DNA of 64,000 nt, from positions 124,001 to 188,000 of the forward strand of contig NZ_CP122379.1 in assembly GCF_029814825.1 (NCBI RefSeq), read 5' to 3'. The notes under the pieces are model-generated. The model saw only the letters and a list, made by a program, of their open reading frames with translations, made no database searches and had not been told where the DNA came from. This DNA is from Aequorivita marisscotiae. Lineage in GTDB: Bacteria; Bacteroidota; Bacteroidia; Flavobacteriales; Flavobacteriaceae. Every line of letters starts with the position of its first letter. The first letter of the stretch is position 1. This document shows positions 1-64,000 of the stretch, in pieces. The position numbers and the translations under genes are program-made.

Positions 1-916
1 TTTTCCAGTTGTTGTTCAAATCCCCAAAGCGCTTTTTTAAGCCATTCCGGCTGATTGTAGGTACTTACAATTACCGAAACAAAAGGAGCTATATTGTCGT
101 CCTTTACAATTCCGAAGGGTGTCCATTGCTTTTTTTTATCGCGCGTTTGTTTACGGATCGCCAAGTTTTTATTGATGGAATCTTCGTTTTTATAGCCCCG
201 CGGATGATCTAAATGAAGCACCACTGCGTTATAGCGAATCTGTTTACTTTTAATTCCAGAATTCATCAATCGCTCGCCAAGCTCACGGTCCTGCCCGCCG
301 TATTGCATGCGCTCATCAAATCCGTTTACGGCAATGATATCCTTTTTCCAACCCGAAGCATTGTGTCCGTTCCAACTGGCGTTGGTGGGCGTAAATCTGT
401 TGAGAAGAAATGCTTTAAATGGTCCAGAATACAGCTTGTTATTTTTAAATGAAGATTGTAAGCCGTGCTTTTTAAGCCAGGAAACGTCAAAACATTTTTC
501 AGAATAAATATCATCTTTGGTAATATCTTTAGAAATACCCAAGGGTAGCATAAAATACCCGCCCGATAAAAAATAGCCTTCCTCGCGATATTTTACGTGC
601 TGCTCCACAAAATCCTTTCGCGGAATACAGTCGCCATCGCTCATAATAATATATTCGGTATTGCATTGCTGAATTGCCTTATTGAGAATCTGTGATTTTT
701 GAAAACCTTTGTCTTCATGCCAAACGTGAATTATGGGGTAAAACATTTCGGCCTCCAACCTTTTTAATAGCTGCCGCGTCTCGTCGTTAGAGCCATCATC
801 TGCAATTACAACCTCAAACTGTCTGTATGTCTGATTGTTATACCCATAGAGTACTTTTTCCAGCCATTCGCAGGAATTGTAGGTACTGATAATTACCGAA
901 GTATCAATTACAGTCA
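1..916 (-). CDS. Glycosyltransferase family 2, double-domain, 3' end outside window
   Basis: An uninterrupted minus-strand frame runs from ATG at 916 to the window edge (305 codons, no stop). Residues 1 to about 260 form a complete GT2 (GT-A fold) domain: an STYN motif near 11-14, ADDGS at 39-43, the nucleotide-sugar/metal motif DGD at 94-96, and GGQDRE near residue 215. From about residue 280 a second GT2 N-terminus begins in the same frame (VSVIVSTYNQPEW), so this looks like a tandem two-domain transferase. It probably acts in the cytoplasm on a surface glycan. Neighbouring genes are also glycan-related. Donor and acceptor cannot be told from the sequence. Confidence 0.85.
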
Positions 917-924
917 TAGTTTGG

Positions 925-932
925 CAAAGATA
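925..932 (-). promoter_or_regulatory. Putative -7 box TATCTTTG
   Basis: On the minus strand TATCTTTG matches the Bacteroidota -7 consensus TAnnTTTG, 8 nt before the ATG at 916. No TTG is seen at the expected -33 distance, so this is only a half-site match. Confidence 0.35.
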
Positions 933-935
933 AAG

Positions 936-1895
936 TTATTTCTTGCGTAAATAAAAAGCCGCCTGATCGCCACTTTTTTCTTTGTTGAGTTGTTTGGCCT
1001 TTTGACCGTATTGATAATTTTGGACTTTACGCTGTAGTGAAGCCGAAAAACCTTTTGTTTTTGGCGCCGAAAGCGGAATATCCTTTATATATTTTTCGCT
1101 TCCCGTAAACTGGAAGTGGGTAGAATCGTATTCAATTTTATACAAATCAAAATTAGAATTGTCTGCCAGTAGCTGCATGCTTTTTTGCGAATGCAGAAAA
1201 AAGTGCCGGGGCGCATCCAATTGAACCCAATTAACGCCATAATGCTTCCAGGCAAAGGAAGAAACCGTTGGAATACGAATAATGCAAACGCCGCCGGGAG
1301 CAAGTAGTTCGTGTACTTTCTGAAGGTTCTCCAATGGGTCGGGCAGATGTTCAAAGGCGTGATGATATGTTATTATATCAAATGTGCCATCCATATCAAA
1401 CACACTGCTTTTCTTTATTGTTAGCCCATTTTCATATTGAATTGTTTCCTTTAAATACGGGTCGCATCCCATTACGTTTTTAAACCCGACTTCCGCCAGC
1501 GGATACACAAAATTGCGGCCATTTCCACAACCCACATCAAGAATACGAGTTATTTTTGTTACATCGAGGTCGTTAAAAATTTCATATTCCTTTTTTCCAA
1601 TTAAATGGGCCAAAGTATTTTTATAGACGGTTCCACCTATCGCAGCATATTCGTACTGCTTCTTTTTTATGGCGCCTTTTGCTCCTTCAAATTTCTTACC
1701 GTCATAGGTATCGAAACTGTAATAGTCCCCTGGATAATATTTACCCATATCTGCAGGAAATTCACTAATCTGCAAACAACCGCAATTGGAACATTCAAAA
1801 TATTCAAAAGTTTCCCGCAGGCCGTACATCATTTCTTTTGCCACGAAAGTTTTGTTTTCTTCGGAATTGCCACATATTCTGCAAGTGTTTGCCAT
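936..1895 (-). CDS. Class I SAM-dependent methyltransferase with N-terminal zinc ribbon
   Basis: The protein has 319 residues. Cys5/Cys8 and Cys35/Cys38 form two CxxC knuckles (CRIC, CSNC) typical of the zinc-ribbon that precedes Methyltransf_23-type domains. SAM motif I (ILDVGCGNGRNF) is at about 118-129, and the acidic/His motif HHAFEHLPDP at about 178-187. Such proteins often methylate sugars or lipid-linked intermediates in LPS and capsule loci. The gene is divergent from the GT2 gene at 1951 and lies 19 nt upstream of the double-domain GT2, so a two-gene transcript is likely. Substrate unknown. Confidence 0.85.
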   Translation of the reverse strand: MANTCRICGNSEENKTFVAKEMMYGLRETFEYFECSNCGCLQISEFPADMGKYYPGDYYSFDTYDGKKFEGAKGAIKKKQYEYAAIGGTVYKNTLAHLIGKKEYEIFNDLDVTKITRILDVGCGNGRNFVYPLAEVGFKNVMGCDPYLKETIQYENGLTIKKSSVFDMDGTFDIITYHHAFEHLPDPLENLQKVHELLAPGGVCIIRIPTVSSFAWKHYGVNWVQLDAPRHFFLHSQKSMQLLADNSNFDLYKIEYDSTHFQFTGSEKYIKDIPLSAPKTKGFSASLQRKVQNYQYGQKAKQLNKEKSGDQAAFYLRKK

Positions 1896-1918
1896 AAAGC
1901 GAATTTAATTTTAAGCAT

Positions 1919-1926
1919 CAAAGATA
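1919..1926 (-). promoter_or_regulatory. Putative -7 box TATCTTTG for the methyltransferase gene
   Basis: The minus-strand octamer TATCTTTG fits TAnnTTTG and lies 23 nt upstream of the ATG at 1895. No clear -33 TTG is seen. Confidence 0.35.
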
Positions 1927-1937
1927 AAGTTATTTAC

Positions 1938-1945
1938 TAATTTTG
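1938..1945 (+). promoter_or_regulatory. Putative -7 box TAATTTTG for the GT2 gene at 1951
   Basis: TAATTTTG fits TAnnTTTG and ends 5 nt before the ATG at 1951. Transcription from it would give almost no leader. The -33 element is not evident. Confidence 0.35.
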
Positions 1946-1950
1946 CTGTA

Positions 1951-2688
1951 ATGGCGAAACTTTCAGTTATCATCCCAACTTTCAACGAAGAAGCATACAT
2001 TGAAGACGCCCTGTTTTCAGTTGCTTTCGCCGATGAAATTATAGTAATTGATTCCTTCAGCACCGATAATACTCCAGAAATTGCCAAGAAATACGCCACC
2101 AAGTTTCTTCAGCGAAAGTTTGATAATTTTTCAAATCAGAAAAATTTCGCTTTAAAAGAAGCTACTGGCGACTGGGTTTTATTTTTGGATGCCGATGAAC
2201 GGGTGACGCATTCTTTGGAAGCTGAAATTAAAGCAACCCTTCAAAATCCAAAGCACGGTGGTTACAAAATAAATTTTCCGCATTTTTATATGAACCGTTT
2301 TCTCTATCATCACAGCGACGACGTGCTTCGGCTCGTAAAACGTGAAGGTGCGCAATATGCCGGCTCGGTACACGAAAAACTTACTTGCAATGGTAGCGTC
2401 GGAAAGCTGAAAAACAAAATGCTCCATTTTACCTATAAGGGATTGGAGAATTACATCTCAAAAAAAGAATCGTACGCTTGGTTTCAAGCACAGCAACAGT
2501 TTGAAAAAGGTAAAAAAGCAACGTGGCTCCATCTTTTATTTAAACCGAGCTACCGGTTTTTTCGTTCCTTTATTTTAAAGGGCGGGTTCCGTGATGGCGT
2601 TCCGGGAATGACGGTTGCTGCCGTGAATGCTTATGGCGTTTTTGAACGTTACGTAAAATTGATGCTGCTTAAAAAAGGGATGCGTTAG
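1951..2688 (+). CDS. Glycosyltransferase family 2, WaaE/KdtX-like
   Basis: This 245-residue GT-A enzyme has IIPTFNEE at 7-14, IVIDSFSTDNT near 31-41 and the DxD-type motif LDADE at 79-83. Overall length and the C-terminal basic/aromatic part (residues 170-245) match the WaaE/KdtX-like group of lipopolysaccharide core beta-1,4-glucosyltransferases. It probably adds a hexose to LPS core in the cytoplasm. A paralogue of the same type lies at 3570-4337, on the other side of a polysaccharide deacetylase. The family assignment is by motif and length; the exact sugar is inference. Confidence 0.85.
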   Translation: MAKLSVIIPTFNEEAYIEDALFSVAFADEIIVIDSFSTDNTPEIAKKYATKFLQRKFDNFSNQKNFALKEATGDWVLFLDADERVTHSLEAEIKATLQNPKHGGYKINFPHFYMNRFLYHHSDDVLRLVKREGAQYAGSVHEKLTCNGSVGKLKNKMLHFTYKGLENYISKKESYAWFQAQQQFEKGKKATWLHLLFKPSYRFFRSFILKGGFRDGVPGMTVAAVNAYGVFERYVKLMLLKKGMR

Positions 2689-2690
2689 CC

Positions 2691-2763
2691 AGTCCCCTTA
2701 ACCCCCAAAGGGGGAGATTACAACATTGCCTTCCTCTCCCCTTGGGGAGGCCGAAAGGGGACT
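2691..2763. repeat. 73-bp palindromic repeat between convergent genes
   Basis: Outer arms AGTCCCCTT (2691-2699) and AAGGGGACT (2755-2763) are perfect inverted repeats. Inside are two further hairpins, CCCCCAAAGGGGG and CCTCTCCCCTTGGGGAGG. The right arm overlaps the TAG stop of the deacetylase by two bases. The element lies exactly between the convergent ends of two genes and could fold into a bidirectional terminator, but it looks like a mobile palindromic repeat rather than a simple terminator. Confidence 0.7.
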
Positions 2764-3466
2764 AAAAAAGCTTCCCAAACCGAATTTTCTGCCGAAACTT
2801 TAACATTGAAAATTCGCCCTTTACATCAATTCGCTGGATTTCATAGGGTTTTTTAAAAGGGAAAGGGTTAATTCTATTCCCGATGCGTAGCCCATATTCA
2901 ATGCCGTTTTGGGAAAGCATCTTCTTAAAGATTTCATTTAACTTTTTTTCCTTCGGAAATTTGCCGTAGGGATATGCCAAAACGGGTGAAAAATTCAATT
3001 TGTTCTCTGCAACAAATTCTACGCAACGGCGGGTATCGGCTTCAATTTCGGCATTGGAAAGCGCTGTATATTTTTTGTGATAAAAGGAATGAAAACCAAG
3101 CTCCACAATTTTAGGGTCTAACTTTTTTACTTGTTCCAAAGTCATAATTTCCAAAGAAGAAGTATTCCAAGTATCGGTTTTGCCCAAAAAATTCAAAGGC
3201 ACAAAAAATGTAGCTTTTAACTTGTATTTCTTCAATAACGGCAGCGCCAGTTCCATTTGGCTTACGTATGCATCGTCAAAAGTAATAACGATGTTTTTGC
3301 CTTTTGGCAATGCTTTCAACTTATGCAATTCGCTAAAATGATAGGTTTTATAACCATTTTCGGCTAGATATTTAAATTGCTTTTCAAGGTTTACTACCGA
3401 AATGGTCAAACCATTCCCCTTTTCGGCAGTAACGTGGTGGTACATCAAAATAGGAAGTTTTGCCAT
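2762..3466 (-). CDS. Polysaccharide deacetylase family protein (NodB fold)
   Basis: The 234-residue protein carries the carbohydrate-esterase family 4 motifs: MYHHV at 8-12, TFDD at 62-65 (metal/catalytic Asp pair), HSFYH at 126-130 (metal-binding His pair) and AYPYG further on. It removes acetyl groups from N-acetylated sugars. There is no clear signal peptide, so a cytoplasmic or membrane-associated role on a glycan precursor is possible. It sits between two WaaE-like glycosyltransferase genes, pointing to LPS core or glycan tailoring. Its stop codon TAG is overlapped by the 73-bp palindromic repeat. Confidence 0.85.
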   Translation of the reverse strand: MAKLPILMYHHVTAEKGNGLTISVVNLEKQFKYLAENGYKTYHFSELHKLKALPKGKNIVITFDDAYVSQMELALPLLKKYKLKATFFVPLNFLGKTDTWNTSSLEIMTLEQVKKLDPKIVELGFHSFYHKKYTALSNAEIEADTRRCVEFVAENKLNFSPVLAYPYGKFPKEKKLNEIFKKMLSQNGIEYGLRIGNRINPFPFKKPYEIQRIDVKGEFSMLKFRQKIRFGKLF

Positions 3467-3569
3467 GGACTACTTTATAAATTCTAAAAAAAACATTTTA
3501 ACTTAAACTTCTCCCCGCTTACATCTCCCGTCTCAAGTCTAAAATTACTACTTTTACGCAAACTACAAG

Positions 3570-4337
3570 TTGTTTTTGGAAAACCCTGTAAAAATCTCTG
3601 CCATTGCCATTACGCTCAACGAGGCGCACAATATTGAAGGCTATTTAAAAAGTCTTTGGTTTGCGGATGAAATTATAATTGTAGATTCCTTTAGCAGCGA
3701 TAAAACGGTAGCTTTGGCTTCCGCGCACAAAAAAGTAACGGTTTACCAACGGGTGTTCGACAATTTTTCGGCACAGAAAAACTTCGCCATTTCAAAAGCT
3801 AAAAATGAGTGGGTAACATTTTTTGATTTAGATGAAGAAATAACTCCCGAACTCGCCAATGAAATTGTAGCGAAATTTAAAAATCCCGCTGCCATTGCCT
3901 ATTTTGTTAAACGCGACTTCTATTTTATGGGGAAACGCATTAAATACAGTGGTTTGCAAAACGATTTTATCATTCGTTTCTTTAATAAAAACCACTGTCG
4001 TTACAACGCAAATTTAGTCCATGAAACTTTAGAAGCCGACGGTAAAACCGAAAATTTAAAAAATAGTCTACCGCACCACACCTACAAATCCTTTGACGAT
4101 TATACCGCCAAAATGCACCAATACAGTGCGCTACAGGCTAAAATGCTTTATAAAAAAGGAAAGCGACCCAATTATTATCATTTCCTGTTCCGACCGTTTT
4201 ACAGATTTTGGAACCAGTTTATTTTCCGATTGGGAATTTTGGACGGAAAGGAAGGCTTTATCCTCGCTTATGTAAGCGCTTTTTCAGTGTTTAAACGGTA
4301 TGTGAACCTTTGGCTTTTATATCGAAAAATTGACTAA
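3570..4337 (+). CDS. Glycosyltransferase family 2, WaaE/KdtX-like (paralogue)
   Basis: The 255-residue GT-A protein has AIAITLNEAHN at 11-21, IIIVDSFSSDKT at 35-46 and FFDLDEE at 84-90 (DLD in place of the usual DxD). It resembles the protein at 1951-2688 along its length, including the VHETL and FxRYV segments, so the two are paralogues. The TTG at 3570 is the furthest upstream start; no ATG exists before the conserved ISAIAITLNE segment. It is 15 nt upstream of the next GT gene, so they are probably co-transcribed. Confidence 0.85.
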   Translation: MFLENPVKISAIAITLNEAHNIEGYLKSLWFADEIIIVDSFSSDKTVALASAHKKVTVYQRVFDNFSAQKNFAISKAKNEWVTFFDLDEEITPELANEIVAKFKNPAAIAYFVKRDFYFMGKRIKYSGLQNDFIIRFFNKNHCRYNANLVHETLEADGKTENLKNSLPHHTYKSFDDYTAKMHQYSALQAKMLYKKGKRPNYYHFLFRPFYRFWNQFIFRLGILDGKEGFILAYVSAFSVFKRYVNLWLLYRKID

Positions 4338-4352
4338 TCTTAAATTGCAACT

Positions 4353-5417
4353 TTGAAACAAGTTTTTTTAGAATCGCATAATTTAAAAAACCGTTATTCT
4401 GGCTTTGGGCAGTTTAACTATCACTTTATTAAAGCTTTGGCAGCAGAACGGCCAAATGATTTTGAAATAGTTTTAAATGCGAAGAATATTTCAGAATTAA
4501 AAAATGAATTCGGCGATACTTTTAAATACCGAAAATACAATTCGCTTACACGCCATAAACCTTTCCGCATAAAGAAAAAGTACAATCTTTGGCATTGCTT
4601 AAACCAAAATATAAAGATTGAACCATTTTTCAATATTCCGTATTTACTCACGGTACACGATGTACATTTTGTAACCGAAGGTTCTGCGGAATTGCAGCAA
4701 AAATTAAAAAAACAATTTGACGAAAAGCTTAAACGCAGCAGCGCCATCGCCTATATTTCAGAGTTCGCAAAACAGGATACACACGCACATTTTGAAGTTC
4801 CCAATATTCCCGAATACGTAATTTACAACGGCAATACAATTACCGATATTTCAATTCCGACAGATTACAAACCTTCCATTTTACCACCAAAACCCTATCT
4901 TTTTTCCATCGGGGATTTCAGCGAACGGAAAAATTTTATGAGTCTGGTAGAAATGTTGCGGTTTTTGCCGGAATATAATTTGGTGCTGGCAGGCAGTAAC
5001 AGTTCGAATTACGCCGAAAAGCTTTCTGAAAAAGTAAAACATTTCGGTTTTGAAAACAGGGTATTTCAACCTGGAAAAATAGCCGATTTAGACAAACAGT
5101 ATTATCTGCAAAATTGCGAAGCTTTTGTTTTCCCATCGCATCGGGAAGGTTTCGGCATTCCACCAATTGAAGCAATGCGTTTTGGGAAACCAGTATTTCT
5201 TTCAAATAACACTTCCCTACCCGAAATTGGTGGCGAGCACAGCTTTTTTTGGGATCACTACGAGCCCGAATATATGGCGAATGTGTTGAAAGATGGAATG
5301 AATACGTATAACAACAACAAAGCGTTTTATGAAAATTGGTACATCGAACGCGCCAAAAGTTTTAGTTGGCAAACAACCGCCAAAAAATATATTGAGGTGT
5401 ATAAAAGCTTGCTATAA
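4353..5417 (+). CDS. Glycosyltransferase family 1/4 (GT-B fold)
   Basis: The 354-residue protein starts at TTG 4353. The N-terminal half has a Rossmann-like HDVHF segment. The C-terminal half has the GT4 donor-binding signature: a SIGDFSERKN-type stretch near 185-195, then HREGFGIPPIEAM near 260-272 (the E-x7-E motif), followed by GKPVFLSNNTSLPE. It transfers a sugar from an activated nucleotide donor to a lipid or glycan acceptor at the inner face of the membrane. It follows the WaaE-like GT2 by 15 nt. Acceptor and donor are not deducible. Confidence 0.85.
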   Translation: MKQVFLESHNLKNRYSGFGQFNYHFIKALAAERPNDFEIVLNAKNISELKNEFGDTFKYRKYNSLTRHKPFRIKKKYNLWHCLNQNIKIEPFFNIPYLLTVHDVHFVTEGSAELQQKLKKQFDEKLKRSSAIAYISEFAKQDTHAHFEVPNIPEYVIYNGNTITDISIPTDYKPSILPPKPYLFSIGDFSERKNFMSLVEMLRFLPEYNLVLAGSNSSNYAEKLSEKVKHFGFENRVFQPGKIADLDKQYYLQNCEAFVFPSHREGFGIPPIEAMRFGKPVFLSNNTSLPEIGGEHSFFWDHYEPEYMANVLKDGMNTYNNNKAFYENWYIERAKSFSWQTTAKKYIEVYKSLL

Positions 5418-5465
5418 CCATATAAATATTTAAAATTTTCGGCCATCTGCCACAGTTGGTAATTG

Positions 5466-5473
5466 TATCTTTG
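5466..5473 (+). promoter_or_regulatory. Putative -7 box TATCTTTG for the GT2 gene at 5515
   Basis: TATCTTTG matches TAnnTTTG and lies 41 nt before the ATG at 5515, leaving a normal leader. A clear -33 TTG is not found at 17-19 nt upstream. Confidence 0.4.
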
Positions 5474-5514
5474 CCAAAATAAATCTTAAAAATTCCGCTG
5501 CTAAAAATTATGGG

Positions 5515-6426
5515 ATGGATGTAGCCATTATCATTGTTAATTACAACTCTTCAAAATACACTTTGGAGTGCGTAAACACTGTGGTTGAAAAAACTTCAGA
5601 AGCCATTTCCTACCAAATAATTGTGGTGGATAACAATTCCACAGCTGTAGAATATAAAATTTTAAAGGAAGGTTTTCCCACCAAACCTAACATTTCACTG
5701 CACCGAAGCAACATAAACACGGGCTTTGGCGGCGGCAATATGTTCGGGGCGCAATTCGCAAATGCAGATTATTTACTTTTTCTGAATAACGATGCAATGT
5801 TGCTCAACGACTGCTTGCATATTTTGCTGAATTTTATGAAAGCGAATCCAAAAGTGGGGGTTTCAACAGCGCAAAATTTTGATGAGAACAATGATTTTGT
5901 TCCTTCTTTTGACCATAATAAAGGCTTGCGAAGATTACTTTTCGGTAGAAGTTTTCTTGAAAAAAACAATCCGGAATTATATCCCAAGCGCAAAAAAGAA
6001 TATTCCGAACCAGTAAAAGTAAATTGGGTAAATGGTGCTTTTCTTTTTTTTGACAGCAAGGCATTTGCAGAGGTAGGCGGGTTTGACACCAATATTTTTC
6101 TGTATTGGGAGGAGATGGATATTTGCCATCGCTTAAAAAAATTGGGGTATGAAAGTTGGCTGGTCCCCGAAGCGCAAATTTTGCACCATCAAGGGGTAAG
6201 TACGGGTACTTCGCAAGCGATGAATAGGGAGAGTTATATTTCGTATTTATATGTGCTTCGGAAAAATTACGGCTTTGGAAAGTATTTGCTTATCAGAACT
6301 TATTTGTGTGTGGCACTATTGCTGAAACCCAAAAAATGGCACTTGTTGCCGATAATTTTAAAGAGCAACAACCAAACACAATCTTTAAAACGAAAACAAA
6401 AAATGAGCTTTTTAGATGAAAACTGA
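5515..6426 (+). CDS. Glycosyltransferase family 2, rhamnosyltransferase-like
   Basis: The 303-residue protein shows IIIVNYNSSKYT at 5-16, IIVVDNNS near 35-42, FLNNDAM near residue 90 (DxD equivalent) and the late motif IFLYWEEMDICHRLKKLGY, which is typical of the WcaA/rhamnosyltransferase-like GT2 subgroup (E-E-x-D). It probably adds a deoxyhexose or hexose to a lipid-linked glycan. The last 11 nt overlap the start of the tsaC-like gene, so the two are likely transcribed together although they are functionally unrelated. Confidence 0.85.
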   Translation: MDVAIIIVNYNSSKYTLECVNTVVEKTSEAISYQIIVVDNNSTAVEYKILKEGFPTKPNISLHRSNINTGFGGGNMFGAQFANADYLLFLNNDAMLLNDCLHILLNFMKANPKVGVSTAQNFDENNDFVPSFDHNKGLRRLLFGRSFLEKNNPELYPKRKKEYSEPVKVNWVNGAFLFFDSKAFAEVGGFDTNIFLYWEEMDICHRLKKLGYESWLVPEAQILHHQGVSTGTSQAMNRESYISYLYVLRKNYGFGKYLLIRTYLCVALLLKPKKWHLLPIILKSNNQTQSLKRKQKMSFLDEN

Positions 6427-6976
6427 AATTGAAAATTGTTTGGATATTTTAAAAAAGGGAGGGTTAATTCTTTATCCAACTGACACTGTTTGGGGCATTG
6501 GCTGCGATGCCACTAATCATGAGGCTGTTGAAAGAATATTTCAACTTAAAAAACGAAGCGATAAAAAGTCGCTAATCTGCTTGGTAAGCGATTTTAGAAT
6601 GCTGAACGAATATATTGAAAACGTACCCGAAGTGGCATACGATATTTTAAAATATGCCAAAAAGCCCACGACAATTATTTACGACGACCCAATTCGCGTA
6701 GCGGAAAATTTAATTGCCGAAGACAATTCGCTTGCAGTGCGGGTTCCAAAAGACGATTTTTGCAAAACATTGATCAAGAAATTACGGCATCCATTGGTCT
6801 CAACTTCCGCAAATATAAGCGGCACAAATACGCCGCAAAGTTTTAAGGAAATAGACCCTTTAATTTTGGAAGGCGTGGACTATGTTGTAAATTTGCATCA
6901 CGAAAAAAAATCGGGAAAACCCTCGGCTATTATTAAGTTGAAAAACGATGGTTCCGTAAAGGTTATTCGGAAGTAA
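6416..6976 (+). CDS. L-threonylcarbamoyladenylate synthase (Sua5/YrdC/YciO family)
   Basis: This is a 186-residue single YrdC domain. GGLILYPTDTVWGIGCDA near the N-terminus and the KKRSDKKSL basic stretch (about 41-49) are family hallmarks, followed by VRVPKDDF and LVSTSANISGT in the C-terminal half. The enzyme makes threonylcarbamoyl-AMP from threonine, bicarbonate and ATP for the t6A37 modification of ANN-decoding tRNAs. The length fits the short TsaC form without the Sua5 extension. It overlaps the preceding glycosyltransferase gene by 11 nt. Confidence 0.9.
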   Translation: MKTEIENCLDILKKGGLILYPTDTVWGIGCDATNHEAVERIFQLKKRSDKKSLICLVSDFRMLNEYIENVPEVAYDILKYAKKPTTIIYDDPIRVAENLIAEDNSLAVRVPKDDFCKTLIKKLRHPLVSTSANISGTNTPQSFKEIDPLILEGVDYVVNLHHEKKSGKPSAIIKLKNDGSVKVIRK

Positions 6977-6979
6977 GTA

Positions 6980-7446
6980 TTGCCACGAATTCACGATTTT
7001 TTTTTTAAACAACACTCTAATACAATGGCAAATATTATATATAAAGAGGATAGCTATGCTATTGTCGGCTGTATGTTTGACGTGTATAATGAATTGGGTA
7101 GTGGTTTTTCCGAAATTGTTTATAAAGATGCTATTGAATATGAATTTAAACAAAAGGATATTCCATTCGAAAGAGAAAAGCAATATTCAGTAAAATATAA
7201 AGACATTACTTTACCACATAAATTTTATGCAGATTTTGTGGTTATGGATAAAATAATTTTGGAAGTTAAATCTGTTGAAATGCTTAACGATAAACATTTA
7301 GCTCAATGCATTAACTATTTAAAAGTTTCAGAATGTAAGCTGGCACTTTTAGTGAATTTCCAAAAAGAATTTTTAGACCATAAGAGAATTGTCCTATAAA
7401 TAAAAATAATAAAAGCCCACCACACCATATTAGTGTATTCGTGGCA
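6980..7446. mobile_element. GxxExxY element bounded by inverted terminal repeats
   Basis: The left end (from 6980) reads TTGCCACGAATTCACG followed by a T-run and AAA. The right end (about 7431-7446) reads GTGTATTCGTGGCAA, an inverted near-copy. The only cargo is the GxxExxY gene at 7025-7399. The left end begins 4 nt after the tsaC stop, and the right end runs into the start of the CCA-adding enzyme gene. A cargo-free version with the same ends is present at 17573-17626. Mobility is inferred from the shared ends; no target duplication is evident. Confidence 0.6.
7025..7399 (+). CDS. GxxExxY family protein (PD-(D/E)XK-like fold)
   Basis: ATG at 7025 gives 124 residues. An upstream TTG at 6980 lies inside the repeat and is unlikely to be used. 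The naming motif is intact (GFSEIVY), preceded by VGCMFDVYNELGSG. The acidic pair with ADFVVMDKIILEVKSVE resembles the D...ExK active site of the PD-(D/E)XK nuclease superfamily, to which this family (PDDEXK_3) is assigned. The function is not established. The gene is sandwiched between inverted repeats (6980-7008 and 7426-7450). A broken relative lies at 17711-18091. Confidence 0.85.
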   Translation: MANIIYKEDSYAIVGCMFDVYNELGSGFSEIVYKDAIEYEFKQKDIPFEREKQYSVKYKDITLPHKFYADFVVMDKIILEVKSVEMLNDKHLAQCINYLKVSECKLALLVNFQKEFLDHKRIVL

Positions 7447-7459
7447 AAAAAAAATATTA

Positions 7460-8884
7460 GTGGTCAACCCATCCTACATATCAGCATTACAAAACCCAAT
7501 CTTTAGAACCATTTCCAAAGCCGCTTCAAACTTAAACTTGGAGAGCTATGTAATTGGGGGCTATGTGCGCGACTATATTTTAAATCGCGGTGAAGCCAAG
7601 GATATTGATATTGTTGCTGTAGGAAGTGGCATTGAACTGGCACAGGAAGTTTCAAGATTGCTTCCGGGAAAACCAAAAGTTTCCGTCTTTAAAACCTATG
7701 GCACGGCCATGCTGAAAAGTGGGGGGATAGAGCTTGAGTTTGTAGGCGCACGTAAGGAATCGTATTCCGAAGAAAGCAGAAATCCTGCTGTGGAAAACGG
7801 CAGTTTGGCTGACGATCAAAACCGAAGGGATTTTACCATTAACGCCCTAGCCTTGAGTCTGAATGATGAAAATTTTGGTAAGCTATTAGATCCTTTTAAC
7901 GGAATTGCCGATCTGGAAAACCATATAATCCGAACTCCGCTCGATCCAGATATAACGTATAGCGACGACCCATTGCGGATGTTGCGGGCCATTCGTTTTG
8001 CAACCCAATTAAATTTTATTATTGAAAAAGATTCCTTGGCAGCTATTAAGCGAAATGCCAAAAGAATAAAAATAATTTCAAAGGAACGAATTGTTGACGA
8101 GCTGAATAAAATGCTGCTCGCCGATGTACCTTCAAAAGGTTTCGCTCTTTTGCACAAAACGGGTTTATTACCCTATATACTACCAGAATTGGTGGCATTA
8201 CAGGGCATTGACGAAAAAGAAGGGCAAACCCATAAAGACAATTTTTGGCATACACTGGAGGTGGTCGATAATATTTCAAAAGCAACGGACGACCTTTGGC
8301 TTCGATGGGCTGCATTGCTTCACGATATCGGAAAAGCGCCAACAAAAAGATTCGACAAAAAATTGGGGTGGACCTTTCACACACACGAGTTTGTTGGTGC
8401 AAAAATGGTTTACAAACTTTTTAAAAGGCTGAAAATGCCGCTGAACGATAAAATGAAGTTCGTTCAGAAAATGGTTTTAATGAGCTCCCGTCCCATCGCC
8501 TTAGCCAGCGATGTAACCGATAGTGCCGTGCGTCGCTTAATTTTTGACGCAGGTGAAAATGTAGAAGATCTAATGACTCTTTGCGAGGCCGATATTACTA
8601 CGAAAAATCCGAAAAAGTTTAAAAAATATCACGCCAATTTTCAATTGGTGCGCGATAAAATTGTAGAGGTTGAAGAACGAGACCATGTTCGCAACTTTCA
8701 GCCCCCAGTAAGCGGTGAAGAAATCATGAAAACCTTTAATTTAAAACCTTCGCGCGAGATCGGACTTATTAAAGACGCCATAAAAGAAGCAATTCTCGAA
8801 GGAGAAATCCCAAATGAATACGAAGCGGCAAAGGAGTTTATGTTGAAGAAAGGGGCTGAAATTGGATTGACGATTGATGATTAA
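7460..8884 (+). CDS. cca: CCA tRNA nucleotidyltransferase with HD domain
   Basis: The nucleotidyltransferase head carries VIGGYVRDYIL and the catalytic DIDIVAVG, then the RRDFTINALAL motif and an ERIVDEL region. A C-terminal HD domain follows, with LLHDIGKAP near residue 290. The enzyme adds or repairs the 3'-CCA of tRNAs. The start is uncertain: GTG 7460 or GTG 7433. The latter lies inside the right-hand repeat of the GxxExxY element, and the expected ATG just before the conserved ALQNPIF is missing, suggesting the repeat landed on the original start. The 3' end reads into a short GATTGACGATTG repeat. Confidence 0.88.
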   Translation: MVNPSYISALQNPIFRTISKAASNLNLESYVIGGYVRDYILNRGEAKDIDIVAVGSGIELAQEVSRLLPGKPKVSVFKTYGTAMLKSGGIELEFVGARKESYSEESRNPAVENGSLADDQNRRDFTINALALSLNDENFGKLLDPFNGIADLENHIIRTPLDPDITYSDDPLRMLRAIRFATQLNFIIEKDSLAAIKRNAKRIKIISKERIVDELNKMLLADVPSKGFALLHKTGLLPYILPELVALQGIDEKEGQTHKDNFWHTLEVVDNISKATDDLWLRWAALLHDIGKAPTKRFDKKLGWTFHTHEFVGAKMVYKLFKRLKMPLNDKMKFVQKMVLMSSRPIALASDVTDSAVRRLIFDAGENVEDLMTLCEADITTKNPKKFKKYHANFQLVRDKIVEVEERDHVRNFQPPVSGEEIMKTFNLKPSREIGLIKDAIKEAILEGEIPNEYEAAKEFMLKKGAEIGLTIDD

Positions 8885-8954
8885 CGATTGAGGATTGACG
8901 ATTGTTGATTGCTGAACTTAAATCTGTCACCCTGAGCGCAGTCGAAGGATGGAA
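8870..8954 (+). repeat. Short direct repeats plus a dispersed CACCCTGAGCGCAGTCGAAGG motif
   Basis: Degenerate GATTGACGATTG/GATTGATGATTAACG units run from the last codons of the CCA-adding enzyme gene to about 8912. They are followed by GTCACCCTGAGCGCAGTCGA at about 8926-8945, a dispersed repeat that I recognise from many Bacteroidota genomes. No function is known. It covers most of the 106-bp gap before the heme A synthase gene. Confidence 0.55.
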
Positions 8955-8977
8955 TACAAAAAATAGTATCATATAAT

Positions 8978-9002
8978 AATTAGTGAATTCGTGGTAAAAA
9001 AA
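8978..9002 (+). repeat. Solo TTCGTGG-type repeat overlapping the COX15/CtaA start
   Basis: TTAGTGAATTCGTGGTAAAA is a near copy of the GxxExxY-element end (GTGTATTCGTGGCAAAA). The GTG at 8991 inside it is the apparent start codon of the heme A synthase. Confidence 0.6.
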
Positions 9003-10010
9003 GACAACAAAAAAGTAATTTACTGGCTCCTCACAGGATGTTTCCTGATTTTTATAATGGTTGTGGTTGGCGGTATAACGCGGCTTACCCATTCGGGGCT
9101 TTCAATTTCCAGTTATAAATTGGTCTCTGGCACCATTCCGCCGTTAAACGAAGCCGAATGGATAGCCGAATTTGAACATTACCAGCAATTTCCGGAATAT
9201 CAAAAACTTCACAATCACTTCGATTTGGAGGATTTTAAGGATATTTACTTCTGGGAATACATTCATCGAGTTTTGGGCAGATTGTTGGGTATCGTATTTC
9301 TAGTGCCGTTTTTCTATTTTCTGCTGAAAAAACAACTCACCAAACCCACTATTAAAAAAGCGATCATCCTCCTATTTCTGGGTGGTTTCCAAGGGTTTTT
9401 GGGCTGGTATATGGTAAAAAGCGGGTTGATAGATAGGCCTAGTGTGAGTCATTACAGGCTGGCCATGCATCTTACAACCGCCTTTTTAACTTTTGCATAT
9501 ACCTTTTGGGTAGCCTTAGATTTAATTTATCCGGTTAAAAAAGAAATAAACACCCATATCCGAAACATTATTCGTTTTGGAATGGCGGTATTGCTCATTC
9601 AAATTATATGGGGCGCCTTTGTAGCTGGGCTCGATGCGGGTTGGATTCACAACCATTGGCCCTTTATGAACGAAGGAAAATTAATACACGAAACTGTTTA
9701 TACAGAGCAAGTGCCCCTGTGGAAAAACTTTGTAGAAGGTAAAAGCGGGGTGCAATTTGTGCATCGCTATATGGCGTATTTGGTGGTTGCCGTAATACTA
9801 TTTATTTGGTACAAAACCCGAAAATTATCCCTAACAAACCTGCAACAAAAAAGTATAAACGCTTTACTTATCTTGGTTTTCACACAGTTTATATTGGGTG
9901 TTTACACATTGATTCTGCAAGTTCCCGTAGTTTTGGGTGTGTTGCATCAGGTTACCGCCTTTTTTCTCTTGGCCTCTATGACTTTTGTGCTACATAGATT
10001 TTCAAAATAA
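8991..10010 (+). CDS. ctaA: Heme A synthase, COX15/CtaA family
   Basis: The 339-residue polytopic membrane protein has about eight hydrophobic segments. Conserved features are GGITRLTHSGLS after the first helix, EYIHRVLGRLLG (heme-ligand His), HLTTAF, FVHRYMAYL and VLHQVTAF. It oxidises heme O to heme A for cytochrome aa3 oxidases in the inner membrane. The length fits the eukaryotic/alphaproteobacterial-like COX15 form common in Bacteroidota. The start is GTG 8991, which belongs to a dispersed repeat; the encoded MVKKDNKKVIYW aligns well with the usual N-terminus, so the repeat seems to have replaced the native start. Confidence 0.9.
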   Translation: MVKKDNKKVIYWLLTGCFLIFIMVVVGGITRLTHSGLSISSYKLVSGTIPPLNEAEWIAEFEHYQQFPEYQKLHNHFDLEDFKDIYFWEYIHRVLGRLLGIVFLVPFFYFLLKKQLTKPTIKKAIILLFLGGFQGFLGWYMVKSGLIDRPSVSHYRLAMHLTTAFLTFAYTFWVALDLIYPVKKEINTHIRNIIRFGMAVLLIQIIWGAFVAGLDAGWIHNHWPFMNEGKLIHETVYTEQVPLWKNFVEGKSGVQFVHRYMAYLVVAVILFIWYKTRKLSLTNLQQKSINALLILVFTQFILGVYTLILQVPVVLGVLHQVTAFFLLASMTFVLHRFSK

Positions 10011-10058
10011 AAGGAAGTCAAAAACCGTAAATTACAACTAAAACTGCCTACTTTTTAA

Positions 10059-10066
10059 TACCTTTG
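10059..10066 (+). promoter_or_regulatory. Putative -7 box TACCTTTG
   Basis: TACCTTTG fits TAnnTTTG and is followed by GCAACCC, a common context in Flavobacteriia. It ends 21 nt before the ATG at 10088 and overlaps the alternative TTG (10064), which argues for the ATG start. No -33 TTG is evident. Confidence 0.45.
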
Positions 10067-10087
10067 CAACCCAAAAAATTAAACAAA

Positions 10088-10600
10088 ATGATTTACCGTT
10101 TCAGAGTTATTTTAGACACCCACGAAGATGTTTTTCGCGATATTGAAATTAACGCTTCTGCTTCATTGGAAGATTTTCACAACGCAATAACCCAATCTTT
10201 TGGCTTTGATGGTCTGGAAATGGCTTCCTTTTACATCAGTAACGATTTATGGGAAGAAGGTGAAGAAATCTCACTATTTGACGTTAGCGACGAAGAAGGA
10301 GGTACGCGCGTAATGAACGAAACCTATTTGAAAGATGTAGTTGATGAAAATAGCACCCGATTGCTTTATGTGTACGATTTTCTAAATATGTGGACGTTTA
10401 TGGTGGAACTTGCCGATATTGCCGAAGCGGAAACCGGGCAGATATATCCAAACTTGATGTACTCGCACGGTCAAATTCCCGAAGAAGCTCCAGAAAAAGA
10501 ATTTATTGCAGAAGAAATTGAAGACGACGACCTTGACGAAGAATTTGATCTTGATCCGGAAGATTACGACAATCTCGATTTTGACGAAAACTGGAATTGA
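10088..10600 (+). CDS. Plasmid pRiA4b ORF-3-like family protein
   Basis: The protein has 170 residues from ATG 10088. The N-terminal part (YRFRVILDTHEDVFRDIEI, then SLEDFHNAITQSFGF) matches the pRiA4b ORF-3/IS1096 passenger fold, a small beta-rich domain of unknown role. The C-terminal 50 residues are very acidic (EEIEDDDLDEEF and similar). An earlier TTG at 10064 overlaps the promoter box and is rejected. A TCGGTTG array begins one nucleotide after the TGA stop. No function can be assigned. Confidence 0.8.
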   Translation: MIYRFRVILDTHEDVFRDIEINASASLEDFHNAITQSFGFDGLEMASFYISNDLWEEGEEISLFDVSDEEGGTRVMNETYLKDVVDENSTRLLYVYDFLNMWTFMVELADIAEAETGQIYPNLMYSHGQIPEEAPEKEFIAEEIEDDDLDEEFDLDPEDYDNLDFDENWN

Positions 10601-10601
10601 T

Positions 10602-10677
10602 TCGGTTGTCGGTTGTCGGTTGTCGGTTGTCGGTTGTCGGTTGTCGGTTGTCGGTTGTCGGTTGTCGGTTGTCGGTT
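10602..10677 (+). repeat. TCGGTTG heptamer tandem array, about 11 units
   Basis: Nearly perfect head-to-tail TCGGTTG units fill the start of the 123-bp gap between two co-directional genes. The array begins one base after the preceding stop. The same heptamer, more diverged, forms the two arrays at 23267-23445 and 23849-24012. Perfect units suggest recent expansion, so copy number may vary between isolates. Confidence 0.9.
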
Positions 10678-10723
10678 AAAAAATTTTACTTATTTACATA
10701 TTCACTTACTCACTTTTTAAAAA

Positions 10724-11782
10724 ATGATCAATCTTTTTAGCACCCATATTGCATCCCTTTCCATTCATAGAGTGGGTAATAAAAGTAGAAACGAAAGTAT
10801 TTTCCTTTCTGAAAGTCCGTATAAAATGGACGACGAAATTACGCCATTGCTCAAAGAGTTTTTTCTAAAACCTTTCCGTGAAAAAGAAGAAAATTACTTC
10901 CAATTTGCGCACGAAGCCGATTTGGAATTTCACGAACTTTACAACAGTGCCACTAAGATTTTCGACAATCCGAATAGCATTCACGAAGAAAGCCGAAAGA
11001 TTGCAACCTACCTTTACAACCAATCGGAACATCCGCATATAAAAAGCGGCGAAGTGTATGTTGCCTATCTTGAAAATGTGCAATTGGACAATGTAAAGAT
11101 GGATGCCATCGGTATTTTTAAGAGTGAATTAAAACAGGATTTTCTTCAATTTGCAGAGGAAGGAAATCAGTTGGAAGCGATGTTACAGCACGGGGTTAGC
11201 TTGAATAAACTAGACAAAGGCTGTATTATTTTCAATTCAAAAAAAGAAGAGGGTTACAAAATTCTTTCGGTAGATAGCAACCGTTACGACGCACGCTATT
11301 GGCTGGAAAGCTTTTTAGGTGTGGAAGCTTTTGCCGATGATAATTTTTACACAAAAAAGTATTTAAAATTCTGCCAGGATTTTGCGAAAGATGTTGTTCT
11401 GCCGGCAGAAGACAAAAAGCAGGAGGTAATGTTTATGAACCGCGCTGTAAATCATTTTGCGAAAAACGACCAATTTGAAGAGACGGCTTTTATGAATGAG
11501 GTAATAGACAATCCCGATTTAATGCCGGAGTTTCGACACTATAAAACCGAAAAAGCACCTAAATACAGCATTGAGGACTTAACTACTTTCCCCATTGCAA
11601 ACACAGCCGTTACAGCTGCGCGAAAGAAAATAAAAAACATTATTAATCTCGACACCAACATTCAGATAAAGTTAGATTTTATAAATCCCGAAAGCGCCGA
11701 AAAATTTGTTGAAAAAGGTTGGGATGAAGAAAAACAAATGTATTACTACTTGGTGTATTTTAACAAAGAACAAAAATCGTAG
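10724..11782 (+). CDS. Nucleoid-associated protein, NdpA/YejK family
   Basis: The 352-residue protein has the family layout: SIHRVGNKSRNE near the N-terminus, a central YVAYLENVQLDNVKMDAIGIFKSE-type strand region and KLDKGCIIFNSKK. A C-terminal part includes an INLDTNIQIKLDF stretch. The family binds DNA as part of the nucleoid; its detailed role is poorly known. No Shine-Dalgarno is seen. The TAG stop abuts a palindromic repeat that separates it from the convergent recQ gene. Confidence 0.85.
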   Translation: MINLFSTHIASLSIHRVGNKSRNESIFLSESPYKMDDEITPLLKEFFLKPFREKEENYFQFAHEADLEFHELYNSATKIFDNPNSIHEESRKIATYLYNQSEHPHIKSGEVYVAYLENVQLDNVKMDAIGIFKSELKQDFLQFAEEGNQLEAMLQHGVSLNKLDKGCIIFNSKKEEGYKILSVDSNRYDARYWLESFLGVEAFADDNFYTKKYLKFCQDFAKDVVLPAEDKKQEVMFMNRAVNHFAKNDQFEETAFMNEVIDNPDLMPEFRHYKTEKAPKYSIEDLTTFPIANTAVTAARKKIKNIINLDTNIQIKLDFINPESAEKFVEKGWDEEKQMYYYLVYFNKEQKS

Positions 11783-11872
11783 TAGAGACAGATTGCAATC
11801 TGTATCTACTACGGCAATCTGTCTCTACGACTACGGCAATTCGTTTTTACGGCAATCTGCCTCTACGGCCAA
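11781..11872. repeat. Repeat cluster of GTAGAGACAGATTGC-type palindromes
   Basis: A palindrome GTAGAGACAGATT-GC-AATCTGTATCTAC begins at the ndpA-like stop codon. It is followed by three further ACGGCAATCTGTCTCTAC-like units, the later ones degenerate. The cluster fills the space between convergent genes and could act as a bidirectional terminator. Confidence 0.65.
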
Positions 11873-11875
11873 ATT

Positions 11876-14068
11876 TTAATTTCCTACTTCGCTGATAAAT
11901 TTAATTCGGTATAGCCGCAATTCTTCTTCGTCGTAATCGCCATCAAATTCGTCGAGGGCATCTTCAATTTTATCGGTTTTGGCCTCTAAAAAATAATCGT
12001 GGATTTCTTCCTGTTGGTCTTCGTCTAATATTTCATCGATCCAATAACTTATATTAAGCTTGGTACCGCTAAAAACGATCGCTTCCATTTCTTTTATAAA
12101 CTCTGGCATTTCCAGCCCTTTTGCATCGGCTATATCGGGTAGGGCAAGTTTGCGATCTACGTTTTGAATAATATACAATTTTAACGAGCTATTGCTGCCT
12201 GTAGATTTTACGACAAAATCCTCCGGCCGAATTATATCGTTATCCTCAACGTAATTTTGAATTATTTTCAGAAAAGGTTTTCCGTATTTTTTGGCCTTCC
12301 CCTCGCCTACGCCGTGCACATTTGAGAGTTCGTCAAGGGTGATTGGGTATTTAAGCGCCATATCTTCCAAAGAGGGTTCCTGAAAAATCACAAATGGCGG
12401 TAAATCTAAATCGTGAGCTACTTTTTTCAATTCGGCTTTTAGAAGCTTAAACAGATTTTCATCTACCACATCGCCTCCTTTTTGTACTCCCACAATTATA
12501 TCGTCATTGGCATCCTTAAAGGAATGATCTTCGGTCATCATAAATGAAGTTGGCGATTTTATAAATTGTTTCCCCTCTTCCGTTAACCGAATTACGCCAT
12601 AAGTTTCAATATCTTTTTTTAAGTAACCCGCCACTAAAAGCTGTCGGAGTAGCGCCATCCAATAGGCAGCATCCTGATCTGCACCTGAGCCAAAGTAGGC
12701 TTGGGTATCGGTGCGATGCGATTTAATTAGTGCATTTACTTTTCCTATTAAAACATTTACAATTTCCTTGCTTTTATATTGTTGGTTAGATTTTGACACA
12801 ACGTCTAACAGCAATGCCGCTTCTGTTTTTGCCTCGTGCTTCTTTTTTGGAAACCGCATATTATCGTCCATCATTCCACCTTCTCCAGTTTCATTGTCAA
12901 ATTCTTCCCCAAAATAATGCAGGATAAATTTTCTACGCGACATAGAAGTTTCGGCAAAACCAACTACTTCTTGCAAGAGTGCGTGACCAATTTCCTGTTC
13001 GGCCACGGGTTTGCCGCTCATAAACTTTTCGAGTTTTTCAATATCCTTATAACTGTAAAATGCCAGGCAATGCCCTTCGCCGCCATCCCGTCCAGCGCGT
13101 CCGGTTTCTTGGTAATAGCTTTCAATACTTTTTGGGATATCGTTATGGATTACAAAACGCACATCTGGTTTATCTATACCCATTCCAAAAGCTATGGTTG
13201 CCACCACCACATCTACGTCTTCCATTAAAAACATATCCTGATGTTTTACCCGCGTTTTCCCATCGAGTCCGGCGTGGTATGGCACGGCTTTTATACCGTT
13301 TACCTGCAAGGCTTGCGCGAGTTCCTCTACTCTTTTTCGGCTTAAGCAGTAAATAATCCCGCTTTTACCTTCGTTTTGTTTTACAAAGCGAATAATATCC
13401 GCATCAACACTTTTTGTTTTTGGACGTATTTCGTAGTAGAGATTCGGGCGATTAAAAGAAGCTTTAAACGTATTGGCATCTGGCATGCCCAAGTTTTTAA
13501 GAATGTCTTCCTGCACCTTTGGCGTAGCGGTGGCGGTAAGCCCTATAATAGGTATATTATCGCCTATTCGCTGAATGATATTTTTTAAGTTTCTATATTC
13601 AGGTCTAAAATCGTGGCCCCATTCGCTAATGCAATGTGCTTCATCTATTGCCATAAATGAAATTTTCTGGGTTTGCAGAAAATCTACATATTCTTCTTTT
13701 GTGAGCGATTCGGGGGCAACGTAAAGCAATTTTGTTATACCGCTGGCAATATCGCTTTTTACTCTTTTTACTTCGGTTTTGTTAAGGGATGAGTTTAAAA
13801 CGTGGGCCACGCCTTCTTCTGAAGAAAGTGCACGTAAGGCATCTACTTGGTTTTTCATCAGCGCTATAAGCGGAGAAACAATTATTGCTGTTCCGTCTTG
13901 CATTAGTGCCGGAAGCTGGTAACAAAGCGATTTTCCACCGCCAGTAGGCATAACCACAAAGGTGTTTTTGCCATCGAGGATGCTTTTTATAACCTCCTCC
14001 TGTAACCCCTTAAAGCGGGTAAACCCAAAGTATTTTTTTAGGCCTGCATAAATGTCAATTTCTGCCAC
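11876..14068 (-). CDS. recQ: ATP-dependent DNA helicase RecQ
   Basis: The 730-residue SF2 helicase carries Walker A MPTGGGKS at 40-47, DEAH at 142-145, GLTATAT (motif III), HAGLDGKTR, and the GMGIDKPDVRFV and QETGRAGRDG motifs (V-VI). RQC and HRDC-like regions follow (LSNVHGVGEGKAKKYG), then a family-specific acidic tail. The Cys cluster of the zinc-binding subdomain is absent where SRRKFILHYFGEEF occurs, a pattern I associate with one Bacteroidota RecQ subgroup. It unwinds 3'-5' DNA in recombination and repair. It is divergent from the kdsD gene. Confidence 0.93.
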   Translation of the reverse strand: MAEIDIYAGLKKYFGFTRFKGLQEEVIKSILDGKNTFVVMPTGGGKSLCYQLPALMQDGTAIIVSPLIALMKNQVDALRALSSEEGVAHVLNSSLNKTEVKRVKSDIASGITKLLYVAPESLTKEEYVDFLQTQKISFMAIDEAHCISEWGHDFRPEYRNLKNIIQRIGDNIPIIGLTATATPKVQEDILKNLGMPDANTFKASFNRPNLYYEIRPKTKSVDADIIRFVKQNEGKSGIIYCLSRKRVEELAQALQVNGIKAVPYHAGLDGKTRVKHQDMFLMEDVDVVVATIAFGMGIDKPDVRFVIHNDIPKSIESYYQETGRAGRDGGEGHCLAFYSYKDIEKLEKFMSGKPVAEQEIGHALLQEVVGFAETSMSRRKFILHYFGEEFDNETGEGGMMDDNMRFPKKKHEAKTEAALLLDVVSKSNQQYKSKEIVNVLIGKVNALIKSHRTDTQAYFGSGADQDAAYWMALLRQLLVAGYLKKDIETYGVIRLTEEGKQFIKSPTSFMMTEDHSFKDANDDIIVGVQKGGDVVDENLFKLLKAELKKVAHDLDLPPFVIFQEPSLEDMALKYPITLDELSNVHGVGEGKAKKYGKPFLKIIQNYVEDNDIIRPEDFVVKSTGSNSSLKLYIIQNVDRKLALPDIADAKGLEMPEFIKEMEAIVFSGTKLNISYWIDEILDEDQQEEIHDYFLEAKTDKIEDALDEFDGDYDEEELRLYRIKFISEVGN

Positions 14069-14114
14069 GCTGCTTTAGTTTTTTAAAGACAATTCAGTTT
14101 TAGTTAACAATACA

Positions 14115-14144
14115 TTGTTTTACAGATTAACAATTGTAATTTTG
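14115..14144 (+). promoter_or_regulatory. Bacteroidota-type promoter for the kdsD-tatC transcript
   Basis: TTG (14115-14117), a 19-nt spacer and TAATTTTG (14137-14144) match the -33/-7 consensus of Bacteroidota sigma-ABfr at both elements. The predicted start near 14151 gives a leader of about 120 nt before the TTG at 14271. Confidence 0.6.
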
Positions 14145-14270
14145 CAACCGTATTACGTTTACTGCATCTTAAATGAAAGTATCACTAGTTAAGATATCTG
14201 AATTGATATAATTCTATTCTAAATATACTAATTTCTGAAACAGTTACAAACATTCAAAAGCATTAAAATT

Positions 14271-15236
14271 TTGAACAAGCAAAACAGAATCATTTCCGTA
14301 GCCCAAAATACCATAGAAACTGAGAGTAAAGCCATTGCGAATTTGGCGCATTTAGTGAACGAAGAATTTGCAGGGGCAGTAGAATGCATTTACAACTCCA
14401 AAGGGCGGGTAATTATTACCGGAATCGGCAAAAGCGCTATTATAGCCACTAAAATAGTAGCAACTTTAAACTCTACGGGCACGCCTGCTATCTTTATGCA
14501 TGCGGCAGACGCCATCCACGGAGACTTAGGTACAGTGCAAGAAACCGATACCGTAATATGTATTTCTAAAAGTGGAAATACCCCCGAAATAAAAGTACTC
14601 GTACCTTTAATTAAAGCCATTGAAAATAAACTAATAGCCATAACTGGTAATAGGGAATCGTTTTTAGGGCAGCAAGCAGATTTTGTATTAAATGCCTTTG
14701 TTGAAAAAGAAGCGTGCCCAAACAATCTGGCACCTACAACCAGTACTACGGCACAACTTGTAATTGGCGATGCCCTGGCTATGTGCTTGTTGGATCTTCG
14801 CGGTTTTTCGAGTAAGGATTTTGCTAAATTCCATCCCGGAGGCTCCTTGGGAAAAAAATTATACCTGCGGGTAAGCAATCTTACTTCGCTAAACGAAAAG
14901 CCACAAGTAGCTCCAGACACCGACCTAAAAAAGGTTATTATTGAAATTTCTGAAAAAATGCTCGGCGTAACCGCAGTGGTGGAAAATAATACTATTGTAG
15001 GAATAATTACCGATGGCGACTTGCGACGTATGTTAACCAAAACCAATAACTTTACAGGATTAACCGCCAAGGATATTATGACCCATAACCCCAAGAAAAT
15101 AGCGAATAATGCTATGGCAGTTGAAGCTATGGAAATGATGGACAAATACGGCATCACTCAAATTCTCGCAGAAGACAAAGGCAGGTATAGCGGGGTAGTA
15201 CACATTCATAATCTTACCAAAGAGGGCATTATATAA
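14271..15236 (+). CDS. kdsD: Arabinose-5-phosphate isomerase, KpsF/GutQ family
   Basis: The 321-residue protein has an N-terminal SIS domain (IITGIGKSAIIATK near 49-62, ICISKSGNTPE near 97-107, the FHPGGSLGKKL motif near 187) and two C-terminal CBS domains (from about 200). It converts ribulose-5-phosphate to arabinose-5-phosphate, the first step of Kdo synthesis for LPS. It starts at TTG 14271; no nearer ATG precedes the conserved region. Its stop overlaps the tatC start by one base. The order recQ / kdsD-tatC is one I expect in Flavobacteriia. Confidence 0.9.
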   Translation: MNKQNRIISVAQNTIETESKAIANLAHLVNEEFAGAVECIYNSKGRVIITGIGKSAIIATKIVATLNSTGTPAIFMHAADAIHGDLGTVQETDTVICISKSGNTPEIKVLVPLIKAIENKLIAITGNRESFLGQQADFVLNAFVEKEACPNNLAPTTSTTAQLVIGDALAMCLLDLRGFSSKDFAKFHPGGSLGKKLYLRVSNLTSLNEKPQVAPDTDLKKVIIEISEKMLGVTAVVENNTIVGIITDGDLRRMLTKTNNFTGLTAKDIMTHNPKKIANNAMAVEAMEMMDKYGITQILAEDKGRYSGVVHIHNLTKEGII

Positions 15237-16072
15237 TGAAGAAAATTGGTTCCCCAGAAAAAGAAATGTCCTTTTTAGATCACTTAGAGGAACTGCGTTG
15301 GCACCTTATTCGTTCAACGGCAGCAGTTATGATTCTGGCGGTATTGGCCTTTATTTTTAAAGATTTTGTTTTTAACACCCTTATCTTCGGACCCAAGCAA
15401 CCCGATTTTCCTACCTATAGAATGTTTTGCAACATTTCGCAAGCCATGGGTTTAGACACCTTTTGCTTTCAGGAAATGCCTTTTAGAATTCAGAGTAGAA
15501 CTATGGCCGGACAGTTTTCGGCGCATATGTGGACATCCATTTACGCGGGAATTATCGTAGCTTTTCCATATATTTTATACGAATTTTGGAAGTTTATAAG
15601 CCCCGGACTTAAAGAGAAAGAACGCAAAACCAGTCGCGGCTTTATTTTTATAGCCTCCCTCCTATTCTTTATTGGAGTTCTATTTGGATATTACCTAATT
15701 ACCCCGCTTTCAATTAACTTTTTGGGAAATTATCAAGTGAGCAAAGAGGTTTTTAACGATTTTGATTTAGACAGTTATATTTCACTGGTTCGCACCTCGG
15801 TATTGGCCTGCGGCATTGTTTTTGAACTGCCCATCATTATGTATATTCTTACAAAAATTGGCTTGATAACGCCCGAAATACTTCGGAAGAACCGCAAATT
15901 CGCCTTAATAATTGTTTTAATTCTTTCGGCTATAATTACACCTCCAGACATTGTAAGTCAGATAATTGTAGCTATTCCTATAATTATATTATACGAAGTG
16001 AGTATATATATTTCGAAAATTGTAATTAGAAATCAGAAAAGAGAAGAAAATAGAAGAAAGAGGAAAGATTAA
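15236..16072 (+). CDS. tatC: Twin-arginine translocase subunit TatC
   Basis: The 278-residue protein has six hydrophobic segments. The conserved N-terminal EMSFLDHLEELRWHL is followed by the first membrane span, the periplasmic FWKFISPGLKEKERK loop and a strongly basic C-terminal tail. It is the receptor core of the Tat pathway, which exports folded proteins across the inner membrane. ATG 15236 overlaps the TAA of the kdsD gene (TAATG), indicating translational coupling. No tatA is seen in the window. Confidence 0.93.
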   Translation: MKKIGSPEKEMSFLDHLEELRWHLIRSTAAVMILAVLAFIFKDFVFNTLIFGPKQPDFPTYRMFCNISQAMGLDTFCFQEMPFRIQSRTMAGQFSAHMWTSIYAGIIVAFPYILYEFWKFISPGLKEKERKTSRGFIFIASLLFFIGVLFGYYLITPLSINFLGNYQVSKEVFNDFDLDSYISLVRTSVLACGIVFELPIIMYILTKIGLITPEILRKNRKFALIIVLILSAIITPPDIVSQIIVAIPIIILYEVSIYISKIVIRNQKREENRRKRKD

Positions 16073-16157
16073 AGGGGAAAGAGAGAATTGACTTTGAATG
16101 TTATATATCTCGATTTAGCATTTAATAAACTAGAAAACTTCCATATTTACACATATA

Positions 16158-16508
16158 ATGAAAAATAATATAGTTGAAGAATTTAACGCCTATCGCGAAA
16201 AGATGAATGAAAAGATGCTTGCGGATAACAACAAGATCATCAAGCGAATTTTTAATTTAGACACCAATGCCTATATGGAGGGCGCCCTACCTAAGAAAAC
16301 GAAGGAGTTGTTGGGCTTGGGAAACTCACTGGTACTTAGATGCGACGATTGCGTGCGGTACCATTTGGAGGAATGCCACAAACTAGGTTTAACCAAGGAA
16401 GAAGTAGTTGAAGGCATGAGTATTTCCCTACTTATTGGCGGCACCATTGTGATTCCACATTTACGCAGGGCTTTTGAATATTGGGAAGCCTTGGAAGAGA
16501 AAAATTAA
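16158..16508 (+). CDS. Carboxymuconolactone decarboxylase family protein (AhpD-like)
   Basis: The 116-residue all-helical protein carries the CxxC-x2-H motif (CDDCVRYH near residues 61-68) within the family pattern LVLRCDDC, followed by GLTKEEVVEGMSI. AhpD-like members use the Cys pair in peroxide reduction or as a redox partner; this small type has no defined substrate. It lies 85 nt after tatC, possibly in the same transcript. Confidence 0.85.
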   Translation: MKNNIVEEFNAYREKMNEKMLADNNKIIKRIFNLDTNAYMEGALPKKTKELLGLGNSLVLRCDDCVRYHLEECHKLGLTKEEVVEGMSISLLIGGTIVIPHLRRAFEYWEALEEKN

Positions 16509-16827
16509 TTTTCCGGATCGCTCATTTGTTTAATTCACTAAAAACATAGAGCAGCCGTACAGACTCGCAAAAGATATTACCCCTTCGAATTCACGAATTA
16601 TTGATATATTCGTGTGTTTTAATTGAATACTTTAGTGAGAAGAAAGACTCTAGACTGTAGAATAGAGAGAAGAGAATAGAGACTAAAGAGGCGTGGAACA
16701 CTTATAGTTAGGAGCTCAAATATTTGTGGCAAAAAACATATAGCTCAACAGCATTCGTGTATTCGTGGCAAAAAACATTCAGCCGAGAAAAATAGTGGTT
16801 GTTGTATCAAAATTTTAATCCTATTAA
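16509..16827. repeat. 319-bp gene-free stretch with several solo repeats
   Basis: No coding sequence is recognised. It contains a hairpin form of the TTCGTGG-type repeat (GAATTCACGAAT at about 16588-16599 with ATTCGTGTG at about 16609-16617), an A/G-rich tract of AGAATAGAG-type units (about 16640-16690), a TATTTGTGGCAAAAAA copy at 16721-16736 and a GCATTCGTGTATTCGTGGCA copy at 16751-16770. The lptB ATG follows 52 nt later, so its promoter must lie in or near these repeats. Confidence 0.6.
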
Positions 16828-17568
16828 ATGAAGCTAAAAGCCGAAAATTTAATGAAATCCTATAAAGGCCGAAAGGTCGTTAAAGGAATTACTGTAGAAG
16901 TAAATCAAGGAGAAATTGTTGGGTTACTGGGTCCGAATGGGGCTGGTAAAACCACTTCATTCTATATGATTGTGGGCTTAATTAAACCCAATGGCGGCAG
17001 GATTTTTTTGGAAGGAACCGAGATTACCAAATACCCAATGTACAAACGCGCACAACACGGAATTGGTTATTTGGCGCAGGAAGCTTCTGTTTTCAGAAAA
17101 TTAAGCGTGGAAGACAATATTTTAAGCGTTTTACAACTTACAAAACTTTCAAAAAAAGAACAGCGCGCCAAAATGGAATCGCTAATTGAAGAATTTGGCT
17201 TAGGGCACATTCGCAAAAACCGGGGCGATCTTTTAAGCGGTGGCGAAAGAAGGCGTACCGAAATTGCTCGCGCCTTGGCAACCGACCCGCATTTTATTCT
17301 TCTGGATGAGCCCTTCGCTGGCGTTGACCCTGTTGCAGTGGAAGATATTCAGCGAATTGTAGCGCAACTTAAAAACAAAAACATCGGTATTCTTATAACC
17401 GATCACAACGTTCAGGAAACACTTGCTATTACAGACAGAACGTATTTAATGTTTGAAGGAAGCATCTTAAAACACGGCGTCCCCGAAGAACTTGCTGCAG
17501 ACGAAATGGTGCGAAAAGTATATTTGGGACAAAATTTTGAACTTCGGAAGAAGAAATTGGAGTTTTAA
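16828..17568 (+). CDS. lptB: LPS export ABC transporter ATP-binding protein LptB
   Basis: The 246-residue ATPase has Walker [10 protein letters not shown] at 35-43, the Q-loop LAQEASVF, the signature LSGGERRR near 137-144, Walker [13 protein letters not shown] near 155-166 and the H-loop DHNVQ. The Q-loop and LSGGERRR form are characteristic of LptB. It powers extraction of LPS from the inner membrane together with LptFG. It lies downstream of kdsD and tatC in a conserved envelope neighbourhood. A 54-bp repeat element starts 4 nt after its stop. Confidence 0.93.
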
Positions 17569-17572
17569 GTTT

Positions 17573-17626
17573 TTGCCACTAATTCACAGTTTTTTTTTAA
17601 ATAGTATTCGTGTATTCGTGGCAGTT
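17573..17626. mobile_element. 54-bp cargo-free mini-element with GxxExxY-element ends
   Basis: The left end TTGCCACTAATTCAC plus a T-run and AAA matches the left end of the element at 6980. The right end GTGTATTCGTGGCA is its inverted partner (12 of 14 terminal bases pair). It contains no gene. It looks like a MITE-style internal-deletion version of the GxxExxY element, inserted 4 nt after the lptB stop. Confidence 0.6.
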
Positions 17627-17660
17627 TTTACAATGCAACTTAATGAATGCTTATCCCTAA

Positions 17661-18220
17661 TTAACCACAAAGAACACAATGGTTTTCACAAAGAACACAA
17701 AGTTTTAATTTTACAGGTCTCCATTTATAACTCTTTTAATACCCTGTTTTAATAGACTTACGTTAAAATTTATAAGAAGTCCTAACTTAAAACCGCCAAG
17801 TCTCATATAAGTCAGAGTCTGTGCTAAATGAACATCCTTTAAAGATTCCACACTTTTTATTTCTATAATGACTTTATTTTCGACTAATAAATCAATTCGA
17901 TAACCAATTTCTAGTTTTACATCTTCAAAGATTAGAAGCATCGGTTTTTGTTTCTCAACATTTATTCCCTTCAGCTTTAATTTATAAAATAAGCATTCTT
18001 GGCAGGCAGATTCTAATAAGCCGGGCCCAAGTGCCTTATGAACTTCCAATGCACAGCCTATAGTTTTATTAGCTATTTATTTTTCGGTCATTCTAAATAA
18101 AATAAATTCTTAATGCAACAACTATGGCCACAATGGTTTTCACAAAGAACTCACTGATCTGCGTATAATAAATCCTTCTTTGTGCACTCTGTGACTTCTT
18201 AGTGTACTTTGTGGTTAATA
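17661..18220. mobile_element. Second GxxExxY element, CACAAAG-type terminal repeats
   Basis: The left end TTAACCACAAAGAACAC (17661-17677), followed by a second CACAAAGAACACAAAG unit, is inverted relative to the right end. On the minus strand the right end reads TTAACCACAAAGTACAC, ending near 18218. The cargo is a broken GxxExxY gene. Extra internal copies lie at 18128-18150 and 18176-18217, and a tandem copy of the right end is at 18249-18293. Confidence 0.6.
17711..18091 (-). pseudogene. GxxExxY family gene with N-terminal nonsense codon
   Basis: Reading from ATG 18091 the product begins MTEK, then TAA at 18079-18077, then continues in frame with the expected IANKTIGCALEVHKALGPG. One G-to-T change (GAA to TAA) explains the stop. 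The naming motif is altered as well: GLLESAC instead of GLLESAY. The D...ExK-like active-site region (IDLLVENKVIIEIKSVE) remains. Translation from TTG 18049 would drop the conserved IGCA segment. Most likely it is a recently inactivated copy. Flanking repeats match in inverted orientation. Confidence 0.75.
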
Positions 18221-18248
18221 CCCTTAAACTCTGAGAAGATAATCGTTT

Positions 18249-18293
18249 CTTCTTTGTGCACTCTGTGGCATCTTAGTGTACTTTGTGGTTAAA
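18249..18293 (+). repeat. Extra CTTTGTG-type repeat overlapping the pssA stop
   Basis: TTCTTTGTGCACTCTGTGGC and then TAGTGTACTTTGTGGTTAA repeat the right end of the preceding element. On the minus strand it encodes the last residues (FNHKVH) and the TAA stop of pssA. Confidence 0.65.
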
Positions 18294-19016
18294 CATCGAA
18301 AGCACGATATATAGCACTATTATAAAAGGGATTGCTAAAAACTTCAGCAGTACTAAAAGCACCAAACAAAGTATTAAAAATACATATCGGATGGCATTGC
18401 TTTTAAAATCCCAAGTTTTAAATTTTAATGCGAAAAGGGAAATTTCGGCATTTAATAGGATACAGCTAATAAGGGTTATTCCAATTAAAAACCATCTATT
18501 TAATATTATGGTTTCGGCCAATTCGGAATATTGAAATTGCAGAATTAACGGTAAACTTAAAACAAAAAGTGCGTTCGCAGGCGTTGGAAGGCCTATAAAC
18601 CCAGTAGTTTGACGGGTATCTACATTAAATTTTGCCAATCTATATGCCGAAGCAATAACAATGAGCAAACCAATTAATGGCATATAATTTTTAAAACCCA
18701 CATTCCACCCATCCATCGAAAAGGTTTCGGTTAAGGTTTGCATATGTCCGAAATACGATAAATTCAGCATTTGATACATTATAATTCCCGGTGCAACGCC
18801 ACTGGTAATAACATCTGCCAAGGAATCCAATTGCAGACCAATTTCGCTTTGCGCTTTGAGCAATCGCGCTGCAAGCCCATCAAAAAAGTCGAAGAAAATT
18901 CCGAGGAAAACAAAAAAGGAAGCTGTAATCAAATCGCCCGAGGTTGCAAAAAGTATAGCAACGCATCCACAGAGGATGTTTAAGGAAGTGATAATGTTTG
19001 GAATTTGTTTTAGCAT
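18273..19016 (-). CDS. pssA: CDP-diacylglycerol-serine O-phosphatidyltransferase
   Basis: The 247-residue polytopic protein has the CDP-alcohol phosphatidyltransferase motif D-G-x2-A-R-x8-G-x3-D-x3-D (FFDGLAARLLK, then GLQLDSLADVITSG, about residues 43-74) and about six to eight membrane spans. It makes phosphatidylserine, the precursor of phosphatidylethanolamine. The final residues FNHKVH and the stop are encoded by a dispersed repeat (18249-18293), so the native C-terminus has probably been replaced by a few repeat-derived codons. Confidence 0.9.
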   Translation of the reverse strand: MLKQIPNIITSLNILCGCVAILFATSGDLITASFFVFLGIFFDFFDGLAARLLKAQSEIGLQLDSLADVITSGVAPGIIMYQMLNLSYFGHMQTLTETFSMDGWNVGFKNYMPLIGLLIVIASAYRLAKFNVDTRQTTGFIGLPTPANALFVLSLPLILQFQYSELAETIILNRWFLIGITLISCILLNAEISLFALKFKTWDFKSNAIRYVFLILCLVLLVLLKFLAIPFIIVLYIVLSMFNHKVH

Positions 19017-19202
19017 ATGGTATAGTAAATAGGTCTAGACTGCGCTCGAGCGGACAAAACACAAGTTCTTTTATATAAAAGAAAAATTTTTATGTAAAAA
19101 TAACAAAGTATTTTCGTCCAATGCTACTAAAACACAATATGTGCACAAATTTAAAGTTTAGTATTCTGTAAAATTGTGCCATATTTGTCCAAATTTTTTA
19201 GC

Positions 19203-20270
19203 TTGAAAGAAAAATTTTTCCTCCTTTTATTACTTGCTTCAGCCACGCTGAGCGCACAAACAGTGCGTAAATATTCTAACGAATTTATGAATATTGGAGT
19301 AGATGCCGCTGCTTTTGGCATGAGCAACGCCGTGGTGGCTTCTTCTGCCGATGTAAACTCGGGATACTGGAATCCGGCCGGCTTGGTAAATTTGGAAGAC
19401 AAACAAATTTCGTTGATGCACGCTTCCTATTTTGCGAATATTGCCAATTACGATTACGCTGCCTTCGCCATGCCGCTAGACGATAAAAGTGCGGTGGGCC
19501 TTTCCTTAATTCGTTTTGGAGTTGACGATATTTTAAATACCACCCAACTTATAGACAGTGAGGGCAATATAGATTACAACCGGATTAGTTTATTTTCAAC
19601 AGCCGATTATGGGGTTACTTTTTCGTACGCCCGGAAACTGCCTCTCGACGGCTTAAATTACGGTGTGAATGCCAAAGTTATTAGACGAATTATTGGCGAC
19701 TTCGCCTCCTCCTGGGGCTTTGGGTTGGATGCTGCGGTTCAATTTAGAAATGATAAATGGATGTTCGGTATTATGGCGCGCGACATTACCACCACTTTTA
19801 ACGCTTGGAGTATAGACGAAGAAAAATTTGCCGAGATTCAAGGCGCCGTAGAAGGTCAAAATCAGGAATTGCCCGAAACTACCGAAATTACTATTCCAAA
19901 GCTACAATTTGGTATAGCGAGAAAGTTTGTTTACAATTACGATTACACCTTATTGGCCGAAGTAGATCTAAATTTTAGATTTGCAGAAACCAACGATGTT
20001 ATTGCAACTTCAGTTGCCAGTATAACCCCTTCCTTAGGCCTCGAATTTGCTTATATAGATATGGTTTATGTACGCGGTGGCGTTGGGAATTTTCAAAATA
20101 TAAAACAATTGGACGGCAGTGAATCTGTAGGTTTTCAGCCTAATATTGGCGTGGGTTTTCGATATAAAGGCATTCAAGTAGATTACGCTTTAACCGATAT
20201 TGGCGATCAAAGTGCGGCGCTTTATAGCAATGTTTTTTCGTTGAAATTGGATTGGGATTTGTTTAGATAG
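19203..20270 (+). CDS. PorV/PorQ family outer-membrane beta-barrel protein
   Basis: With TTG 19203 as start, the protein opens with a clean signal peptide (KEKFFLLLLLASATLSAQ) and totals about 355 residues. GTG 19176 would add nine residues before it. The mature part begins with NEFMNIGVDAAAFGMSNA and continues with alternating strands and YWNPAGLV, the hallmark region of the PorV/PorQ (UPF0164-like) barrels tied to type IX secretion. A role in secretion or surface attachment is inferred from the family. It precedes the DUF4105 gene in the same direction. Confidence 0.8.
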   Translation: MKEKFFLLLLLASATLSAQTVRKYSNEFMNIGVDAAAFGMSNAVVASSADVNSGYWNPAGLVNLEDKQISLMHASYFANIANYDYAAFAMPLDDKSAVGLSLIRFGVDDILNTTQLIDSEGNIDYNRISLFSTADYGVTFSYARKLPLDGLNYGVNAKVIRRIIGDFASSWGFGLDAAVQFRNDKWMFGIMARDITTTFNAWSIDEEKFAEIQGAVEGQNQELPETTEITIPKLQFGIARKFVYNYDYTLLAEVDLNFRFAETNDVIATSVASITPSLGLEFAYIDMVYVRGGVGNFQNIKQLDGSESVGFQPNIGVGFRYKGIQVDYALTDIGDQSAALYSNVFSLKLDWDLFR

Positions 20271-20350
20271 AAAATGAAATCGAAATCGAAATCAAAATCA
20301 AAAATGAAACTGGAACTTTCGTTGTGGAGCTATTGAAAAACAATTAAAAC

Positions 20351-20372
20351 ATTCGTGTATTCGTGGTGAAAA
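20351..20372 (+). repeat. Solo TTCGTGG repeat supplying a start codon
   Basis: ATTCGTGTATTCGTGG matches the GxxExxY-element end, followed by TGAAAAA. The GTG-GTG pair at 20363-20368 within it gives the only plausible start of the DUF4105 gene. Confidence 0.6.
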
Positions 20373-21565
20373 ATTATTTATTCATATTTATTCTTCTATT
20401 AAGTGTTTCGGTAAAAGCGCAGTTTATGCCTTTATCTGAAACTTCAGAAATCAGCATTTTAACTATCGGTCCGGGAGCCGAACTTTACGATAAGTTTGGG
20501 CATAGTGCTTTCAGAATACAAGACACTTTAAATGAAGTTGACGTAGTTTTTAATTACGGGAAGTTCGATTTCGACACGCCCAATTTTTATACAAAATTCG
20601 CACAGGGAAAATTGCTTTACGAGCTGGGAGTTAATTATTATCAGCCATTTTACAATAGCTATGTCGCCCAAAACCGTTGGATAAAAGAACAGACCCTCAA
20701 CCTCAACTATGCCGAAAAGCAGGCTGTTTCAGACTTTTTGTGGAACAACGCTAAGCCAGAAAACAAAAAGTATAAATACGATTTCTTTTATGACAATTGT
20801 GCCACCAAGATTCGCGACGTGGTGCAGATTGTACTTGGCGATAAGTTGGAATTTAAGGAAGATCATATAAAAGAAGAATTGAGTTTCCGCGAACTTATTC
20901 AGCAAAATCTCAACGCCAATACGTGGGGCAGTATGGGCATAGACATTGCGCTTGGTGCGGTTATAGACAGAAAAGCACGTCCAATAGAGTATCAATTTTT
21001 ACCCGATTACGTATTTGCAGGCGCTGAAAATGCTGTTATCCATAGAAATGAAGAAACCGAGAATTTGGTAAAGGAAACAACCGTACTTTTTGATAACGAC
21101 CCTAGCTCCCCAGAAAATATATTTTTAACCAGTCCGCTATTTATACTGGGATTATTAGGGGGATTAATCGTTTTTAAAACCTACCTCGACTATAAAAGAA
21201 ACTCTCGAAGCCGATATTTAGATACGGCCATATTTACATTTACAGGGCTCGTGGGCGTACTGTTGTTGCTACTCTGGTTTGCAACAGATCATACTGCCAC
21301 CGCCAATAATTACAATCTATTATGGGCGTTTCCAATTTCTCTATTTTTAGTGTTTGCAATTTCTAAAAAACGAGTCTCCGTTAAACTGAAGCGTTATGTA
21401 CTGCTGTTAATCCTGCTCTTGGTGCTATTAACCATACATTGGATAACAGGGGTACAAGTATTCGCAATCGCGTTACTACCTTTATTGATAGCCTTGGCCA
21501 TACGCTATGTGTGGCTGATGTATTTTATTGCAGCACAAACCTCAGCAGACTCAGAGATTAGGTAA
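20363..21565 (+). CDS. DUF4105 / Lnb N-terminal-domain membrane protein
   Basis: The 400-residue protein has a signal-like N-terminus (NYLFIFILLLSVSVKAQ), a periplasmic domain with YDKFGHSAFRI (conserved His, near 50) and FFYDNCATKIRD (conserved Cys, near 146), and five or so membrane helices in the last 160 residues. This is the DUF4105 architecture; a Bacteroides member (Lnb) has been reported as a lipoprotein N-acyltransferase, and the His and Cys are candidate catalytic residues. The start codon lies in a repeat, and the TAA stop is fused to another repeat type (AACATCCCTCCC). Confidence 0.8.
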   Translation: MVKNYLFIFILLLSVSVKAQFMPLSETSEISILTIGPGAELYDKFGHSAFRIQDTLNEVDVVFNYGKFDFDTPNFYTKFAQGKLLYELGVNYYQPFYNSYVAQNRWIKEQTLNLNYAEKQAVSDFLWNNAKPENKKYKYDFFYDNCATKIRDVVQIVLGDKLEFKEDHIKEELSFRELIQQNLNANTWGSMGIDIALGAVIDRKARPIEYQFLPDYVFAGAENAVIHRNEETENLVKETTVLFDNDPSSPENIFLTSPLFILGLLGGLIVFKTYLDYKRNSRSRYLDTAIFTFTGLVGVLLLLLWFATDHTATANNYNLLWAFPISLFLVFAISKKRVSVKLKRYVLLLILLLVLLTIHWITGVQVFAIALLPLLIALAIRYVWLMYFIAAQTSADSEIR

Positions 21566-21871
21566 ACATCCCTCCCAGGCTCCCTTCTACGAGAGGGCAA
21601 TTTCGGAAATGGAAAATATGAGTATGTCTAAATGGAAGGTTTTCTACGCTTATTTATGGCTTTTTAAATGAGCTCCAAAATTTGTAGGAAAAAATGATCA
21701 TTTTCTTACAGTTTAATGGCTTTGCTATGGCTTTGCTATGACTTTGCCACGGCTTTGTTCTAAACTATCCGTTTAAATGGATACTCGTCGTTCTTTAGTC
21801 GTGGGTCTAAAAGTCGTGGTTCCTGTTTCCCATCATTGAAGGTGTTATAAACATAAGTCGAAAGTTCAATT
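21566..21871. other. 306-bp intergenic region with repeat and gene remnant
   Basis: It begins with one degenerate copy (AACATCCCTCCCAGGCTCCC) of the repeat that is triplicated at 50735-51151. About 21715-21755 contains GGCTTTGCTATGGCTTTGCT-type tandem units. The right half holds the 46-codon minus-strand open remnant described separately. No complete gene is seen. Confidence 0.5.
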
Positions 21872-21900
21872 TTACTGCCCTCTATAAAAAAGAATGGTAC
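21760..21900 (-). pseudogene. Possible C-terminal gene remnant (46 codons)
   Basis: In a frame different from the upstream glycosylphosphotransferase, an open stretch of 46 codons encodes a protein-like sequence (IEGSKIELSTYVYNTFNDG, then QEPRLLDPRLKNDEYPF) ending in TAG at 21762-21760. It has no start codon and is preceded by an in-frame TGA. The composition looks like a real conserved protein end, but I cannot name the family. It overlaps the last 29 nt of the sugar transferase gene. Confidence 0.35.
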
Positions 21901-23263
21901 TCAACGTTTTAACGATTATAGTAACATCCAGGAAAAAGCTTCGGTGTTTTATATAGTATAAATCGTATTGCAATTTTTCCAGGGCATCTTCATTGCTTGA
22001 GCCGTATTTGGCATTTACCTGCGCCCACCCTGTTAATCCGGGTTTTACCAGATGGCGTATTTCGTAGAATGGAATTTGTTCTATCAGGTCCTTTACAAAT
22101 TCAGGGCGTTCGGGACGAGGGCCTATAACGCTCATTTCGCCTTTTATTACATTTATAAATTGTGGGATTTCATCGAAGCGGGATCGTCGTAAAAATCGGC
22201 CAAATTTTGTTACGCGCTTATCTTTCGATTTTGCGAATTGCGCCCCATCCTTTTCGGCATTCTTCACCATACTTCGCAATTTATAGATTTTAAAACGCTT
22301 TCCATTTTTACCAACCCGTTTTTGGGTGTAAAGCAAAGGACCTCTGTTTCCGAGTAAATTTCCTATTAAAAAAAATGGCAAGAGAAGAACACCAAAAGTT
22401 AGCCCCAATACAGAAATAAACAAATCAGAAAATCTACTGTAGAATAAGTAGAGTTTATTTTGATTGCTTCGACTAAAGGGAAAGTAGCGATAAAAATCCT
22501 TTTCTACGTGCTGTACGGGGATTCGGTGGGTTAATTCCTCGTACACTTGGGTGTATTCGCGAATGGGAATTCCGTTTTCCAACAATTTAATCAGCTGGTT
22601 GTTGAGTTCAACTGTCATTCCTTCAGATAAAGGCGCCCCCACCACCACTTCAGAAACATTTGTTTCCTTCGCCAATCGGCTTATTTCAGAAATAGAAATA
22701 GAGTCTATTTCCAAACTGTGAATAATTCTACCATCTCTGGGCGACGTATTAAAATAGCCTATTACCCGATAATTGGGATCCGACTTTTGGAGGGAAGCTA
22801 CTATGGCATCCACATCCTGTCCGTGGGCAATTAACACCACTCTTTTATAAAACCGTGGGGCAGAGATAAGCGTAATATAAGCATAACGCCAAGCGAGCAA
22901 AGCTACATTAATGGCGAGAAAGAAATAGACTATCTGCAATCTATTAGACGGCAAAGTGGGGGTGTAAAAAGGGGTGAGCAAATAAAATAACACCGTTACC
23001 GAGGAGGTGATGATTACGTTCTTTACTACCACATTAAATCTGCTTGCCTTTTGCAAGTCGTACAATTCAAAAATGGTTGCAAAGGTTGTGAGATATACAG
23101 CCAGTACAACAGACCACATCCAGTGTTGGGCATTGATCTTAAAGTAATCGAAATCGAACCCAATTCCCATTACATATAGCAGTCCCAATACATGAACAAT
23201 ATCAAAGATGCGCAAGAGCACCTTTCTTTCTGAGATATCAAAATGGATTCGGTTTTTGGCCAT
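21872..23263 (-). CDS. Polyprenyl glycosylphosphotransferase (initiating sugar transferase)
   Basis: The 463-residue protein has four or five N-terminal membrane helices, a CoA-binding-like central domain (about 140-240) and a C-terminal bacterial sugar transferase domain. That domain carries KRVGKNGKRFKIYKLRSMV, DEIPQFINVIKGEMSVIGPRPERP and VKPGLTGWAQVN, all diagnostic of the WcaJ/WbaP type. It loads the first sugar-phosphate onto undecaprenyl phosphate. It is the promoter-distal gene of the polysaccharide locus but is separated from it by 773 bp of repeats, one of which starts 3 nt before its ATG. Confidence 0.92.
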   Translation of the reverse strand: MAKNRIHFDISERKVLLRIFDIVHVLGLLYVMGIGFDFDYFKINAQHWMWSVVLAVYLTTFATIFELYDLQKASRFNVVVKNVIITSSVTVLFYLLTPFYTPTLPSNRLQIVYFFLAINVALLAWRYAYITLISAPRFYKRVVLIAHGQDVDAIVASLQKSDPNYRVIGYFNTSPRDGRIIHSLEIDSISISEISRLAKETNVSEVVVGAPLSEGMTVELNNQLIKLLENGIPIREYTQVYEELTHRIPVQHVEKDFYRYFPFSRSNQNKLYLFYSRFSDLFISVLGLTFGVLLLPFFLIGNLLGNRGPLLYTQKRVGKNGKRFKIYKLRSMVKNAEKDGAQFAKSKDKRVTKFGRFLRRSRFDEIPQFINVIKGEMSVIGPRPERPEFVKDLIEQIPFYEIRHLVKPGLTGWAQVNAKYGSSNEDALEKLQYDLYYIKHRSFFLDVTIIVKTLSTILFYRGQ

Positions 23264-23266
23264 TTT

Positions 23267-23445
23267 CGGGTATCGGTTGTCGGTTATCGGTTGTCTGTTG
23301 TGGGTTATCGGTTATCGGTTGTCAGTTGTGGGTTATCGGTTATCGGTTGTCTGTTGTGGGTTATCGGTTATCGGTTGTGGGTTATCGGTTATCGGTTGTC
23401 GGTTGTGAGTTATCGGTTGTCTGTTGTGGGTTGTGGATTATGTTT
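23267..23445 (+). repeat. Diverged TCGGTTG/TCGGTTA heptamer array (arm A)
   Basis: About 25 seven-base units (TCGGTTG, TCGGTTA, TCTGTTG, TGGGTTA variants) run head to tail, starting 3 nt upstream of the glycosylphosphotransferase ATG on its 5' side. The array is in inverted orientation to the one at 23849-24012. Any transcript for the downstream gene must pass through it, unless the promoter is inside it. Confidence 0.85.
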
Positions 23446-23639
23446 TCCAGTTTTTCTTTGGGAGTGTTCATTAAAGTGTGTCATCGGTTAAAAATCGTTT
23501 AGAATAAAAGTAAAAATTCTTGCGCCCTGACTATCAAATTTTACAATTAATTCGGGCACTTTTGGTACGTTTCAAAGCATTTGTATTGTTGCCATTCGTC
23601 CTTTACTTTTAAGTAAAGTTGTATGGAGATAAGTCAAAA
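23446..23639. other. Spacer between heptamer arrays, no intact gene
   Basis: This AT-rich segment contains a perfect hairpin, CTTTACTT-TT-AAGTAAAG, at 23601-23618. It may include the frameshifted 3' part of the four-helix-bundle pseudogene; one minus frame reads NVPKVPELIVKFDSQGARIF before a stop, which I cannot assign. No convincing promoter is visible for the gene at 21872-23263. Confidence 0.4.
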
Positions 23640-23833
23640 AAATTACTGAAATCCTATTTGTATTTTCTTCTACCATAAACCTCTATAATATTATTCTAAA
23701 CACGCTTTGACGACCTTCCAATTTAGCTGCCCTACTCATAAAGTTCAAATTTTGGCATTGTCAGCGACATTTGATGAACTTCTATTGCATACTCCAAAGC
23801 CAAATAATAAATATCCAAATCTTCATAATAATC
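23640..23833 (-). pseudogene. S23/four-helix-bundle protein relic with four in-frame stops
   Basis: On the minus strand one frame reads YYEDLDIYYLALEYAIEV, then PKFELYE, stop, GS, stop, IGRSSKRV, stop, NNIIEVYGRRKYK, stop, DF. This follows the S23 (23S rRNA intervening-sequence) protein pattern, where ELYEEGSQIRRSSK and KNNIVEGYGRRRYK are expected. Each stop sits where one base change from Glu, Gln or Lys codons would create it. The start codon is missing because the heptamer array runs into the 5' end. It is flanked by inverted TCGGTTG arrays. Confidence 0.75.
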
Positions 23834-24012
23834 GGTTGTTAAACCGACAACAACCAACAGACAACAGCCAACAGCCAACAGACAACAGTCAACAGTCAAC
23901 AGACAACAGACAACAGTCAACAGACAACAGTCAACAGCCAACAGACACCCGACAACAGTCAACCGACAACAGTCAACAGACAACAGTCAACAGACACCCG
24001 ACAACCGACTCC
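23831..24012 (-). repeat. Diverged heptamer array, opposite orientation (arm B)
   Basis: After a junction TCGGTTGTTAAACCGA (about 23832-23847), units such as CAACAGA, CAACAGT, CAACAGC and CAACCGA repeat with a 7-base period to 24012. This is the reverse complement type of the array at 23267-23445. It ends in a run of eight C just before the stop of the GT4 gene (24037). Confidence 0.85.
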
Positions 24013-24036
24013 CCCCCCTTCAAATTTAGTCAATTT

Positions 24037-25062
24037 TCACGCCTTCCCAATAAGCTCCATCCAACTATGTTTAACTATCTGCCAATCCAGTTGTTCCACT
24101 TTTATCCTTGCGTTTTTTGTAATTTCCTCTACTTTGGGAGGGTTGGCACATAATTCTTCAATAACATTAACAAATAGTTCGGAATTATTTGGTGGGACCA
24201 ATATACCATCAATATTGTCTTTAATTAAAAACGGCATGCCCCCTACGTTTGTGGATACTACCGGTAACCCTAACGCCATTGCTTCCATTACACTTACAGG
24301 CATATTGTCAAAATTAGTGGTGTTTATAAAAATAGTGTACTCCTTTGAAAGGGAGATCCACTCTTCTTTTTTAAGCAGCCCTGGAAAGACAACCGGCAAT
24401 TTTAAATCTGCCGCTATTTTTTTACAGCGCGCCATAGATCCGTCCTTATCGGGGCCAACCATACAAAGAGATACTTTTATACCGCGTTTTAATAAGCCTT
24501 CTACAATTTCCAAAGCCAAGAGCGGATTGTATATTTCGGCAAAGGAACGCACCCATAATAATTTAGGAGTTATAATTTTTCTAGGTTGAAAAGGATAGTT
24601 TTTAATTTCCAAGGTATTGGGAATATAGGTCAGATTTTGAAATCCCATCGTTTTAAACTGTTCCAATATATATTCTGAAGGAGCCACATTTGTATAGGCT
24701 TTTCCAAAGAATATATTGCTAAACCCTTTATTCTTACTTAGTCTTTTGGGAAGGTTGCCCCCGTGCAATACAGGCACATAAGGCAGATCGAGGAGGCGAC
24801 ATATTTTACCGATTATCAAGGCGTAATAGAAATTCTGCGTACTATAGGTATCTATTAAGACCAAGGAAATTTCGTTTTTATTTTTTAGGGTTGTCCAAAT
24901 CATATCGAACATCCTTCCTAATCTATTCTTTTTAGACGAAGCCATAATAACCGAATAGCCTTCGTTTTCAAATTTTACTGAAAGCGAATCGATAGCCGTC
25001 GGCGGCTTTCCGTGTTCCGCCAGCTTATTTCCTATGTATAGCAGTTTTTTTCTTTGGTGCAT
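24037..25062 (-). CDS. Glycosyltransferase family 4
   Basis: The 341-residue GT-B protein begins KKLLYIGNKLAEHGKPPTA, typical of an N-terminal Rossmann half. Its C-terminal half has LLWVRSFAEIYNPLLALE, VCMVGPDKDG-like and TNFDNMPVSVMEAMALGLP (the E-x7-E equivalent), followed by VVSTNVGGMPFLI. It transfers a hexose or deoxyhexose during assembly of the surface polysaccharide. It is the last gene of the tightly packed operon and overlaps the O-antigen ligase gene by 38 nt. Confidence 0.88.
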   Translation of the reverse strand: MHQRKKLLYIGNKLAEHGKPPTAIDSLSVKFENEGYSVIMASSKKNRLGRMFDMIWTTLKNKNEISLVLIDTYSTQNFYYALIIGKICRLLDLPYVPVLHGGNLPKRLSKNKGFSNIFFGKAYTNVAPSEYILEQFKTMGFQNLTYIPNTLEIKNYPFQPRKIITPKLLWVRSFAEIYNPLLALEIVEGLLKRGIKVSLCMVGPDKDGSMARCKKIAADLKLPVVFPGLLKKEEWISLSKEYTIFINTTNFDNMPVSVMEAMALGLPVVSTNVGGMPFLIKDNIDGILVPPNNSELFVNVIEELCANPPKVEEITKNARIKVEQLDWQIVKHSWMELIGKA

Positions 25063-26338
25063 AATCTATCTTCAACAAACTTAAGGCATAAATAAAGGCT
25101 GGGGCGGCAATCCGCATGGAGGAATGGTTAATGGTAAAAAACCAAAAACACAAAAATGAATACAAATATATATTAGATCTATGCTGCAAGCCAAAAGCAA
25201 GCGGCGTAACCAGTAAAATTACCAATGCCAAAATACCAAATAGGCCGTGTTCAGACAGCAGCCTGCTGACTTCATTATGGCTAGCGGCTTCAATATTGGT
25301 GCGTTTTTTTCTGTACTCCTTAGATTTACCTACCCCTATTCCGGTGAAGGGTGCCTCTTTAAAAGCTTCCAATTCCGTTTGAAATATGGCCGCCCGTCCA
25401 GTACCCACATCCCCCTTTTCCCTTCCGGCTGCATCTTCATTGGCATATCTGTTTTCAATCAACCCCATAGTAGCAAATGAACTTATTACCCAAATCCCGA
25501 CAATTACTGAAACCAACAAAACTATTTTGGGCAATAAATTTACTTTTTGCTTTACGCCAGATTTCAAATAAAAAACTATTAAAAATAAAACAGCGCAGGC
25601 TATCGCGGTAATAACGCCCCCGCGCGAAAAGGTAATAAGGGCACGATACCCTATAACAGCCAATAAACCAACATCTACTATATTTATAAACCTATTTTTA
25701 ACGGTGAATATTCGAGTAAAAAGAATAAAGGCCCCCAACCCCAAGACCGTTGAAACCTGATTAGGCCCATATCCACCCGAGGCTGCAAAATTGGAAGCAG
25801 TTCCCGTTAGTACTTCCCGAATACTCGGGGAATAGAGAAATAGATAAACCGTAATAGATACAATTGGCAAGAGTACCGCCAATAAAATAGTTTGCAGACG
25901 TGCAATTGGTATTTTTCGGTCGTAACAGTATAAGGCTGCAATCCCCAAGCACACCGGCCCACTTAAATTAAAGCCGATAGCATTCCCCACTTTTGCTTCA
26001 TAACTTAAGTTGATTGCAGAAAACACAATCCCGGGCACTAAAAATATTGTATAAAGCAAATAGGGCCAAGAGGTGAGTTTAAAACCTTTAAAAAACATCC
26101 CTATTAGCACAAAACCAATAACCGCGTATTTGGCAAATTCATAGCTTATGGCACCTCCCGTCATTCTGGATAACACCTCAAACCCCGTCATATACCCAGC
26201 GGCAAGAAGTATTTCGTCCTTGCGATTGGCGTTCGTTATAATGCGATAAAGAAAGTAAAAACAAATTGCAATTAGATAATATTTGGAAAAAGCATTAAAT
26301 ATATAAACTGCAAAGCCCAAGGCAATATGAAAAGCCAA
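25025..26338 (-). CDS. O-antigen ligase/polymerase family membrane protein
   Basis: The 437-residue protein has about 10-12 hydrophobic helices and a large periplasmic loop (about residues 300-370). The loop contains GRAAIFQTELEAFKEAPFTG, GIGVGKSKEYRKK and SHNEVSRLLSEHGLFG, the Wzy_C/WaaL signature with the conserved His. It either ligates polymerised glycan to lipid A-core or polymerises repeats; the two cannot be separated by sequence. With an ABC exporter in the same operon and no flippase visible, ligation is the more likely role. Confidence 0.85.
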   Translation of the reverse strand: MAFHIALGFAVYIFNAFSKYYLIAICFYFLYRIITNANRKDEILLAAGYMTGFEVLSRMTGGAISYEFAKYAVIGFVLIGMFFKGFKLTSWPYLLYTIFLVPGIVFSAINLSYEAKVGNAIGFNLSGPVCLGIAALYCYDRKIPIARLQTILLAVLLPIVSITVYLFLYSPSIREVLTGTASNFAASGGYGPNQVSTVLGLGAFILFTRIFTVKNRFINIVDVGLLAVIGYRALITFSRGGVITAIACAVLFLIVFYLKSGVKQKVNLLPKIVLLVSVIVGIWVISSFATMGLIENRYANEDAAGREKGDVGTGRAAIFQTELEAFKEAPFTGIGVGKSKEYRKKRTNIEAASHNEVSRLLSEHGLFGILALVILLVTPLAFGLQHRSNIYLYSFLCFWFFTINHSSMRIAAPAFIYALSLLKIDYAPKKKTAIHRK

Positions 26339-26370
26339 GAGTAGAAAATATAATATGTTATTGGAGAATT

Positions 26371-27438
26371 TTATTTGCTTGTATTTTTATAAATATCCAG
26401 CAATTTAGGAATAATAGTGTCTTCTGCGTAATTTTCTTTTATATGTGTTGCAAATGCTAGACCGTCTGCCCTGCGTGCCGCTTTATTTTCAATATAAAAT
26501 AGCAGGGCTGCTGCCAAGGCTTCTGGATTTTTGGGTGGCACTATTTTGCCTAAGCCGTTTATCACTTCCTTACATTCTCCTACATCGGTACTTACTACGG
26601 CCAAACCCGCAGCTCCGTATTCCAATAACGCTATTGGCAACCCCTCAGAAATTGATGATAAAACTCCAATATCAGCAGTTTTTAATAGCGCGGGAATTCC
26701 GGCTTGCGACCCGTATATGTACACCTTTAAAGTTTTAGAATGATATATAAATTCTTCTATGTTTTTTAAATATTGGTTGTCATCCACCCTTCCGACAATA
26801 TGCAGGGAAACATTTAAATATTTCTTCTGAATGATTTTAAAAGCTTCAAATAGATTTATATGATCCTTCTGTGGCCGAAGGTTGGCAACACTTATTATTT
26901 TTATTGAATTACTATCTTTAAGAGCGATAGTTGGCTTCAATTTATTAGGGCTAACAAAATTGGAAAGATAAAACACCTGCCTTGTCTTTAATTTTTCTTC
27001 GGACCAATTCTTTAAAATCTTGTTGACTGAAATTATAGCTGTAAAGTAAAAGCTACAAATCTTTAAAAATCTATGCTTTCGATTATTTAGCAACTCACTA
27101 TTTCCATAATGGTCATGCCAGACTATTTTTATATTGTAAAGGGTAATTTTTAAAAGAGTGGCAAAAAAGAAAGATGTGGAATGCGCGTGAACAATTTCAA
27201 TTTTATGTTGCTTTACAAATTTTATCAATTTTAAATATGCCATAAAGTCCAAAGCGTTTCGTTTTTTGAGAAAACAAAACCCTACGCTTGGCGCCAACTC
27301 CTTTTTAAGCTCACCTTCTTCCCGCGTTGCACACAAATACGAAGCCACTCCCGCCTTGTCTAAAGCATTGGCAATATTAACCGCCATCCGTTCGGCACCA
27401 CCAGGGTTTAAAGAATCTATTAATTGCAATACCCGCAT
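26371..27438 (-). CDS. Glycosyltransferase family 4
   Basis: The 355-residue protein starts with RVLQLIDSLNPGGAERMAVN, the classic GT4 N-terminus. It has ISVANLRPQKDH near 195 and the donor motif SSISEGLPIALLEYGAAGL with VVSTDVGECKEVI. It acts on a nucleotide-sugar donor in polysaccharide assembly. Its ATG shares one base with the stop of the upstream GT4 gene, so they are translationally coupled. Donor unknown. Confidence 0.88.
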   Translation of the reverse strand: MRVLQLIDSLNPGGAERMAVNIANALDKAGVASYLCATREEGELKKELAPSVGFCFLKKRNALDFMAYLKLIKFVKQHKIEIVHAHSTSFFFATLLKITLYNIKIVWHDHYGNSELLNNRKHRFLKICSFYFTAIISVNKILKNWSEEKLKTRQVFYLSNFVSPNKLKPTIALKDSNSIKIISVANLRPQKDHINLFEAFKIIQKKYLNVSLHIVGRVDDNQYLKNIEEFIYHSKTLKVYIYGSQAGIPALLKTADIGVLSSISEGLPIALLEYGAAGLAVVSTDVGECKEVINGLGKIVPPKNPEALAAALLFYIENKAARRADGLAFATHIKENYAEDTIIPKLLDIYKNTSK

Positions 27439-28550
27439 TATATCAACTTTTTTATTTCGGCTTCAAATTTTTCTAAAGTGTATTGATTACTCCAGCTTGA
27501 AGCACGTGCAGCCATTTTTTGTAAAACCTCATTTTGTTTAATTAAAGTAATCAATTGTTGCGCATCGGTGGCTGTATTTAAATTTAAAAGAATTCCTCTT
27601 TCTCCGTGGGCCATCATCCAAGGAATACAGGAAACATTAGTTGCTAATGGTATTACACCCCAAAACATGGCTTCGGCCACAACTTTGGGCCATCCTTCAG
27701 ACTTTGAAGCTAATATTAAAAAATGACTTTTTTTATAGGCAGTTTCAACTACTTCGGAAATTTGATTTCCAAAAAGCGTGATTACCGACTTTAAATTAGA
27801 TTTTTCTATATACTTTTCAAGTGCCCCCCTTTCTTCTCCTTCACCGTAAACTGCCAATCTGCACAATACTCCTCGCTTTAATAATTCTTCAACCAATTGT
27901 ACAGCGTAAAGTGGACTTTTCCCTTTAGAGAGTGTTCCTACGAAAACAAACTGGATAATGTTGTCATAATTTCTAATTGGAATATTGGCTATCTTATTTT
28001 TGGCATAACTAGCAGTAAAAAATGGCAGAACATTTTTAGTTTGTTTTGGCCATTCGCCGTAAACTAAAACCTGCATATTCCGAGTTAAAAAGGTGTTGGA
28101 GAGAATCCATTTTTGTAGACGATAACTCCACGGCTGCTTCGCCTTCGGATCCCAGTTGCCAGCGTATTTGGCTGTTTTCTTTTTCTTCGGAAATAATAAT
28201 TGAACAAAGCATCCTAAAAGTCCAATATTGCCCGGACAACGAAGATGAATATGGTCGGCACGTTTGCAAGCTTTATAAAGCGTAACAAATATTATAGGAA
28301 TTTTAATAACCGATTTAAGACTTGCTTTAACCGAAGTAAAAGCTATTGCCGGCACCCTATTTAAATAAATATTGTTGTGCTTATAAGGCATATCTATCTT
28401 TGAAACTGCCCTAGTTACTTTTGGTGCAATTATTTCGACCGAATCAAAATTTTTTATCCATAAGTTCATTTCCTTCACATAGGGCGCATAAGCAAAATAT
28501 TGCGCCTTTTTAAAAAGATGTGGTGTATGTGTTATGATTAGGAAATTCAT
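27438..28550 (-). CDS. Glycosyltransferase family 4
   Basis: The 370-residue protein's C-terminal half has FVFVGTLSKGKSPLYAVQL, LAVYGEGEERGALE and the donor-binding stretch LASKSEGWPKVVAEAMFWG, followed by IPLATNVSCIPWM. The N-terminal half is less conserved but starts FLIITHTPHLFKKA. It is a sugar transferase of the polysaccharide operon, overlapping the upstream GT2 gene by 4 nt (ATGA-type coupling). Confidence 0.87.
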   Translation of the reverse strand: MNFLIITHTPHLFKKAQYFAYAPYVKEMNLWIKNFDSVEIIAPKVTRAVSKIDMPYKHNNIYLNRVPAIAFTSVKASLKSVIKIPIIFVTLYKACKRADHIHLRCPGNIGLLGCFVQLLFPKKKKTAKYAGNWDPKAKQPWSYRLQKWILSNTFLTRNMQVLVYGEWPKQTKNVLPFFTASYAKNKIANIPIRNYDNIIQFVFVGTLSKGKSPLYAVQLVEELLKRGVLCRLAVYGEGEERGALEKYIEKSNLKSVITLFGNQISEVVETAYKKSHFLILASKSEGWPKVVAEAMFWGVIPLATNVSCIPWMMAHGERGILLNLNTATDAQQLITLIKQNEVLQKMAARASSWSNQYTLEKFEAEIKKLI

Positions 28551-29557
28551 AAATGCACTTTAGGTTTGTTAAAAAACAATGACCACCACCCTACTACTCT
28601 ACCCATACTTTCGGTTAGGGCTTCTTTCTTTTGGTTTGTGTTTATAACATTAGTAAACCTAATAATCGTTAATAAAAACGACGTGGTGTGCCACTTTATT
28701 CTGGCTCTTATAGTTGGATTTGGATATTTTACACGCCATACATACCACCCATTTTTAACTACCATTTTACCATATTTATATTTATTTGGTCTACCGGAAA
28801 TATTATGATAATGGTTTAATTTAGCAGCAGTATTAATAACATTTGTTCCATACCTTAATGCGCGTAAACTGAAATCAGCATCTTCGTATAAACCGTACCC
28901 TTCAAAATAGATTGAAAATTTGATGTGTTTAAATATGGATTTTCTAAAATTAAAGGACATCCCAATTAATAAATCTACAGGGTATATTTTGTTATTAAGA
29001 GGATAACTATATGTTCTGCCGTGTGAGAAATCAGGCATAATACCTGGTCTAAAAGGAGATTGTAATCCTAACTTATTTCTTACTAAATTTCTTGAACTTT
29101 CTTTTATCGCATATCCATCAATAACATAATGTTTACTTAAATCAATAGATTGGTTTTCATCTATTTTAAACCACCTATTCTCATTTACTGCAACACCACC
29201 TACACCAACACAATTTGAATCATTTTTAAAGGTATCTATAATAGCTTTAAAATAATTTCTATCTAACTCTGTATCATCGTCTAAAAAACAAACAATTTCT
29301 GAGTTTAAGTCAACTTTTTCAATACCAAAGTTACGTTGTTTGGTAAGACCTCTCTCATTTTCTTCAACTTTATAATATTTAAGATTTTGAAATTCATGTG
29401 TTACAAGTAACCGTTCTGTTTTATCATCAATAGAGCCATCAACGATCAAAATCTCACTTGGATACAATGCTTGTTTTTTCACCGAATTTAGTAATTTAAG
29501 CAATGGTTCAGGTCGCTTGTATGTGCAGACTATTAAAGTAAATTTAGTATCGCTCAT
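28547..29557 (-). CDS. Glycosyltransferase family 2
   Basis: The 336-residue GT-A protein has TLIVCTYKRPEPLLKLL at 7-23, ILIVDGSIDDKT, the donor-metal motif FLDDDTELD near 91-99 and the late YEDADFSLRALRYG (E-D-x-D). It probably adds one sugar of the repeat unit. One base separates it from the exostosin-type gene upstream. The AT-rich codon choice resembles its immediate neighbours rather than the flanks of the window. Confidence 0.88.
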   Translation of the reverse strand: MSDTKFTLIVCTYKRPEPLLKLLNSVKKQALYPSEILIVDGSIDDKTERLLVTHEFQNLKYYKVEENERGLTKQRNFGIEKVDLNSEIVCFLDDDTELDRNYFKAIIDTFKNDSNCVGVGGVAVNENRWFKIDENQSIDLSKHYVIDGYAIKESSRNLVRNKLGLQSPFRPGIMPDFSHGRTYSYPLNNKIYPVDLLIGMSFNFRKSIFKHIKFSIYFEGYGLYEDADFSLRALRYGTNVINTAAKLNHYHNISGRPNKYKYGKMVVKNGWYVWRVKYPNPTIRARIKWHTTSFLLTIIRFTNVINTNQKKEALTESMGRVVGWWSLFFNKPKVHL

Positions 29558-29558
29558 A

Positions 29559-30593
29559 TTAATTCAGTATGTTACAAAAAATGTCGTGCACTTCTTTAAA
29601 ATAGGTATGTCGCCTTAAATAATTATTCCATAATTCTCGATTGCTCTTTTGAAGCTTTAGAAAGTCTTGATTAGACAATTTAGCATGAAATTGAACAATT
29701 GTTTCGGGCATTGTTTTGATATTAGCTTCATTAATAATTAAGCAATGCTTATCCCAATTTATTTTATTGTCTAACGGCAATAGACAATCTGTATTAATTA
29801 ATATAGGAATTCTACCAGTAGCTAAAACCTCATAAAAACGAACCGAAAAGTTCCCTGCCCCACGCAAACAAAAGGTATAGGGATTGTTGTAAATATTTTG
29901 ATAAAACTCTTGAGTTGTTTTATGTTTTTCAGCTAAAGTTTTAACGCCTGCCCTATAACTGTTTCTAAGAATAAAGTGAGTTTGTAGATGATTGCTTTTT
30001 TTTAATAATTCCAAATATTTTGCTCTCTTAGTAATAGATGGATAAAAAGCTTGATAATCTCTAAGTTGTTTAATTACAAATCTTTTTATATTGGTTTTTG
30101 CAAAACTCAATAGCTCTTTTAAATATTTTAAAAAGCCTCCTTTTGCTTGTCCAACAAAACCAATTTTTGGTTTAGGTTGTTTATTTATTGTTGAAAATTC
30201 TTTATTAATGTGTAATCCATAGGGGTCGTTAACAAATGCTGGTAATAAAAATGTTCTGCGGTTCAATTTACTTTTAAATCCTGAAAATCTAAAATTATAT
30301 ACATTTTGGTTTTTTAATGAATAACCAAAATCACCACCAGAGTATACCCAAATAGGCTTACCAATTTTTAAAGCTTGGTTAATTAAATCCTGAACAATAT
30401 TGTTATATTTTTTCATAGAATAGCTATACTCTAAGGGAACAACAATAATATTAGCGGCTTCAATATGATTTACAATTTTATAGCATGTTTTTAACACGTC
30501 ATTTTTTACATAATGTAAATCCAATAATAAAGGAAAAACATATTTTCGGTTTTTCTCAGTCAACAAATTAGTATTTGTATAAAGTTTAAGCAT
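29559..30593 (-). CDS. Exostosin-like (GT47-type) family protein
   Basis: The 344-residue protein's C-terminal part (about 225-300) contains YTFCLRGAGNFSVRFYEVLATGRIPILIN and later the H-x-E-like contact region, the pattern of exostosin-type transferases (small R-x-E-x2-A-x-G-x-IP motif). The N-terminal part (VPLEYSY, VYSGGDFGY) is typical of bacterial exostosin homologues. It probably transfers an unusual sugar in the cluster. No membrane segment is seen. Confidence 0.78.
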   Translation of the reverse strand: MLKLYTNTNLLTEKNRKYVFPLLLDLHYVKNDVLKTCYKIVNHIEAANIIVVPLEYSYSMKKYNNIVQDLINQALKIGKPIWVYSGGDFGYSLKNQNVYNFRFSGFKSKLNRRTFLLPAFVNDPYGLHINKEFSTINKQPKPKIGFVGQAKGGFLKYLKELLSFAKTNIKRFVIKQLRDYQAFYPSITKRAKYLELLKKSNHLQTHFILRNSYRAGVKTLAEKHKTTQEFYQNIYNNPYTFCLRGAGNFSVRFYEVLATGRIPILINTDCLLPLDNKINWDKHCLIINEANIKTMPETIVQFHAKLSNQDFLKLQKSNRELWNNYLRRHTYFKEVHDIFCNILN

Positions 30594-30597
30594 TTTA

Positions 30598-31449
30598 CTA
30601 TAAAGCGCTTTTTCGAATAAACAATGTGTTAAACTTGTCTTTATTGTAACTATTTATAACATTTATTAATTTCAAGTCAACATTATATTGCACTGGCACA
30701 AAATTGTAACTCATTATTAAATTAAAAACGTCTTCATCCTTTAAATTAAACTTCTCTCCAGAATTATTAAACTCTACTAATAAATATTTAAGAGAAGCTT
30801 TATTTAAGGTATTTAAAGCTCCTTTTAGCACTTTGTATTCATAACCTTCAACATCAATTTTTATAAATGTTGGGTTTTCATTTTTTAATAATTCATCTAA
30901 AGTTTTAACGTCAATTTTTATAGTATTCTCGTCTTCAGTAAGAGACACACTATTCATAGTTGTTCTATTCGTTGTGAAGTTAAGCACTTCATTCTTATCG
31001 CTAATACCGCAATTAAATATCTTCACTTTATTAGATAAATCATTTATTTCTACATTGTTTATTAATTTCTTTAATGCGCTTTTAATGGGTTCTATTGCAA
31101 AAACGTTTGCATTGCAAACCCCACTGGCCAGTAGAGTGTAGTGTCCTAAATTGGCTCCAACATCAATAAATAAATCATTTTTTTTTAAATGATGAATTAA
31201 AAACATAGAATCTTCATAATCCATTAGTTTGTAATAAATATTACCAACTAATCCCGCGTCTCCTTTCTCCGCATAAAACTTTAGATCGTTTATCCAGTTA
31301 AAAAGTCTTGGTTTTTTTAAAAATATTTGGGATATATTAAAATATATATATCTATACATTGCTTTGTATGGCGAAGATTTAGTTAGGGGATGCTTATTTA
31401 TCATCGCATACCTTAAGCGTAATCTATCAATTATTTTTTTCAACCCCAT
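30598..31449 (-). CDS. FkbM family methyltransferase
   Basis: The 283-residue protein has SAM motif I FIDVGANLGHYTLLAS near 94-109, the acidic FAIEPIKSALKKL and the post-motif TFIKIDVEGYEYKVLKGAL near 200-218, all hallmarks of FkbM-type O-methyltransferases. It likely methylates a hydroxyl of the glycan, a common tailoring or chain-capping step. It overlaps the upstream GT2 gene by 23 nt. Confidence 0.88.
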   Translation of the reverse strand: MGLKKIIDRLRLRYAMINKHPLTKSSPYKAMYRYIYFNISQIFLKKPRLFNWINDLKFYAEKGDAGLVGNIYYKLMDYEDSMFLIHHLKKNDLFIDVGANLGHYTLLASGVCNANVFAIEPIKSALKKLINNVEINDLSNKVKIFNCGISDKNEVLNFTTNRTTMNSVSLTEDENTIKIDVKTLDELLKNENPTFIKIDVEGYEYKVLKGALNTLNKASLKYLLVEFNNSGEKFNLKDEDVFNLIMSYNFVPVQYNVDLKLINVINSYNKDKFNTLFIRKSAL

Positions 31450-32986
31450 TATAATTTATTTTTTCAGCCCAAGTTAAACTAACACACCATCCTTTGCGCA
31501 TATTTTTAACATAGTTAATTGGATTTTTTATGGATTGAGATTTATAATTTTTTACAAATAACATCAATTTATAACCCAATTTTTGTTGTTTCGTAAAGTA
31601 TTTGAGGTTAAACAACATAACCGTTGGCGATGGCTTAGGCAATTGTTTTTCAGATTTCCATGGGCTTGCAGGCTTTTTCCTAAAACCACCAACTGGCGCT
31701 TTTAAATGTGTAATAATTAAATCTGGAATAAAAATAACATCCTCTCCTAACCATCTTATCTGCATTCCAAAATCTGAATCTTCCCTATATCCATACTCAT
31801 AACTTAAATCGAATTTAATATTTTTAAATAATTCAGATTTTACTACGCTTGATCCAGAACCAAAAATTGGTGTTTGTGCTATTTTAAAATATGTTTGCTC
31901 TTCTAAGGGTTGTAAACACGTAAAATTAATCGCTCTTACTCCTAAATTTTTAATATTTATAAAGGCTTTCTCAACTAACAATTTATTAAATCTAATATCA
32001 TCATCACCAAAAAACACCCATTCGCTTTCAACTAAATCAATAGCAATATTTCTAGCATTGCACACTCCCATTTTATTGATGAATCTATGTTTAATGTTGA
32101 AAGGCCATTTTTCATTATATAAATAATTGAGCTCTGAGACAGAGTTTTTAATTGGATTTTGTTCAACTATAATCACATTTTTTGGCAATAATGTTTGTCG
32201 AGATAAATCTTTTAAAACATCGTATAAATATACCTTTCTTCCTATGGTTGGTATTATAACATCAATTTCTCTTTTATCAATAATATTTCTTGAAGTTTGA
32301 AAAGGAATTTTAGTAAAATCAAAATCGTACTCTATCTTTTTATAGAATAAGCTTTTTAAAAGTGGAATAATCGGAAATTTCTTTTCAAAAATTATAAAAG
32401 CTGTAAATAATATATAAACCCAATTCCACTTATAATGTTCTTTTACAAATTGAAACAAAACAAAGGTTGATGCTTGTTTTACTTGATTTACAGTATTTGG
32501 CTTGCCCAATAATAAATTAGGGTGTGAATAGCAAAATAAACCTTGATGCATTGCGGTTTTTGCTAATGCATTTAAAAAATAATGAAAATTGGAATACGTG
32601 TTAAAATCTTTTGAAATAGCATTTAAGACTTCTGCATGAACTCCCCCAACATCACCGCTTAGCAACCAAGTTGGATAACAAACTTTCTTATTTATTTTTA
32701 TATAAATTGATAAGTCTACGTAACCAATTTGATTCGGAAGAAAATTATTGTCAGAAAAGCTAAATGAAGCTAAAATTCCCCTATGATGGAAAATATCGGG
32801 CAACGCCTTTAAATTGATGTAATCAAAATAATCTCTATTACACCATATAATTAAATTATTTGGAAATTGTGTTGCTAAATTAAATAACGTATCGGCTATT
32901 GACTTTTTTCTATTAAAAGCAATTTTATTTTGCTTATTATCAAGCACCTTTAGCACCCTATTATTTTGGTGGATTATGAAAATCAT
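31427..32986 (-). CDS. Glycosyltransferase family 2 with long N-terminal extension
   Basis: The 519-residue protein has a recognisable GT2 domain only from about residue 238: IDVIIPTIGRKVYLYDVLK, then VIIVEQNP, WVFFGDDDIRFN (DDD motif) and a late YREDSDFGMQIRWLGED. Residues 1-230 form a separate, unassigned part with hydrophobic patches (for example LFCYSHPNLLLG and WVYILFTAFIIFEK) that could be a second, degenerate transferase domain. It is coupled to neighbours by a 4-nt overlap upstream and a 23-nt overlap downstream. Confidence 0.82.
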   Translation of the reverse strand: MIFIIHQNNRVLKVLDNKQNKIAFNRKKSIADTLFNLATQFPNNLIIWCNRDYFDYINLKALPDIFHHRGILASFSFSDNNFLPNQIGYVDLSIYIKINKKVCYPTWLLSGDVGGVHAEVLNAISKDFNTYSNFHYFLNALAKTAMHQGLFCYSHPNLLLGKPNTVNQVKQASTFVLFQFVKEHYKWNWVYILFTAFIIFEKKFPIIPLLKSLFYKKIEYDFDFTKIPFQTSRNIIDKREIDVIIPTIGRKVYLYDVLKDLSRQTLLPKNVIIVEQNPIKNSVSELNYLYNEKWPFNIKHRFINKMGVCNARNIAIDLVESEWVFFGDDDIRFNKLLVEKAFINIKNLGVRAINFTCLQPLEEQTYFKIAQTPIFGSGSSVVKSELFKNIKFDLSYEYGYREDSDFGMQIRWLGEDVIFIPDLIITHLKAPVGGFRKKPASPWKSEKQLPKPSPTVMLFNLKYFTKQQKLGYKLMLFVKNYKSQSIKNPINYVKNMRKGWCVSLTWAEKINYNGVEKNN

Positions 32987-34155
32987 ACCACAATACTTTT
33001 ATAAAACGCAATATTTATATCGACGGTTTTTTCAATATCAAAAAGTGTTTCCACTTTTTTTCTAGCTGCTTTCCCAATTTCCATACACAACTTTTCATCA
33101 TTAAGCAATTCAATAATTCTTGTTGCATAATCATCTATTCTTAATGGATGCACCAAAAATCCATTTACACCATCATCAATTAATTCATTGGCCCAACCTA
33201 TGTTGGTATTTACGACTGGTTTATTCAATGCCATAGACTCAATAGTAACCATTCCTAAGGTTTCGGCAAAGGATGGGAAAACACATATATGGGCGTTTTT
33301 AATATGCTCTATTACATCAGCGTAAGGAATCTTTCCCAAATAAATAGATTGTGCTTTGGCCTTGGCAGAAAACAGCCCCTTCATTAAACTATAAGTTGAC
33401 GCATTACCTGTTTTAATATCTGAGGAATCATCACCGATAATAATTAATTGCGCTTCCGGATTCGCTTCAACTACCATATTGAATATTTGAGCAAGTTCTA
33501 AAACGCCTTTCTTTCTTATAATAGTACCTATATACAATATGGTATTTTTATTATAAAATTGTGGCGTATCATTCTCAAAGCTATCTAATTGTAATCCGTT
33601 ATGAATTGTTTTAATCTTTTGTTTGTTTAAGCTAAAAATCTTGCTTGTTATAAGACCTGCATAATTAGTAGGTGCTATATATGCCCCCCCCCCCATAAGG
33701 GCTAGCTTTTCAAATAAAAAATTTTTAAATTTTTGATTTCTATTTTCAAGTTTGCAAAAGTAAGCGTCGCTTCCGTGAAGTCTAATTACTAAAGGAATTT
33801 TAAAACGCATAAAAGCAGTTATTCCCGTCCAATCTGGAGCTTCTAAAATCTTTATATTTTTTCCTTCAATTATACTATTTACGTAATTCTGTATGTTTAG
33901 TCTGTAAAAAAACCAAGTAAAAAGTTTATACTTTTTCTTTTTTACAAGATGGATTTCTACACCTTCGTCCACAATAATGTTATTTTCATTTTGATGATAG
34001 ACGAAAACTGTAACTGAAACATTTTTTTTAACTAAAGCTAGAGCGAGATTTTTGATACTAGTACCTATTCCTGCTGCATGTTGAACTTTAGGATGTGGAT
34101 ACTCGGGGGTTATAAAACCAACGCTTAGCTCAGTATGTCGTGGATTGCTTTCCAT
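32983..34155 (-). CDS. Glycosyltransferase family 4 with G11 coding tract
   Basis: The 390-residue protein has an N-terminal GT4 domain (VGFITPEYPHPKVQHAAGIG; LHGSDAYF) and a C-terminal domain with LYIGTIIRKKGVLELAQIF, IIIGDDSSDI and FPSFAETLGMVTIESMALNKP (E-x7-E). At residues about 154-157 the coding strand carries eleven consecutive G (complement 33684-33694), read as Met-Gly-Gly-Gly-Ala. The frame is open here, but a one-base slip would truncate the enzyme to less than half. This makes it a candidate phase-variable transferase. Confidence 0.88.
   Translation of the reverse strand: MESNPRHTELSVGFITPEYPHPKVQHAAGIGTSIKNLALALVKKNVSVTVFVYHQNENNIIVDEGVEIHLVKKKKYKLFTWFFYRLNIQNYVNSIIEGKNIKILEAPDWTGITAFMRFKIPLVIRLHGSDAYFCKLENRNQKFKNFLFEKLALMGGGAYIAPTNYAGLITSKIFSLNKQKIKTIHNGLQLDSFENDTPQFYNKNTILYIGTIIRKKGVLELAQIFNMVVEANPEAQLIIIGDDSSDIKTGNASTYSLMKGLFSAKAKAQSIYLGKIPYADVIEHIKNAHICVFPSFAETLGMVTIESMALNKPVVNTNIGWANELIDDGVNGFLVHPLRIDDYATRIIELLNDEKLCMEIGKAARKKVETLFDIEKTVDINIAFYKSIVV
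33684..33694 (-). repeat. G11 homopolymer tract inside a GT4 gene
   Basis: Eleven C on the plus strand (11 G in the gene) sit in an otherwise AT-rich coding sequence. It is the longest G/C run noted in the window. It encodes three glycines, so it is not demanded by protein chemistry. Confidence 0.95.
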
Positions 34156-35522
34156 ATATTTGTTGACGCCATAGTTGGAGTGTTACCAGCTACAATTTTA
34201 AACCATTTTCTTCCTTCATCTACATTAGATAATTGTCCTTCTAAAATTTGTGTTATTAAATCTTCCAAATCATTTTTATTTGTACAAAATATAGCAGCTT
34301 GCTGACTAGGCATGCTTCTAAAATGAACGTATTTATAATTCTGCCCAATATCACGAATTCCCTTTCTTAATTGTGGTTGTTCATAATTATAATAAATGCA
34401 AGGCTTGTTATGGATAACAAAATCGAAAACAGTTGAAGAACACACATTTGTTACAAATTCGCTATGTTCGCAAACATTGTAGAGCAATTTAAAATCTTCT
34501 GGAGTTGGTAACACTTCATTCCATTGATTCCCAACTTGTTTCCAAATGGGATCTAAAACTTCAATAATATCTTTATGTGTTTCAATTACCGCATTATATC
34601 TTGAAGTAAAATCTACTGGGCATTTTCTATATATAATACCCAGATTTGCCCCTTTACTATTTAAACTACTAACAGCCTTCGCTAAATCTTCTAAATAAAA
34701 TTGATCTAAAGGCGACGTGGTTTCATCATCTCCCGAATAACAGATGTATTTTTTATTAACATCTAAATTATAGGTTTCAAAAAAAGCTGCTCTACTCTGT
34801 TTTAAATTCAAATTGTAATGCGGTTCAAACTGTGGCGTGCCAGTTACAAAAATCTGTTCTTCTTTCACAAACGGATAATATTGCAACACCTGAGCTTTCA
34901 TTAAATCACTCCACACAAAATAATAATCGGTCTCCACAACCTGCATGGCTTTTGGGATATTATCCCAAGAATAAACAAATGCAACTGTTGGGATTCCCAA
35001 ATCTTTTGCTGCTAAAAGTGCACTAATAGATTGTGTGGCACGTTGTGTTGTACAAAATATTAGGTCAGGTTTATGTTTATTTAATTGTGCTTTACAATAG
35101 TGATATTTAGAGGTAGATCGTTCAAGTTTATTAATTTTTTTTCTAAGTTTTACTATACCTTTTTCTGAAGAATACAACCAAATTAGTAGCTTAGTATATA
35201 GACTTTTTAGAATGTTTTTTAAACCTCTATATTTAAAAGGAAACTTGTACGTAGCATACACATCATCCTTAAATTTTTTTTGCGATATATTAAGTTCTAC
35301 TCGCTTTCTTGCTCTTGAATATATTGGTAAAAGAGGATGTACCGAATGGTCTTCTATTTTAACTTCATTAAAGTCTAAATTGTCTTTTAATGAAAAAATG
35401 GTATTGTTCCAATAGATAATATCAAAGCCATTTTGTTCACCAACATTTTTAAAATCGGTAAAAGCAAAATTTCTTAAACCAACGCCATCTGGAAAAAAAA
35501 CAAATACTTTTTTCTTGTTCAA
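34125..35522 (-). CDS. Putative GT-B-fold glycan enzyme, family not recognised
   Basis: The 465-residue protein starts FVFFPDGVGLRNFAFTDFK. The middle has PDLIFCTTQRATQSI and AFVYSWDNIPKAM. The C-terminal part contains YICYSGDDE and SEFVTNVCSSTVFDFVIHN with KPCIYYNYEQPQ, a layout like CDP-glycerol transferase or capsule-synthesis GT-B domains. No membrane helix or signal peptide is obvious. It follows the NeuB-like gene by 7 nt and overlaps the GT4 gene by 31 nt, so a role as the transferase for the nonulosonic acid is possible but is inference. Confidence 0.7.
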   Translation of the reverse strand: MNKKKVFVFFPDGVGLRNFAFTDFKNVGEQNGFDIIYWNNTIFSLKDNLDFNEVKIEDHSVHPLLPIYSRARKRVELNISQKKFKDDVYATYKFPFKYRGLKNILKSLYTKLLIWLYSSEKGIVKLRKKINKLERSTSKYHYCKAQLNKHKPDLIFCTTQRATQSISALLAAKDLGIPTVAFVYSWDNIPKAMQVVETDYYFVWSDLMKAQVLQYYPFVKEEQIFVTGTPQFEPHYNLNLKQSRAAFFETYNLDVNKKYICYSGDDETTSPLDQFYLEDLAKAVSSLNSKGANLGIIYRKCPVDFTSRYNAVIETHKDIIEVLDPIWKQVGNQWNEVLPTPEDFKLLYNVCEHSEFVTNVCSSTVFDFVIHNKPCIYYNYEQPQLRKGIRDIGQNYKYVHFRSMPSQQAAIFCTNKNDLEDLITQILEGQLSNVDEGRKWFKIVAGNTPTMASTNIWKAIHDILS

Positions 35523-35529
35523 AATAACG

Positions 35530-36405
35530 TTATCCTTTTTGGTTTTTTAATTTATCTCTTTGTATTTGTTCAATTGGTAGAATATCTTGATTTTTATACT
35601 TTAATGCGTTATATACTGCATTTAAATCTCTCGATAGCTTACGCAATCCCATTGGTTCCAAAGATGCAGCGTGGTCGGTCCCTTTCCAAGTACGATCTAA
35701 AGTGTAGTGTCTTTCAATAATGTTCGCGCCTAATGTATAGGCAGCAATATCGACAGCAATACCTAAATGATGTCCAGAAAAACCAAGATGTTTAACGTCA
35801 TTTTTATATCTTTCCATTAACAAATTAATGTCTAAAAGACATACATTTTCAAAAGGAACAGGGTATCCCGAGGTACAATTATAAAGCACCAAATCTTTAT
35901 TTCTGTTATTATTTTTAAACAAAGTGACCAAATCTTCAATTTCAGCTTTTGTAGTCATACCTGTTGAAACGTGAAGTTCTCCATTGTAATTTTTACATAG
36001 CCATTCCAACATGACTGTATTATTATTGCACGCCGAAGGAATTTTAATAAATTCTGGTTTAATTGAGGCTATTTCCTTTGCGGAGGTTAAATCCCAAACC
36101 GAAGTTGAATATGTTATACCAATGTTCTCACAATATGCCTTTAATTTTCGATGTTGATCAATATTAAACTCTAAGAATTCACGATGTGCACCGTAAGTAT
36201 TACCATAGGAATTTACAGGGTTCGGGTGTGGTTGATTATACTGCTTCTCTGTTAAAAGTTCTTTATTATGTCGCTTTTGAAACTTTACAGCATTTACATT
36301 ACAAAATATTTTAGCGACTTTAATTAACTCTTTAGCAATTTTGATATCGCCCTTGTGGTTGCATCCTATTTCGGCTATAACATAAGGTTTTTTATATGTT
36401 TTCAT
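35530..36405 (-). CDS. NeuB-like nonulosonate synthase without SAF domain
   Basis: The 291-residue protein matches the TIM-barrel half of N-acetylneuraminate synthases: VIAEIGCNHKGDIKIAKELI near 9-28, AVKFQKR near 40-46, FIKIPSACNNN, HVSTGMTT near 145-152, NCTSGYPVP and GFSGHHLGI. The usual C-terminal SAF (antifreeze-like) domain is absent. It should condense PEP with a mannose or ManNAc derivative. It lies next to a NeuA-phosphatase fusion, and no NeuC-type epimerase is visible. Confidence 0.88.
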   Translation of the reverse strand: MKTYKKPYVIAEIGCNHKGDIKIAKELIKVAKIFCNVNAVKFQKRHNKELLTEKQYNQPHPNPVNSYGNTYGAHREFLEFNIDQHRKLKAYCENIGITYSTSVWDLTSAKEIASIKPEFIKIPSACNNNTVMLEWLCKNYNGELHVSTGMTTKAEIEDLVTLFKNNNRNKDLVLYNCTSGYPVPFENVCLLDINLLMERYKNDVKHLGFSGHHLGIAVDIAAYTLGANIIERHYTLDRTWKGTDHAASLEPMGLRKLSRDLNAVYNALKYKNQDILPIEQIQRDKLKNQKG

Positions 36406-36418
36406 TAAATTAGGGCAT

Positions 36419-37573
36419 TTAAAATCTTTTATTATAATTAATTACAAACTCGCAGGCATCACGTACGGCTCCTGCTCCCGAGTTTTTTGATAATACTACA
36501 TCGGCATGTAGTTTAACAATATCTATAGCATTTTTTGGAGTTAAAGACCAACCCACGCTACAAATATTAGTTAAATCATTAACATCGTCGCCTAAATACG
36601 CTACATTATTAAGGGAGATATTCTGGTTTTGAATAAAATTTTGAAGCAAGCTATATTTATCTTTTACACCTAAATATACATTCTCAATTTTTAACTTTTG
36701 CATGCGTTTTACAACCAAATCTGACTGCTCTGAAGTCATAGCAATAACCTCAACACCAAATTGCCTTAAGATCTCGAGCCCCATACCATCGCGCATATCA
36801 AAATTTTTGGTATGTTCGCCATCTTTGGTGTATGTGATTGTGCCATCTGTAAAAACACCATCAACATCTAATATTAAATGTGTTATCTTACTGGGTATTC
36901 TTCCTCTTTTTTGCCGATTAATAAGTAATTGTTCTACTATTGTCCAATCAGTTTCAGAATCAATTTCGCACAAAGAATCTTCGGACATTTTTATCAAGGC
37001 AATATTTCCACTAATTCGGTTCTTACTTTTTTGTAATGCTAATTTTGTAGTACTATAAACTGCACCATTTTCAACCAACAAACCATCAAAATCCTGTCGT
37101 CTCGGACGCTTGGTAACGTCATAATTAACTGGTGTTCCATTGTTATTCCATGTAAATCTGTGTGTGTTTACAACGGTTAAAGCAGAATCGTAATTATCAT
37201 CTAATTTATTTAAACAGGCGTTAATATTTTCCTTGGTGGTAAGTGGCGAAGTAGCTTGAAGCAAGCAAAAGATATCGAAATCATAATTGATAGATTTAGC
37301 AAATTCTAATATGGCAACTTCTGTTGATACGTGGTCGGTCGCACTTTCCGCACTTCTTAAAAGTGCTTTCACCTTATTTGACCAATGATATTCTTTATTT
37401 ATAAAATCGATGATATCTTGATCGTCTGTATAAACATAAATTTCATCCAAATCAGAAAAAATAGCTTCACCCAAAACCCAAGTAAATAATGGTCTACCAA
37501 CCATTTTACGCTTGTTCTTATTTTTAATCCCCTTGGAGCCCTTCCGAAGTGGTAAAAAGCCTATTTTTTTCAT
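36419..37573 (-). CDS. CMP-nonulosonate cytidylyltransferase fused to KdsC-like phosphatase
   Basis: The ATG at 37573 comes 1 nt after the upstream stop; an upstream TTG at 37606 would overlap it. Residues 1 to about 225 are a CMP-sialate synthetase: FLPLRKGSKGIKNKN N-terminus and FDIFCLLQATSPLTT. From about residue 235 a HAD type IIIA phosphatase follows (ILDVDGVFTDGTITYTKDGE, then IAMTSEQS, GDDVNDL), as in KdsC. The order synthetase-phosphatase matches the layout of animal CMAS and some bacterial KDN enzymes. It should yield a CMP-activated nonulosonic acid, dephosphorylating the 9-phosphate intermediate. Confidence 0.87.
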   Translation of the reverse strand: MKKIGFLPLRKGSKGIKNKNKRKMVGRPLFTWVLGEAIFSDLDEIYVYTDDQDIIDFINKEYHWSNKVKALLRSAESATDHVSTEVAILEFAKSINYDFDIFCLLQATSPLTTKENINACLNKLDDNYDSALTVVNTHRFTWNNNGTPVNYDVTKRPRRQDFDGLLVENGAVYSTTKLALQKSKNRISGNIALIKMSEDSLCEIDSETDWTIVEQLLINRQKRGRIPSKITHLILDVDGVFTDGTITYTKDGEHTKNFDMRDGMGLEILRQFGVEVIAMTSEQSDLVVKRMQKLKIENVYLGVKDKYSLLQNFIQNQNISLNNVAYLGDDVNDLTNICSVGWSLTPKNAIDIVKLHADVVLSKNSGAGAVRDACEFVINYNKRF

Positions 37574-37574
37574 A

Positions 37575-38357
37575 TCAATCGAACTTTTGGGGTTTATTAA
37601 ATACAAAGCTTATATTAAAAAAAAACCGCTTAACAATGTACCAAAAATCACTTACAAAATTTACCAATAAACTGAATACACCTATAATTAAACCATTAAA
37701 AGCATTTTTTAAAGTTAAATCTTGATGCCACAATTGGTAATTTCCAATTACATCGTTTTTAAATCTAAAAAAGTTTTGTGCTTTTGTTCTTTTAATTTCA
37801 TAACAGAAAATAGATGGAACGAACTCTATATCATAACCAGCTTCAATAACTCTTTTAGACCACTCTTTATCTTCGAAAGTCGCTACATCTTCCCTAAACT
37901 TATGTTTTTTCCAAACGTTTTTACTAAATGCAGAGCCAGAAAATATTAATCCAGATTTGTTTGGGTCAGTTTGCGCATTCACATTATTTATAAAATTCCT
38001 ATAATCATTCGGGCTGTGCAAACAACGTAAACCTGCTAAACTATTACGTCCATCAAATTTATTCTTTATTAATTTAAAAAAATCGTGACTCACAGGGTAC
38101 GAGTGTGCGCTAAAGATAACGACAATATCATTTGAGGCCTCACTTGCAGCTATATTAGCGCTACCACCATAACTAAAATTGTGCACAGTTACAAATCTTG
38201 CACCGTATTGAGATGCGATATCTTTACTATCATCTGTGGATAGATTATCAATTACAATGATTTCAGAAATATCATCTAAATAACGCTGCGTTAAATTTTT
38301 AAGTAAAAATTTAAGTGCTTTATCTTGATTTTTATTTCTTATTACTACAGATATCAT
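37575..38357 (-). CDS. Glycosyltransferase family 2
   Basis: The 260-residue GT-A protein has ISVVIRNKNQDKALKFLL at 2-19, IIVIDNLSTDDSKD, VVIFSAHSYPVS and the late TFEDKEWSKRVIEAGYD. A C-terminal hydrophobic stretch (GLIIGVFSLLVNFVSDFWYI) could tether it to the membrane. It is part of the cluster around the nonulosonate genes; its stop precedes the NeuA-fusion ATG by one base. An A9 run lies near the 3' end, ordinary for this AT-rich stretch. Confidence 0.85.
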   Translation of the reverse strand: MISVVIRNKNQDKALKFLLKNLTQRYLDDISEIIVIDNLSTDDSKDIASQYGARFVTVHNFSYGGSANIAASEASNDIVVIFSAHSYPVSHDFFKLIKNKFDGRNSLAGLRCLHSPNDYRNFINNVNAQTDPNKSGLIFSGSAFSKNVWKKHKFREDVATFEDKEWSKRVIEAGYDIEFVPSIFCYEIKRTKAQNFFRFKNDVIGNYQLWHQDLTLKNAFNGLIIGVFSLLVNFVSDFWYIVKRFFFNISFVFNKPQKFD

Positions 38358-38366
38358 TTTGACAAT

Positions 38367-39455
38367 TTACAATTTGTTAATAACAAACGTAATACTTTTT
38401 AAATCTTTTGAAACGCGGTAATAATAAGGATTATTTCTATAAAAAGTGATGAGATGGAATAATAGTTTATCATTTATGTCTTTCAATGAGTAATATGAAT
38501 ATTTACTTTTTTTAAGAACATTTTTTAAGGTTGCTTTCAATGAAATGTTTTTTTGATCTGCGGTTATTTTAAAATTATATATTCCAGGTTTTAAATTTGG
38601 TAATTCATGAAATAGAAAGTAATCTATTTTCACACAGCTGCTACTTATTTTTTTACTGGTTGTATTAGAATATTCAACTAACTTTTCAAACTGTTCTTTC
38701 GACTGTGTTTCTCCCCAAACATCATTATTCACAACCGCTTTTTTATCTCGAGCGGTTTGCTCTAAATAGTAATGATTAAATTGTACGATACCAGATATTT
38801 GCAGGTTAGCAGTTAAATTTGCACTTTCTCTGTTTCTATATATTTCATGCCATTGATGCAGCATTAAAAGTTCCTCATCAAAATATTTGACAATACAACC
38901 AGAATTTTTAAGCCGAATGTGAAAATCAGTGTCCTCGCCTCCCCAAAAATGATAAAACTCGTCGAAACCGCGTATACGTTTAGCAGCTTTTACAGGACAT
39001 AAAGTTAACCCTGTTGCGCCCTTATTACTTTTAAATTTTATGTTATAATCTTCAAACTTTTTTGATGTTTTTGATTCCCCTTCTCCTAAAAACCCCACCT
39101 GGAAATACCACGCCTCATTGGTTTTTGATAACCTCAATGCCTTCTCAATAAAAGTTGAATGAAAAATCATATCGATATCAGCCACAAAAAAACAGCCAGT
39201 TTCTAAATTTTTCAAGACACTATTTATGGCTTTAGATTTGTTCCATGGTTGAAATAGTGTATATAAGTAAGAATATTTTACAAATTCAAAATTTTTCAGC
39301 AGACTTTCAATTTGGTTAGTATAAATTGCATCTGATCCATAATTCACAAAATAGACTTCAAAATTTTTATTTGTTTGAGATTGCAATGATTTCAAAGATT
39401 TTTGCACTCTTAAAATATCTCTATTTCGATATGGATAAATTATTGAAAGCTTCAT
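38367..39455 (-). CDS. Glycosyltransferase family 2 with GalT-type C-terminal motif
   Basis: The 362-residue protein begins LSIIYPYRNRDILRVQKSL, has FFVADIDMIFHSTFIE (D-x-D) near 92-107 and FYHFWGGEDTDFHIRLKNSG near 166-185, the galactosyltransferase-family pattern (WGGED-D). The C-terminal 110 residues are unassigned. It overlaps the methyltransferase gene by 4 nt. The sugar transferred is unknown. Confidence 0.85.
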   Translation of the reverse strand: MKLSIIYPYRNRDILRVQKSLKSLQSQTNKNFEVYFVNYGSDAIYTNQIESLLKNFEFVKYSYLYTLFQPWNKSKAINSVLKNLETGCFFVADIDMIFHSTFIEKALRLSKTNEAWYFQVGFLGEGESKTSKKFEDYNIKFKSNKGATGLTLCPVKAAKRIRGFDEFYHFWGGEDTDFHIRLKNSGCIVKYFDEELLMLHQWHEIYRNRESANLTANLQISGIVQFNHYYLEQTARDKKAVVNNDVWGETQSKEQFEKLVEYSNTTSKKISSSCVKIDYFLFHELPNLKPGIYNFKITADQKNISLKATLKNVLKKSKYSYYSLKDINDKLLFHLITFYRNNPYYYRVSKDLKSITFVINKL

Positions 39456-40045
39456 CTTTCTACCTTATCAAAAATGTAAATAGTTTGTTTTCTCCAAGAT
39501 TCAGTTTTAACTAGATCAAAATTATTTTTTTTAAAAATGGTTATAATTTCGTCGTTGGTAAATGCGTTGACCCAACCATTTATCTTACGGTGTTTTTTAC
39601 TATTAAATACATCAAAAGTAGCATAGGAGATTATAAATCGTTTTGTTTTACCAGACAAGTTTTCTATCAATTGCGGCATATCGTAGATATACTCTAAAAC
39701 TCCACTACAAAAGATAATATCTTGAGGATTAAAATTGGGTGTTTCTTGGTTTAAATCGCATACCAGAGTACCTTCACCTCTATAAACAATATCGGAAGGT
39801 GTATACGTCACACCCTTGGGTAAATATTGTTTTAATGCCAGTTTCGCAGCACCAAACTCTAATACTTGTGAATTAGGTTTAATCCATTGTGCCATGATTT
39901 TGGTGCGCTCATTCCAATCGTCGAAAAGCCATTTTTCCTGCTTCCACCTATCGACATCCGATTTGTTTTGCTTCGCGTTTAAATTGGTTATAAACCTACG
40001 TTTTAAATCGGTAATCATAGTTTTAAAATAGTTGTAAATCTTCAT
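39452..40045 (-). CDS. Class I SAM-dependent methyltransferase (short)
   Basis: The 197-residue protein has SAM motif VLEFGAAKLALKQYLPKG near 59-76, then YTPSDIVYRGEGTLVCDLN and DIIFCSGVLEYIYDMPQLI, the pattern of small Rossmann methyltransferases. It probably modifies a sugar or carrier of the glycan. It is coupled by a 4-nt overlap with the GalT-like gene downstream. The exact acceptor is not known. Confidence 0.8.
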   Translation of the reverse strand: MKIYNYFKTMITDLKRRFITNLNAKQNKSDVDRWKQEKWLFDDWNERTKIMAQWIKPNSQVLEFGAAKLALKQYLPKGVTYTPSDIVYRGEGTLVCDLNQETPNFNPQDIIFCSGVLEYIYDMPQLIENLSGKTKRFIISYATFDVFNSKKHRKINGWVNAFTNDEIITIFKKNNFDLVKTESWRKQTIYIFDKVER

Positions 40046-40060
40046 TAACTCAAACGTTTT

Positions 40061-41086
40061 CTAAACAAAATCGGTAACTTTATTCTTGTTTAAACCTTTC
40101 CTCAAATAATACCATTTTCTCATTGGTTTTCGAGCCATTATTTTTTTAAAAACCACATTTTTTACAATATGTTTGAGTATAGATTTTTTTAAAATTGGTG
40201 CATTAATTGTGAAATCTATTTTGTCTGATTCTTTTAAATCATTAAAAGAATCAATCATCCAATCTTCTAATTTATTTCCTAAATGATACGCATAACTATC
40301 GTAAGTTGCTAGCCTGTAACCATCGTAGAACATAGATGGTTTATCTAAATATACACCTTCGCTATCCCCACCTAATTTATATTTTGAATTGCAATTGGGA
40401 ATGCTTTCAAAAATTTCTCTTTTATATGTTACCGTACAATGATTACAACCCACAACAGCTTTTAAATCGCCATTCGGAGCATCAAGAGTCATTATAACAT
40501 CTTTCCACTTTTCGTCTAGCCACTCCCAGCCAATACTTTTAGCAAATTTAGTTAATGCTTCTGGGTTTTGAACTTTTGAAAATTTGATTTTGTTTGAAAA
40601 ATAAAAATCAAAGATAATGTTTGAGGTGTAGTGATTTTGCGTTCTAAATACCGGAATTGGACTTACTGCCGCTGCTTTGGGGAATGTCTCGAACACTTTC
40701 ATAATTTCACTCTCCCAATCATTCATAAACAAAATGTCAGCGTCGGTGATAGTCAAAAATCGTTCATCTGAAGTTCTTAAAACTTTTAAAATACAATTTA
40801 ATTTTCCTATTTGTTCTTTTTCGATAATGAGTTCGTTTATCAAGCCTTCTTTATACAACCTTAACAATGCATCATTTACTGCGTTACTACTTCCGTTACT
40901 CACAACAGAGACGGCAATATTAGAACTTGCCGTTTTGTTAACAGATTTCAAGCATATCTCGAAAATTGAAAATGCATCTTTATAATACCCTTGGTTATTT
41001 GGAATATACAAAGGCACAATAACCCTATGATTATAAGATGTTTTATCAACTAATTGGTCTCTCGCTATGTTTTGGCCTTCGCGCAT
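40061..41086 (-). CDS. Glycosyltransferase, GT-A fold
   Basis: The 341-residue protein has VIVPLYIPNNQGYY near 23-36, SVVSNGSSNAVNDALL, LTITDADILFMNDWES (D-A-D) near 112-127, and LGGDSEGVYLDK near 245. These fit a GT2-like GT-A enzyme though the N-terminal strand is divergent. It lies between a methyltransferase and a GT2 gene with 15-nt and zero-nt gaps, so it is in the same operon. Confidence 0.82.
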   Translation of the reverse strand: MREGQNIARDQLVDKTSYNHRVIVPLYIPNNQGYYKDAFSIFEICLKSVNKTASSNIAVSVVSNGSSNAVNDALLRLYKEGLINELIIEKEQIGKLNCILKVLRTSDERFLTITDADILFMNDWESEIMKVFETFPKAAAVSPIPVFRTQNHYTSNIIFDFYFSNKIKFSKVQNPEALTKFAKSIGWEWLDEKWKDVIMTLDAPNGDLKAVVGCNHCTVTYKREIFESIPNCNSKYKLGGDSEGVYLDKPSMFYDGYRLATYDSYAYHLGNKLEDWMIDSFNDLKESDKIDFTINAPILKKSILKHIVKNVVFKKIMARKPMRKWYYLRKGLNKNKVTDFV

Positions 41087-41911
41087 TTACTTTTTTAATA
41101 ACTTTTTAAACTTGGCATATATTCTAAAAAGAATATTCTTCTTTACCTTTTCATTAAAAGTTTTAAGTTTTAAATAATCCTTGTAAACAAATATAAAGTT
41201 TGGGAAGGCCTTTAAATACAAATCGATGTGCTTTTTAAAAACATAATCGTATAAACCGTAGTAAAAATCGCCGTCAGTATAAAATCTGTTGGAGAGTGAG
41301 TTGGCTTCATGTTTTCGGTAGTAATATAGAACCTCATTAATAACATGAGCTTTACCGCCATGTTTTAAAACTGAAATCCATAAGTCCCAATCTTCAAAAG
41401 ATTTTAGGTTTTCATCATAACCACCAACTTTTAGAAAAGATTCTTTTTTAAAAATAGAACAGGCTATAAAGCAATTTTTAAGCAATAGTGTTTTAAAAGT
41501 ATAAATTGGTAAGTGATATATATGTTCTTTTACTCCAAAAAATTGCACTTTTGAGGTCAACACTTCAATTGCTTCATCATTTTCTAAAATAGGTATTGCT
41601 TTTTCTAAATATTCTGGATGCAATTTATCATCGGCATCCAAGGGTAAAATATATTTTGCTTGACTGTTTTCTATACCTTTATTTCGTGCGCTGGATAAGC
41701 CTCCGTTTGATTTTGAAATATATTTAAAACGTTCGTCTTTTTGCACCCACTTAGATGCTATTTCTTCGGTATTGTCTGTACTGCCATCATTTACAATAAC
41801 ACATTCCCAATCTTTAAAAGTTTGATTGTAAACTGAATTTAAAGCTTCAGACAAAAAACGAGCTTGATTATAACAAGGAACAATTATAGAAGTTTTTGGA
41901 CTATTCCCCAT
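41087..41911 (-). CDS. Glycosyltransferase family 2
   Basis: The 274-residue protein is a canonical GT2: SIIVPCYNQARFLSEALNS at 8-26, ECVIVNDGSTDNTEE, YILPLDADDKLHPEYL (D-A-D-D) and the late SFEDWDLWISVLKHGGK. It is a probable inverting transferase of the repeat unit. Its first 11 nt overlap the upstream GT2 gene (41901-42908). The basic C-terminus (KKNILFRIYAKFKKLLKK) may bind membrane. Confidence 0.88.
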   Translation of the reverse strand: MGNSPKTSIIVPCYNQARFLSEALNSVYNQTFKDWECVIVNDGSTDNTEEIASKWVQKDERFKYISKSNGGLSSARNKGIENSQAKYILPLDADDKLHPEYLEKAIPILENDEAIEVLTSKVQFFGVKEHIYHLPIYTFKTLLLKNCFIACSIFKKESFLKVGGYDENLKSFEDWDLWISVLKHGGKAHVINEVLYYYRKHEANSLSNRFYTDGDFYYGLYDYVFKKHIDLYLKAFPNFIFVYKDYLKLKTFNEKVKKNILFRIYAKFKKLLKK

Positions 41912-42908
41912 GTCTTAATCCTTTCATTATTATCTTATTAAACCTATTAATACCGAAGCCCTTTTTGTTTATTAAACCATTAACTGTTATCCTTTTTTTG
42001 ACTTTTAATAGGTACAGTTCTTTTGAAGAAAATAATTTGGAATTCTTTATAATCTTTTCAATTTTATGAATCTTCAATTTATGATTTTTATAATTTGGAT
42101 ACAGGTAATTTACTAAAAAAAACAGGATAAAGTTTTTAAAACTATTTGGATATTTTTCCTGAATATAATCTTGGTTAATATGCTTTTGAAGAAAGTATTC
42201 TAGGCTATTAATAACCTTAGTTACATAATTATTACTTGTTACTTTATCGTCATCATCAACTCTGTAATAAGTATCAATCTGATTTAATCTTTTTATGTTA
42301 TATTCTTTTTTTGAAAGAATTGAAATATGATAATCTAAATCTTGCAACCGCATTAGTTTTTCATCAAACTTAAAATCTTTAATAGTTTCTTTTTTCCAAA
42401 GTACACCCATAGTAGAGGCCCATGGCAATCTATAGCTTAAAAACAATTTAAGATATGCTTCTGAACTAAAATTGCTTGGAAACTCACAAATAGGTTTATT
42501 ATAGAATTTACCATTTTTTATATAAGATGAATTTGCAATGACAAAGTCTATATTGTTTGATGTTTTGAACATATTCAATCGCTTTTCTAAGCAGGTGTCT
42601 TTTAAAACATCATCAGAATCTAGAAACAAAACATAATCACCTTTACTCAACCTAAAACCATAATTTCTACAGGCGTTGGCACCTTTGGGTTTCTCTGAGG
42701 GTCTTTTTTTGATTGTAAATCTAGAATCTTTGTTTGCGAATTTTTTAACGATTTCTATGGCATTATTAGTCGATCCATCATCAACGATTATACATTCCCA
42801 ATTTGTGTAAGTTTGGTTTAAAACGCTGTTTAAAGTTTCGCTAATTAATGACGAGCGGTTGTAAGAGGGAATGATTATAGATATCAATGAATCCATTAAT
42901 TCAGACAA
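41901..42908 (-). CDS. Glycosyltransferase family 2
   Basis: The 335-residue GT-A protein has SIIIPSYNRSSLISETLNS, ECIIVDDGSTNNAIE, GDYVLFLDSDDVLKDT (D-S-D-D) near 90-105 and LMRLQDLDYHISILSKKEY. It is a close functional relative of the downstream GT2 gene. A leader of 49 nt separates it from the upstream GT4 gene, the largest gap inside this operon and a possible site for an internal promoter. Confidence 0.87.
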   Translation of the reverse strand: MSELMDSLISIIIPSYNRSSLISETLNSVLNQTYTNWECIIVDDGSTNNAIEIVKKFANKDSRFTIKKRPSEKPKGANACRNYGFRLSKGDYVLFLDSDDVLKDTCLEKRLNMFKTSNNIDFVIANSSYIKNGKFYNKPICEFPSNFSSEAYLKLFLSYRLPWASTMGVLWKKETIKDFKFDEKLMRLQDLDYHISILSKKEYNIKRLNQIDTYYRVDDDDKVTSNNYVTKVINSLEYFLQKHINQDYIQEKYPNSFKNFILFFLVNYLYPNYKNHKLKIHKIEKIIKNSKLFSSKELYLLKVKKRITVNGLINKKGFGINRFNKIIMKGLRHGE

Positions 42909-42957
42909 GTTTAAGGTATTTTGCTAATATAACAAATGATTAATAGCTAAATTGGAA

Positions 42958-44064
42958 TTAAGCTAATTCAATAGTTTTTTGCAAAACTTCTAAATGTTTT
43001 TCTAAATTGAATTCTTCTTGGACTTTAACTTTTCCAGATGCACCTAATTGTTTTGTTAGAGCTAAATTATCTATTAGTTTTAACATGTTTTCACTCATAG
43101 TTTTTACATCGTGTTCGTTAGACAGCAGCCCCGTTTTCCCATTTTCTATAACATCTGGAATACCTGCATGATTTGTTGAAATTACCGGTAATCCTGCAGC
43201 ACTCGCTTCTAAAACTGCTACGGGTGTGCCTTCGCTATCTCCATCCTCTGCAGTTATGGAGTGCTGTACAAAGGCTAAAGATTCTTCTAATAAATTTATA
43301 AATACTTCTCTATCAATTACCCCAATAAATTGCACATTATTTTCTAAGCCATAAAACGATACCAAGTTATTACAGGTATTGAGCAATGCTCCGTTTCCTG
43401 CCATAATTAGTTGCGCATCCGGATGTGTTTTCACAACTTTTTTAAAGGCTAGAATAATATAGTAGGGTGCTTTTTTATTGGTAAATCTTCCAACAGAAAC
43501 AAATTGTTTTTTTGCAAATTTTGGATCTACTTTAAAAAAATCGCTATGTGGTGCACAAGGATTAAGAACGACTTTCTGAGCGTTACAACCTAAAGCAATC
43601 AACTTTTTTTGCATCAGTTTAGAAACTGCTATAACTCTTGATGCGTACTCAAATACTTCTTTGTAATAATTATGCTGCTCCACAATACTTTTTACACTAG
43701 CATCGTAGCCATGAAAATGAACTACTAACGGCAACTTTAAAAATTTACAAATGTTAAGTATTCTATGCGCGGTTGGCCCGTATTGTGCTAAAACGACTTG
43801 AATTTTATTCTTTTTTAATGATTTAATAAAAGCAGCTTCATTAGCCGAAAATTGAGATAGTTTTAATAACTGTTTTAATTTATTAACAACTGAAATACTG
43901 GTAGAAAGCAATAAACCATAATTTTCTAAATATTTGGGTAATGCACCATCGTAATAATAGAATACATTGCCTCGAAGCCCATGTTTTTGCACTTGTATAA
44001 AAGTCTCGGAATACGAATGCTTTGAGGGCGATACAAGTGCTATTCTACTTTTTTGCAAATCCAT
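42958..44064 (-). CDS. Glycosyltransferase family 4, colanic-acid type
   Basis: The 368-residue GT-B protein has HFHGYDASVKSI near 124-135, VSVGRFTNKKAPYYIILAF near 192-210, LIMAGNGALLN, DGDSEGTPVAVLEASAAGL (E-x7-E region) and VISTNHAGIPDVI, typical of WcaL/AmsK-like enzymes. It probably transfers hexose from UDP- or GDP-sugar. It overlaps the upstream methyltransferase gene by 20 nt. Confidence 0.9.
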   Translation of the reverse strand: MDLQKSRIALVSPSKHSYSETFIQVQKHGLRGNVFYYYDGALPKYLENYGLLLSTSISVVNKLKQLLKLSQFSANEAAFIKSLKKNKIQVVLAQYGPTAHRILNICKFLKLPLVVHFHGYDASVKSIVEQHNYYKEVFEYASRVIAVSKLMQKKLIALGCNAQKVVLNPCAPHSDFFKVDPKFAKKQFVSVGRFTNKKAPYYIILAFKKVVKTHPDAQLIMAGNGALLNTCNNLVSFYGLENNVQFIGVIDREVFINLLEESLAFVQHSITAEDGDSEGTPVAVLEASAAGLPVISTNHAGIPDVIENGKTGLLSNEHDVKTMSENMLKLIDNLALTKQLGASGKVKVQEEFNLEKHLEVLQKTIELA

Positions 44065-44746
44065 ATAAGCCAGTTATCATTTGTCCTTCTTTAAAAACTA
44101 CTTTCTCAGGATTGTCTTTCTTAATTAATCGTTTTATTAAAGGCTTTAAAAAAAAAGAAATCCATATACTTTTTTTACGTGAAATTCCGCTTCTTTTAAC
44201 CCATAAGCCCAACATTTGCGCCAAGGCTGCATGCCAACCGCCAGTCGCTTGAATTTGGATGTCTTTAAAACCGCAATTCTTTAAATGACGCTCTAAGGAA
44301 AAAGGAGTGTATCGATAGGCATCGTTAGGAACTTCGTGCAAAGGCCATAAAAAAGGTACTGTAAAAAAGAAAATTCCTCCGGGTTTTAAAACACGATAAG
44401 TTTCTTTTAAAATGACTTCGGGCTCTGGGCAATGCTCTAAAACCTCTGTTCCGAAAGCACAATGAAACAAATTATCTTCGAAAGGCATATTAATGGCATC
44501 CCAAAAGAAATCTGGTTTAACTTTGCTATCATAGGGCAAAGCAGTTTCGATATCTAATCCCGTATAATTTTCAGCTTTTGAATGCTGCAAAATATAATCT
44601 TTATACGGCATTTTACCACATCCAACATCTAATAAATCACCTTCAAATAAATCAATGTTTTCTTTTATCGCATTAAAAATGGCAGTTCGAATGATATAAT
44701 CATCTAAATTAGAATTTATAAACGGCACATTAATAAAGTTATCCAT
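44045..44746 (-). CDS. Class I SAM-dependent methyltransferase
   Basis: The 233-residue Methyltransf_11-type protein has LLDVGCGKMPYKDYIL near 39-54, YTGLDIETALPYD and FGTEVLEHCPEPEVILKETYR with VLKPGGIFFFTVP. It likely methylates a saccharide or lipid intermediate. It is followed by the GT4 gene and preceded by a second methyltransferase gene 4 nt away. The two methyltransferases may act on different positions of one repeat unit or cap the chain. Confidence 0.87.
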   Translation of the reverse strand: MDNFINVPFINSNLDDYIIRTAIFNAIKENIDLFEGDLLDVGCGKMPYKDYILQHSKAENYTGLDIETALPYDSKVKPDFFWDAINMPFEDNLFHCAFGTEVLEHCPEPEVILKETYRVLKPGGIFFFTVPFLWPLHEVPNDAYRYTPFSLERHLKNCGFKDIQIQATGGWHAALAQMLGLWVKRSGISRKKSIWISFFLKPLIKRLIKKDNPEKVVFKEGQMITGLYGFAKK

Positions 44747-44750
44747 TTTA

Positions 44751-45647
44751 TTATTTTTTGAAAACCGCTATAATATTTCTTCCGTTAACAAACCTACACA
44801 TCAACTTTTTTAGCAATCTAGGTGCAATTTTATTAATTGACTTAATTAAAAAAGCGTTGATAGCATTGGTGTTGGCTAAATATGTAGGTAAAAACTGATT
44901 GTAAGTTTTTTCTAAAGGCTCAAAGGTTAACGAATCTAACGAAATATTGAATATTTTTTCTAAAGATTTTAAAGAATTTTTATCCCACAGTCCAGCGTGA
45001 TGGGGCGGTAAATTTAAGGTATGAAATTTATCATTAATAAATAAATATGGATTATTGTTAGGCACTCCAATTATAAGTCGTCCGCCGGGTTTTAATGCTA
45101 ATAATGAATTGGAAATAAAGTCATAAATATTTGTAATATGCTCTAAGACTTGAAAGTAGCAAACCACATCAAATTGTTCAACACTATCTTTTACAAAGTC
45201 TTCTATAAGCTGGTTGTGAACTTTTAATTGTTGTTCTTTACAATTATTTAAGGCTTCAGGATTTAGCTCTATTCCTTCTGCAGTAATTCCTTTACCTTTT
45301 AATAAGTTTAAAAAAACACCAAAGCCAGACCCTATTTCTAATATTTTCTGGCTTGTATTTAAGGAAGGTAAAATTTGTAAATGCTCCCACCGTGTAGAAT
45401 AATAATTTTCGCGTTTTAAAGATAGCTCTTTATAAAACTCAGCATCCCCAATAACTGAAAATGGATAGTAAAATTTATATCCTGTACTTCGGCACTGAAA
45501 TAACTCAATCTCTTTTAAATCTTTAAAATATCGAGTTACATCAATACCCATAGCCTTATATGCTCTGCAAATTTTTTGGGTTTCGAAAGATTCAATCTTG
45601 TCTGAAAGCGCATCAAATTTTAAAGGACTTGGAACCGTTTTACTCAT
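44751..45647 (-). CDS. Class I SAM-dependent methyltransferase
   Basis: The 298-residue protein has SAM motif KILEIGSGFGVFLNLLKG near 97-114, then GIELNPEALNNC and DVVCYFQVLEHITNIYDFI with ALKPGGRLIIGVPN. The N-terminal 60 residues contain a short CRSTG-type element and no clear zinc knuckle. It overlaps the Wzt-like ATPase gene by 8 nt. In ABC-exported O-antigens such enzymes often terminate the chain; that is inference from context. Confidence 0.85.
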   Translation of the reverse strand: MSKTVPSPLKFDALSDKIESFETQKICRAYKAMGIDVTRYFKDLKEIELFQCRSTGYKFYYPFSVIGDAEFYKELSLKRENYYSTRWEHLQILPSLNTSQKILEIGSGFGVFLNLLKGKGITAEGIELNPEALNNCKEQQLKVHNQLIEDFVKDSVEQFDVVCYFQVLEHITNIYDFISNSLLALKPGGRLIIGVPNNNPYLFINDKFHTLNLPPHHAGLWDKNSLKSLEKIFNISLDSLTFEPLEKTYNQFLPTYLANTNAINAFLIKSINKIAPRLLKKLMCRFVNGRNIIAVFKK

Positions 45648-46914
45648 TTGTTTCTGAAATTACCCAACAGGTTTTATTTTCTTTATAAATAGCAGATCCT
45701 TTCTGCCAATAATAGGGCCTTTTAAAACTATTAATAATTTCGAAATGACAAATTTCAAACAGTCTTTCGTAAGTGTTTTTTGTAAAATTATCTGCAAAGA
45801 AAACATTTAAGCGATATTCACCTTCATACAATTTTAAATTTGAAATTTCTGAAGTTAAAATATAGCTTCCTTCCCTTTTGCCAAACTCTTGTTCGTTACT
45901 TAAAACTAATTCGTGAATAAGTGGTCTATTTTCATTATCGATAATTTGATATGAAACTGCTGCAGCCTCTATTATATTACGACAATATACTTCGATCCTT
46001 ACCTTAAAATCCCGATTAAATTCTTGGAAACCCTTATTGCTAGTAACGACCTCAACACTTTTTACAAAGTTTGTATTAAAATTCTCTTGCTTCGCGTAAT
46101 AAGTATTCGATTTATCTTTAGTCTGATTTAAATAAAAGTCAACAGCTTCATCGGTATCTCCATTAAAAACTGTTGCTCCATTCTCCAAAACAATCCCTCT
46201 ACTACACAAACTTTTTACCGCCGGCATATTATGGCTTACAAACAGTACCGTTCTGCCCTCTCCTTTTGAGATGTCTTGCATTTTGCCAATGGCTTTTTTT
46301 TGAAATTCGGCATCGCCTACTGCCAGCACTTCGTCTACCACCAAAATATCGGGTTCGAGATGAGCGGCTACAGCAAAAGCGAGGCGTACTCGCATACCCG
46401 AGGAATAACGTTTTACAGGAGTATCAATATACATTTCGCAACCAGAAAAATCGATTATTTCATCGAGTTTGGCAGTTATTTCGCTGCGCGTCATCCCTAA
46501 AATAGCACCGTTTAAATATATATTCTCACGGCCTGTAAGTTCGGGGTGAAACCCTGTGCCTACTTCGAGCAGAGATGCAATTCGACCTTTAGTTTTAATA
46601 ACACCCGTCGTTGGACTCGTTACTCGCGAAAGAATTTTAAGCAAGGTGGATTTTCCCGCACCATTTTTTCCAATTATTCCTAAAACCTCCCCTTCTTTAA
46701 CTTCAAAATTAATATCGCGTAAGGCCCAAACGTAATCGGTTGTAGATTTACTACTCCTGTCATTTACGGCTCCTACCTTTAAATACGGATCTTCCTTGCC
46801 ACGCACCCTATGCCAAAACCTATTTAAATCGTGAGAAAGCGTACCCGTTCCAATAGTTCCGATGCGGTACTGTTTGCTTATATTTTCGACTTTTAGAATG
46901 ATGCCGCTACTCAT
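45640..46914 (-). CDS. wzt: Polysaccharide ABC transporter ATP-binding protein (Wzt-like)
   Basis: The 424-residue protein has an N-terminal ABC domain with an insert before Walker A (GIIGKNGAGKST at 79-90), signature YSSGMRVRLAFA, Walker B ILVVDEVLAVGD and H-loop VSHN. From about residue 255 a C-terminal beta-sandwich follows, as in Wzt proteins that bind the capped glycan. It drives export of undecaprenyl-linked polysaccharide with the permease at 47732. The length fits Wzt with a carbohydrate-binding domain. Confidence 0.9.
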   Translation of the reverse strand: MSSGIILKVENISKQYRIGTIGTGTLSHDLNRFWHRVRGKEDPYLKVGAVNDRSSKSTTDYVWALRDINFEVKEGEVLGIIGKNGAGKSTLLKILSRVTSPTTGVIKTKGRIASLLEVGTGFHPELTGRENIYLNGAILGMTRSEITAKLDEIIDFSGCEMYIDTPVKRYSSGMRVRLAFAVAAHLEPDILVVDEVLAVGDAEFQKKAIGKMQDISKGEGRTVLFVSHNMPAVKSLCSRGIVLENGATVFNGDTDEAVDFYLNQTKDKSNTYYAKQENFNTNFVKSVEVVTSNKGFQEFNRDFKVRIEVYCRNIIEAAAVSYQIIDNENRPLIHELVLSNEQEFGKREGSYILTSEISNLKLYEGEYRLNVFFADNFTKNTYERLFEICHFEIINSFKRPYYWQKGSAIYKENKTCWVISETNE

Positions 46915-46916
46915 AA

Positions 46917-47729
46917 TTAATTATTAAAAGGACAAGTTTTTAATAAATTCGATTTGCATTTTTCCAATAAAAATTTATCAGGCAATAACATATTACTATA
47001 TTCATTCAACAAGCTTTTTATTGCTCTTTCATCTAAATAATCTGGACTTATAAAAATCTCTTTTTTAAAAGGTATACCCACCGACTCAAAATAATCAAAA
47101 AACTTAATATTGTCACCAGATAATTTATTTGAAAACTTAGTCCATATTGCAGGAATATTATAACTATGCGCTACAATAACACCATGCAGAGATGATGAAA
47201 TAATATGTTCGCACTGTAAAATATCACGCGTTGTTTTTTCAACGTCGTAAGTTAACAAATCAATAACTTTTACTCGTGTATTGTCTTCAAATTGTGCTTT
47301 TACCTCTTGGTAATCTACATAATGCGGTATAATACCAATCGAATGTGTTTTTTCTATTTTTGGATCGTAAAAATTTGGCAATAAAATAGCAGGATCACCA
47401 TATATTTCAGGGCAAAAATATCCAGTCTCCAAAATTCGTTTTCTAGTTTTTGGACCTCTTACGGCTAGAAATTTTGCAGGCCTAATAGTATCCTCTTTCT
47501 TTATTATGCCACTACCCCAAACAATCGAATTTCTATTGGCAGAAGATATAATACTGCCAATTACTAAATAATGCTTTAATAAATATTTATTTACTCTGGT
47601 TGAGGGATGAGAGATGGTTTTCACCCTTTTTTGTGAAACTTTTTCAACTATGTATTTTGACAGTAAATCGCCGTAATTTTCAGTTCCGTTGTCACGCTTT
47701 TCTTGCCACCAGTAGAGTCTAATTCCCAT
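46917..47729 (-). CDS. Polysaccharide pyruvyl transferase family protein
   Basis: The 270-residue protein shows LYWWQEKRDNGTENYGDLLSKY near 4-25, WGSGIIKKED, FLAVRGPKTRKRIL near 87-100, YGDPAILLP and HIISSSLHGVIVAHSYNIP near 195-213, the conserved SxxHG-containing motif of the ExoV/PssM type. It adds ketal pyruvate from phosphoenolpyruvate to a sugar. It lies between the ABC permease and ATPase genes with 2-nt gaps. Confidence 0.87.
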   Translation of the reverse strand: MGIRLYWWQEKRDNGTENYGDLLSKYIVEKVSQKRVKTISHPSTRVNKYLLKHYLVIGSIISSANRNSIVWGSGIIKKEDTIRPAKFLAVRGPKTRKRILETGYFCPEIYGDPAILLPNFYDPKIEKTHSIGIIPHYVDYQEVKAQFEDNTRVKVIDLLTYDVEKTTRDILQCEHIISSSLHGVIVAHSYNIPAIWTKFSNKLSGDNIKFFDYFESVGIPFKKEIFISPDYLDERAIKSLLNEYSNMLLPDKFLLEKCKSNLLKTCPFNN

Positions 47730-47731
47730 AG

Positions 47732-48598
47732 TTACACCGTATCAATAAAACTTTTTTCGGTTCTGTTAAAAATTATTAATCCCAATAAAAATATACCAAG
47801 ACTCACCGCCAAAGTGTACACAAAGCCAATCCAGCTAAAGCTGCCAGTATCGAGTAGCATAAAGCGGAACCCTTCAATAATTTGCGTCAACGGGTTGTAT
47901 GCCACAAAGTTGGCTATATAGCTCGGTAATTTTTCTTTTGCCTCGGCTAAGGGGTATGGCACTGCAGAAACATACATTAACAGTGACACGGCAAAGCCCA
48001 CAAGCACGTTTAAGTCGCGGTACTTAGTTGTAAGTGATGAAATTATCATTCCCAAGCCCAACCCTAGCAAAGCCATCATTAAAATATAAATAGGAAAAAG
48101 ACCTAGAAAAATATTGGGCTGTAAATCAAATCCGCTTAGCACAAAATAGCAATAAAAAGCAATAAAAATAAGCAGTTGAATTCCAAATTTTACCAGATTA
48201 CTAATAGTTACCGACATTGGCATAATTACCCTTGGGAAATACACTTTTCCAAAAATATTTTGGTTTTTGGTAAATGTATTCGAAGTGCCCGTAAGACATT
48301 CTTTAAAATAATTCCACGCAGTAATACCGGCCAAATTAAACAAAAATGGCGGAATAGCACCCGTACTAATACTTCCCAAATTATTAAACACCAACGTAAA
48401 AATAACCGAGGTGAATAACGGCTGAATAAAATACCACAGCGGCCCCAAAATAGTTTGCTTATACACTGTAGTTATATCCCTTTTTACAAAGAGAATAAGC
48501 AAATCGCGATAGCGCCAAACTTCCTTTAAATTAAGGTCGAGCGCTTTTCGTTTGGATGAAATTTCGTAGAGCCAGGTGTCGTTTTCTCGAGAAGTCAA
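47732..48598 (-). CDS. wzm: Polysaccharide ABC transporter permease (Wzm-like)
   Basis: The 288-residue protein has six hydrophobic segments. Its N-terminal amphipathic part (KEVWRYRDLLILFVKRDI, then YKQTILGPLWYFIQP) is the ABC-2 type Wzm hallmark. It forms the channel for undecaprenyl-linked O-antigen across the inner membrane. It starts at TTG 48598 with no ATG nearby. It is the first gene of the long minus-strand operon, so its promoter lies in 48599-48828. Confidence 0.9.
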   Translation of the reverse strand: MTSRENDTWLYEISSKRKALDLNLKEVWRYRDLLILFVKRDITTVYKQTILGPLWYFIQPLFTSVIFTLVFNNLGSISTGAIPPFLFNLAGITAWNYFKECLTGTSNTFTKNQNIFGKVYFPRVIMPMSVTISNLVKFGIQLLIFIAFYCYFVLSGFDLQPNIFLGLFPIYILMMALLGLGLGMIISSLTTKYRDLNVLVGFAVSLLMYVSAVPYPLAEAKEKLPSYIANFVAYNPLTQIIEGFRFMLLDTGSFSWIGFVYTLAVSLGIFLLGLIIFNRTEKSFIDTV

Positions 48599-48847
48599 AT
48601 GTTTATTTTAATTGGGAGCTAATATAAGTAATTTGAATACATTTTCATTCCCTATTAAAGTGCTTAACAGTAGCCAATATAAAATCTCTTCTGTTTTTAA
48701 AGCAATCAATTTCAGGCTCATTTTTCTTCAAAATAGAATTAATACTGTAAAAAATCTCCAATTTTTATAATTTTGAAATCCAATACCCAAAGCTGTAATT
48801 AAAAGAAAGGCAGCTAGGTAAAAAAGTCATGCAACATTCTTTCAAAT

Positions 48848-48876
48848 TTGCGTTTCAATTATTTTCGATAAATTTG
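48848..48876 (+). promoter_or_regulatory. Bacteroidota-type promoter for the TPR regulator
   Basis: TTG (48848-48850), an 18-nt spacer and TAAATTTG (48869-48876) match both consensus elements. The predicted start near 48883 gives a short leader before ATG 48895 and lies downstream of the earlier in-frame ATG 48829, so it supports the later start. Confidence 0.6.
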
Positions 48877-48894
48877 AACTCCCACATAATTTGT

Positions 48895-50736
48895 ATGAAA
48901 CAATTTTTAGCCTCACTTTTTATATTTCTGCTTTGCGGTTCGCTCTCCGCCCAAACCGAAGAAATTTCCGAATTGGAATCGGAAATTGAAAAATATATCT
49001 TTAAAAAACCCGACTCCGCAAAAATTTATTTATATAAACTTTTGGCCTATTCCAACCAACGTCCGGACACCACAGTTGCTGAAACCTACAGTAAATTGGG
49101 CATTACCTACAATCAATTAGCGGTTTACGATTCGGCCACTTATTACTTTGAAAAAGGAATTAAAAAGTCTGCTGGTTTTCCGAAAATTCAAGCCGGCATT
49201 TATTCAAACAATGCGATAAATTACCGCACTTCTGCCAATTATACCGAGTCTTTGGCTGCCTTGGAAAAAGCTATGGAACTTTACCAAAGTATAGGCGACC
49301 GAATTGGCGAAGGCGTGGTTTACGGCGAAATGGCTTCTAATTTCAGCTATATGGCCGAAAAGGAAAAGGCAATTACCCACCTAGAAACAGCCATTGAAAT
49401 ATTTAAGGAAGTTAATGAACCCCGACTTTATATTTTACAGCAAAAATTGGCCAATGCCTACTACAACAATGAAAACTATGAATTTGCAGTAGATTTATAC
49501 GAAGAAGTGTTGCCCGAATTTGCCAAACAAAAAGGACCTCCCTATTATTTTACCCTGCTTGCCTATGCTGAAAGTTTGGTTAAACTCGGAAAGATTAAAG
49601 AAGGCGAAAAGCGTTTGATGGAAGCCAAAGACGGCCTGGAGGCGATTAACAATTTAGAGTATATGCACGTGGCTTGGGGGAAATTGGGGAAAATTTACAA
49701 AGTAACCAATCGCCCTGTTTTAGCGTCTAAAGCCTTTGCTTCAGCTTTTGATTATCTCCTTAAAATCCAGTCCACCCGATTTATGGAAATTGCCCGGGAA
49801 TACTTAGATTTCCTAAACCTTCAAGGCGATTACAATAAAGGCTTAGAGGTTATAGAACGTGTTAAAAATAGTACCAATAACTTCCAGCGTACTATGAACG
49901 TGCAAGATGAAATGAATTTTTTAGTCAGCGCCCGCGAAACATTTCGAAAAAAAGGACTGTTTAAAGAGTCGCTAACCCTCTTTGACCGAATTGACTTTTT
50001 AAAAGATTCATTAAAAACTGCCGTAGATAGAGTTAAAATAAAACAGCTCGAGGAATCCTACCAAAATAAAATCCAACGCGATAAAAATATTGCCCTTGAA
50101 GAAAGCAACGCGCTTTTAAAAAAATACAATGCAAAGCAGCATACCACAACTATTCTGAGTTGGCTCCTTACTATTTTAACACTTATACTCAGTGTAGTTA
50201 TTTATACGTATCATAAAAAAAGACTCTCACTACAAAAAGTGGCCGTTACAAATTTGGAAAAGGCAAACACTATTTTAAATGAAAAACGGGAATTGGAGCA
50301 AGAACTTTTAGCCGAAAAAGAAAAAAACCTAGCCGATAAAGAACGGGAATTAGTGGCAATTTCTTTGGAAGTGGCAAACATACAAAAGCAGATAAAAGAT
50401 TTAATTGAAGCCAGTAACAAAGAGGAAATCTCTGATGAATTATCAACGCAAATTATCAATACCTTAAACCAACTTAATTATTGGAAACATTTTAAATCGA
50501 AATTTATCGAGGTGCATCCCGAGTTTGGATATAACCTCATCGAAATGTTCCCAAGCTTATCTGAAGACGATATTGCTTTCTGCTCCCTGTTAAAACTGCA
50601 ACTAACCGACTCCGAAATTGCATCGCTTATGGGCGTCACAGAAGAAAATGTTACCGCTACAAAGTACCGAATAAAGTCGAAAATGCAACTTCAAGACAAC
50701 GATGAGGACTTTGAAAAGTTAATCCGTGAGTTGTAA
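48895..50736 (+). CDS. TPR protein with membrane helix and LuxR-type HTH
   Basis: ATG 48895 gives 613 residues with a clear signal peptide (KQFLASLFIFLLCGSLSAQ). About residues 35-350 hold TPR helices (for example KLGITYNQLAVYDSATYYFE). A single membrane helix (TILSWLLTILTLILSVVIY) lies near 425, then a coiled coil, then a C-terminal helix-turn-helix (LTDSEIASLMGVTEENVTA, then KYRIKSKM). This is the sensor-type regulator layout common in Flavobacteriia. It is divergent from the polysaccharide operon and may regulate it or the Wza/Wzc genes; that is inference. Confidence 0.85.
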   Translation: MKQFLASLFIFLLCGSLSAQTEEISELESEIEKYIFKKPDSAKIYLYKLLAYSNQRPDTTVAETYSKLGITYNQLAVYDSATYYFEKGIKKSAGFPKIQAGIYSNNAINYRTSANYTESLAALEKAMELYQSIGDRIGEGVVYGEMASNFSYMAEKEKAITHLETAIEIFKEVNEPRLYILQQKLANAYYNNENYEFAVDLYEEVLPEFAKQKGPPYYFTLLAYAESLVKLGKIKEGEKRLMEAKDGLEAINNLEYMHVAWGKLGKIYKVTNRPVLASKAFASAFDYLLKIQSTRFMEIAREYLDFLNLQGDYNKGLEVIERVKNSTNNFQRTMNVQDEMNFLVSARETFRKKGLFKESLTLFDRIDFLKDSLKTAVDRVKIKQLEESYQNKIQRDKNIALEESNALLKKYNAKQHTTTILSWLLTILTLILSVVIYTYHKKRLSLQKVAVTNLEKANTILNEKRELEQELLAEKEKNLADKERELVAISLEVANIQKQIKDLIEASNKEEISDELSTQIINTLNQLNYWKHFKSKFIEVHPEFGYNLIEMFPSLSEDDIAFCSLLKLQLTDSEIASLMGVTEENVTATKYRIKSKMQLQDNDEDFEKLIREL

Positions 50737-51151
50737 AACATCCCTCCCAGCCTCTCTTTAAAGGGAGGAGCAGTTTCGGAAACCACCAATAATTATCTGA
50801 CGGGAATACAAGTCCCTACTTAAAAGTGATGTGCCAATTTTGTCGAAGTGCGGGGATTTAGGGGAACTATTCACAAAAACATCCCTCCCAGCCTCTCTTT
50901 AAAGGGAGGAGCAGTTTCGGAAACCACCAATAATTATCTGACGGGAATATAAGTCCCATCTTAAAAGTGATGTGCCAATTTTGTCGAAGTGCGGGGATTT
51001 AGGGGAACTATTTGCAAAAACATCCCTCCCAGCCTCCCTTCAAAGGGAGGAGCGGTTTCGGAAATCACCAATAATTATCGGACGGGAATATAAGTCCCTT
51101 CTTAAAAGTGATGTGCTGAGCTTGACGCAGTGAGGGGATTTAAGGGAAGTA
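50735..51151. repeat. Three tandem copies of a 141-bp repeat
   Basis: Copies start at 50735, 50876 and 51017 (141-base period). Each opens with AAAACATCCCTCCCAGCCTC and has a hairpin such as CTCCCTTCAAAGGGAG. The first is fused to the TAA of the TPR regulator; the last ends at the Wzc stop. A single diverged copy begins at 21565. The third copy differs near its 3' end. It fills the whole region between convergent genes. Confidence 0.9.
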
Positions 51152-53626
51152 TTACTTCTTCCTAAAAACCCGCAAAATTCTGTGCAACAGCGAACTTGGC
51201 TTTACTTTATCGTGGTAGCCACTGCCGTAATTGCCATAGGTGCCATAGCCATAACCGTAGCCGTAGCCATAACCGTAGCCGTAGCCATAAACGCGGCCAG
51301 ATTTTTCAATATAATCGTTTAGTACAATACTTATATGTTTTACTTCTCCCGTTTTATACTTCTCATTTACGAAGGCAAACATATTTTTGTGGGTATAGTT
51401 AAAACGCGCCATATAAAGGGTGGCATCAACGTGTTTCATCAGTTCCAACGAATCGGAAACAATTCCCAAAGGAGGGGAATCCAATATGATATAGTCGTAG
51501 CGCTCCTTTAATTTATCAATAAGCTCATCGAGCTTTTCACTAATCAATAATTCGGAAGGGTTTGGCGGCACCGGACCAGAAGTAATTACATCTAAATGTT
51601 CAATTTCCGTTTTTTGAATTATCGTGTCTATGGCAGTTTCATTTATAAGAAAATTCACTACCCCTATTTCATTATTGATATTAAAATCGCCAAAGATCTT
51701 CGGCTTTCGAAGATCGAGCCCCACCAAAACGGTTTTCTTTTCGCTTAACGCAAAAACCGATGCGAGATTAATGGAGCAAAATGTTTTACCCTCCCCACTC
51801 ACCGAACTGGTTACCAAAACCGTTTTAGATCCTGTAATACCCTGCTTTTTATAAATAAATTGCAAACTGGAACGCAAGGCCCTAAACCCTTCGGCTATTG
51901 CGGATTTCGGTTTTTGGAGCACAACTAAGTTATTGTCAATAGGGCTTTTCCCAATTATGCCCAACAACGGAATGGGGGTGATTCGCTCCAAATCCTTCAC
52001 TTTACTTATTTTGGTATCAAAAAACACCCGCAAAAACACAAATAAAAACGGCAATAACCCGCCCAGCAGCGCAGCCATCATATAGTTTAACTGTGTATTC
52101 GGGCCTATTTGTCCGCCGCCGGTGTCTTTTGCAGAGTCTATTACCATCACGTCGCTTACGTTGGCGGCTTTTACCAATCCGGCTTCACTGCGTTTTTCCA
52201 AAAATAAATTGTAAGCCCCCTGACTTAAATTATAGCGTCTTTCAATATTTAAAAGCCCCTGTTGTTCCTTTGGAAGTTTTCTGATTTCGGCTTCGTATTT
52301 AGCAATATCGCGATTAATGGATGAGAGCTCCTGATTTTTTAAGCTTTTAGAGGAACGAATATTTTCTAACAATACAGATTTTACCGCATTAATCTGTCGG
52401 TCTATATCGTTAAAGATAGGCGCACCTTCCTTGTACGAATACTGAAGTTTGTTGCGCTGCTCGGCAAGCGCAATTATTTTGCCAACCCCGCTTACCACAC
52501 TTGCTTCCGAAATACCTGCAACCGATGGCGCCGGCACATCTCTGTAATCTGTGCGGTTGGTGAGATAATTTTCCAGGGTGTTGTAGTAATTCAATTCGCG
52601 ACTTGCAGCCTCTTTCCGAAGGTCCAATTCGTTTAGTTTGCTATTTATTTCGGTTCCTTCGCTTTCAAGATCAAAAATTGCATTTTTGTTCTTAAATTTA
52701 TTCAGCTCGTCTTCAACCGTAGAAAGTTCGGCCGATTTAATCGCTAGGCTACTGTCTATAAACTTGATTGTTTTGGTAGCGAAAAGGTTTTTGCGATCCA
52801 GCATATTTTCACTTAAAACCTGCACCGAAGTGTTTAAATAATCTACCAATTCGGCCTTATTATTGCCCGTGAGCCGCATGTTTAAAACAGAAGACCCTTT
52901 GCTCTCGGCATCAACCCGAATTCCGGCATAACGCTGTACTACGCCATCAAAGTTTTTAAAAACAATATAGTAAGGCGTTCCGGGCTGCGACACCACCTCG
53001 GGATTTGCAACAAAGGTGCCGCTAAAAAAAGGCAGGTTAATTTGCTCCCCAATTTTAAACGATTGTGAAAATTTGCCCGCGTCAATAAAAAGGGTGCTGA
53101 TTTCTTTGGTGGTATAGTTTTGTAAGCTAACGGTCTTTCCATTTTCAAAAGCAAAGCTTAAGTCGAAATTTACAGAATCCTTAAAAACAACTTTTATTTG
53201 CTCATTGAGCATTTGGGGTTTCGAAGCGTCAACTTCTACCATAAAAGGAGTTTGTTTGTAGGCGTTTACCTGCTGGTATTTTCCGTCGCGCAAATAGGTG
53301 GTATAGTACTGCAATCGCTCTACTACCTTTTCGTTATGCGATCGCGACTTTAACGAAATAACCGCTGTATTAACTTTATCGGTGGTTCCGCCCCAGTTAA
53401 AAGTAAGACTGGTAGTACTGGTGAAAAACGGATTTTGATCATCTTTTATGGAGATTGTATTCTCCATTATATAAATAGGCAGCTTGCGAACGTTTATGTA
53501 GTACGCTATTCCGAAAGCGATAAAATATGAAACCAAAAACAACGGCCAATGGTGCAAAAGCCGCAAGAGAAAACCTTTAAAATCAAAGGTAACCTGGTTT
53601 TCATTTTTTTCGAATTCTTCGTTCAT
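51152..53626 (-). CDS. wzc: Polysaccharide biosynthesis tyrosine autokinase (Wzc-like)
   Basis: The 824-residue protein has a membrane helix near 20-45, a long periplasmic Wzz-like coiled-coil domain, a second membrane helix near 500-520 and a C-terminal BY-kinase. The kinase has Walker A VTSSVSGEGKT near 605-615, Walker A' LVGLDLRKP near 636 and Walker B DYIILDSPP. The tail (about 775-800) is a run of Tyr-Gly repeats, the likely autophosphorylation cluster. It controls chain length and export with the Wza gene downstream. Confidence 0.92.
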   Translation of the reverse strand: MNEEFEKNENQVTFDFKGFLLRLLHHWPLFLVSYFIAFGIAYYINVRKLPIYIMENTISIKDDQNPFFTSTTSLTFNWGGTTDKVNTAVISLKSRSHNEKVVERLQYYTTYLRDGKYQQVNAYKQTPFMVEVDASKPQMLNEQIKVVFKDSVNFDLSFAFENGKTVSLQNYTTKEISTLFIDAGKFSQSFKIGEQINLPFFSGTFVANPEVVSQPGTPYYIVFKNFDGVVQRYAGIRVDAESKGSSVLNMRLTGNNKAELVDYLNTSVQVLSENMLDRKNLFATKTIKFIDSSLAIKSAELSTVEDELNKFKNKNAIFDLESEGTEINSKLNELDLRKEAASRELNYYNTLENYLTNRTDYRDVPAPSVAGISEASVVSGVGKIIALAEQRNKLQYSYKEGAPIFNDIDRQINAVKSVLLENIRSSKSLKNQELSSINRDIAKYEAEIRKLPKEQQGLLNIERRYNLSQGAYNLFLEKRSEAGLVKAANVSDVMVIDSAKDTGGGQIGPNTQLNYMMAALLGGLLPFLFVFLRVFFDTKISKVKDLERITPIPLLGIIGKSPIDNNLVVLQKPKSAIAEGFRALRSSLQFIYKKQGITGSKTVLVTSSVSGEGKTFCSINLASVFALSEKKTVLVGLDLRKPKIFGDFNINNEIGVVNFLINETAIDTIIQKTEIEHLDVITSGPVPPNPSELLISEKLDELIDKLKERYDYIILDSPPLGIVSDSLELMKHVDATLYMARFNYTHKNMFAFVNEKYKTGEVKHISIVLNDYIEKSGRVYGYGYGYGYGYGYGYGTYGNYGSGYHDKVKPSSLLHRILRVFRKK
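51225..51300 (-). repeat. In-frame Tyr-Gly codon repeat in the wzc tail
   Basis: Within the C-terminal coding part, six-base TAC-GGC/TAT-GGC units recur on the minus strand. The period (6 or 18 bases) is a multiple of three, so copy-number change would lengthen or shorten the Tyr tail without a frameshift. Confidence 0.8.
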
Positions 53627-53630
53627 ATTT

Positions 53631-54425
53631 TTATAATCGGGTAAACAACAAAATGGTTGTAACCAACGCTGTTGTAATTGAAATAATTGTGGTAAAAGAC
53701 TGCAACCCGGTTGTACCCGTACCCAGCGCCTTTTGTGGCAACGGATTTATTAAAATTAAATCGTTTGGTTTTATGTAATAGTACGGCGAATTCATAGCAT
53801 CTAACTTTGTGAGGTCTATGTGGTGCACCTTTTGCCCTGCGGGATATTGCCTAATAATAACTACATCGCTACGATCTCCGGTTAAGGTTATATCGCCACT
53901 ATTGGCAATAGCTTCCATAATGCTTACTTGGTCGCGATAAATAATATTGGAGCCCGGACTGTTAATTTCACCGTTGATAGTGTAACGGATTCCGGCGAGT
54001 TTTACGGTGACAAATACATTGGCTTCAGCTTTAAAATAATCGCGCAGCAAACGTTCTTCCAGCATTTCCCGAACTTCATCTACCGTGTAGCCCAAAACGT
54101 TTATCAGCCCCAAACTTGGAATGCGAATGTTGCCGTGATCGTCAACCTTAAATCCGTCGTAGTACAGACGTTCTTCGCCTGTAACATTTGGATTCTCGTC
54201 GTTAATGGGGTTAAAGATGCCCACGGTTTCCTGATCTAAGGCCTTAACGCGAATACTTAAAAGGTCGTTTATTTGAAGTCGGTAGGGCTCCTGCTTTTTG
54301 CGCAAAAGCGCCAACGTATCGGTGCCACTGGTATTTTCCTGCAAATAAGTAAGCTGTTTGGTGGTTACGCAAGAAGTGAAACTTGCTGCAACAATCAAAA
54401 ACAACAGTAGGGACGTAAATTTCAT
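53631..54425 (-). CDS. wza: Polysaccharide export lipoprotein (Wza-like)
   Basis: The 264-residue protein has a lipoprotein signal with lipobox ASFTSC (Cys19), a Poly_export domain (YRLQINDLLSIRV near 48-60) and SLBB-like repeats (RYTINGEINSPGSNIIY). A C-terminal membrane-type segment (TTIISITTALVTTILLF) may be the outer-membrane anchor helix. It forms the outer-membrane channel for exopolysaccharide. The gene is 4 nt upstream of wzc, so co-transcribed. Confidence 0.9.
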   Translation of the reverse strand: MKFTSLLLFLIVAASFTSCVTTKQLTYLQENTSGTDTLALLRKKQEPYRLQINDLLSIRVKALDQETVGIFNPINDENPNVTGEERLYYDGFKVDDHGNIRIPSLGLINVLGYTVDEVREMLEERLLRDYFKAEANVFVTVKLAGIRYTINGEINSPGSNIIYRDQVSIMEAIANSGDITLTGDRSDVVIIRQYPAGQKVHHIDLTKLDAMNSPYYYIKPNDLILINPLPQKALGTGTTGLQSFTTIISITTALVTTILLFTRL

Positions 54426-54445
54426 ATAGCAGGGTTGATAATGAA

Positions 54446-54453
54446 CAAATATA
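54446..54453 (-). promoter_or_regulatory. Putative -7 box TATATTTG for wza-wzc
   Basis: The minus-strand TATATTTG matches TAnnTTTG and lies 20 nt upstream of the wza ATG (54425). No -33 TTG at 17-19 nt is evident. Confidence 0.35.
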
Positions 54454-54546
54454 AAGTAACGTCTTTAATAATAAAATATATTTTCAGGAAAGCCGGTTTA
54501 ATTAAAATTATGGCGAAAATGCTTTTGTACAACCTATCTATTTCTC

Positions 54547-55308
54547 TTAACGAATAAATACCGGCTCATTGGCGTTTTCGGTATATTCCTCGCTATATCC
54601 GTAGCCATCATAATCGAACGCCTTTAAATCGTCTGCAGTTTTTATAGCGTTGTCTATGGCGAAACGCGCCATACTTCCTCTCGCCTTTTTGGCGAAAAAG
54701 GAAATTATTTTAAGCTCCCCATTTTTAAAATCCTTAAACACCGGAGCAATAACCGGCACTTTTAGTTTTTTTGAATCAATTGCCTTAAAGTATTCTACGC
54801 TGGCGAGGTTTAAGAAAAGCTCATCAGCTTCCAATTCGTTATTTAAAGTTTCGGTAAGGGATTTTTTCCAAAAGGCGTATAAATCCTTTTTGCGGTTTAC
54901 GGAGAGTTTGGTGCCCATTTCCAATCGGTAGGGCTGTATTAAATCTAAAGGTCGCAACAAACCGTACATGCCCGAAAGTATGCGAAGGGAATCCTGCAAA
55001 AGATCTATTTTTTGGGAAGGAATAGTATATGCATCTAAACCGGTATATACGTCGCCAGCAAAGGCGTAAATCGCAGGGCGGGCGTTTTCTTTGCTAAATG
55101 GAGTATTAAATTCCTTGTACCGCTGGTAATTGAGTTCGGCCAATTTATCACTGATATCCATCAACTTTGCAACTGCCTTTTTGCTTTTGCGTTCCAGTTT
55201 GTTATTGATTAATTCGGCTTCCTCCAAAAATTTGGGTTGGGTAGCGCGAGTGGTGGGAAGTTTTGATTCAAAATCCAAGGTTTTGGCTGGGGAAACTACT
55301 ATTTTCAT
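54547..55308 (-). CDS. yaaA: Peroxide stress protein YaaA family (DUF328)
   Basis: The 253-residue protein begins [16 protein letters not shown], the diagnostic YaaA start. It has [37 protein letters not shown] and a C-terminal [18 protein letters not shown]. It protects against peroxide by limiting free iron, and may bind DNA. It is monocistronic on the minus strand. Confidence 0.92.
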
Positions 55309-55430
55309 TACAATTATTTTGTTTCAAAAATAGCGAAAACTATTGGGATTTGTGATTCGTGGATTCGGGATTCGTGGATTCGGGATTTGTTAATTGGTTG
55401 ATTCGTTAATTCGTGGATTCGGAAACATTT
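55309..55430. repeat. Gene-free stretch with GATTCGTGGATTCGG direct repeats
   Basis: About 55346-55422 holds tandem-like GATTCGTGGATTCGGG units with decayed copies (GATTCGTTAATTCGTGG). The units resemble the TTCGTGG repeat family seen elsewhere. No coding sequence or promoter for yaaA was recognised. Confidence 0.55.
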
Positions 55431-55635
55431 TTGTCCGATAAAAGTAATGACTAACTCTGGAAAACCCCATATTATATGTAGTCCCTACGGGACTAGGCAT
55501 TGAGGAGGGTATTATTTTTTACCCATATTTAATGCCTAACGGCATACGGCTCCAGCTGGGCAAAATATTGGTAATCAAGAGATCGCGCCTAAACAAATGT
55601 CCCGTAGGGGAAAAACATGATTTTTAATCGGACAA
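55431..55635. mobile_element. 205-bp element with terminal inverted repeats, copy 1
   Basis: TTGTCCGAT (55431-55439) and ATCGGACAA (55627-55635) are perfect inverted ends, extended by an A/T run. Inside lie palindromes GTCCCTACGGGAC (about 55480) and ATGCC-TAAC-GGCAT, and a further GTCCCGTAGGG. A nearly identical second copy is at 57906-58109. No open reading frame of note, so MITE-like. Confidence 0.75.
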
Positions 55636-55673
55636 TACTGATTTGTGATTTGGAATTTGTGATTTGGAATTTT
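55636..55673. repeat. Short direct repeat GATTTGGAATTTGT
   Basis: Two head-to-tail copies of TTTGTGATTTGGAA occur just before the stop codon of the minus-strand lipoprotein gene. Confidence 0.5.
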
Positions 55674-56213
55674 TCACTCCATCCTTCTCCCCACAGTAGT
55701 AAAACTCAATCCCTGCGAACTGCGCAACGACGTCATAATTGCTTCAAAATACGGTTCGGGGGTCGTGGCTTTGGTTGTCCATTTAAAAATAAAATTGGCA
55801 CCGCTGCCGCCGTGGTTATCCCTTTCGTCTATTACAATTTCCACGGTTTCCAATGGATTTAAATAAATAGGCTGTTTAAAATAATTTCGAATTAATTCCC
55901 CTTTAGTGTTGTAATAATCAGCTTTTGAAATATAAATCGTATCGGTGTCGCTCACATTCCGAAGGCTAACCATAGCAGTTAAACTCTGCGATTGCTTCAT
56001 CGAAATACTGTAAATATGTGAGTAAATGCTCAAATAGGTTTTTCCCGCCGTCAGCGAATCTTGTGTAGAAAGAAAGTCTTCGGAAGTCACATAGTGATCT
56101 TCCCAATGATTATAATTGTAGGTACTAATTTCTTTAGATTCTTCGCACCCTAAACCTATTCCCAAAAGGAAAACAAAAGCCGCAGCTCCAAATATTTTAA
56201 ACAGTCTTTTCAC
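55674..56213 (-). CDS. Hypothetical lipoprotein
   Basis: The 179-residue protein has a lipoprotein signal with Cys23 after LLGIGLG (lipobox GLGC). The mature part is beta-rich, with no motif I can assign. It lies downstream of, but 131 nt from, the potassium/proton antiporter gene on the same strand. It is bracketed, with the antiporter, by two copies of the 205-bp element. No function is proposed. Confidence 0.75.
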   Translation of the reverse strand: MKRLFKIFGAAAFVFLLGIGLGCEESKEISTYNYNHWEDHYVTSEDFLSTQDSLTAGKTYLSIYSHIYSISMKQSQSLTAMVSLRNVSDTDTIYISKADYYNTKGELIRNYFKQPIYLNPLETVEIVIDERDNHGGSGANFIFKWTTKATTPEPYFEAIMTSLRSSQGLSFTTVGRRME

Positions 56214-56344
56214 AATGTATTACGGTATCTTAATTACACATTAAAACTACGGTTTTTTATTGATTTTGTACTTTATAACCCAAAAGTTCGCTTGTTTGCC
56301 AATCTTTTGTTTGCACTTGGAGGGCAAGCGCTATTGCTTTTTTG

Positions 56345-57820
56345 TTAAGCCGCAGAAAACTGTTGAATGTTTAAAGCCTTAAAAACTTTTTTGATTCCCT
56401 TTTTGTTTTCTGAAAGTACAATTAGCACATCGTCGGCATTTATCACGGTGCTGCCATTGGGGGTGATGTATTTTTCATTCCTTTTTATCATTGCGATAAT
56501 GGCGGTTTTGGGGAATTCAATATCTACAATTTGTTTGCCCACAACTTTATTTCCGTTTGAAATACCTATCTCCCGCATCTCGGTTTTGGGGTGTTCTTCT
56601 AAAAATCGTTCGGAGGGGGTTCTAATTTTTTCTTCACTCGGAATACTCACGTTTAACCATTTTGCCACTACCGAAAGGGTTGTGCCCTGAATTAAAATAG
56701 AGGTAAGCGAAATAAAAAAAACAATATTAAACATCATATTCGCCTTGTCTATTCCCGCCAAGAGTGGGTAGGTTGCAAATACAATGGGCACGGCGCCACG
56801 CAAACCAACCCACGATATATAAAACCGTCTGCGCAACTTCATCTTAAAGGGAATTAAACTAATAAATACAGCCGCCGGTCGCGCCACAAATATTAAAAAC
56901 AACGAAATAATTAGCCCTATGCCAATCACCGGTACAATCTGCGACGGAAACACCAAAAGTCCCAAGGTTAGAAAAAGTACAATCTGCATAAGCCACGCTA
57001 AACCATCGTACATTCTAAGGATGGTTTTTTTGTGAATTAAATATTGATTTCCTAAAAATACGGCACAGATATAAATGGCCAAAAAGCCGTTTCCACCCAC
57101 AAAATCGGTTACGGAAAATGTTATAAACATCAAGGCAATTACCAAGACGGGATATAGGCCTTCAAAATCTAGTTTTATTCGGTTAATTACAATTTTGCTA
57201 ATTTTCCCAAATCCAAATCCAGCTACGGTTCCGATTATCATTTGCTGAAAAAATAACGGAATCATCGCTGCCAGTCCCTTGTCCTGATTTACCACCAATC
57301 CCAAAAAAGCGATGGTTAGCACATAAGCCATCGGGTCGTTACTCCCGCTTTCCATCTCCAGCGTAGGCCGTAAATTAGCACGGAGCGCCAAATTTTTGGA
57401 GCGCAGAATTGAAAACACGGCAGCCGCATCTGTAGAAGAAACGATACTTCCCAACAGCAAACTTTCGTAAATGGTAAAATCGGTTACATAATAAACAAAG
57501 GTTCCCAAGCCAATGGCGGTTAAAAATACCCCCAAGGTAGAGAGCGCAAACCCTTCCTTCATAATGGGTTTTACTGCTTTCCAGTCTGTATCCAACCCCC
57601 CGGAAAAGAGAATAAAGTTTAATGAAATTATACCAATTAATTGGGCTATTTGCGGATCGTTAAAACTTATACCTATACCATCTTCGCCCGCCAGCATACC
57701 AATGCCTAAGAAAAGCACCAAGGTTGGCACGCCAAATTTATAGGATGTTTTTCCCGCTATAATACTTATAAAAAGTAAGATAGAGCCAACTAATAAAATG
57801 TTTTCTATGGTTAGATTCAA
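56345..57820 (-). CDS. Potassium/proton antiporter, NhaP2/CvrA type
   Basis: The 491-residue protein has about 12 membrane spans of the CPA1 family, including LFSGGLDTDWKAVK and SSTDAAAVFSILRSKNLAL, SGSNDPMAYVLT and WVGLRGAVPIVFAT. A C-terminal TrkA-C/RCK-like domain (about 400-490: EIGISNGNKVVGKQIVDIEF, then DDVLIVLSENKKG) is present. It exchanges K+ (or Na+) for H+ at the inner membrane. The length and C-terminal domain fit the NhaP2-like subgroup. Confidence 0.88.
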   Translation of the reverse strand: MNLTIENILLVGSILLFISIIAGKTSYKFGVPTLVLFLGIGMLAGEDGIGISFNDPQIAQLIGIISLNFILFSGGLDTDWKAVKPIMKEGFALSTLGVFLTAIGLGTFVYYVTDFTIYESLLLGSIVSSTDAAAVFSILRSKNLALRANLRPTLEMESGSNDPMAYVLTIAFLGLVVNQDKGLAAMIPLFFQQMIIGTVAGFGFGKISKIVINRIKLDFEGLYPVLVIALMFITFSVTDFVGGNGFLAIYICAVFLGNQYLIHKKTILRMYDGLAWLMQIVLFLTLGLLVFPSQIVPVIGIGLIISLFLIFVARPAAVFISLIPFKMKLRRRFYISWVGLRGAVPIVFATYPLLAGIDKANMMFNIVFFISLTSILIQGTTLSVVAKWLNVSIPSEEKIRTPSERFLEEHPKTEMREIGISNGNKVVGKQIVDIEFPKTAIIAMIKRNEKYITPNGSTVINADDVLIVLSENKKGIKKVFKALNIQQFSAA

Positions 57821-57905
57821 TAGGATTCGGTTTTAATTCGCATTCTGCAAAATACAAATTTATCCCTTTAATAATAGTTCAATTTTATTTTAATAAGAAT
57901 CATTG

Positions 57906-58109
57906 TTGTCCGATAAAAGTAATGACTAACTCTGGAAAACCCATATTATATGTAGTCCCTACGGGACTAGGAATTGACGGGGCTCTATTTTTTTACCCAT
58001 ATTTAATGCCTAACGGCATACTGCTCCAGCTGGGCAAAATATTGGTAATCAAGAGATCGCACCTAAACAAATGTCCCGTAGGGGAAAAACATGATTTTTA
58101 ATCGGACAA
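57906..58109. mobile_element. 205-bp element with terminal inverted repeats, copy 2
   Basis: TTGTCCGAT (57906-57914) and ATCGGACAA (58101-58109) flank almost the same interior as copy 1 (55431-55635), in the same orientation. Identity continues six bases past the right end (TACTGA). Upstream, 57821-57905 is AT-rich with nothing recognised. Confidence 0.75.
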
Positions 58110-58167
58110 TACTGAATAAGAATATAAAACATCGCGATATATTTTCGGTAGCGTACACAAATAATCC

Positions 58168-58175
58168 TAATTTTG
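58168..58175 (+). promoter_or_regulatory. Putative -7 box TAATTTTG for the HipA-like gene
   Basis: TAATTTTG fits TAnnTTTG but ends only 5 nt before ATG 58181, implying an almost leaderless transcript. No -33 TTG is evident. It is not part of the 205-bp element. Confidence 0.3.
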
Positions 58176-58180
58176 TACTA

Positions 58181-58978
58181 ATGACAGCAAACAAAATAGA
58201 ACTGCGCTCCGTAAACGTAACGCGCTATATAACGCCACTTCGCGAAGGAGGCTCCCTGCCTGCCTTGGCCGAAGCCGACGACGATTTTAAATACGTTTTA
58301 AAATTTAAAGGCGCTGGCCACGGAGTAAAAGCGTTAATTGCCGAATTATTGGGCGGCGAAATTGCGCGGACCTTAGGCCTAAAAGTTCCCGAGTTGGTTT
58401 TTGCCAGGCTGGACGAAGCCTTTGGCCGCAGTGAAGGCGATGAAGAAATTCAAGATTTATTAAAAGGTAGCCAAGGCCTAAACCTCGCCCTGCATTTTCT
58501 CTCTGGCGCGCTTACTTTTGATCCTGTTGTAACCCAAGTAGATCCTACCCTGGCCTCAAAAATTGTGTGGTTAGACGCCTATACCACTAATATAGATCGC
58601 ACCGTAAAAAACACAAATATGCTTATTTGGCATAAAGAATTATGGTTGATAGACCACGGCGCAACGTTTTACTTTCACCACGCTTGGGATAACTGGGAGA
58701 AAGCTGCAATGAGCCCGTTTCCTTATGTTAAGGATCACGTGCTGTTGCCGCAAGCAGCTTTAGTTGAAGAAATAAACGACGAAATGATCGCCCTGCTCCC
58801 CGATGAAAAATTGCGCGAAATAACCAACCTCATCCCTGCCGAATGGCTTTCTTGGGAAGGCACCAACACAAATGCCGACGCAATTAGGGAAGTGTATTTT
58901 CAGTTTTTGGTACAACGCAGAAATAATGCAAACAACTTTGTAAAACAGATTCAACATGCCCGGGAAACACTTGTATGA
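58181..58978 (+). CDS. HipA-like kinase family protein (HipA_2 type)
   Basis: ATG 58181 gives 265 residues; the longer frame from 58091 starts inside the 205-bp repeat and is not credible. Kinase motifs are YVLKFKGAGHGVKALIAELL near 44-63, the catalytic loop NIDRTVKNTNML near 136-147 (D and N conserved) and IDHG near 157-160 (metal binding). Unlike HipA toxins it lacks the HipA N1 domain and a HipB partner. A DUF3037 gene overlaps its last 23 nt. Role unknown. Confidence 0.8.
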   Translation: MTANKIELRSVNVTRYITPLREGGSLPALAEADDDFKYVLKFKGAGHGVKALIAELLGGEIARTLGLKVPELVFARLDEAFGRSEGDEEIQDLLKGSQGLNLALHFLSGALTFDPVVTQVDPTLASKIVWLDAYTTNIDRTVKNTNMLIWHKELWLIDHGATFYFHHAWDNWEKAAMSPFPYVKDHVLLPQAALVEEINDEMIALLPDEKLREITNLIPAEWLSWEGTNTNADAIREVYFQFLVQRRNNANNFVKQIQHARETLV

Positions 58979-59339
58979 ATATGCGGTAATTCGTTTGGTG
59001 CCACGCGTTGAGCGCGAGGAATTTCTAAATGTGGGGATTGTTCTCTTCTGTAAGGGCGCCAAATATTTAAACTGTAAATATCAAATTAACGCCGAAAAAC
59101 TAAAGCTTTTTCCCTGCGAACTGGAAGTGGAAGATTTTGAAAAAAACCTCCTTGCCTTTCAAAAAATCTGTTTGGGATTTAAAGAAGGAGGGCCGGTGGC
59201 ACAATGGGAAACGCCAGATAGGTTCCGATGGTTAACAGCCCAACGCAGTGCTTCTATTCAAACTTCGCGACCGCACAGCGGCTTTAGCGATGATTTGGAC
59301 GCTACTTTGGAAAGACTCTTTGAAGAATTGGTGCTTTAA
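58956..59339 (+). CDS. DUF3037 domain-containing protein
   Basis: The 127-residue protein begins LYEYAVIRLVPRVEREEFLN and has VGIVLFCKGAKYL and LAFQKICLG, the DUF3037 pattern. The start (58956) overlaps the kinase gene by 23 nt, so the two are co-translated. The family has no known function; the linkage to HipA-like kinases suggests a partner, substrate or regulator. Confidence 0.8.
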   Translation: MPGKHLYEYAVIRLVPRVEREEFLNVGIVLFCKGAKYLNCKYQINAEKLKLFPCELEVEDFEKNLLAFQKICLGFKEGGPVAQWETPDRFRWLTAQRSASIQTSRPHSGFSDDLDATLERLFEELVL

Positions 59340-59422
59340 AAAACCACAAATACTTTTGTTTACAACGAATACGCGAATATTTCCGGCTTATTCCAATGAG
59401 TGAACCCGTTAAAAACAAAAAG

Positions 59423-59800
59423 CTACAAAACTTTAGAAGCCAAATATTTCTGCACTTCGTAAATATCAATGCTTTTGTTGAATTTTTTACTCACCGTTGG
59501 CGTGTCTTCACTGCTAATCCAAATTTTTAGTTCGGCATCCAAATCAAAAGTGCCAGCAGTTTCCAGTGAAAAGCGCGAAATATGTTTGTAGGGCAAGCAT
59601 TTATATTCGGCCTTGCTGCCCGTTATTCCCTGAACGTCTATTAAAATTAAGCGTTTATTGGTAAACATAAACACATCGCGAAAAAGCTTAAAACCCAATT
59701 CTACTACTTCCCCTTCAATTAAAAGACGGCGGTATTTTTCGTTTAATTTTTCTGAGGATACTTCGCTGGCATTTCCTAATATATTGTTGAATAAACTCAT
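59423..59800 (-). CDS. PH domain-containing protein (bacterial PH, bPH_1 type)
   Basis: The 125-residue single-domain protein includes LLIEGEVVELGFKLFRDVFM, FTNKRLILIDVQGITG and KYLASKVL at the end, the pattern of the bPH_1 (formerly DUF1696) family. The role is unknown. It is convergent with the DUF3037 gene. Confidence 0.82.
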   Translation of the reverse strand: MSLFNNILGNASEVSSEKLNEKYRRLLIEGEVVELGFKLFRDVFMFTNKRLILIDVQGITGSKAEYKCLPYKHISRFSLETAGTFDLDAELKIWISSEDTPTVSKKFNKSIDIYEVQKYLASKVL

Positions 59801-59937
59801 AATTTTTTCGAATTACTTATAATTAAAAACTCAAGTTTTAGCCGCACAGGCTAAACATTAGTTCAAAAATATGCGCAAAGTTTTTAATATTCCAAAAATT
59901 CCCAAATCTTTCCCATGTTAATTTCTATTTTTAGGCG

Positions 59938-60615
59938 ATGAAAATCTTATTAGTCGAAGACGAAAAGGAATTGCGAAACACGCTTGTTGCTTCACTTCTA
60001 AAGGAACAATTTGTGGTAGAAACCGCCGAAAACTTTAGTGAAGCAATATCAAAAATTGCTATTTACGATTACGATTGTATATTGCTGGACGTTATGCTTC
60101 CCGATGGAAGCGGCCTAAACATCTTATCTGAATTAAAAGCAATGGGCAAATCTGAAAATGTTATCATTATTTCGGCAAAAGACGCTTTAGACGATAAGTT
60201 AAAAGGCTTGGAGTTGGGCGCAGACGATTACCTTACCAAACCCTTCCACATCGCCGAACTCAATGCGCGAATTAAAGCCGTGCTACGCCGAAAAAGCTTG
60301 GATGGTAAGAACAGTATTGAATTGGGCAACCTCATTCTTAATATAGATGAACGCACCTTAACTATTGAAAAAAAAGACATCCATTTAAATAGAAAGGAAT
60401 TTGATATACTGAATTATTTTCTACTCAATAAAAACCGCTTAATTACTAAAACGGCCTTGGCAGAATATGTTTGGGGCGACCAAATAGACCAGGCAGATAA
60501 TTTCGATTTTATATATTACCAAATTAAAAATCTCAGGAAAAAACTGCAACAATCAGAAGCCGATGTTAGTATAGAATCTATTTATGGTATAGGCTATAAA
60601 TTAATAGAGAAATGA
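59938..60615 (+). CDS. OmpR-family response regulator
   Basis: The 225-residue protein has a receiver domain with acidic pocket VEDE (6-9), phosphoacceptor Asp51 in LLDVMLPDGSG and the TKPFH lysine near 101. A winged-helix DNA-binding domain (about 130-225) follows with DFIYYQIKNLRKKL and IYGIGYKL. It overlaps the sensor kinase gene by 4 nt. It probably regulates the PepSY-like genes downstream. Confidence 0.92.
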   Translation: MKILLVEDEKELRNTLVASLLKEQFVVETAENFSEAISKIAIYDYDCILLDVMLPDGSGLNILSELKAMGKSENVIIISAKDALDDKLKGLELGADDYLTKPFHIAELNARIKAVLRRKSLDGKNSIELGNLILNIDERTLTIEKKDIHLNRKEFDILNYFLLNKNRLITKTALAEYVWGDQIDQADNFDFIYYQIKNLRKKLQQSEADVSIESIYGIGYKLIEK

Positions 60616-61892
60616 AACTTTTAAACCGCTCCCTTTTATATCTTTCCCTGGCTTTCTTTTTTATAATTGGAATATGGGCGATAATATTCTATTTTAATCT
60701 AAAAGATGAAATCCGCGATAGTATAGACGACGGTTTGGAAAACAACAAACTGCTCTTAATCCAAAAAATCCGTACCGATACTACCTTGCTTTCCCAAAAT
60801 CAATTTGGTGGCAATAATTTTGAAATACACCCAATTTCAAAACAAACGGCGCTCCAACAACGAGATGTTTATAAAGACACTTTAATGTATCGCGCCAATG
60901 AAGACGATTTAGAGCCCGTGCGTATTTTACATTCGGCTATTAAATATGGGGATAAATATTACAAACTAAAGGTTATTTCATCCTTAGTAGAAGAAGACGA
61001 TTTAATAGAAGATTCCTTTTGGAGCGTGGTCTGGCTTTTTGTAATCCTAGTGGGCAGCACTCTTGTGATAAACAACCTAATTTTACGAAAACTATGGAAT
61101 CCGTTTTACGATATTTTAAAACGTTTGAAAAATTATAGGTTAGACAAAGAGGAATCTGTAATAAACACTCCCACAAAAACTGCCGAATTTCGTGAACTCC
61201 AACAAGCTTCCAATACGCTCATTCGGCATACCCAGGAGGTTTATACTTCGCAAAAACAGTTTACTGAAAATGCTTCGCATGAACTCCAAACGCCCCTTGC
61301 CATTATTTCCAATAAATTGGAGCTTTTATTGGAGTCTGAAAATTTGGTGCAAACAGATGCGCAAACAATAGCAGAAGTAATTACGTTGGTGCAACGGCTT
61401 ACCCAATTAAACAAATCCTTACTGCTGCTGGCTAAAATTGAAAACAAACAATTTCCAGAACAATCTATTATCACTATTAATGAATTGACAAAAGAAAGCT
61501 GGAACAATTTTGAAGACTTCGCACAATACAAACAGCTAAAAATAAATTATGACGAAGCGGCAAAATTAAAAGTTATCATGGATCCTTCCTTAGCCGCTAT
61601 TCTTATTTCAAATTTGATGAAGAATGCCATTTTTCACAATACAGCGGGCGGGTCTATTCATTTAAAATTTAACAAACACGAATTTTCAATTTGCAATACA
61701 GCAACTAATACTCCTTTGCAGCAGGAATACATTTTTACCCGCTTTCAAAAAGATGCGTCAAAAACACAAAGTACCGGACTGGGATTGGCCGTTTGCAAAG
61801 CAATTTGCGATTTTTATAATCTGCCCATCAACTATAGCTTTTTTGAAAACCAACACTGTTTTACAGTAAATTTTAAAAATATTCTCCCATAA
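60612..61892 (+). CDS. Sensor histidine kinase
   Basis: The 426-residue protein has two membrane helices (about 8-28 and 138-158) around a periplasmic sensor of about 100 residues. The HisKA phosphorylation site is in ENASHELQTPL near residue 222. The catalytic domain has LMKNAIFHN and STGLGLAVCKA. It partners with the response regulator; the periplasmic signal is unknown. Its first ATG overlaps the regulator gene by 4 nt. Confidence 0.92.
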   Translation: MKLLNRSLLYLSLAFFFIIGIWAIIFYFNLKDEIRDSIDDGLENNKLLLIQKIRTDTTLLSQNQFGGNNFEIHPISKQTALQQRDVYKDTLMYRANEDDLEPVRILHSAIKYGDKYYKLKVISSLVEEDDLIEDSFWSVVWLFVILVGSTLVINNLILRKLWNPFYDILKRLKNYRLDKEESVINTPTKTAEFRELQQASNTLIRHTQEVYTSQKQFTENASHELQTPLAIISNKLELLLESENLVQTDAQTIAEVITLVQRLTQLNKSLLLLAKIENKQFPEQSIITINELTKESWNNFEDFAQYKQLKINYDEAAKLKVIMDPSLAAILISNLMKNAIFHNTAGGSIHLKFNKHEFSICNTATNTPLQQEYIFTRFQKDASKTQSTGLGLAVCKAICDFYNLPINYSFFENQHCFTVNFKNILP

Positions 61893-61925
61893 AATAGATT
61901 CCAAATTCCTTCCAGATTTGCCTGT

Positions 61926-61933
61926 TACATTTG
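61926..61933 (+). promoter_or_regulatory. Putative -7 box TACATTTG for the PepSY-like gene
   Basis: TACATTTG fits TAnnTTTG, 24 nt before ATG 61958. The upstream TTG (61931) lies within the box, so it is not a likely start codon. No -33 TTG at the proper distance is seen. Confidence 0.4.
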
Positions 61934-61957
61934 TTTTATAATTTAAAAAAAGAACTT

Positions 61958-62401
61958 ATGAAAACAGTAACATTTTTAGCGGCAATTCTATTTGGAACCG
62001 CAACATTATTTGCTCAGGACATCCCTGAAGGCGATGTACCATCGGTAGTATTAAACAATTTTAAAAAAGAATTCGCTAAAGCCAGCGATGTGGAATGGGA
62101 ACGCCAAGGTGAACATTATGTAGTAGATTTTGAAATTGGTTGGTTTAACGACTACGAAGCGTGGTTTGACGCCTCGGGAAATATGATAAAACATTCCGAA
62201 GAAATTTCTGAGGGCGATTTGCCACAGGCCATAAAAGAATCTATTAAAACCCAGTTTGTAGGGTACACAATAGACGATGCCGATAAAATTACCGAAAACA
62301 AAACGGAAACCTTTTTGGTAGAAATTGAAAAAGGAAATGATGAAAAACACCTTCACTTTTCAAAGGATGGAAAACTACTAACAAATACCAAAACTCAATA
62401 A
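61958..62401 (+). CDS. PepSY-like domain-containing protein
   Basis: ATG 61958 gives 147 residues with signal peptide (KTVTFLAAILFGTATLFAQ). The mature protein has two PepSY-like (BLIP-like) beta-alpha repeats, with VPSVVLNNFKKEFAKASDVEW and the aromatic EVDFEIGWFNDYEAWF-type pattern. It is periplasmic. It lies 38 nt downstream of the histidine kinase gene, which suggests a shared operon and possible role in signal sensing. Exact role unknown. Confidence 0.8.
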   Translation: MKTVTFLAAILFGTATLFAQDIPEGDVPSVVLNNFKKEFAKASDVEWERQGEHYVVDFEIGWFNDYEAWFDASGNMIKHSEEISEGDLPQAIKESIKTQFVGYTIDDADKITENKTETFLVEIEKGNDEKHLHFSKDGKLLTNTKTQ

Positions 62402-62403
62402 AT

Positions 62404-62853
62404 ATGAAAACGTTTTCCTTAGCGCTTTGCGCCCTAGTATTGACCTTTTCGTCTTGCAGTAATAACGATGATGCCGAAATGGATACTACACTGTCTGAAG
62501 CCGAAATACCCGTGGAAATTAAAACATACGTGGATACTCATTTCGCGCCAAATTCAATAAATCGCGCTATACGTGAAACTGAAAATAACGAAGTTTCGTA
62601 CGATGTGTTTTTGAATGAAAATATCATTCTCGAATTTAATGGCGATTTAGAAATTACGGCTATTGACGACGATTCGCAACTTCCCAATTCGGTTATTCCA
62701 AACTCAATTTTAGAGTATGTGGCACAAAACTATGCCAGCAATTTTATAACCGATTGGGAATTGGAAAACAACCACCAGCAAGTAGAATTGAATAATGGCA
62801 CAGAGCTGGAATTCACTTTAAACGGAGAATTTATTAGAATTGACAACGATTAG
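62404..62853 (+). CDS. PepSY-like putative lipoprotein
   Basis: The 149-residue protein has a lipoprotein signal (LVLTFSSC, Cys18) followed by an acidic linker. Two repeat-like units (IPVEIKTYVDTHFAPNSINR; IPNSILEYVAQNYASNFIT) show the PepSY-like pattern. It starts 2 nt after the preceding PepSY-like gene, so they are a pair. It ends just before a strong hairpin terminator. Confidence 0.78.
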   Translation: MKTFSLALCALVLTFSSCSNNDDAEMDTTLSEAEIPVEIKTYVDTHFAPNSINRAIRETENNEVSYDVFLNENIILEFNGDLEITAIDDDSQLPNSVIPNSILEYVAQNYASNFITDWELENNHQQVELNNGTELEFTLNGEFIRIDND

Positions 62854-62881
62854 CAACTATCGTTAAGATCACAGTCAATAA

Positions 62882-62916
62882 AAAAAGCGGCACTGGAATT
62901 TTCCAAGCCGCTTTTT
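62882..62916. terminator. Intrinsic terminator, probably bidirectional
   Basis: AAAAAGCGGC (62882-62891) and GCCGCTTTTT (62907-62916) form a perfect 10-bp stem with A/T runs at both ends and a 15-nt loop, between the convergent PepSY-like and DUF4251 genes. It should stop transcription from both sides. Confidence 0.85.
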
Positions 62917-62935
62917 ATGTATTGTTTTATGAGGG

Positions 62936-63439
62936 TTATTCTGCAATTTGCACAACTTCGCCGTGATAATTAATTGCTTCCTTATTTCTATTTTTAATGG
63001 TAAGTGTGGCATACCCCGATTTTTTCACCGTTAGTAAAAGCGTGTATATTTCCGAATCATCTTGTACCCTAGCGGTTACTGTACTGGTATTTCCCTGCAT
63101 TTCAATTGTAAATTCCTCGGGAGCTCCTTTAAAGCGCATCCCTTTATCTTTGCCCATTGCAAAAGCACTGTACGAACGACCATAAAATGGCATATTGCTA
63201 ATAATTTCATCGGGAGTAAAGACTACGGAGTAATTGCTGCCTACCAAATTTTTTGAAGGTTGGCCCATAGGCAACATAGTGTTGGCAATAAATTCGAATT
63301 TCTTTGAATTTAATATAGTTGCTGTTTCACTTTCTTTAATTTTGGGAGCGAGTTGTGCTTTAGCGGTTTTATCCTGTGCTTGCACGCCTCCAAGAATAAA
63401 ACAAAATAGCACTGTAAATAAAATATGTGGTGTTTTCAT
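62936..63439 (-). CDS. DUF4251 domain-containing protein
   Basis: The 167-residue protein has a signal peptide (KTPHILFTVLFCFILGGVQAQ). The mature part has NSKKFEFIANTMLPM, YSVVFTPDEIISNMPFYGRSY and FKGAPEEFTIEMQG, the DUF4251 pattern. It is probably periplasmic or outer-membrane associated. The function is not known. Confidence 0.85.
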   Translation of the reverse strand: MKTPHILFTVLFCFILGGVQAQDKTAKAQLAPKIKESETATILNSKKFEFIANTMLPMGQPSKNLVGSNYSVVFTPDEIISNMPFYGRSYSAFAMGKDKGMRFKGAPEEFTIEMQGNTSTVTARVQDDSEIYTLLLTVKKSGYATLTIKNRNKEAINYHGEVVQIAE

Positions 63440-63545
63440 AATTATAATTTTTCTTTAAAGAAGCAAGCATTATGCCGAAATGAATTGGTTATCAAGTTTG
63501 CTCAATAAAAAAAATGATTGTTTTAATTGAAAAACAGCGATGACA

Positions 63546-64000
63546 TTAGCGATATTCGGGGTTTTCAAAATTCCAACGTGTTCCGTCATCCCATTCTTCT
63601 CGCGAATTTCCGTATTTTGGATAGCCGTCCTGCTCCTTTAACATCTTTGCCAAATGAAGCAAATTATAAGTCATAAACGTAGTATTCCTATTGGTGAAAT
63701 CGTTATTCTTTGCGTTGCTTTCTTCATCCCTATAGCTTGGACCCGGGCCGGCCTCGCCTATCCAACCACAATCTGCCTGCGGCGGAATACTATAACCCAC
63801 GTGCTGCAAGGCGTATAAAATACCCATTGCACAATGCTTTATACCATCTTCGTTTCCAGTAATAATACAACCTCCTACCTTTCCATAAAAGCAATATTGT
63901 CCTTTTTTATTTTGAAGACTACTCATGGCGTATAACCGCTCAATTAGCTTTGATGCCACAGACGATTTTTCCCCCAACCAAATTGGCGTTCCTACAATTA
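63546..64000 (-). CDS. Flavodoxin-like NAD(P)H-dependent oxidoreductase, partial 5'
   Basis: The frame is open to the window edge; the N-terminal part of the protein is outside. In view are GTPIWLGEKSSVASKLIERL (FMN-binding-type loop), GKVGGCIITGNEDGIKHCAM and the end GTRWNFENPEYR. The layout fits a WrbA/NADPH-dependent FMN reductase-like fold (flavodoxin family). It probably reduces quinones or other acceptors. The first visible Met (63977) is internal. Confidence 0.75.
   Translation of the reverse strand, partial: IVGTPIWLGEKSSVASKLIERLYAMSSLQNKKGQYCFYGKVGGCIITGNEDGIKHCAMGILYALQHVGYSIPPQADCGWIGEAGPGPSYRDEESNAKNNDFTNRNTTFMTYNLLHLAKMLKEQDGYPKYGNSREEWDDGTRWNFENPEYR

Follow-up and report, generated by a model that had tools for sequence, protein, structure and literature searches.

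A small gene of the GxxExxY family lies between tsaC and cca in Aequorivita marisscotiae, enclosed by short inverted repeats, and this arrangement raises the question of whether the gene and the repeats belong together as one genetic unit. The window considered here is the whole 64-kb stretch of DNA that contains this locus. A sequence-only reading of it had proposed a self-contained module of repeats and a nuclease-like protein, which moves or copies its own ends.

The GxxExxY gene, its ends and related words in the genome

The GxxExxY gene occupies positions 7025-7399 of the plus strand and comprises 124 codons. In profile searches, it matches TIGR04256 with 135.9 bits (curated cut-off 35) and PF13366, PDDEXK_3, with 126.7 bits (curated cut-off 22). 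The left end, TTGCCACGAATTCAC (6980-6994, plus strand), is a CACGAAT-type word pointing to the gene, and the right end, GTGTATTCGTGGCAA (7433-7447, minus strand), is its inverted partner. The two arms are complementary at 14 of 15 positions, with one mismatch. The inverted ends originally described around the gene are real and are built on CACGAAT. Taken alone, this inverted repeat is modest: among 3000 dinucleotide shuffles, 18 reach its arm-pair score, as do 6 of 3000 places drawn at random from the window. The word itself is clearly interspersed in the window: CACGAATWCAC, with at most one mismatch, has 11 matches against 1.23 expected, and none of 100 shuffles contains as many.

The packing between the neighboring genes is tight, with some correction of the distances first given. 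The tsaC stop codon lies at 6974-6976, which leaves a gap of 3 nt to the left arm rather than 4 nt. The gap of 0 nt to cca is obtained only with the mechanical open reading frame start at 7433, while comparison with relatives places the cca start probably at GTG 7460, 12 nt past the right arm. This candidate start codon (7460-7462) lies within a repeat-like word, both here and in several congeners (e.g. ATTCGTGgta); other congeners have ATG.

The protein carries a set of residues that is invariant in 56 sequences, namely GxGxxE, D, ExK, QxxxY and NF, including D70, E80, K82, Q94 and Y98. The D, ExK and QxxxY elements are presumably the motifs of RecB/Cas4-like PD-(D/E)XK nucleases, and these residues fit the PD-(D/E)XK-like core suggested earlier. 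GxxExxY is thus a putative nuclease of the RecB/Cas4-like PD-(D/E)XK type. One relative shows a weak match to a Cas4b profile over the D-ExK-QxxxY stretch (E 0.0008), and the window protein itself has no match to this profile. A search of solved structures by sequence returned no relative, the only two matches having E values of 0.48 and 0.66, and libraries of defence and phage proteins gave nothing decisive. Profile searches with the window protein also gave no match to S23 (TIGR02436), the second small protein family considered below.

Additional copies of the CACGAAT word are present elsewhere in the window. A compact gene-less hairpin, TTGCCACTAATTCAC...GTGTATTCGTGGCA (17573-17623), lies directly after lptB. 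In 11 other Aequorivita genomes, the first 170 nt after lptB lack this hairpin; two of the 11, G013 and G026, have a CACGAAT left-type array there. Solitary right ends with the same word occur on the minus strand at 8983-8995, abutting the start of the next open reading frame (presumably heme A synthase), at 16753-16769, upstream of lptB, and at 20351-20367, abutting another open reading frame start.

A second GxxExxY gene, of a different subfamily, is located at 17726-18076 on the minus strand. It is accompanied by a CACAAAG-type word array on one side (17663-17702, plus strand) and by the inverted partner on the opposite side (18176-18218, minus strand), beyond which an extra copy of the same type lies at about 18250-18292. 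The genome encodes four GxxExxY genes with a mutual identity of 33-57%, and their ends all differ, being of CACGAAT, CACAAAG, CGCAAAG and CACGGATT-like types. Thirteen S23 matches in the same genome (L029-L041) lie between still different arrays. When each left flank is compared with its own inverted right flank and with those of the 16 other loci, its own partner is the best match at 3 of the 4 GxxExxY and 9 of the 13 S23 loci; the arrays of L037 are direct rather than inverted. Two degenerate stretches of the window may be mentioned here, namely an S23 gene remnant at 23633-23809, which has four in-frame stops and adjoins GTTGTCTG/CAACAGAC arrays, and a degenerate array of ATTCGTGG/ATTCGGG-like words at 55340-55425.

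Word grammar and protein clade across GxxExxY loci

The association between GxxExxY genes and repeated words extends far beyond this locus, as the earlier reading had anticipated. The words follow the pattern CRCNRAK with a start-to-start spacing of 8 to 11 nt, and a dyad is here a pair of these heptamers separated by 1-4 nt and located no more than 300 nt from the gene. Dyads are found at 76 of 80 loci from a database scan, compared with 2 of 145 single outer control windows. The pattern was read from these scan loci, and therefore this count is not an independent test and the other sets, some loci of which may overlap the scan, weigh more. Dyads are present at 39 of 46 genus loci (outer control windows 8 of 92), at 28 of 29 loci of a phylum sample (3 of 57), and at 12 of 14 loci from the genomes behind Planctomycetota, Nitrospirae, Desantisbacteria, Chlorobiota and Ignavibacteria records, including 7 of the 8 that were not in the first set. 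The S23 loci served as a negative control, with CRCNRAK dyads at 1 of 39 in the genus and 1 of 30 in the phylum. The genus set represents 46 of at least 79 GxxExxY matches (51 taken, 5 too short), and its S23 counterpart is a sample from a longer list (41 taken, 2 too short). The phylum set consists of the best-scoring loci, mostly one per genome, with 30 S23 loci and 29 of 30 GxxExxY loci (L331 was too short).

The strict inverted arrangement of dyads, in which the left array points toward the gene and the right array is inverted, occurs at 50 of 80 scan, 35 of 46 genus and 19 of 29 phylum loci. Several GxxExxY loci carry strong direct arrays (e.g. L131 and L134). Five of the seven dyad-less genus loci (L186, L189, L191, L192 and L194) have, by eye, a related NCGAATT word. 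The inverted arms of a locus exceed the 95th percentile of mismatched arms at 41 of 79 scan loci (L148 being left out), 15 of 46 genus loci and 15 of 29 phylum loci, and this test is weaker for GxxExxY because other loci share the words. The corresponding numbers for S23 are 30 of 39 in the genus and 18 of 30 in the phylum.

GxxExxY itself is widespread, being present in 26 of 28 genus genomes and 74 of 148 phylum-sample genomes. The search of phages gave no GxxExxY match, and viral contigs contain one distant locus. Among eight plasmid loci with 200-nt flanks, strict dyads are found at two (L265 and L267). Inspection by eye adds inverted ends at L266 and L269, a left array at L268 and direct copies at L272, with doubtful words at L271 and none at L270. 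At L268, on a Sphingomonas plasmid, fabD and fabG are the annotated neighbors on either side of the GxxExxY gene, at distances of 33 and 2 nt. At L078 and L079, nested ends are visible by eye, with an outer right end before the element and a left end after it, leading into the next gene.

The S23 loci possess a grammar of their own. In the 130 nt beside the gene, the autocorrelation of GxxExxY flanks peaks at lags 9-10, whereas that of S23 flanks peaks at 7, then at 14 and 21. The lag-7 and lag-14 peaks of S23 are missing from outer windows; the lag-21 excess is also found there. AG is the most enriched dinucleotide at lag 7 in S23 flanks, with 246 occurrences versus 42 in outer windows when runs of N are set aside. 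The two grammars are thus CRCNRAK words with a period of 8-11 for GxxExxY and AG-rich words with a period of 7 for S23.

Within the GxxExxY family, similarity of words and spacing rises with protein identity. The correlation is r 0.652 over 126 loci and 0.519 over 103 loci when the tsaC-cca clade is removed; it is 0.774 inside the genus (38 loci) and 0.503 in other genera without the tsaC-cca clade (67 loci). In none of these four tests does any of 2000 permutations reach the observed value. All locus pairs with a homologous flanking open reading frame in common were removed from the tests, and 7 duplicate-genome loci and 23 of 149 loci without CRCNRAK arrays were left out. An earlier value of r 0.67 is superseded, because its filter relied on DNA similarity alone and left tsaC-cca loci from different genera in the test as if they were unrelated. 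An equivalent dependence of S23 words on protein clade is weak (r 0.191, against a permutation maximum of 0.179). Four S23 pairs with 73-76% identity have word scores of 17-23, equal to background, and the pair L214/L216, with 77% identity, scores 72. The idea that one residue decides between CAC and CGC words was also rejected, as none separates the 8 and 4 proteins in the one close contrast available.

The unit itself is visible in the CACAGAG/CGCAGAG subfamily, in which DNA similarity between unrelated sites is limited to about 450 nt, corresponding to the gene and both arrays. The same confined similarity is seen between two copies in G001 and between two in G021. In this one subfamily, the ends therefore bound the unit at unrelated sites, in the manner of an inverted-repeat insertion sequence. 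Together with the dependence of word and spacing on protein clade, these copies bear out the notion of a self-contained unit of repeats and gene. A better match of each locus's own arms than of its clade mates' arms was sought at 12 loci of one subfamily and was not found, the mean rank being 5.75 with an expectation of 5.5. This result favors recognition of the clade word over pairing of the arms.

The tsaC-cca site and the gene-less hairpins

The occupancy of the tsaC-cca junction varies among 27 testable genomes of the genus, the present one included and G017, whose junction falls at a contig border, left out. The gene is present in 14 of them and is interrupted by stops or splits in 4 (G004, G005, G007 and G015). 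The empty site that the sequence-only reading called for does exist, since in 5 of the 27 tsaC and cca are separated by only 5-12 nt. The remaining 8 have other spacers, and some of these contain gene-less arrays of other words; G001, for instance, has a CACAAAG hairpin and G012 a CGCAAAG one. The family contributes another 28 genomes, out of 98 that have a cca match. A motif search places the gene upstream of cca in 2 of these 28, and tsaC is recognized beside cca by a simple pattern in 10. In G262, a stretch upstream of cca resembles, by eye, the last third of the gene.

A recent arrival of the gene is not supported by its closest relatives. In 25 of 27 database-scan loci at least 59% identical to the window protein, tsaC and cca lie alongside; at least 4 of these loci are from congeners, and several genera are represented. 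Their ends are CACGAAT in Aequorivita and mostly CGCAAATT or CGCAGATT in Flavobacterium. It follows that the site is old and favored and that, with the gene remaining in place, the two ends changed in concert; many empty sites may thus reflect loss of the gene. The favored interpretation is that the window copy is an old occupant with many rounds of retention, loss and perhaps replacement behind it, rather than the product of a recent jump. A Flavobacterium-like tsaC-GxxExxY-cca arrangement is also seen on a contig assigned to Limnohabitans (Pseudomonadota; L121), which is probably mis-binned.

Phylogenetic analysis divides the Aequorivita proteins at this site into two lineages, one of which groups with other genera (99/93), and Aequorivita cca forms one clade at 100/99. 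None of 200 bootstrap trees unites the Aequorivita tsaC-cca proteins in one clade, but a single origin is not rejected by the AU test (p 0.121), and therefore the two lineages at one site are suggestive only. Repeated entry into the tsaC-cca site, in other words homing, is possible on the basis of these trees. An inspection of junctions and hairpins by eye revealed no consistent target-site duplication or defined insertion site, and no excision product was seen. The gene at this position seems to be under purifying selection, with dN/dS of about 0.04 (0.03-0.12), a value that comes from few usable pairs, 6 of 28 being unsaturated, from 8 of 11 loci.

Gene-less copies of the ends are scattered through the genus. 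Each of 28 congeneric genomes contains between 1 and 86 matches to the pattern CCACGAATNCACGAAT when at most one mismatch is allowed and gene ends are counted, and the reversed CCACGAATNCACGAAT pattern, used as a control, has 0 or 1. Many gene-less hairpins of the end type are thus found per genome, as in REP/RAYT systems. CACGAAT dyads number one each in G009 and G012 and 55 in G022, a genome without any GxxExxY gene, so the hairpins persist, or spread, without the gene. These dyads are commoner where the tsaC-cca gene is present (median 36 versus 7.5, Mann-Whitney p 0.002; p 0.011 with intact genes only), in a test that ignores kinship among genomes and counts G017, with its junction at a contig end, as lacking the gene. 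A similar tie between CACAAAG copy number and the matching gene is not significant (p 0.14).

Twenty hairpins picked for paired arms illustrate the structure of these copies. Ten match a strict pattern of 40-48 nt, and in 8 of these the variable base is paired too; the rest are off by a few bases. The 20 gene-less hairpins have a T fraction of 0.57 in the 8 nt after them and an A fraction of 0.51 in the 8 nt before them, compared with 0.32 and 0.33, respectively, elsewhere at the same loci. Two pairs of apparently orthologous hairpins in two species (L246/L263 and L258/L264) show, by eye, paired changes in both arms.

A possible selfish module and its relation to known systems

The generality of the association, the clade-matched words and the scattered gene-less hairpins together indicate that the gene and its ends form a module. 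The proposal that this is a small selfish module, working like REP/RAYT but with a different enzyme, is given about an even chance of being correct. In such a module, the GxxExxY protein would recognize its own end sequence in the word array, and the putative nuclease would cut at the array, possibly as single-stranded hairpin DNA during replication. Cutting would let the element be copied or kept between genes, and gene-less hairpins could be copied or kept in trans by the same protein. End cleavage, copying and movement by the GxxExxY protein are thus predicted activities.

Several rival explanations have to be weighed against this proposal. The arrays could be host intergenic hairpins, such as bidirectional terminators, with the gene as a passenger in their loops at a tolerated site and without any action on them. 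The A-rich stretch before and the T-rich stretch after the gene-less hairpins would be natural for such structures, some hairpins seem to be kept at orthologous places with paired arm changes (the two cases noted by eye), and inverted arrays enclose both GxxExxY and S23 genes. This explanation is nevertheless unlikely, as random entry into host hairpins would not yield words and spacing that track protein clade across unrelated sites and genera, nor two grammars with periods of 7 and 9-10 in the same genomes. The possibility that the repeats are unrelated to an old, vertically inherited gene, and are associated with it without function, draws on the 25 of 27 closest loci at tsaC-cca and on the apparent purifying selection, with its few usable pairs. 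It was already disfavored and is very improbable, because the association holds in several phyla, with almost no dyads in control windows and with S23 as a negative control, and because subfamily copies occupy unrelated sites.

An element acting at the level of RNA, like the intervening sequences of 23S rRNA, has also to be considered. Its arms would pair in the transcript and be cleaved, either by RNase III or by the element's own protein, so that insertion within an operon would be harmless. In accordance with this, some elements lie between co-directional genes, namely tsaC and cca, fabD and fabG on the Sphingomonas plasmid, and radA and the gene that follows it on a plasmid of Bacteroides. 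Moreover, S23 is described as the protein of rRNA intervening sequences, whose complementary ends are cut by RNase III (PMC4990558). Such a mechanism is distinctly unlikely for GxxExxY in view of the strong direct arrays at several loci, the subfamily in which the arms of a locus show no closer match to each other than to arms of clade mates, and the window, anywhere in which no Rfam family reaches its gathering score.

The link between gene and word has a broader meaning. For GxxExxY, a common family without an assigned function, the tight link to a DNA word offers a likely substrate, so its activity is directly testable. The same link could explain where a group of so far unexplained intergenic hairpins comes from. 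In addition, the comparison with S23 suggests that two unrelated proteins have reached the same lifestyle with different word grammars. A more speculative extension, which is held only tentatively, is that 'word-array' elements form a general class. Small proteins of different families (PD-(D/E)XK GxxExxY, four-helix S23 and perhaps others), unrelated to one another, would each write, recognize and spread their own word grammar, becoming a source of much of the intergenic repeat landscape in Bacteroidota and other phyla. A search of the open-licence literature by family names, identifiers and six typical words found no description of a link between GxxExxY and repeats.

Known systems resemble the proposed module in different respects. 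I-Ssp6803I is a PD-(D/E)XK homing endonuclease, encoded by a small nuclease gene recurring at one site. GxxExxY resembles such endonucleases in this recurrence, but it has neither intron nor intein, and its arrays belong to the element. Cyanobacterial STRR repeats are comparable intergenic heptamer arrays with a scattered distribution. TAACTGA heptamer repeats, found in Beggiatoaceae, cyanobacteria and Bacteroidetes, are likewise intergenic and scattered, and in one genome most of them directly precede start codons (PMC4679880). These arrays share the intergenic heptamer organization of GxxExxY ends but are direct and consist of a single word, and the text consulted draws no link to GxxExxY or S23.

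The 23S rRNA intervening sequence is similar in its overall design. Both are elements of about 430 nt with one small open reading frame between complementary ends; in the rRNA element this frame encodes the S23 protein and the ends are cut by RNase III (PMC4990558). In contrast, the GxxExxY protein is not the S23 four-helix protein (TIGR02436), its ends are made of repeated words, and the element considered here lies between tsaC and cca rather than in an rRNA helix.

The parallel on which the proposal is modeled is that of REP and REPIN palindromes with the RAYT (TnpA-REP) transposase, known together as 'REPtrons' (PMC3733652, PMC3116915, PMC8266576). Both systems share many short, gene-less extragenic hairpins, and in both an enzyme acting on nucleic acids is encoded between such copies or between inverted repeats. 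The enzymes differ, GxxExxY belonging to PF13366 (PD-(D/E)XK) and RAYT being a HUH tyrosine transposase of the IS200/IS605 group, and so do the ends, which are spaced heptamer words in one case and GTAG palindromes in the other. The GxxExxY module has no HUH transposase and is therefore not classed as a REPtron, but it may work like one.
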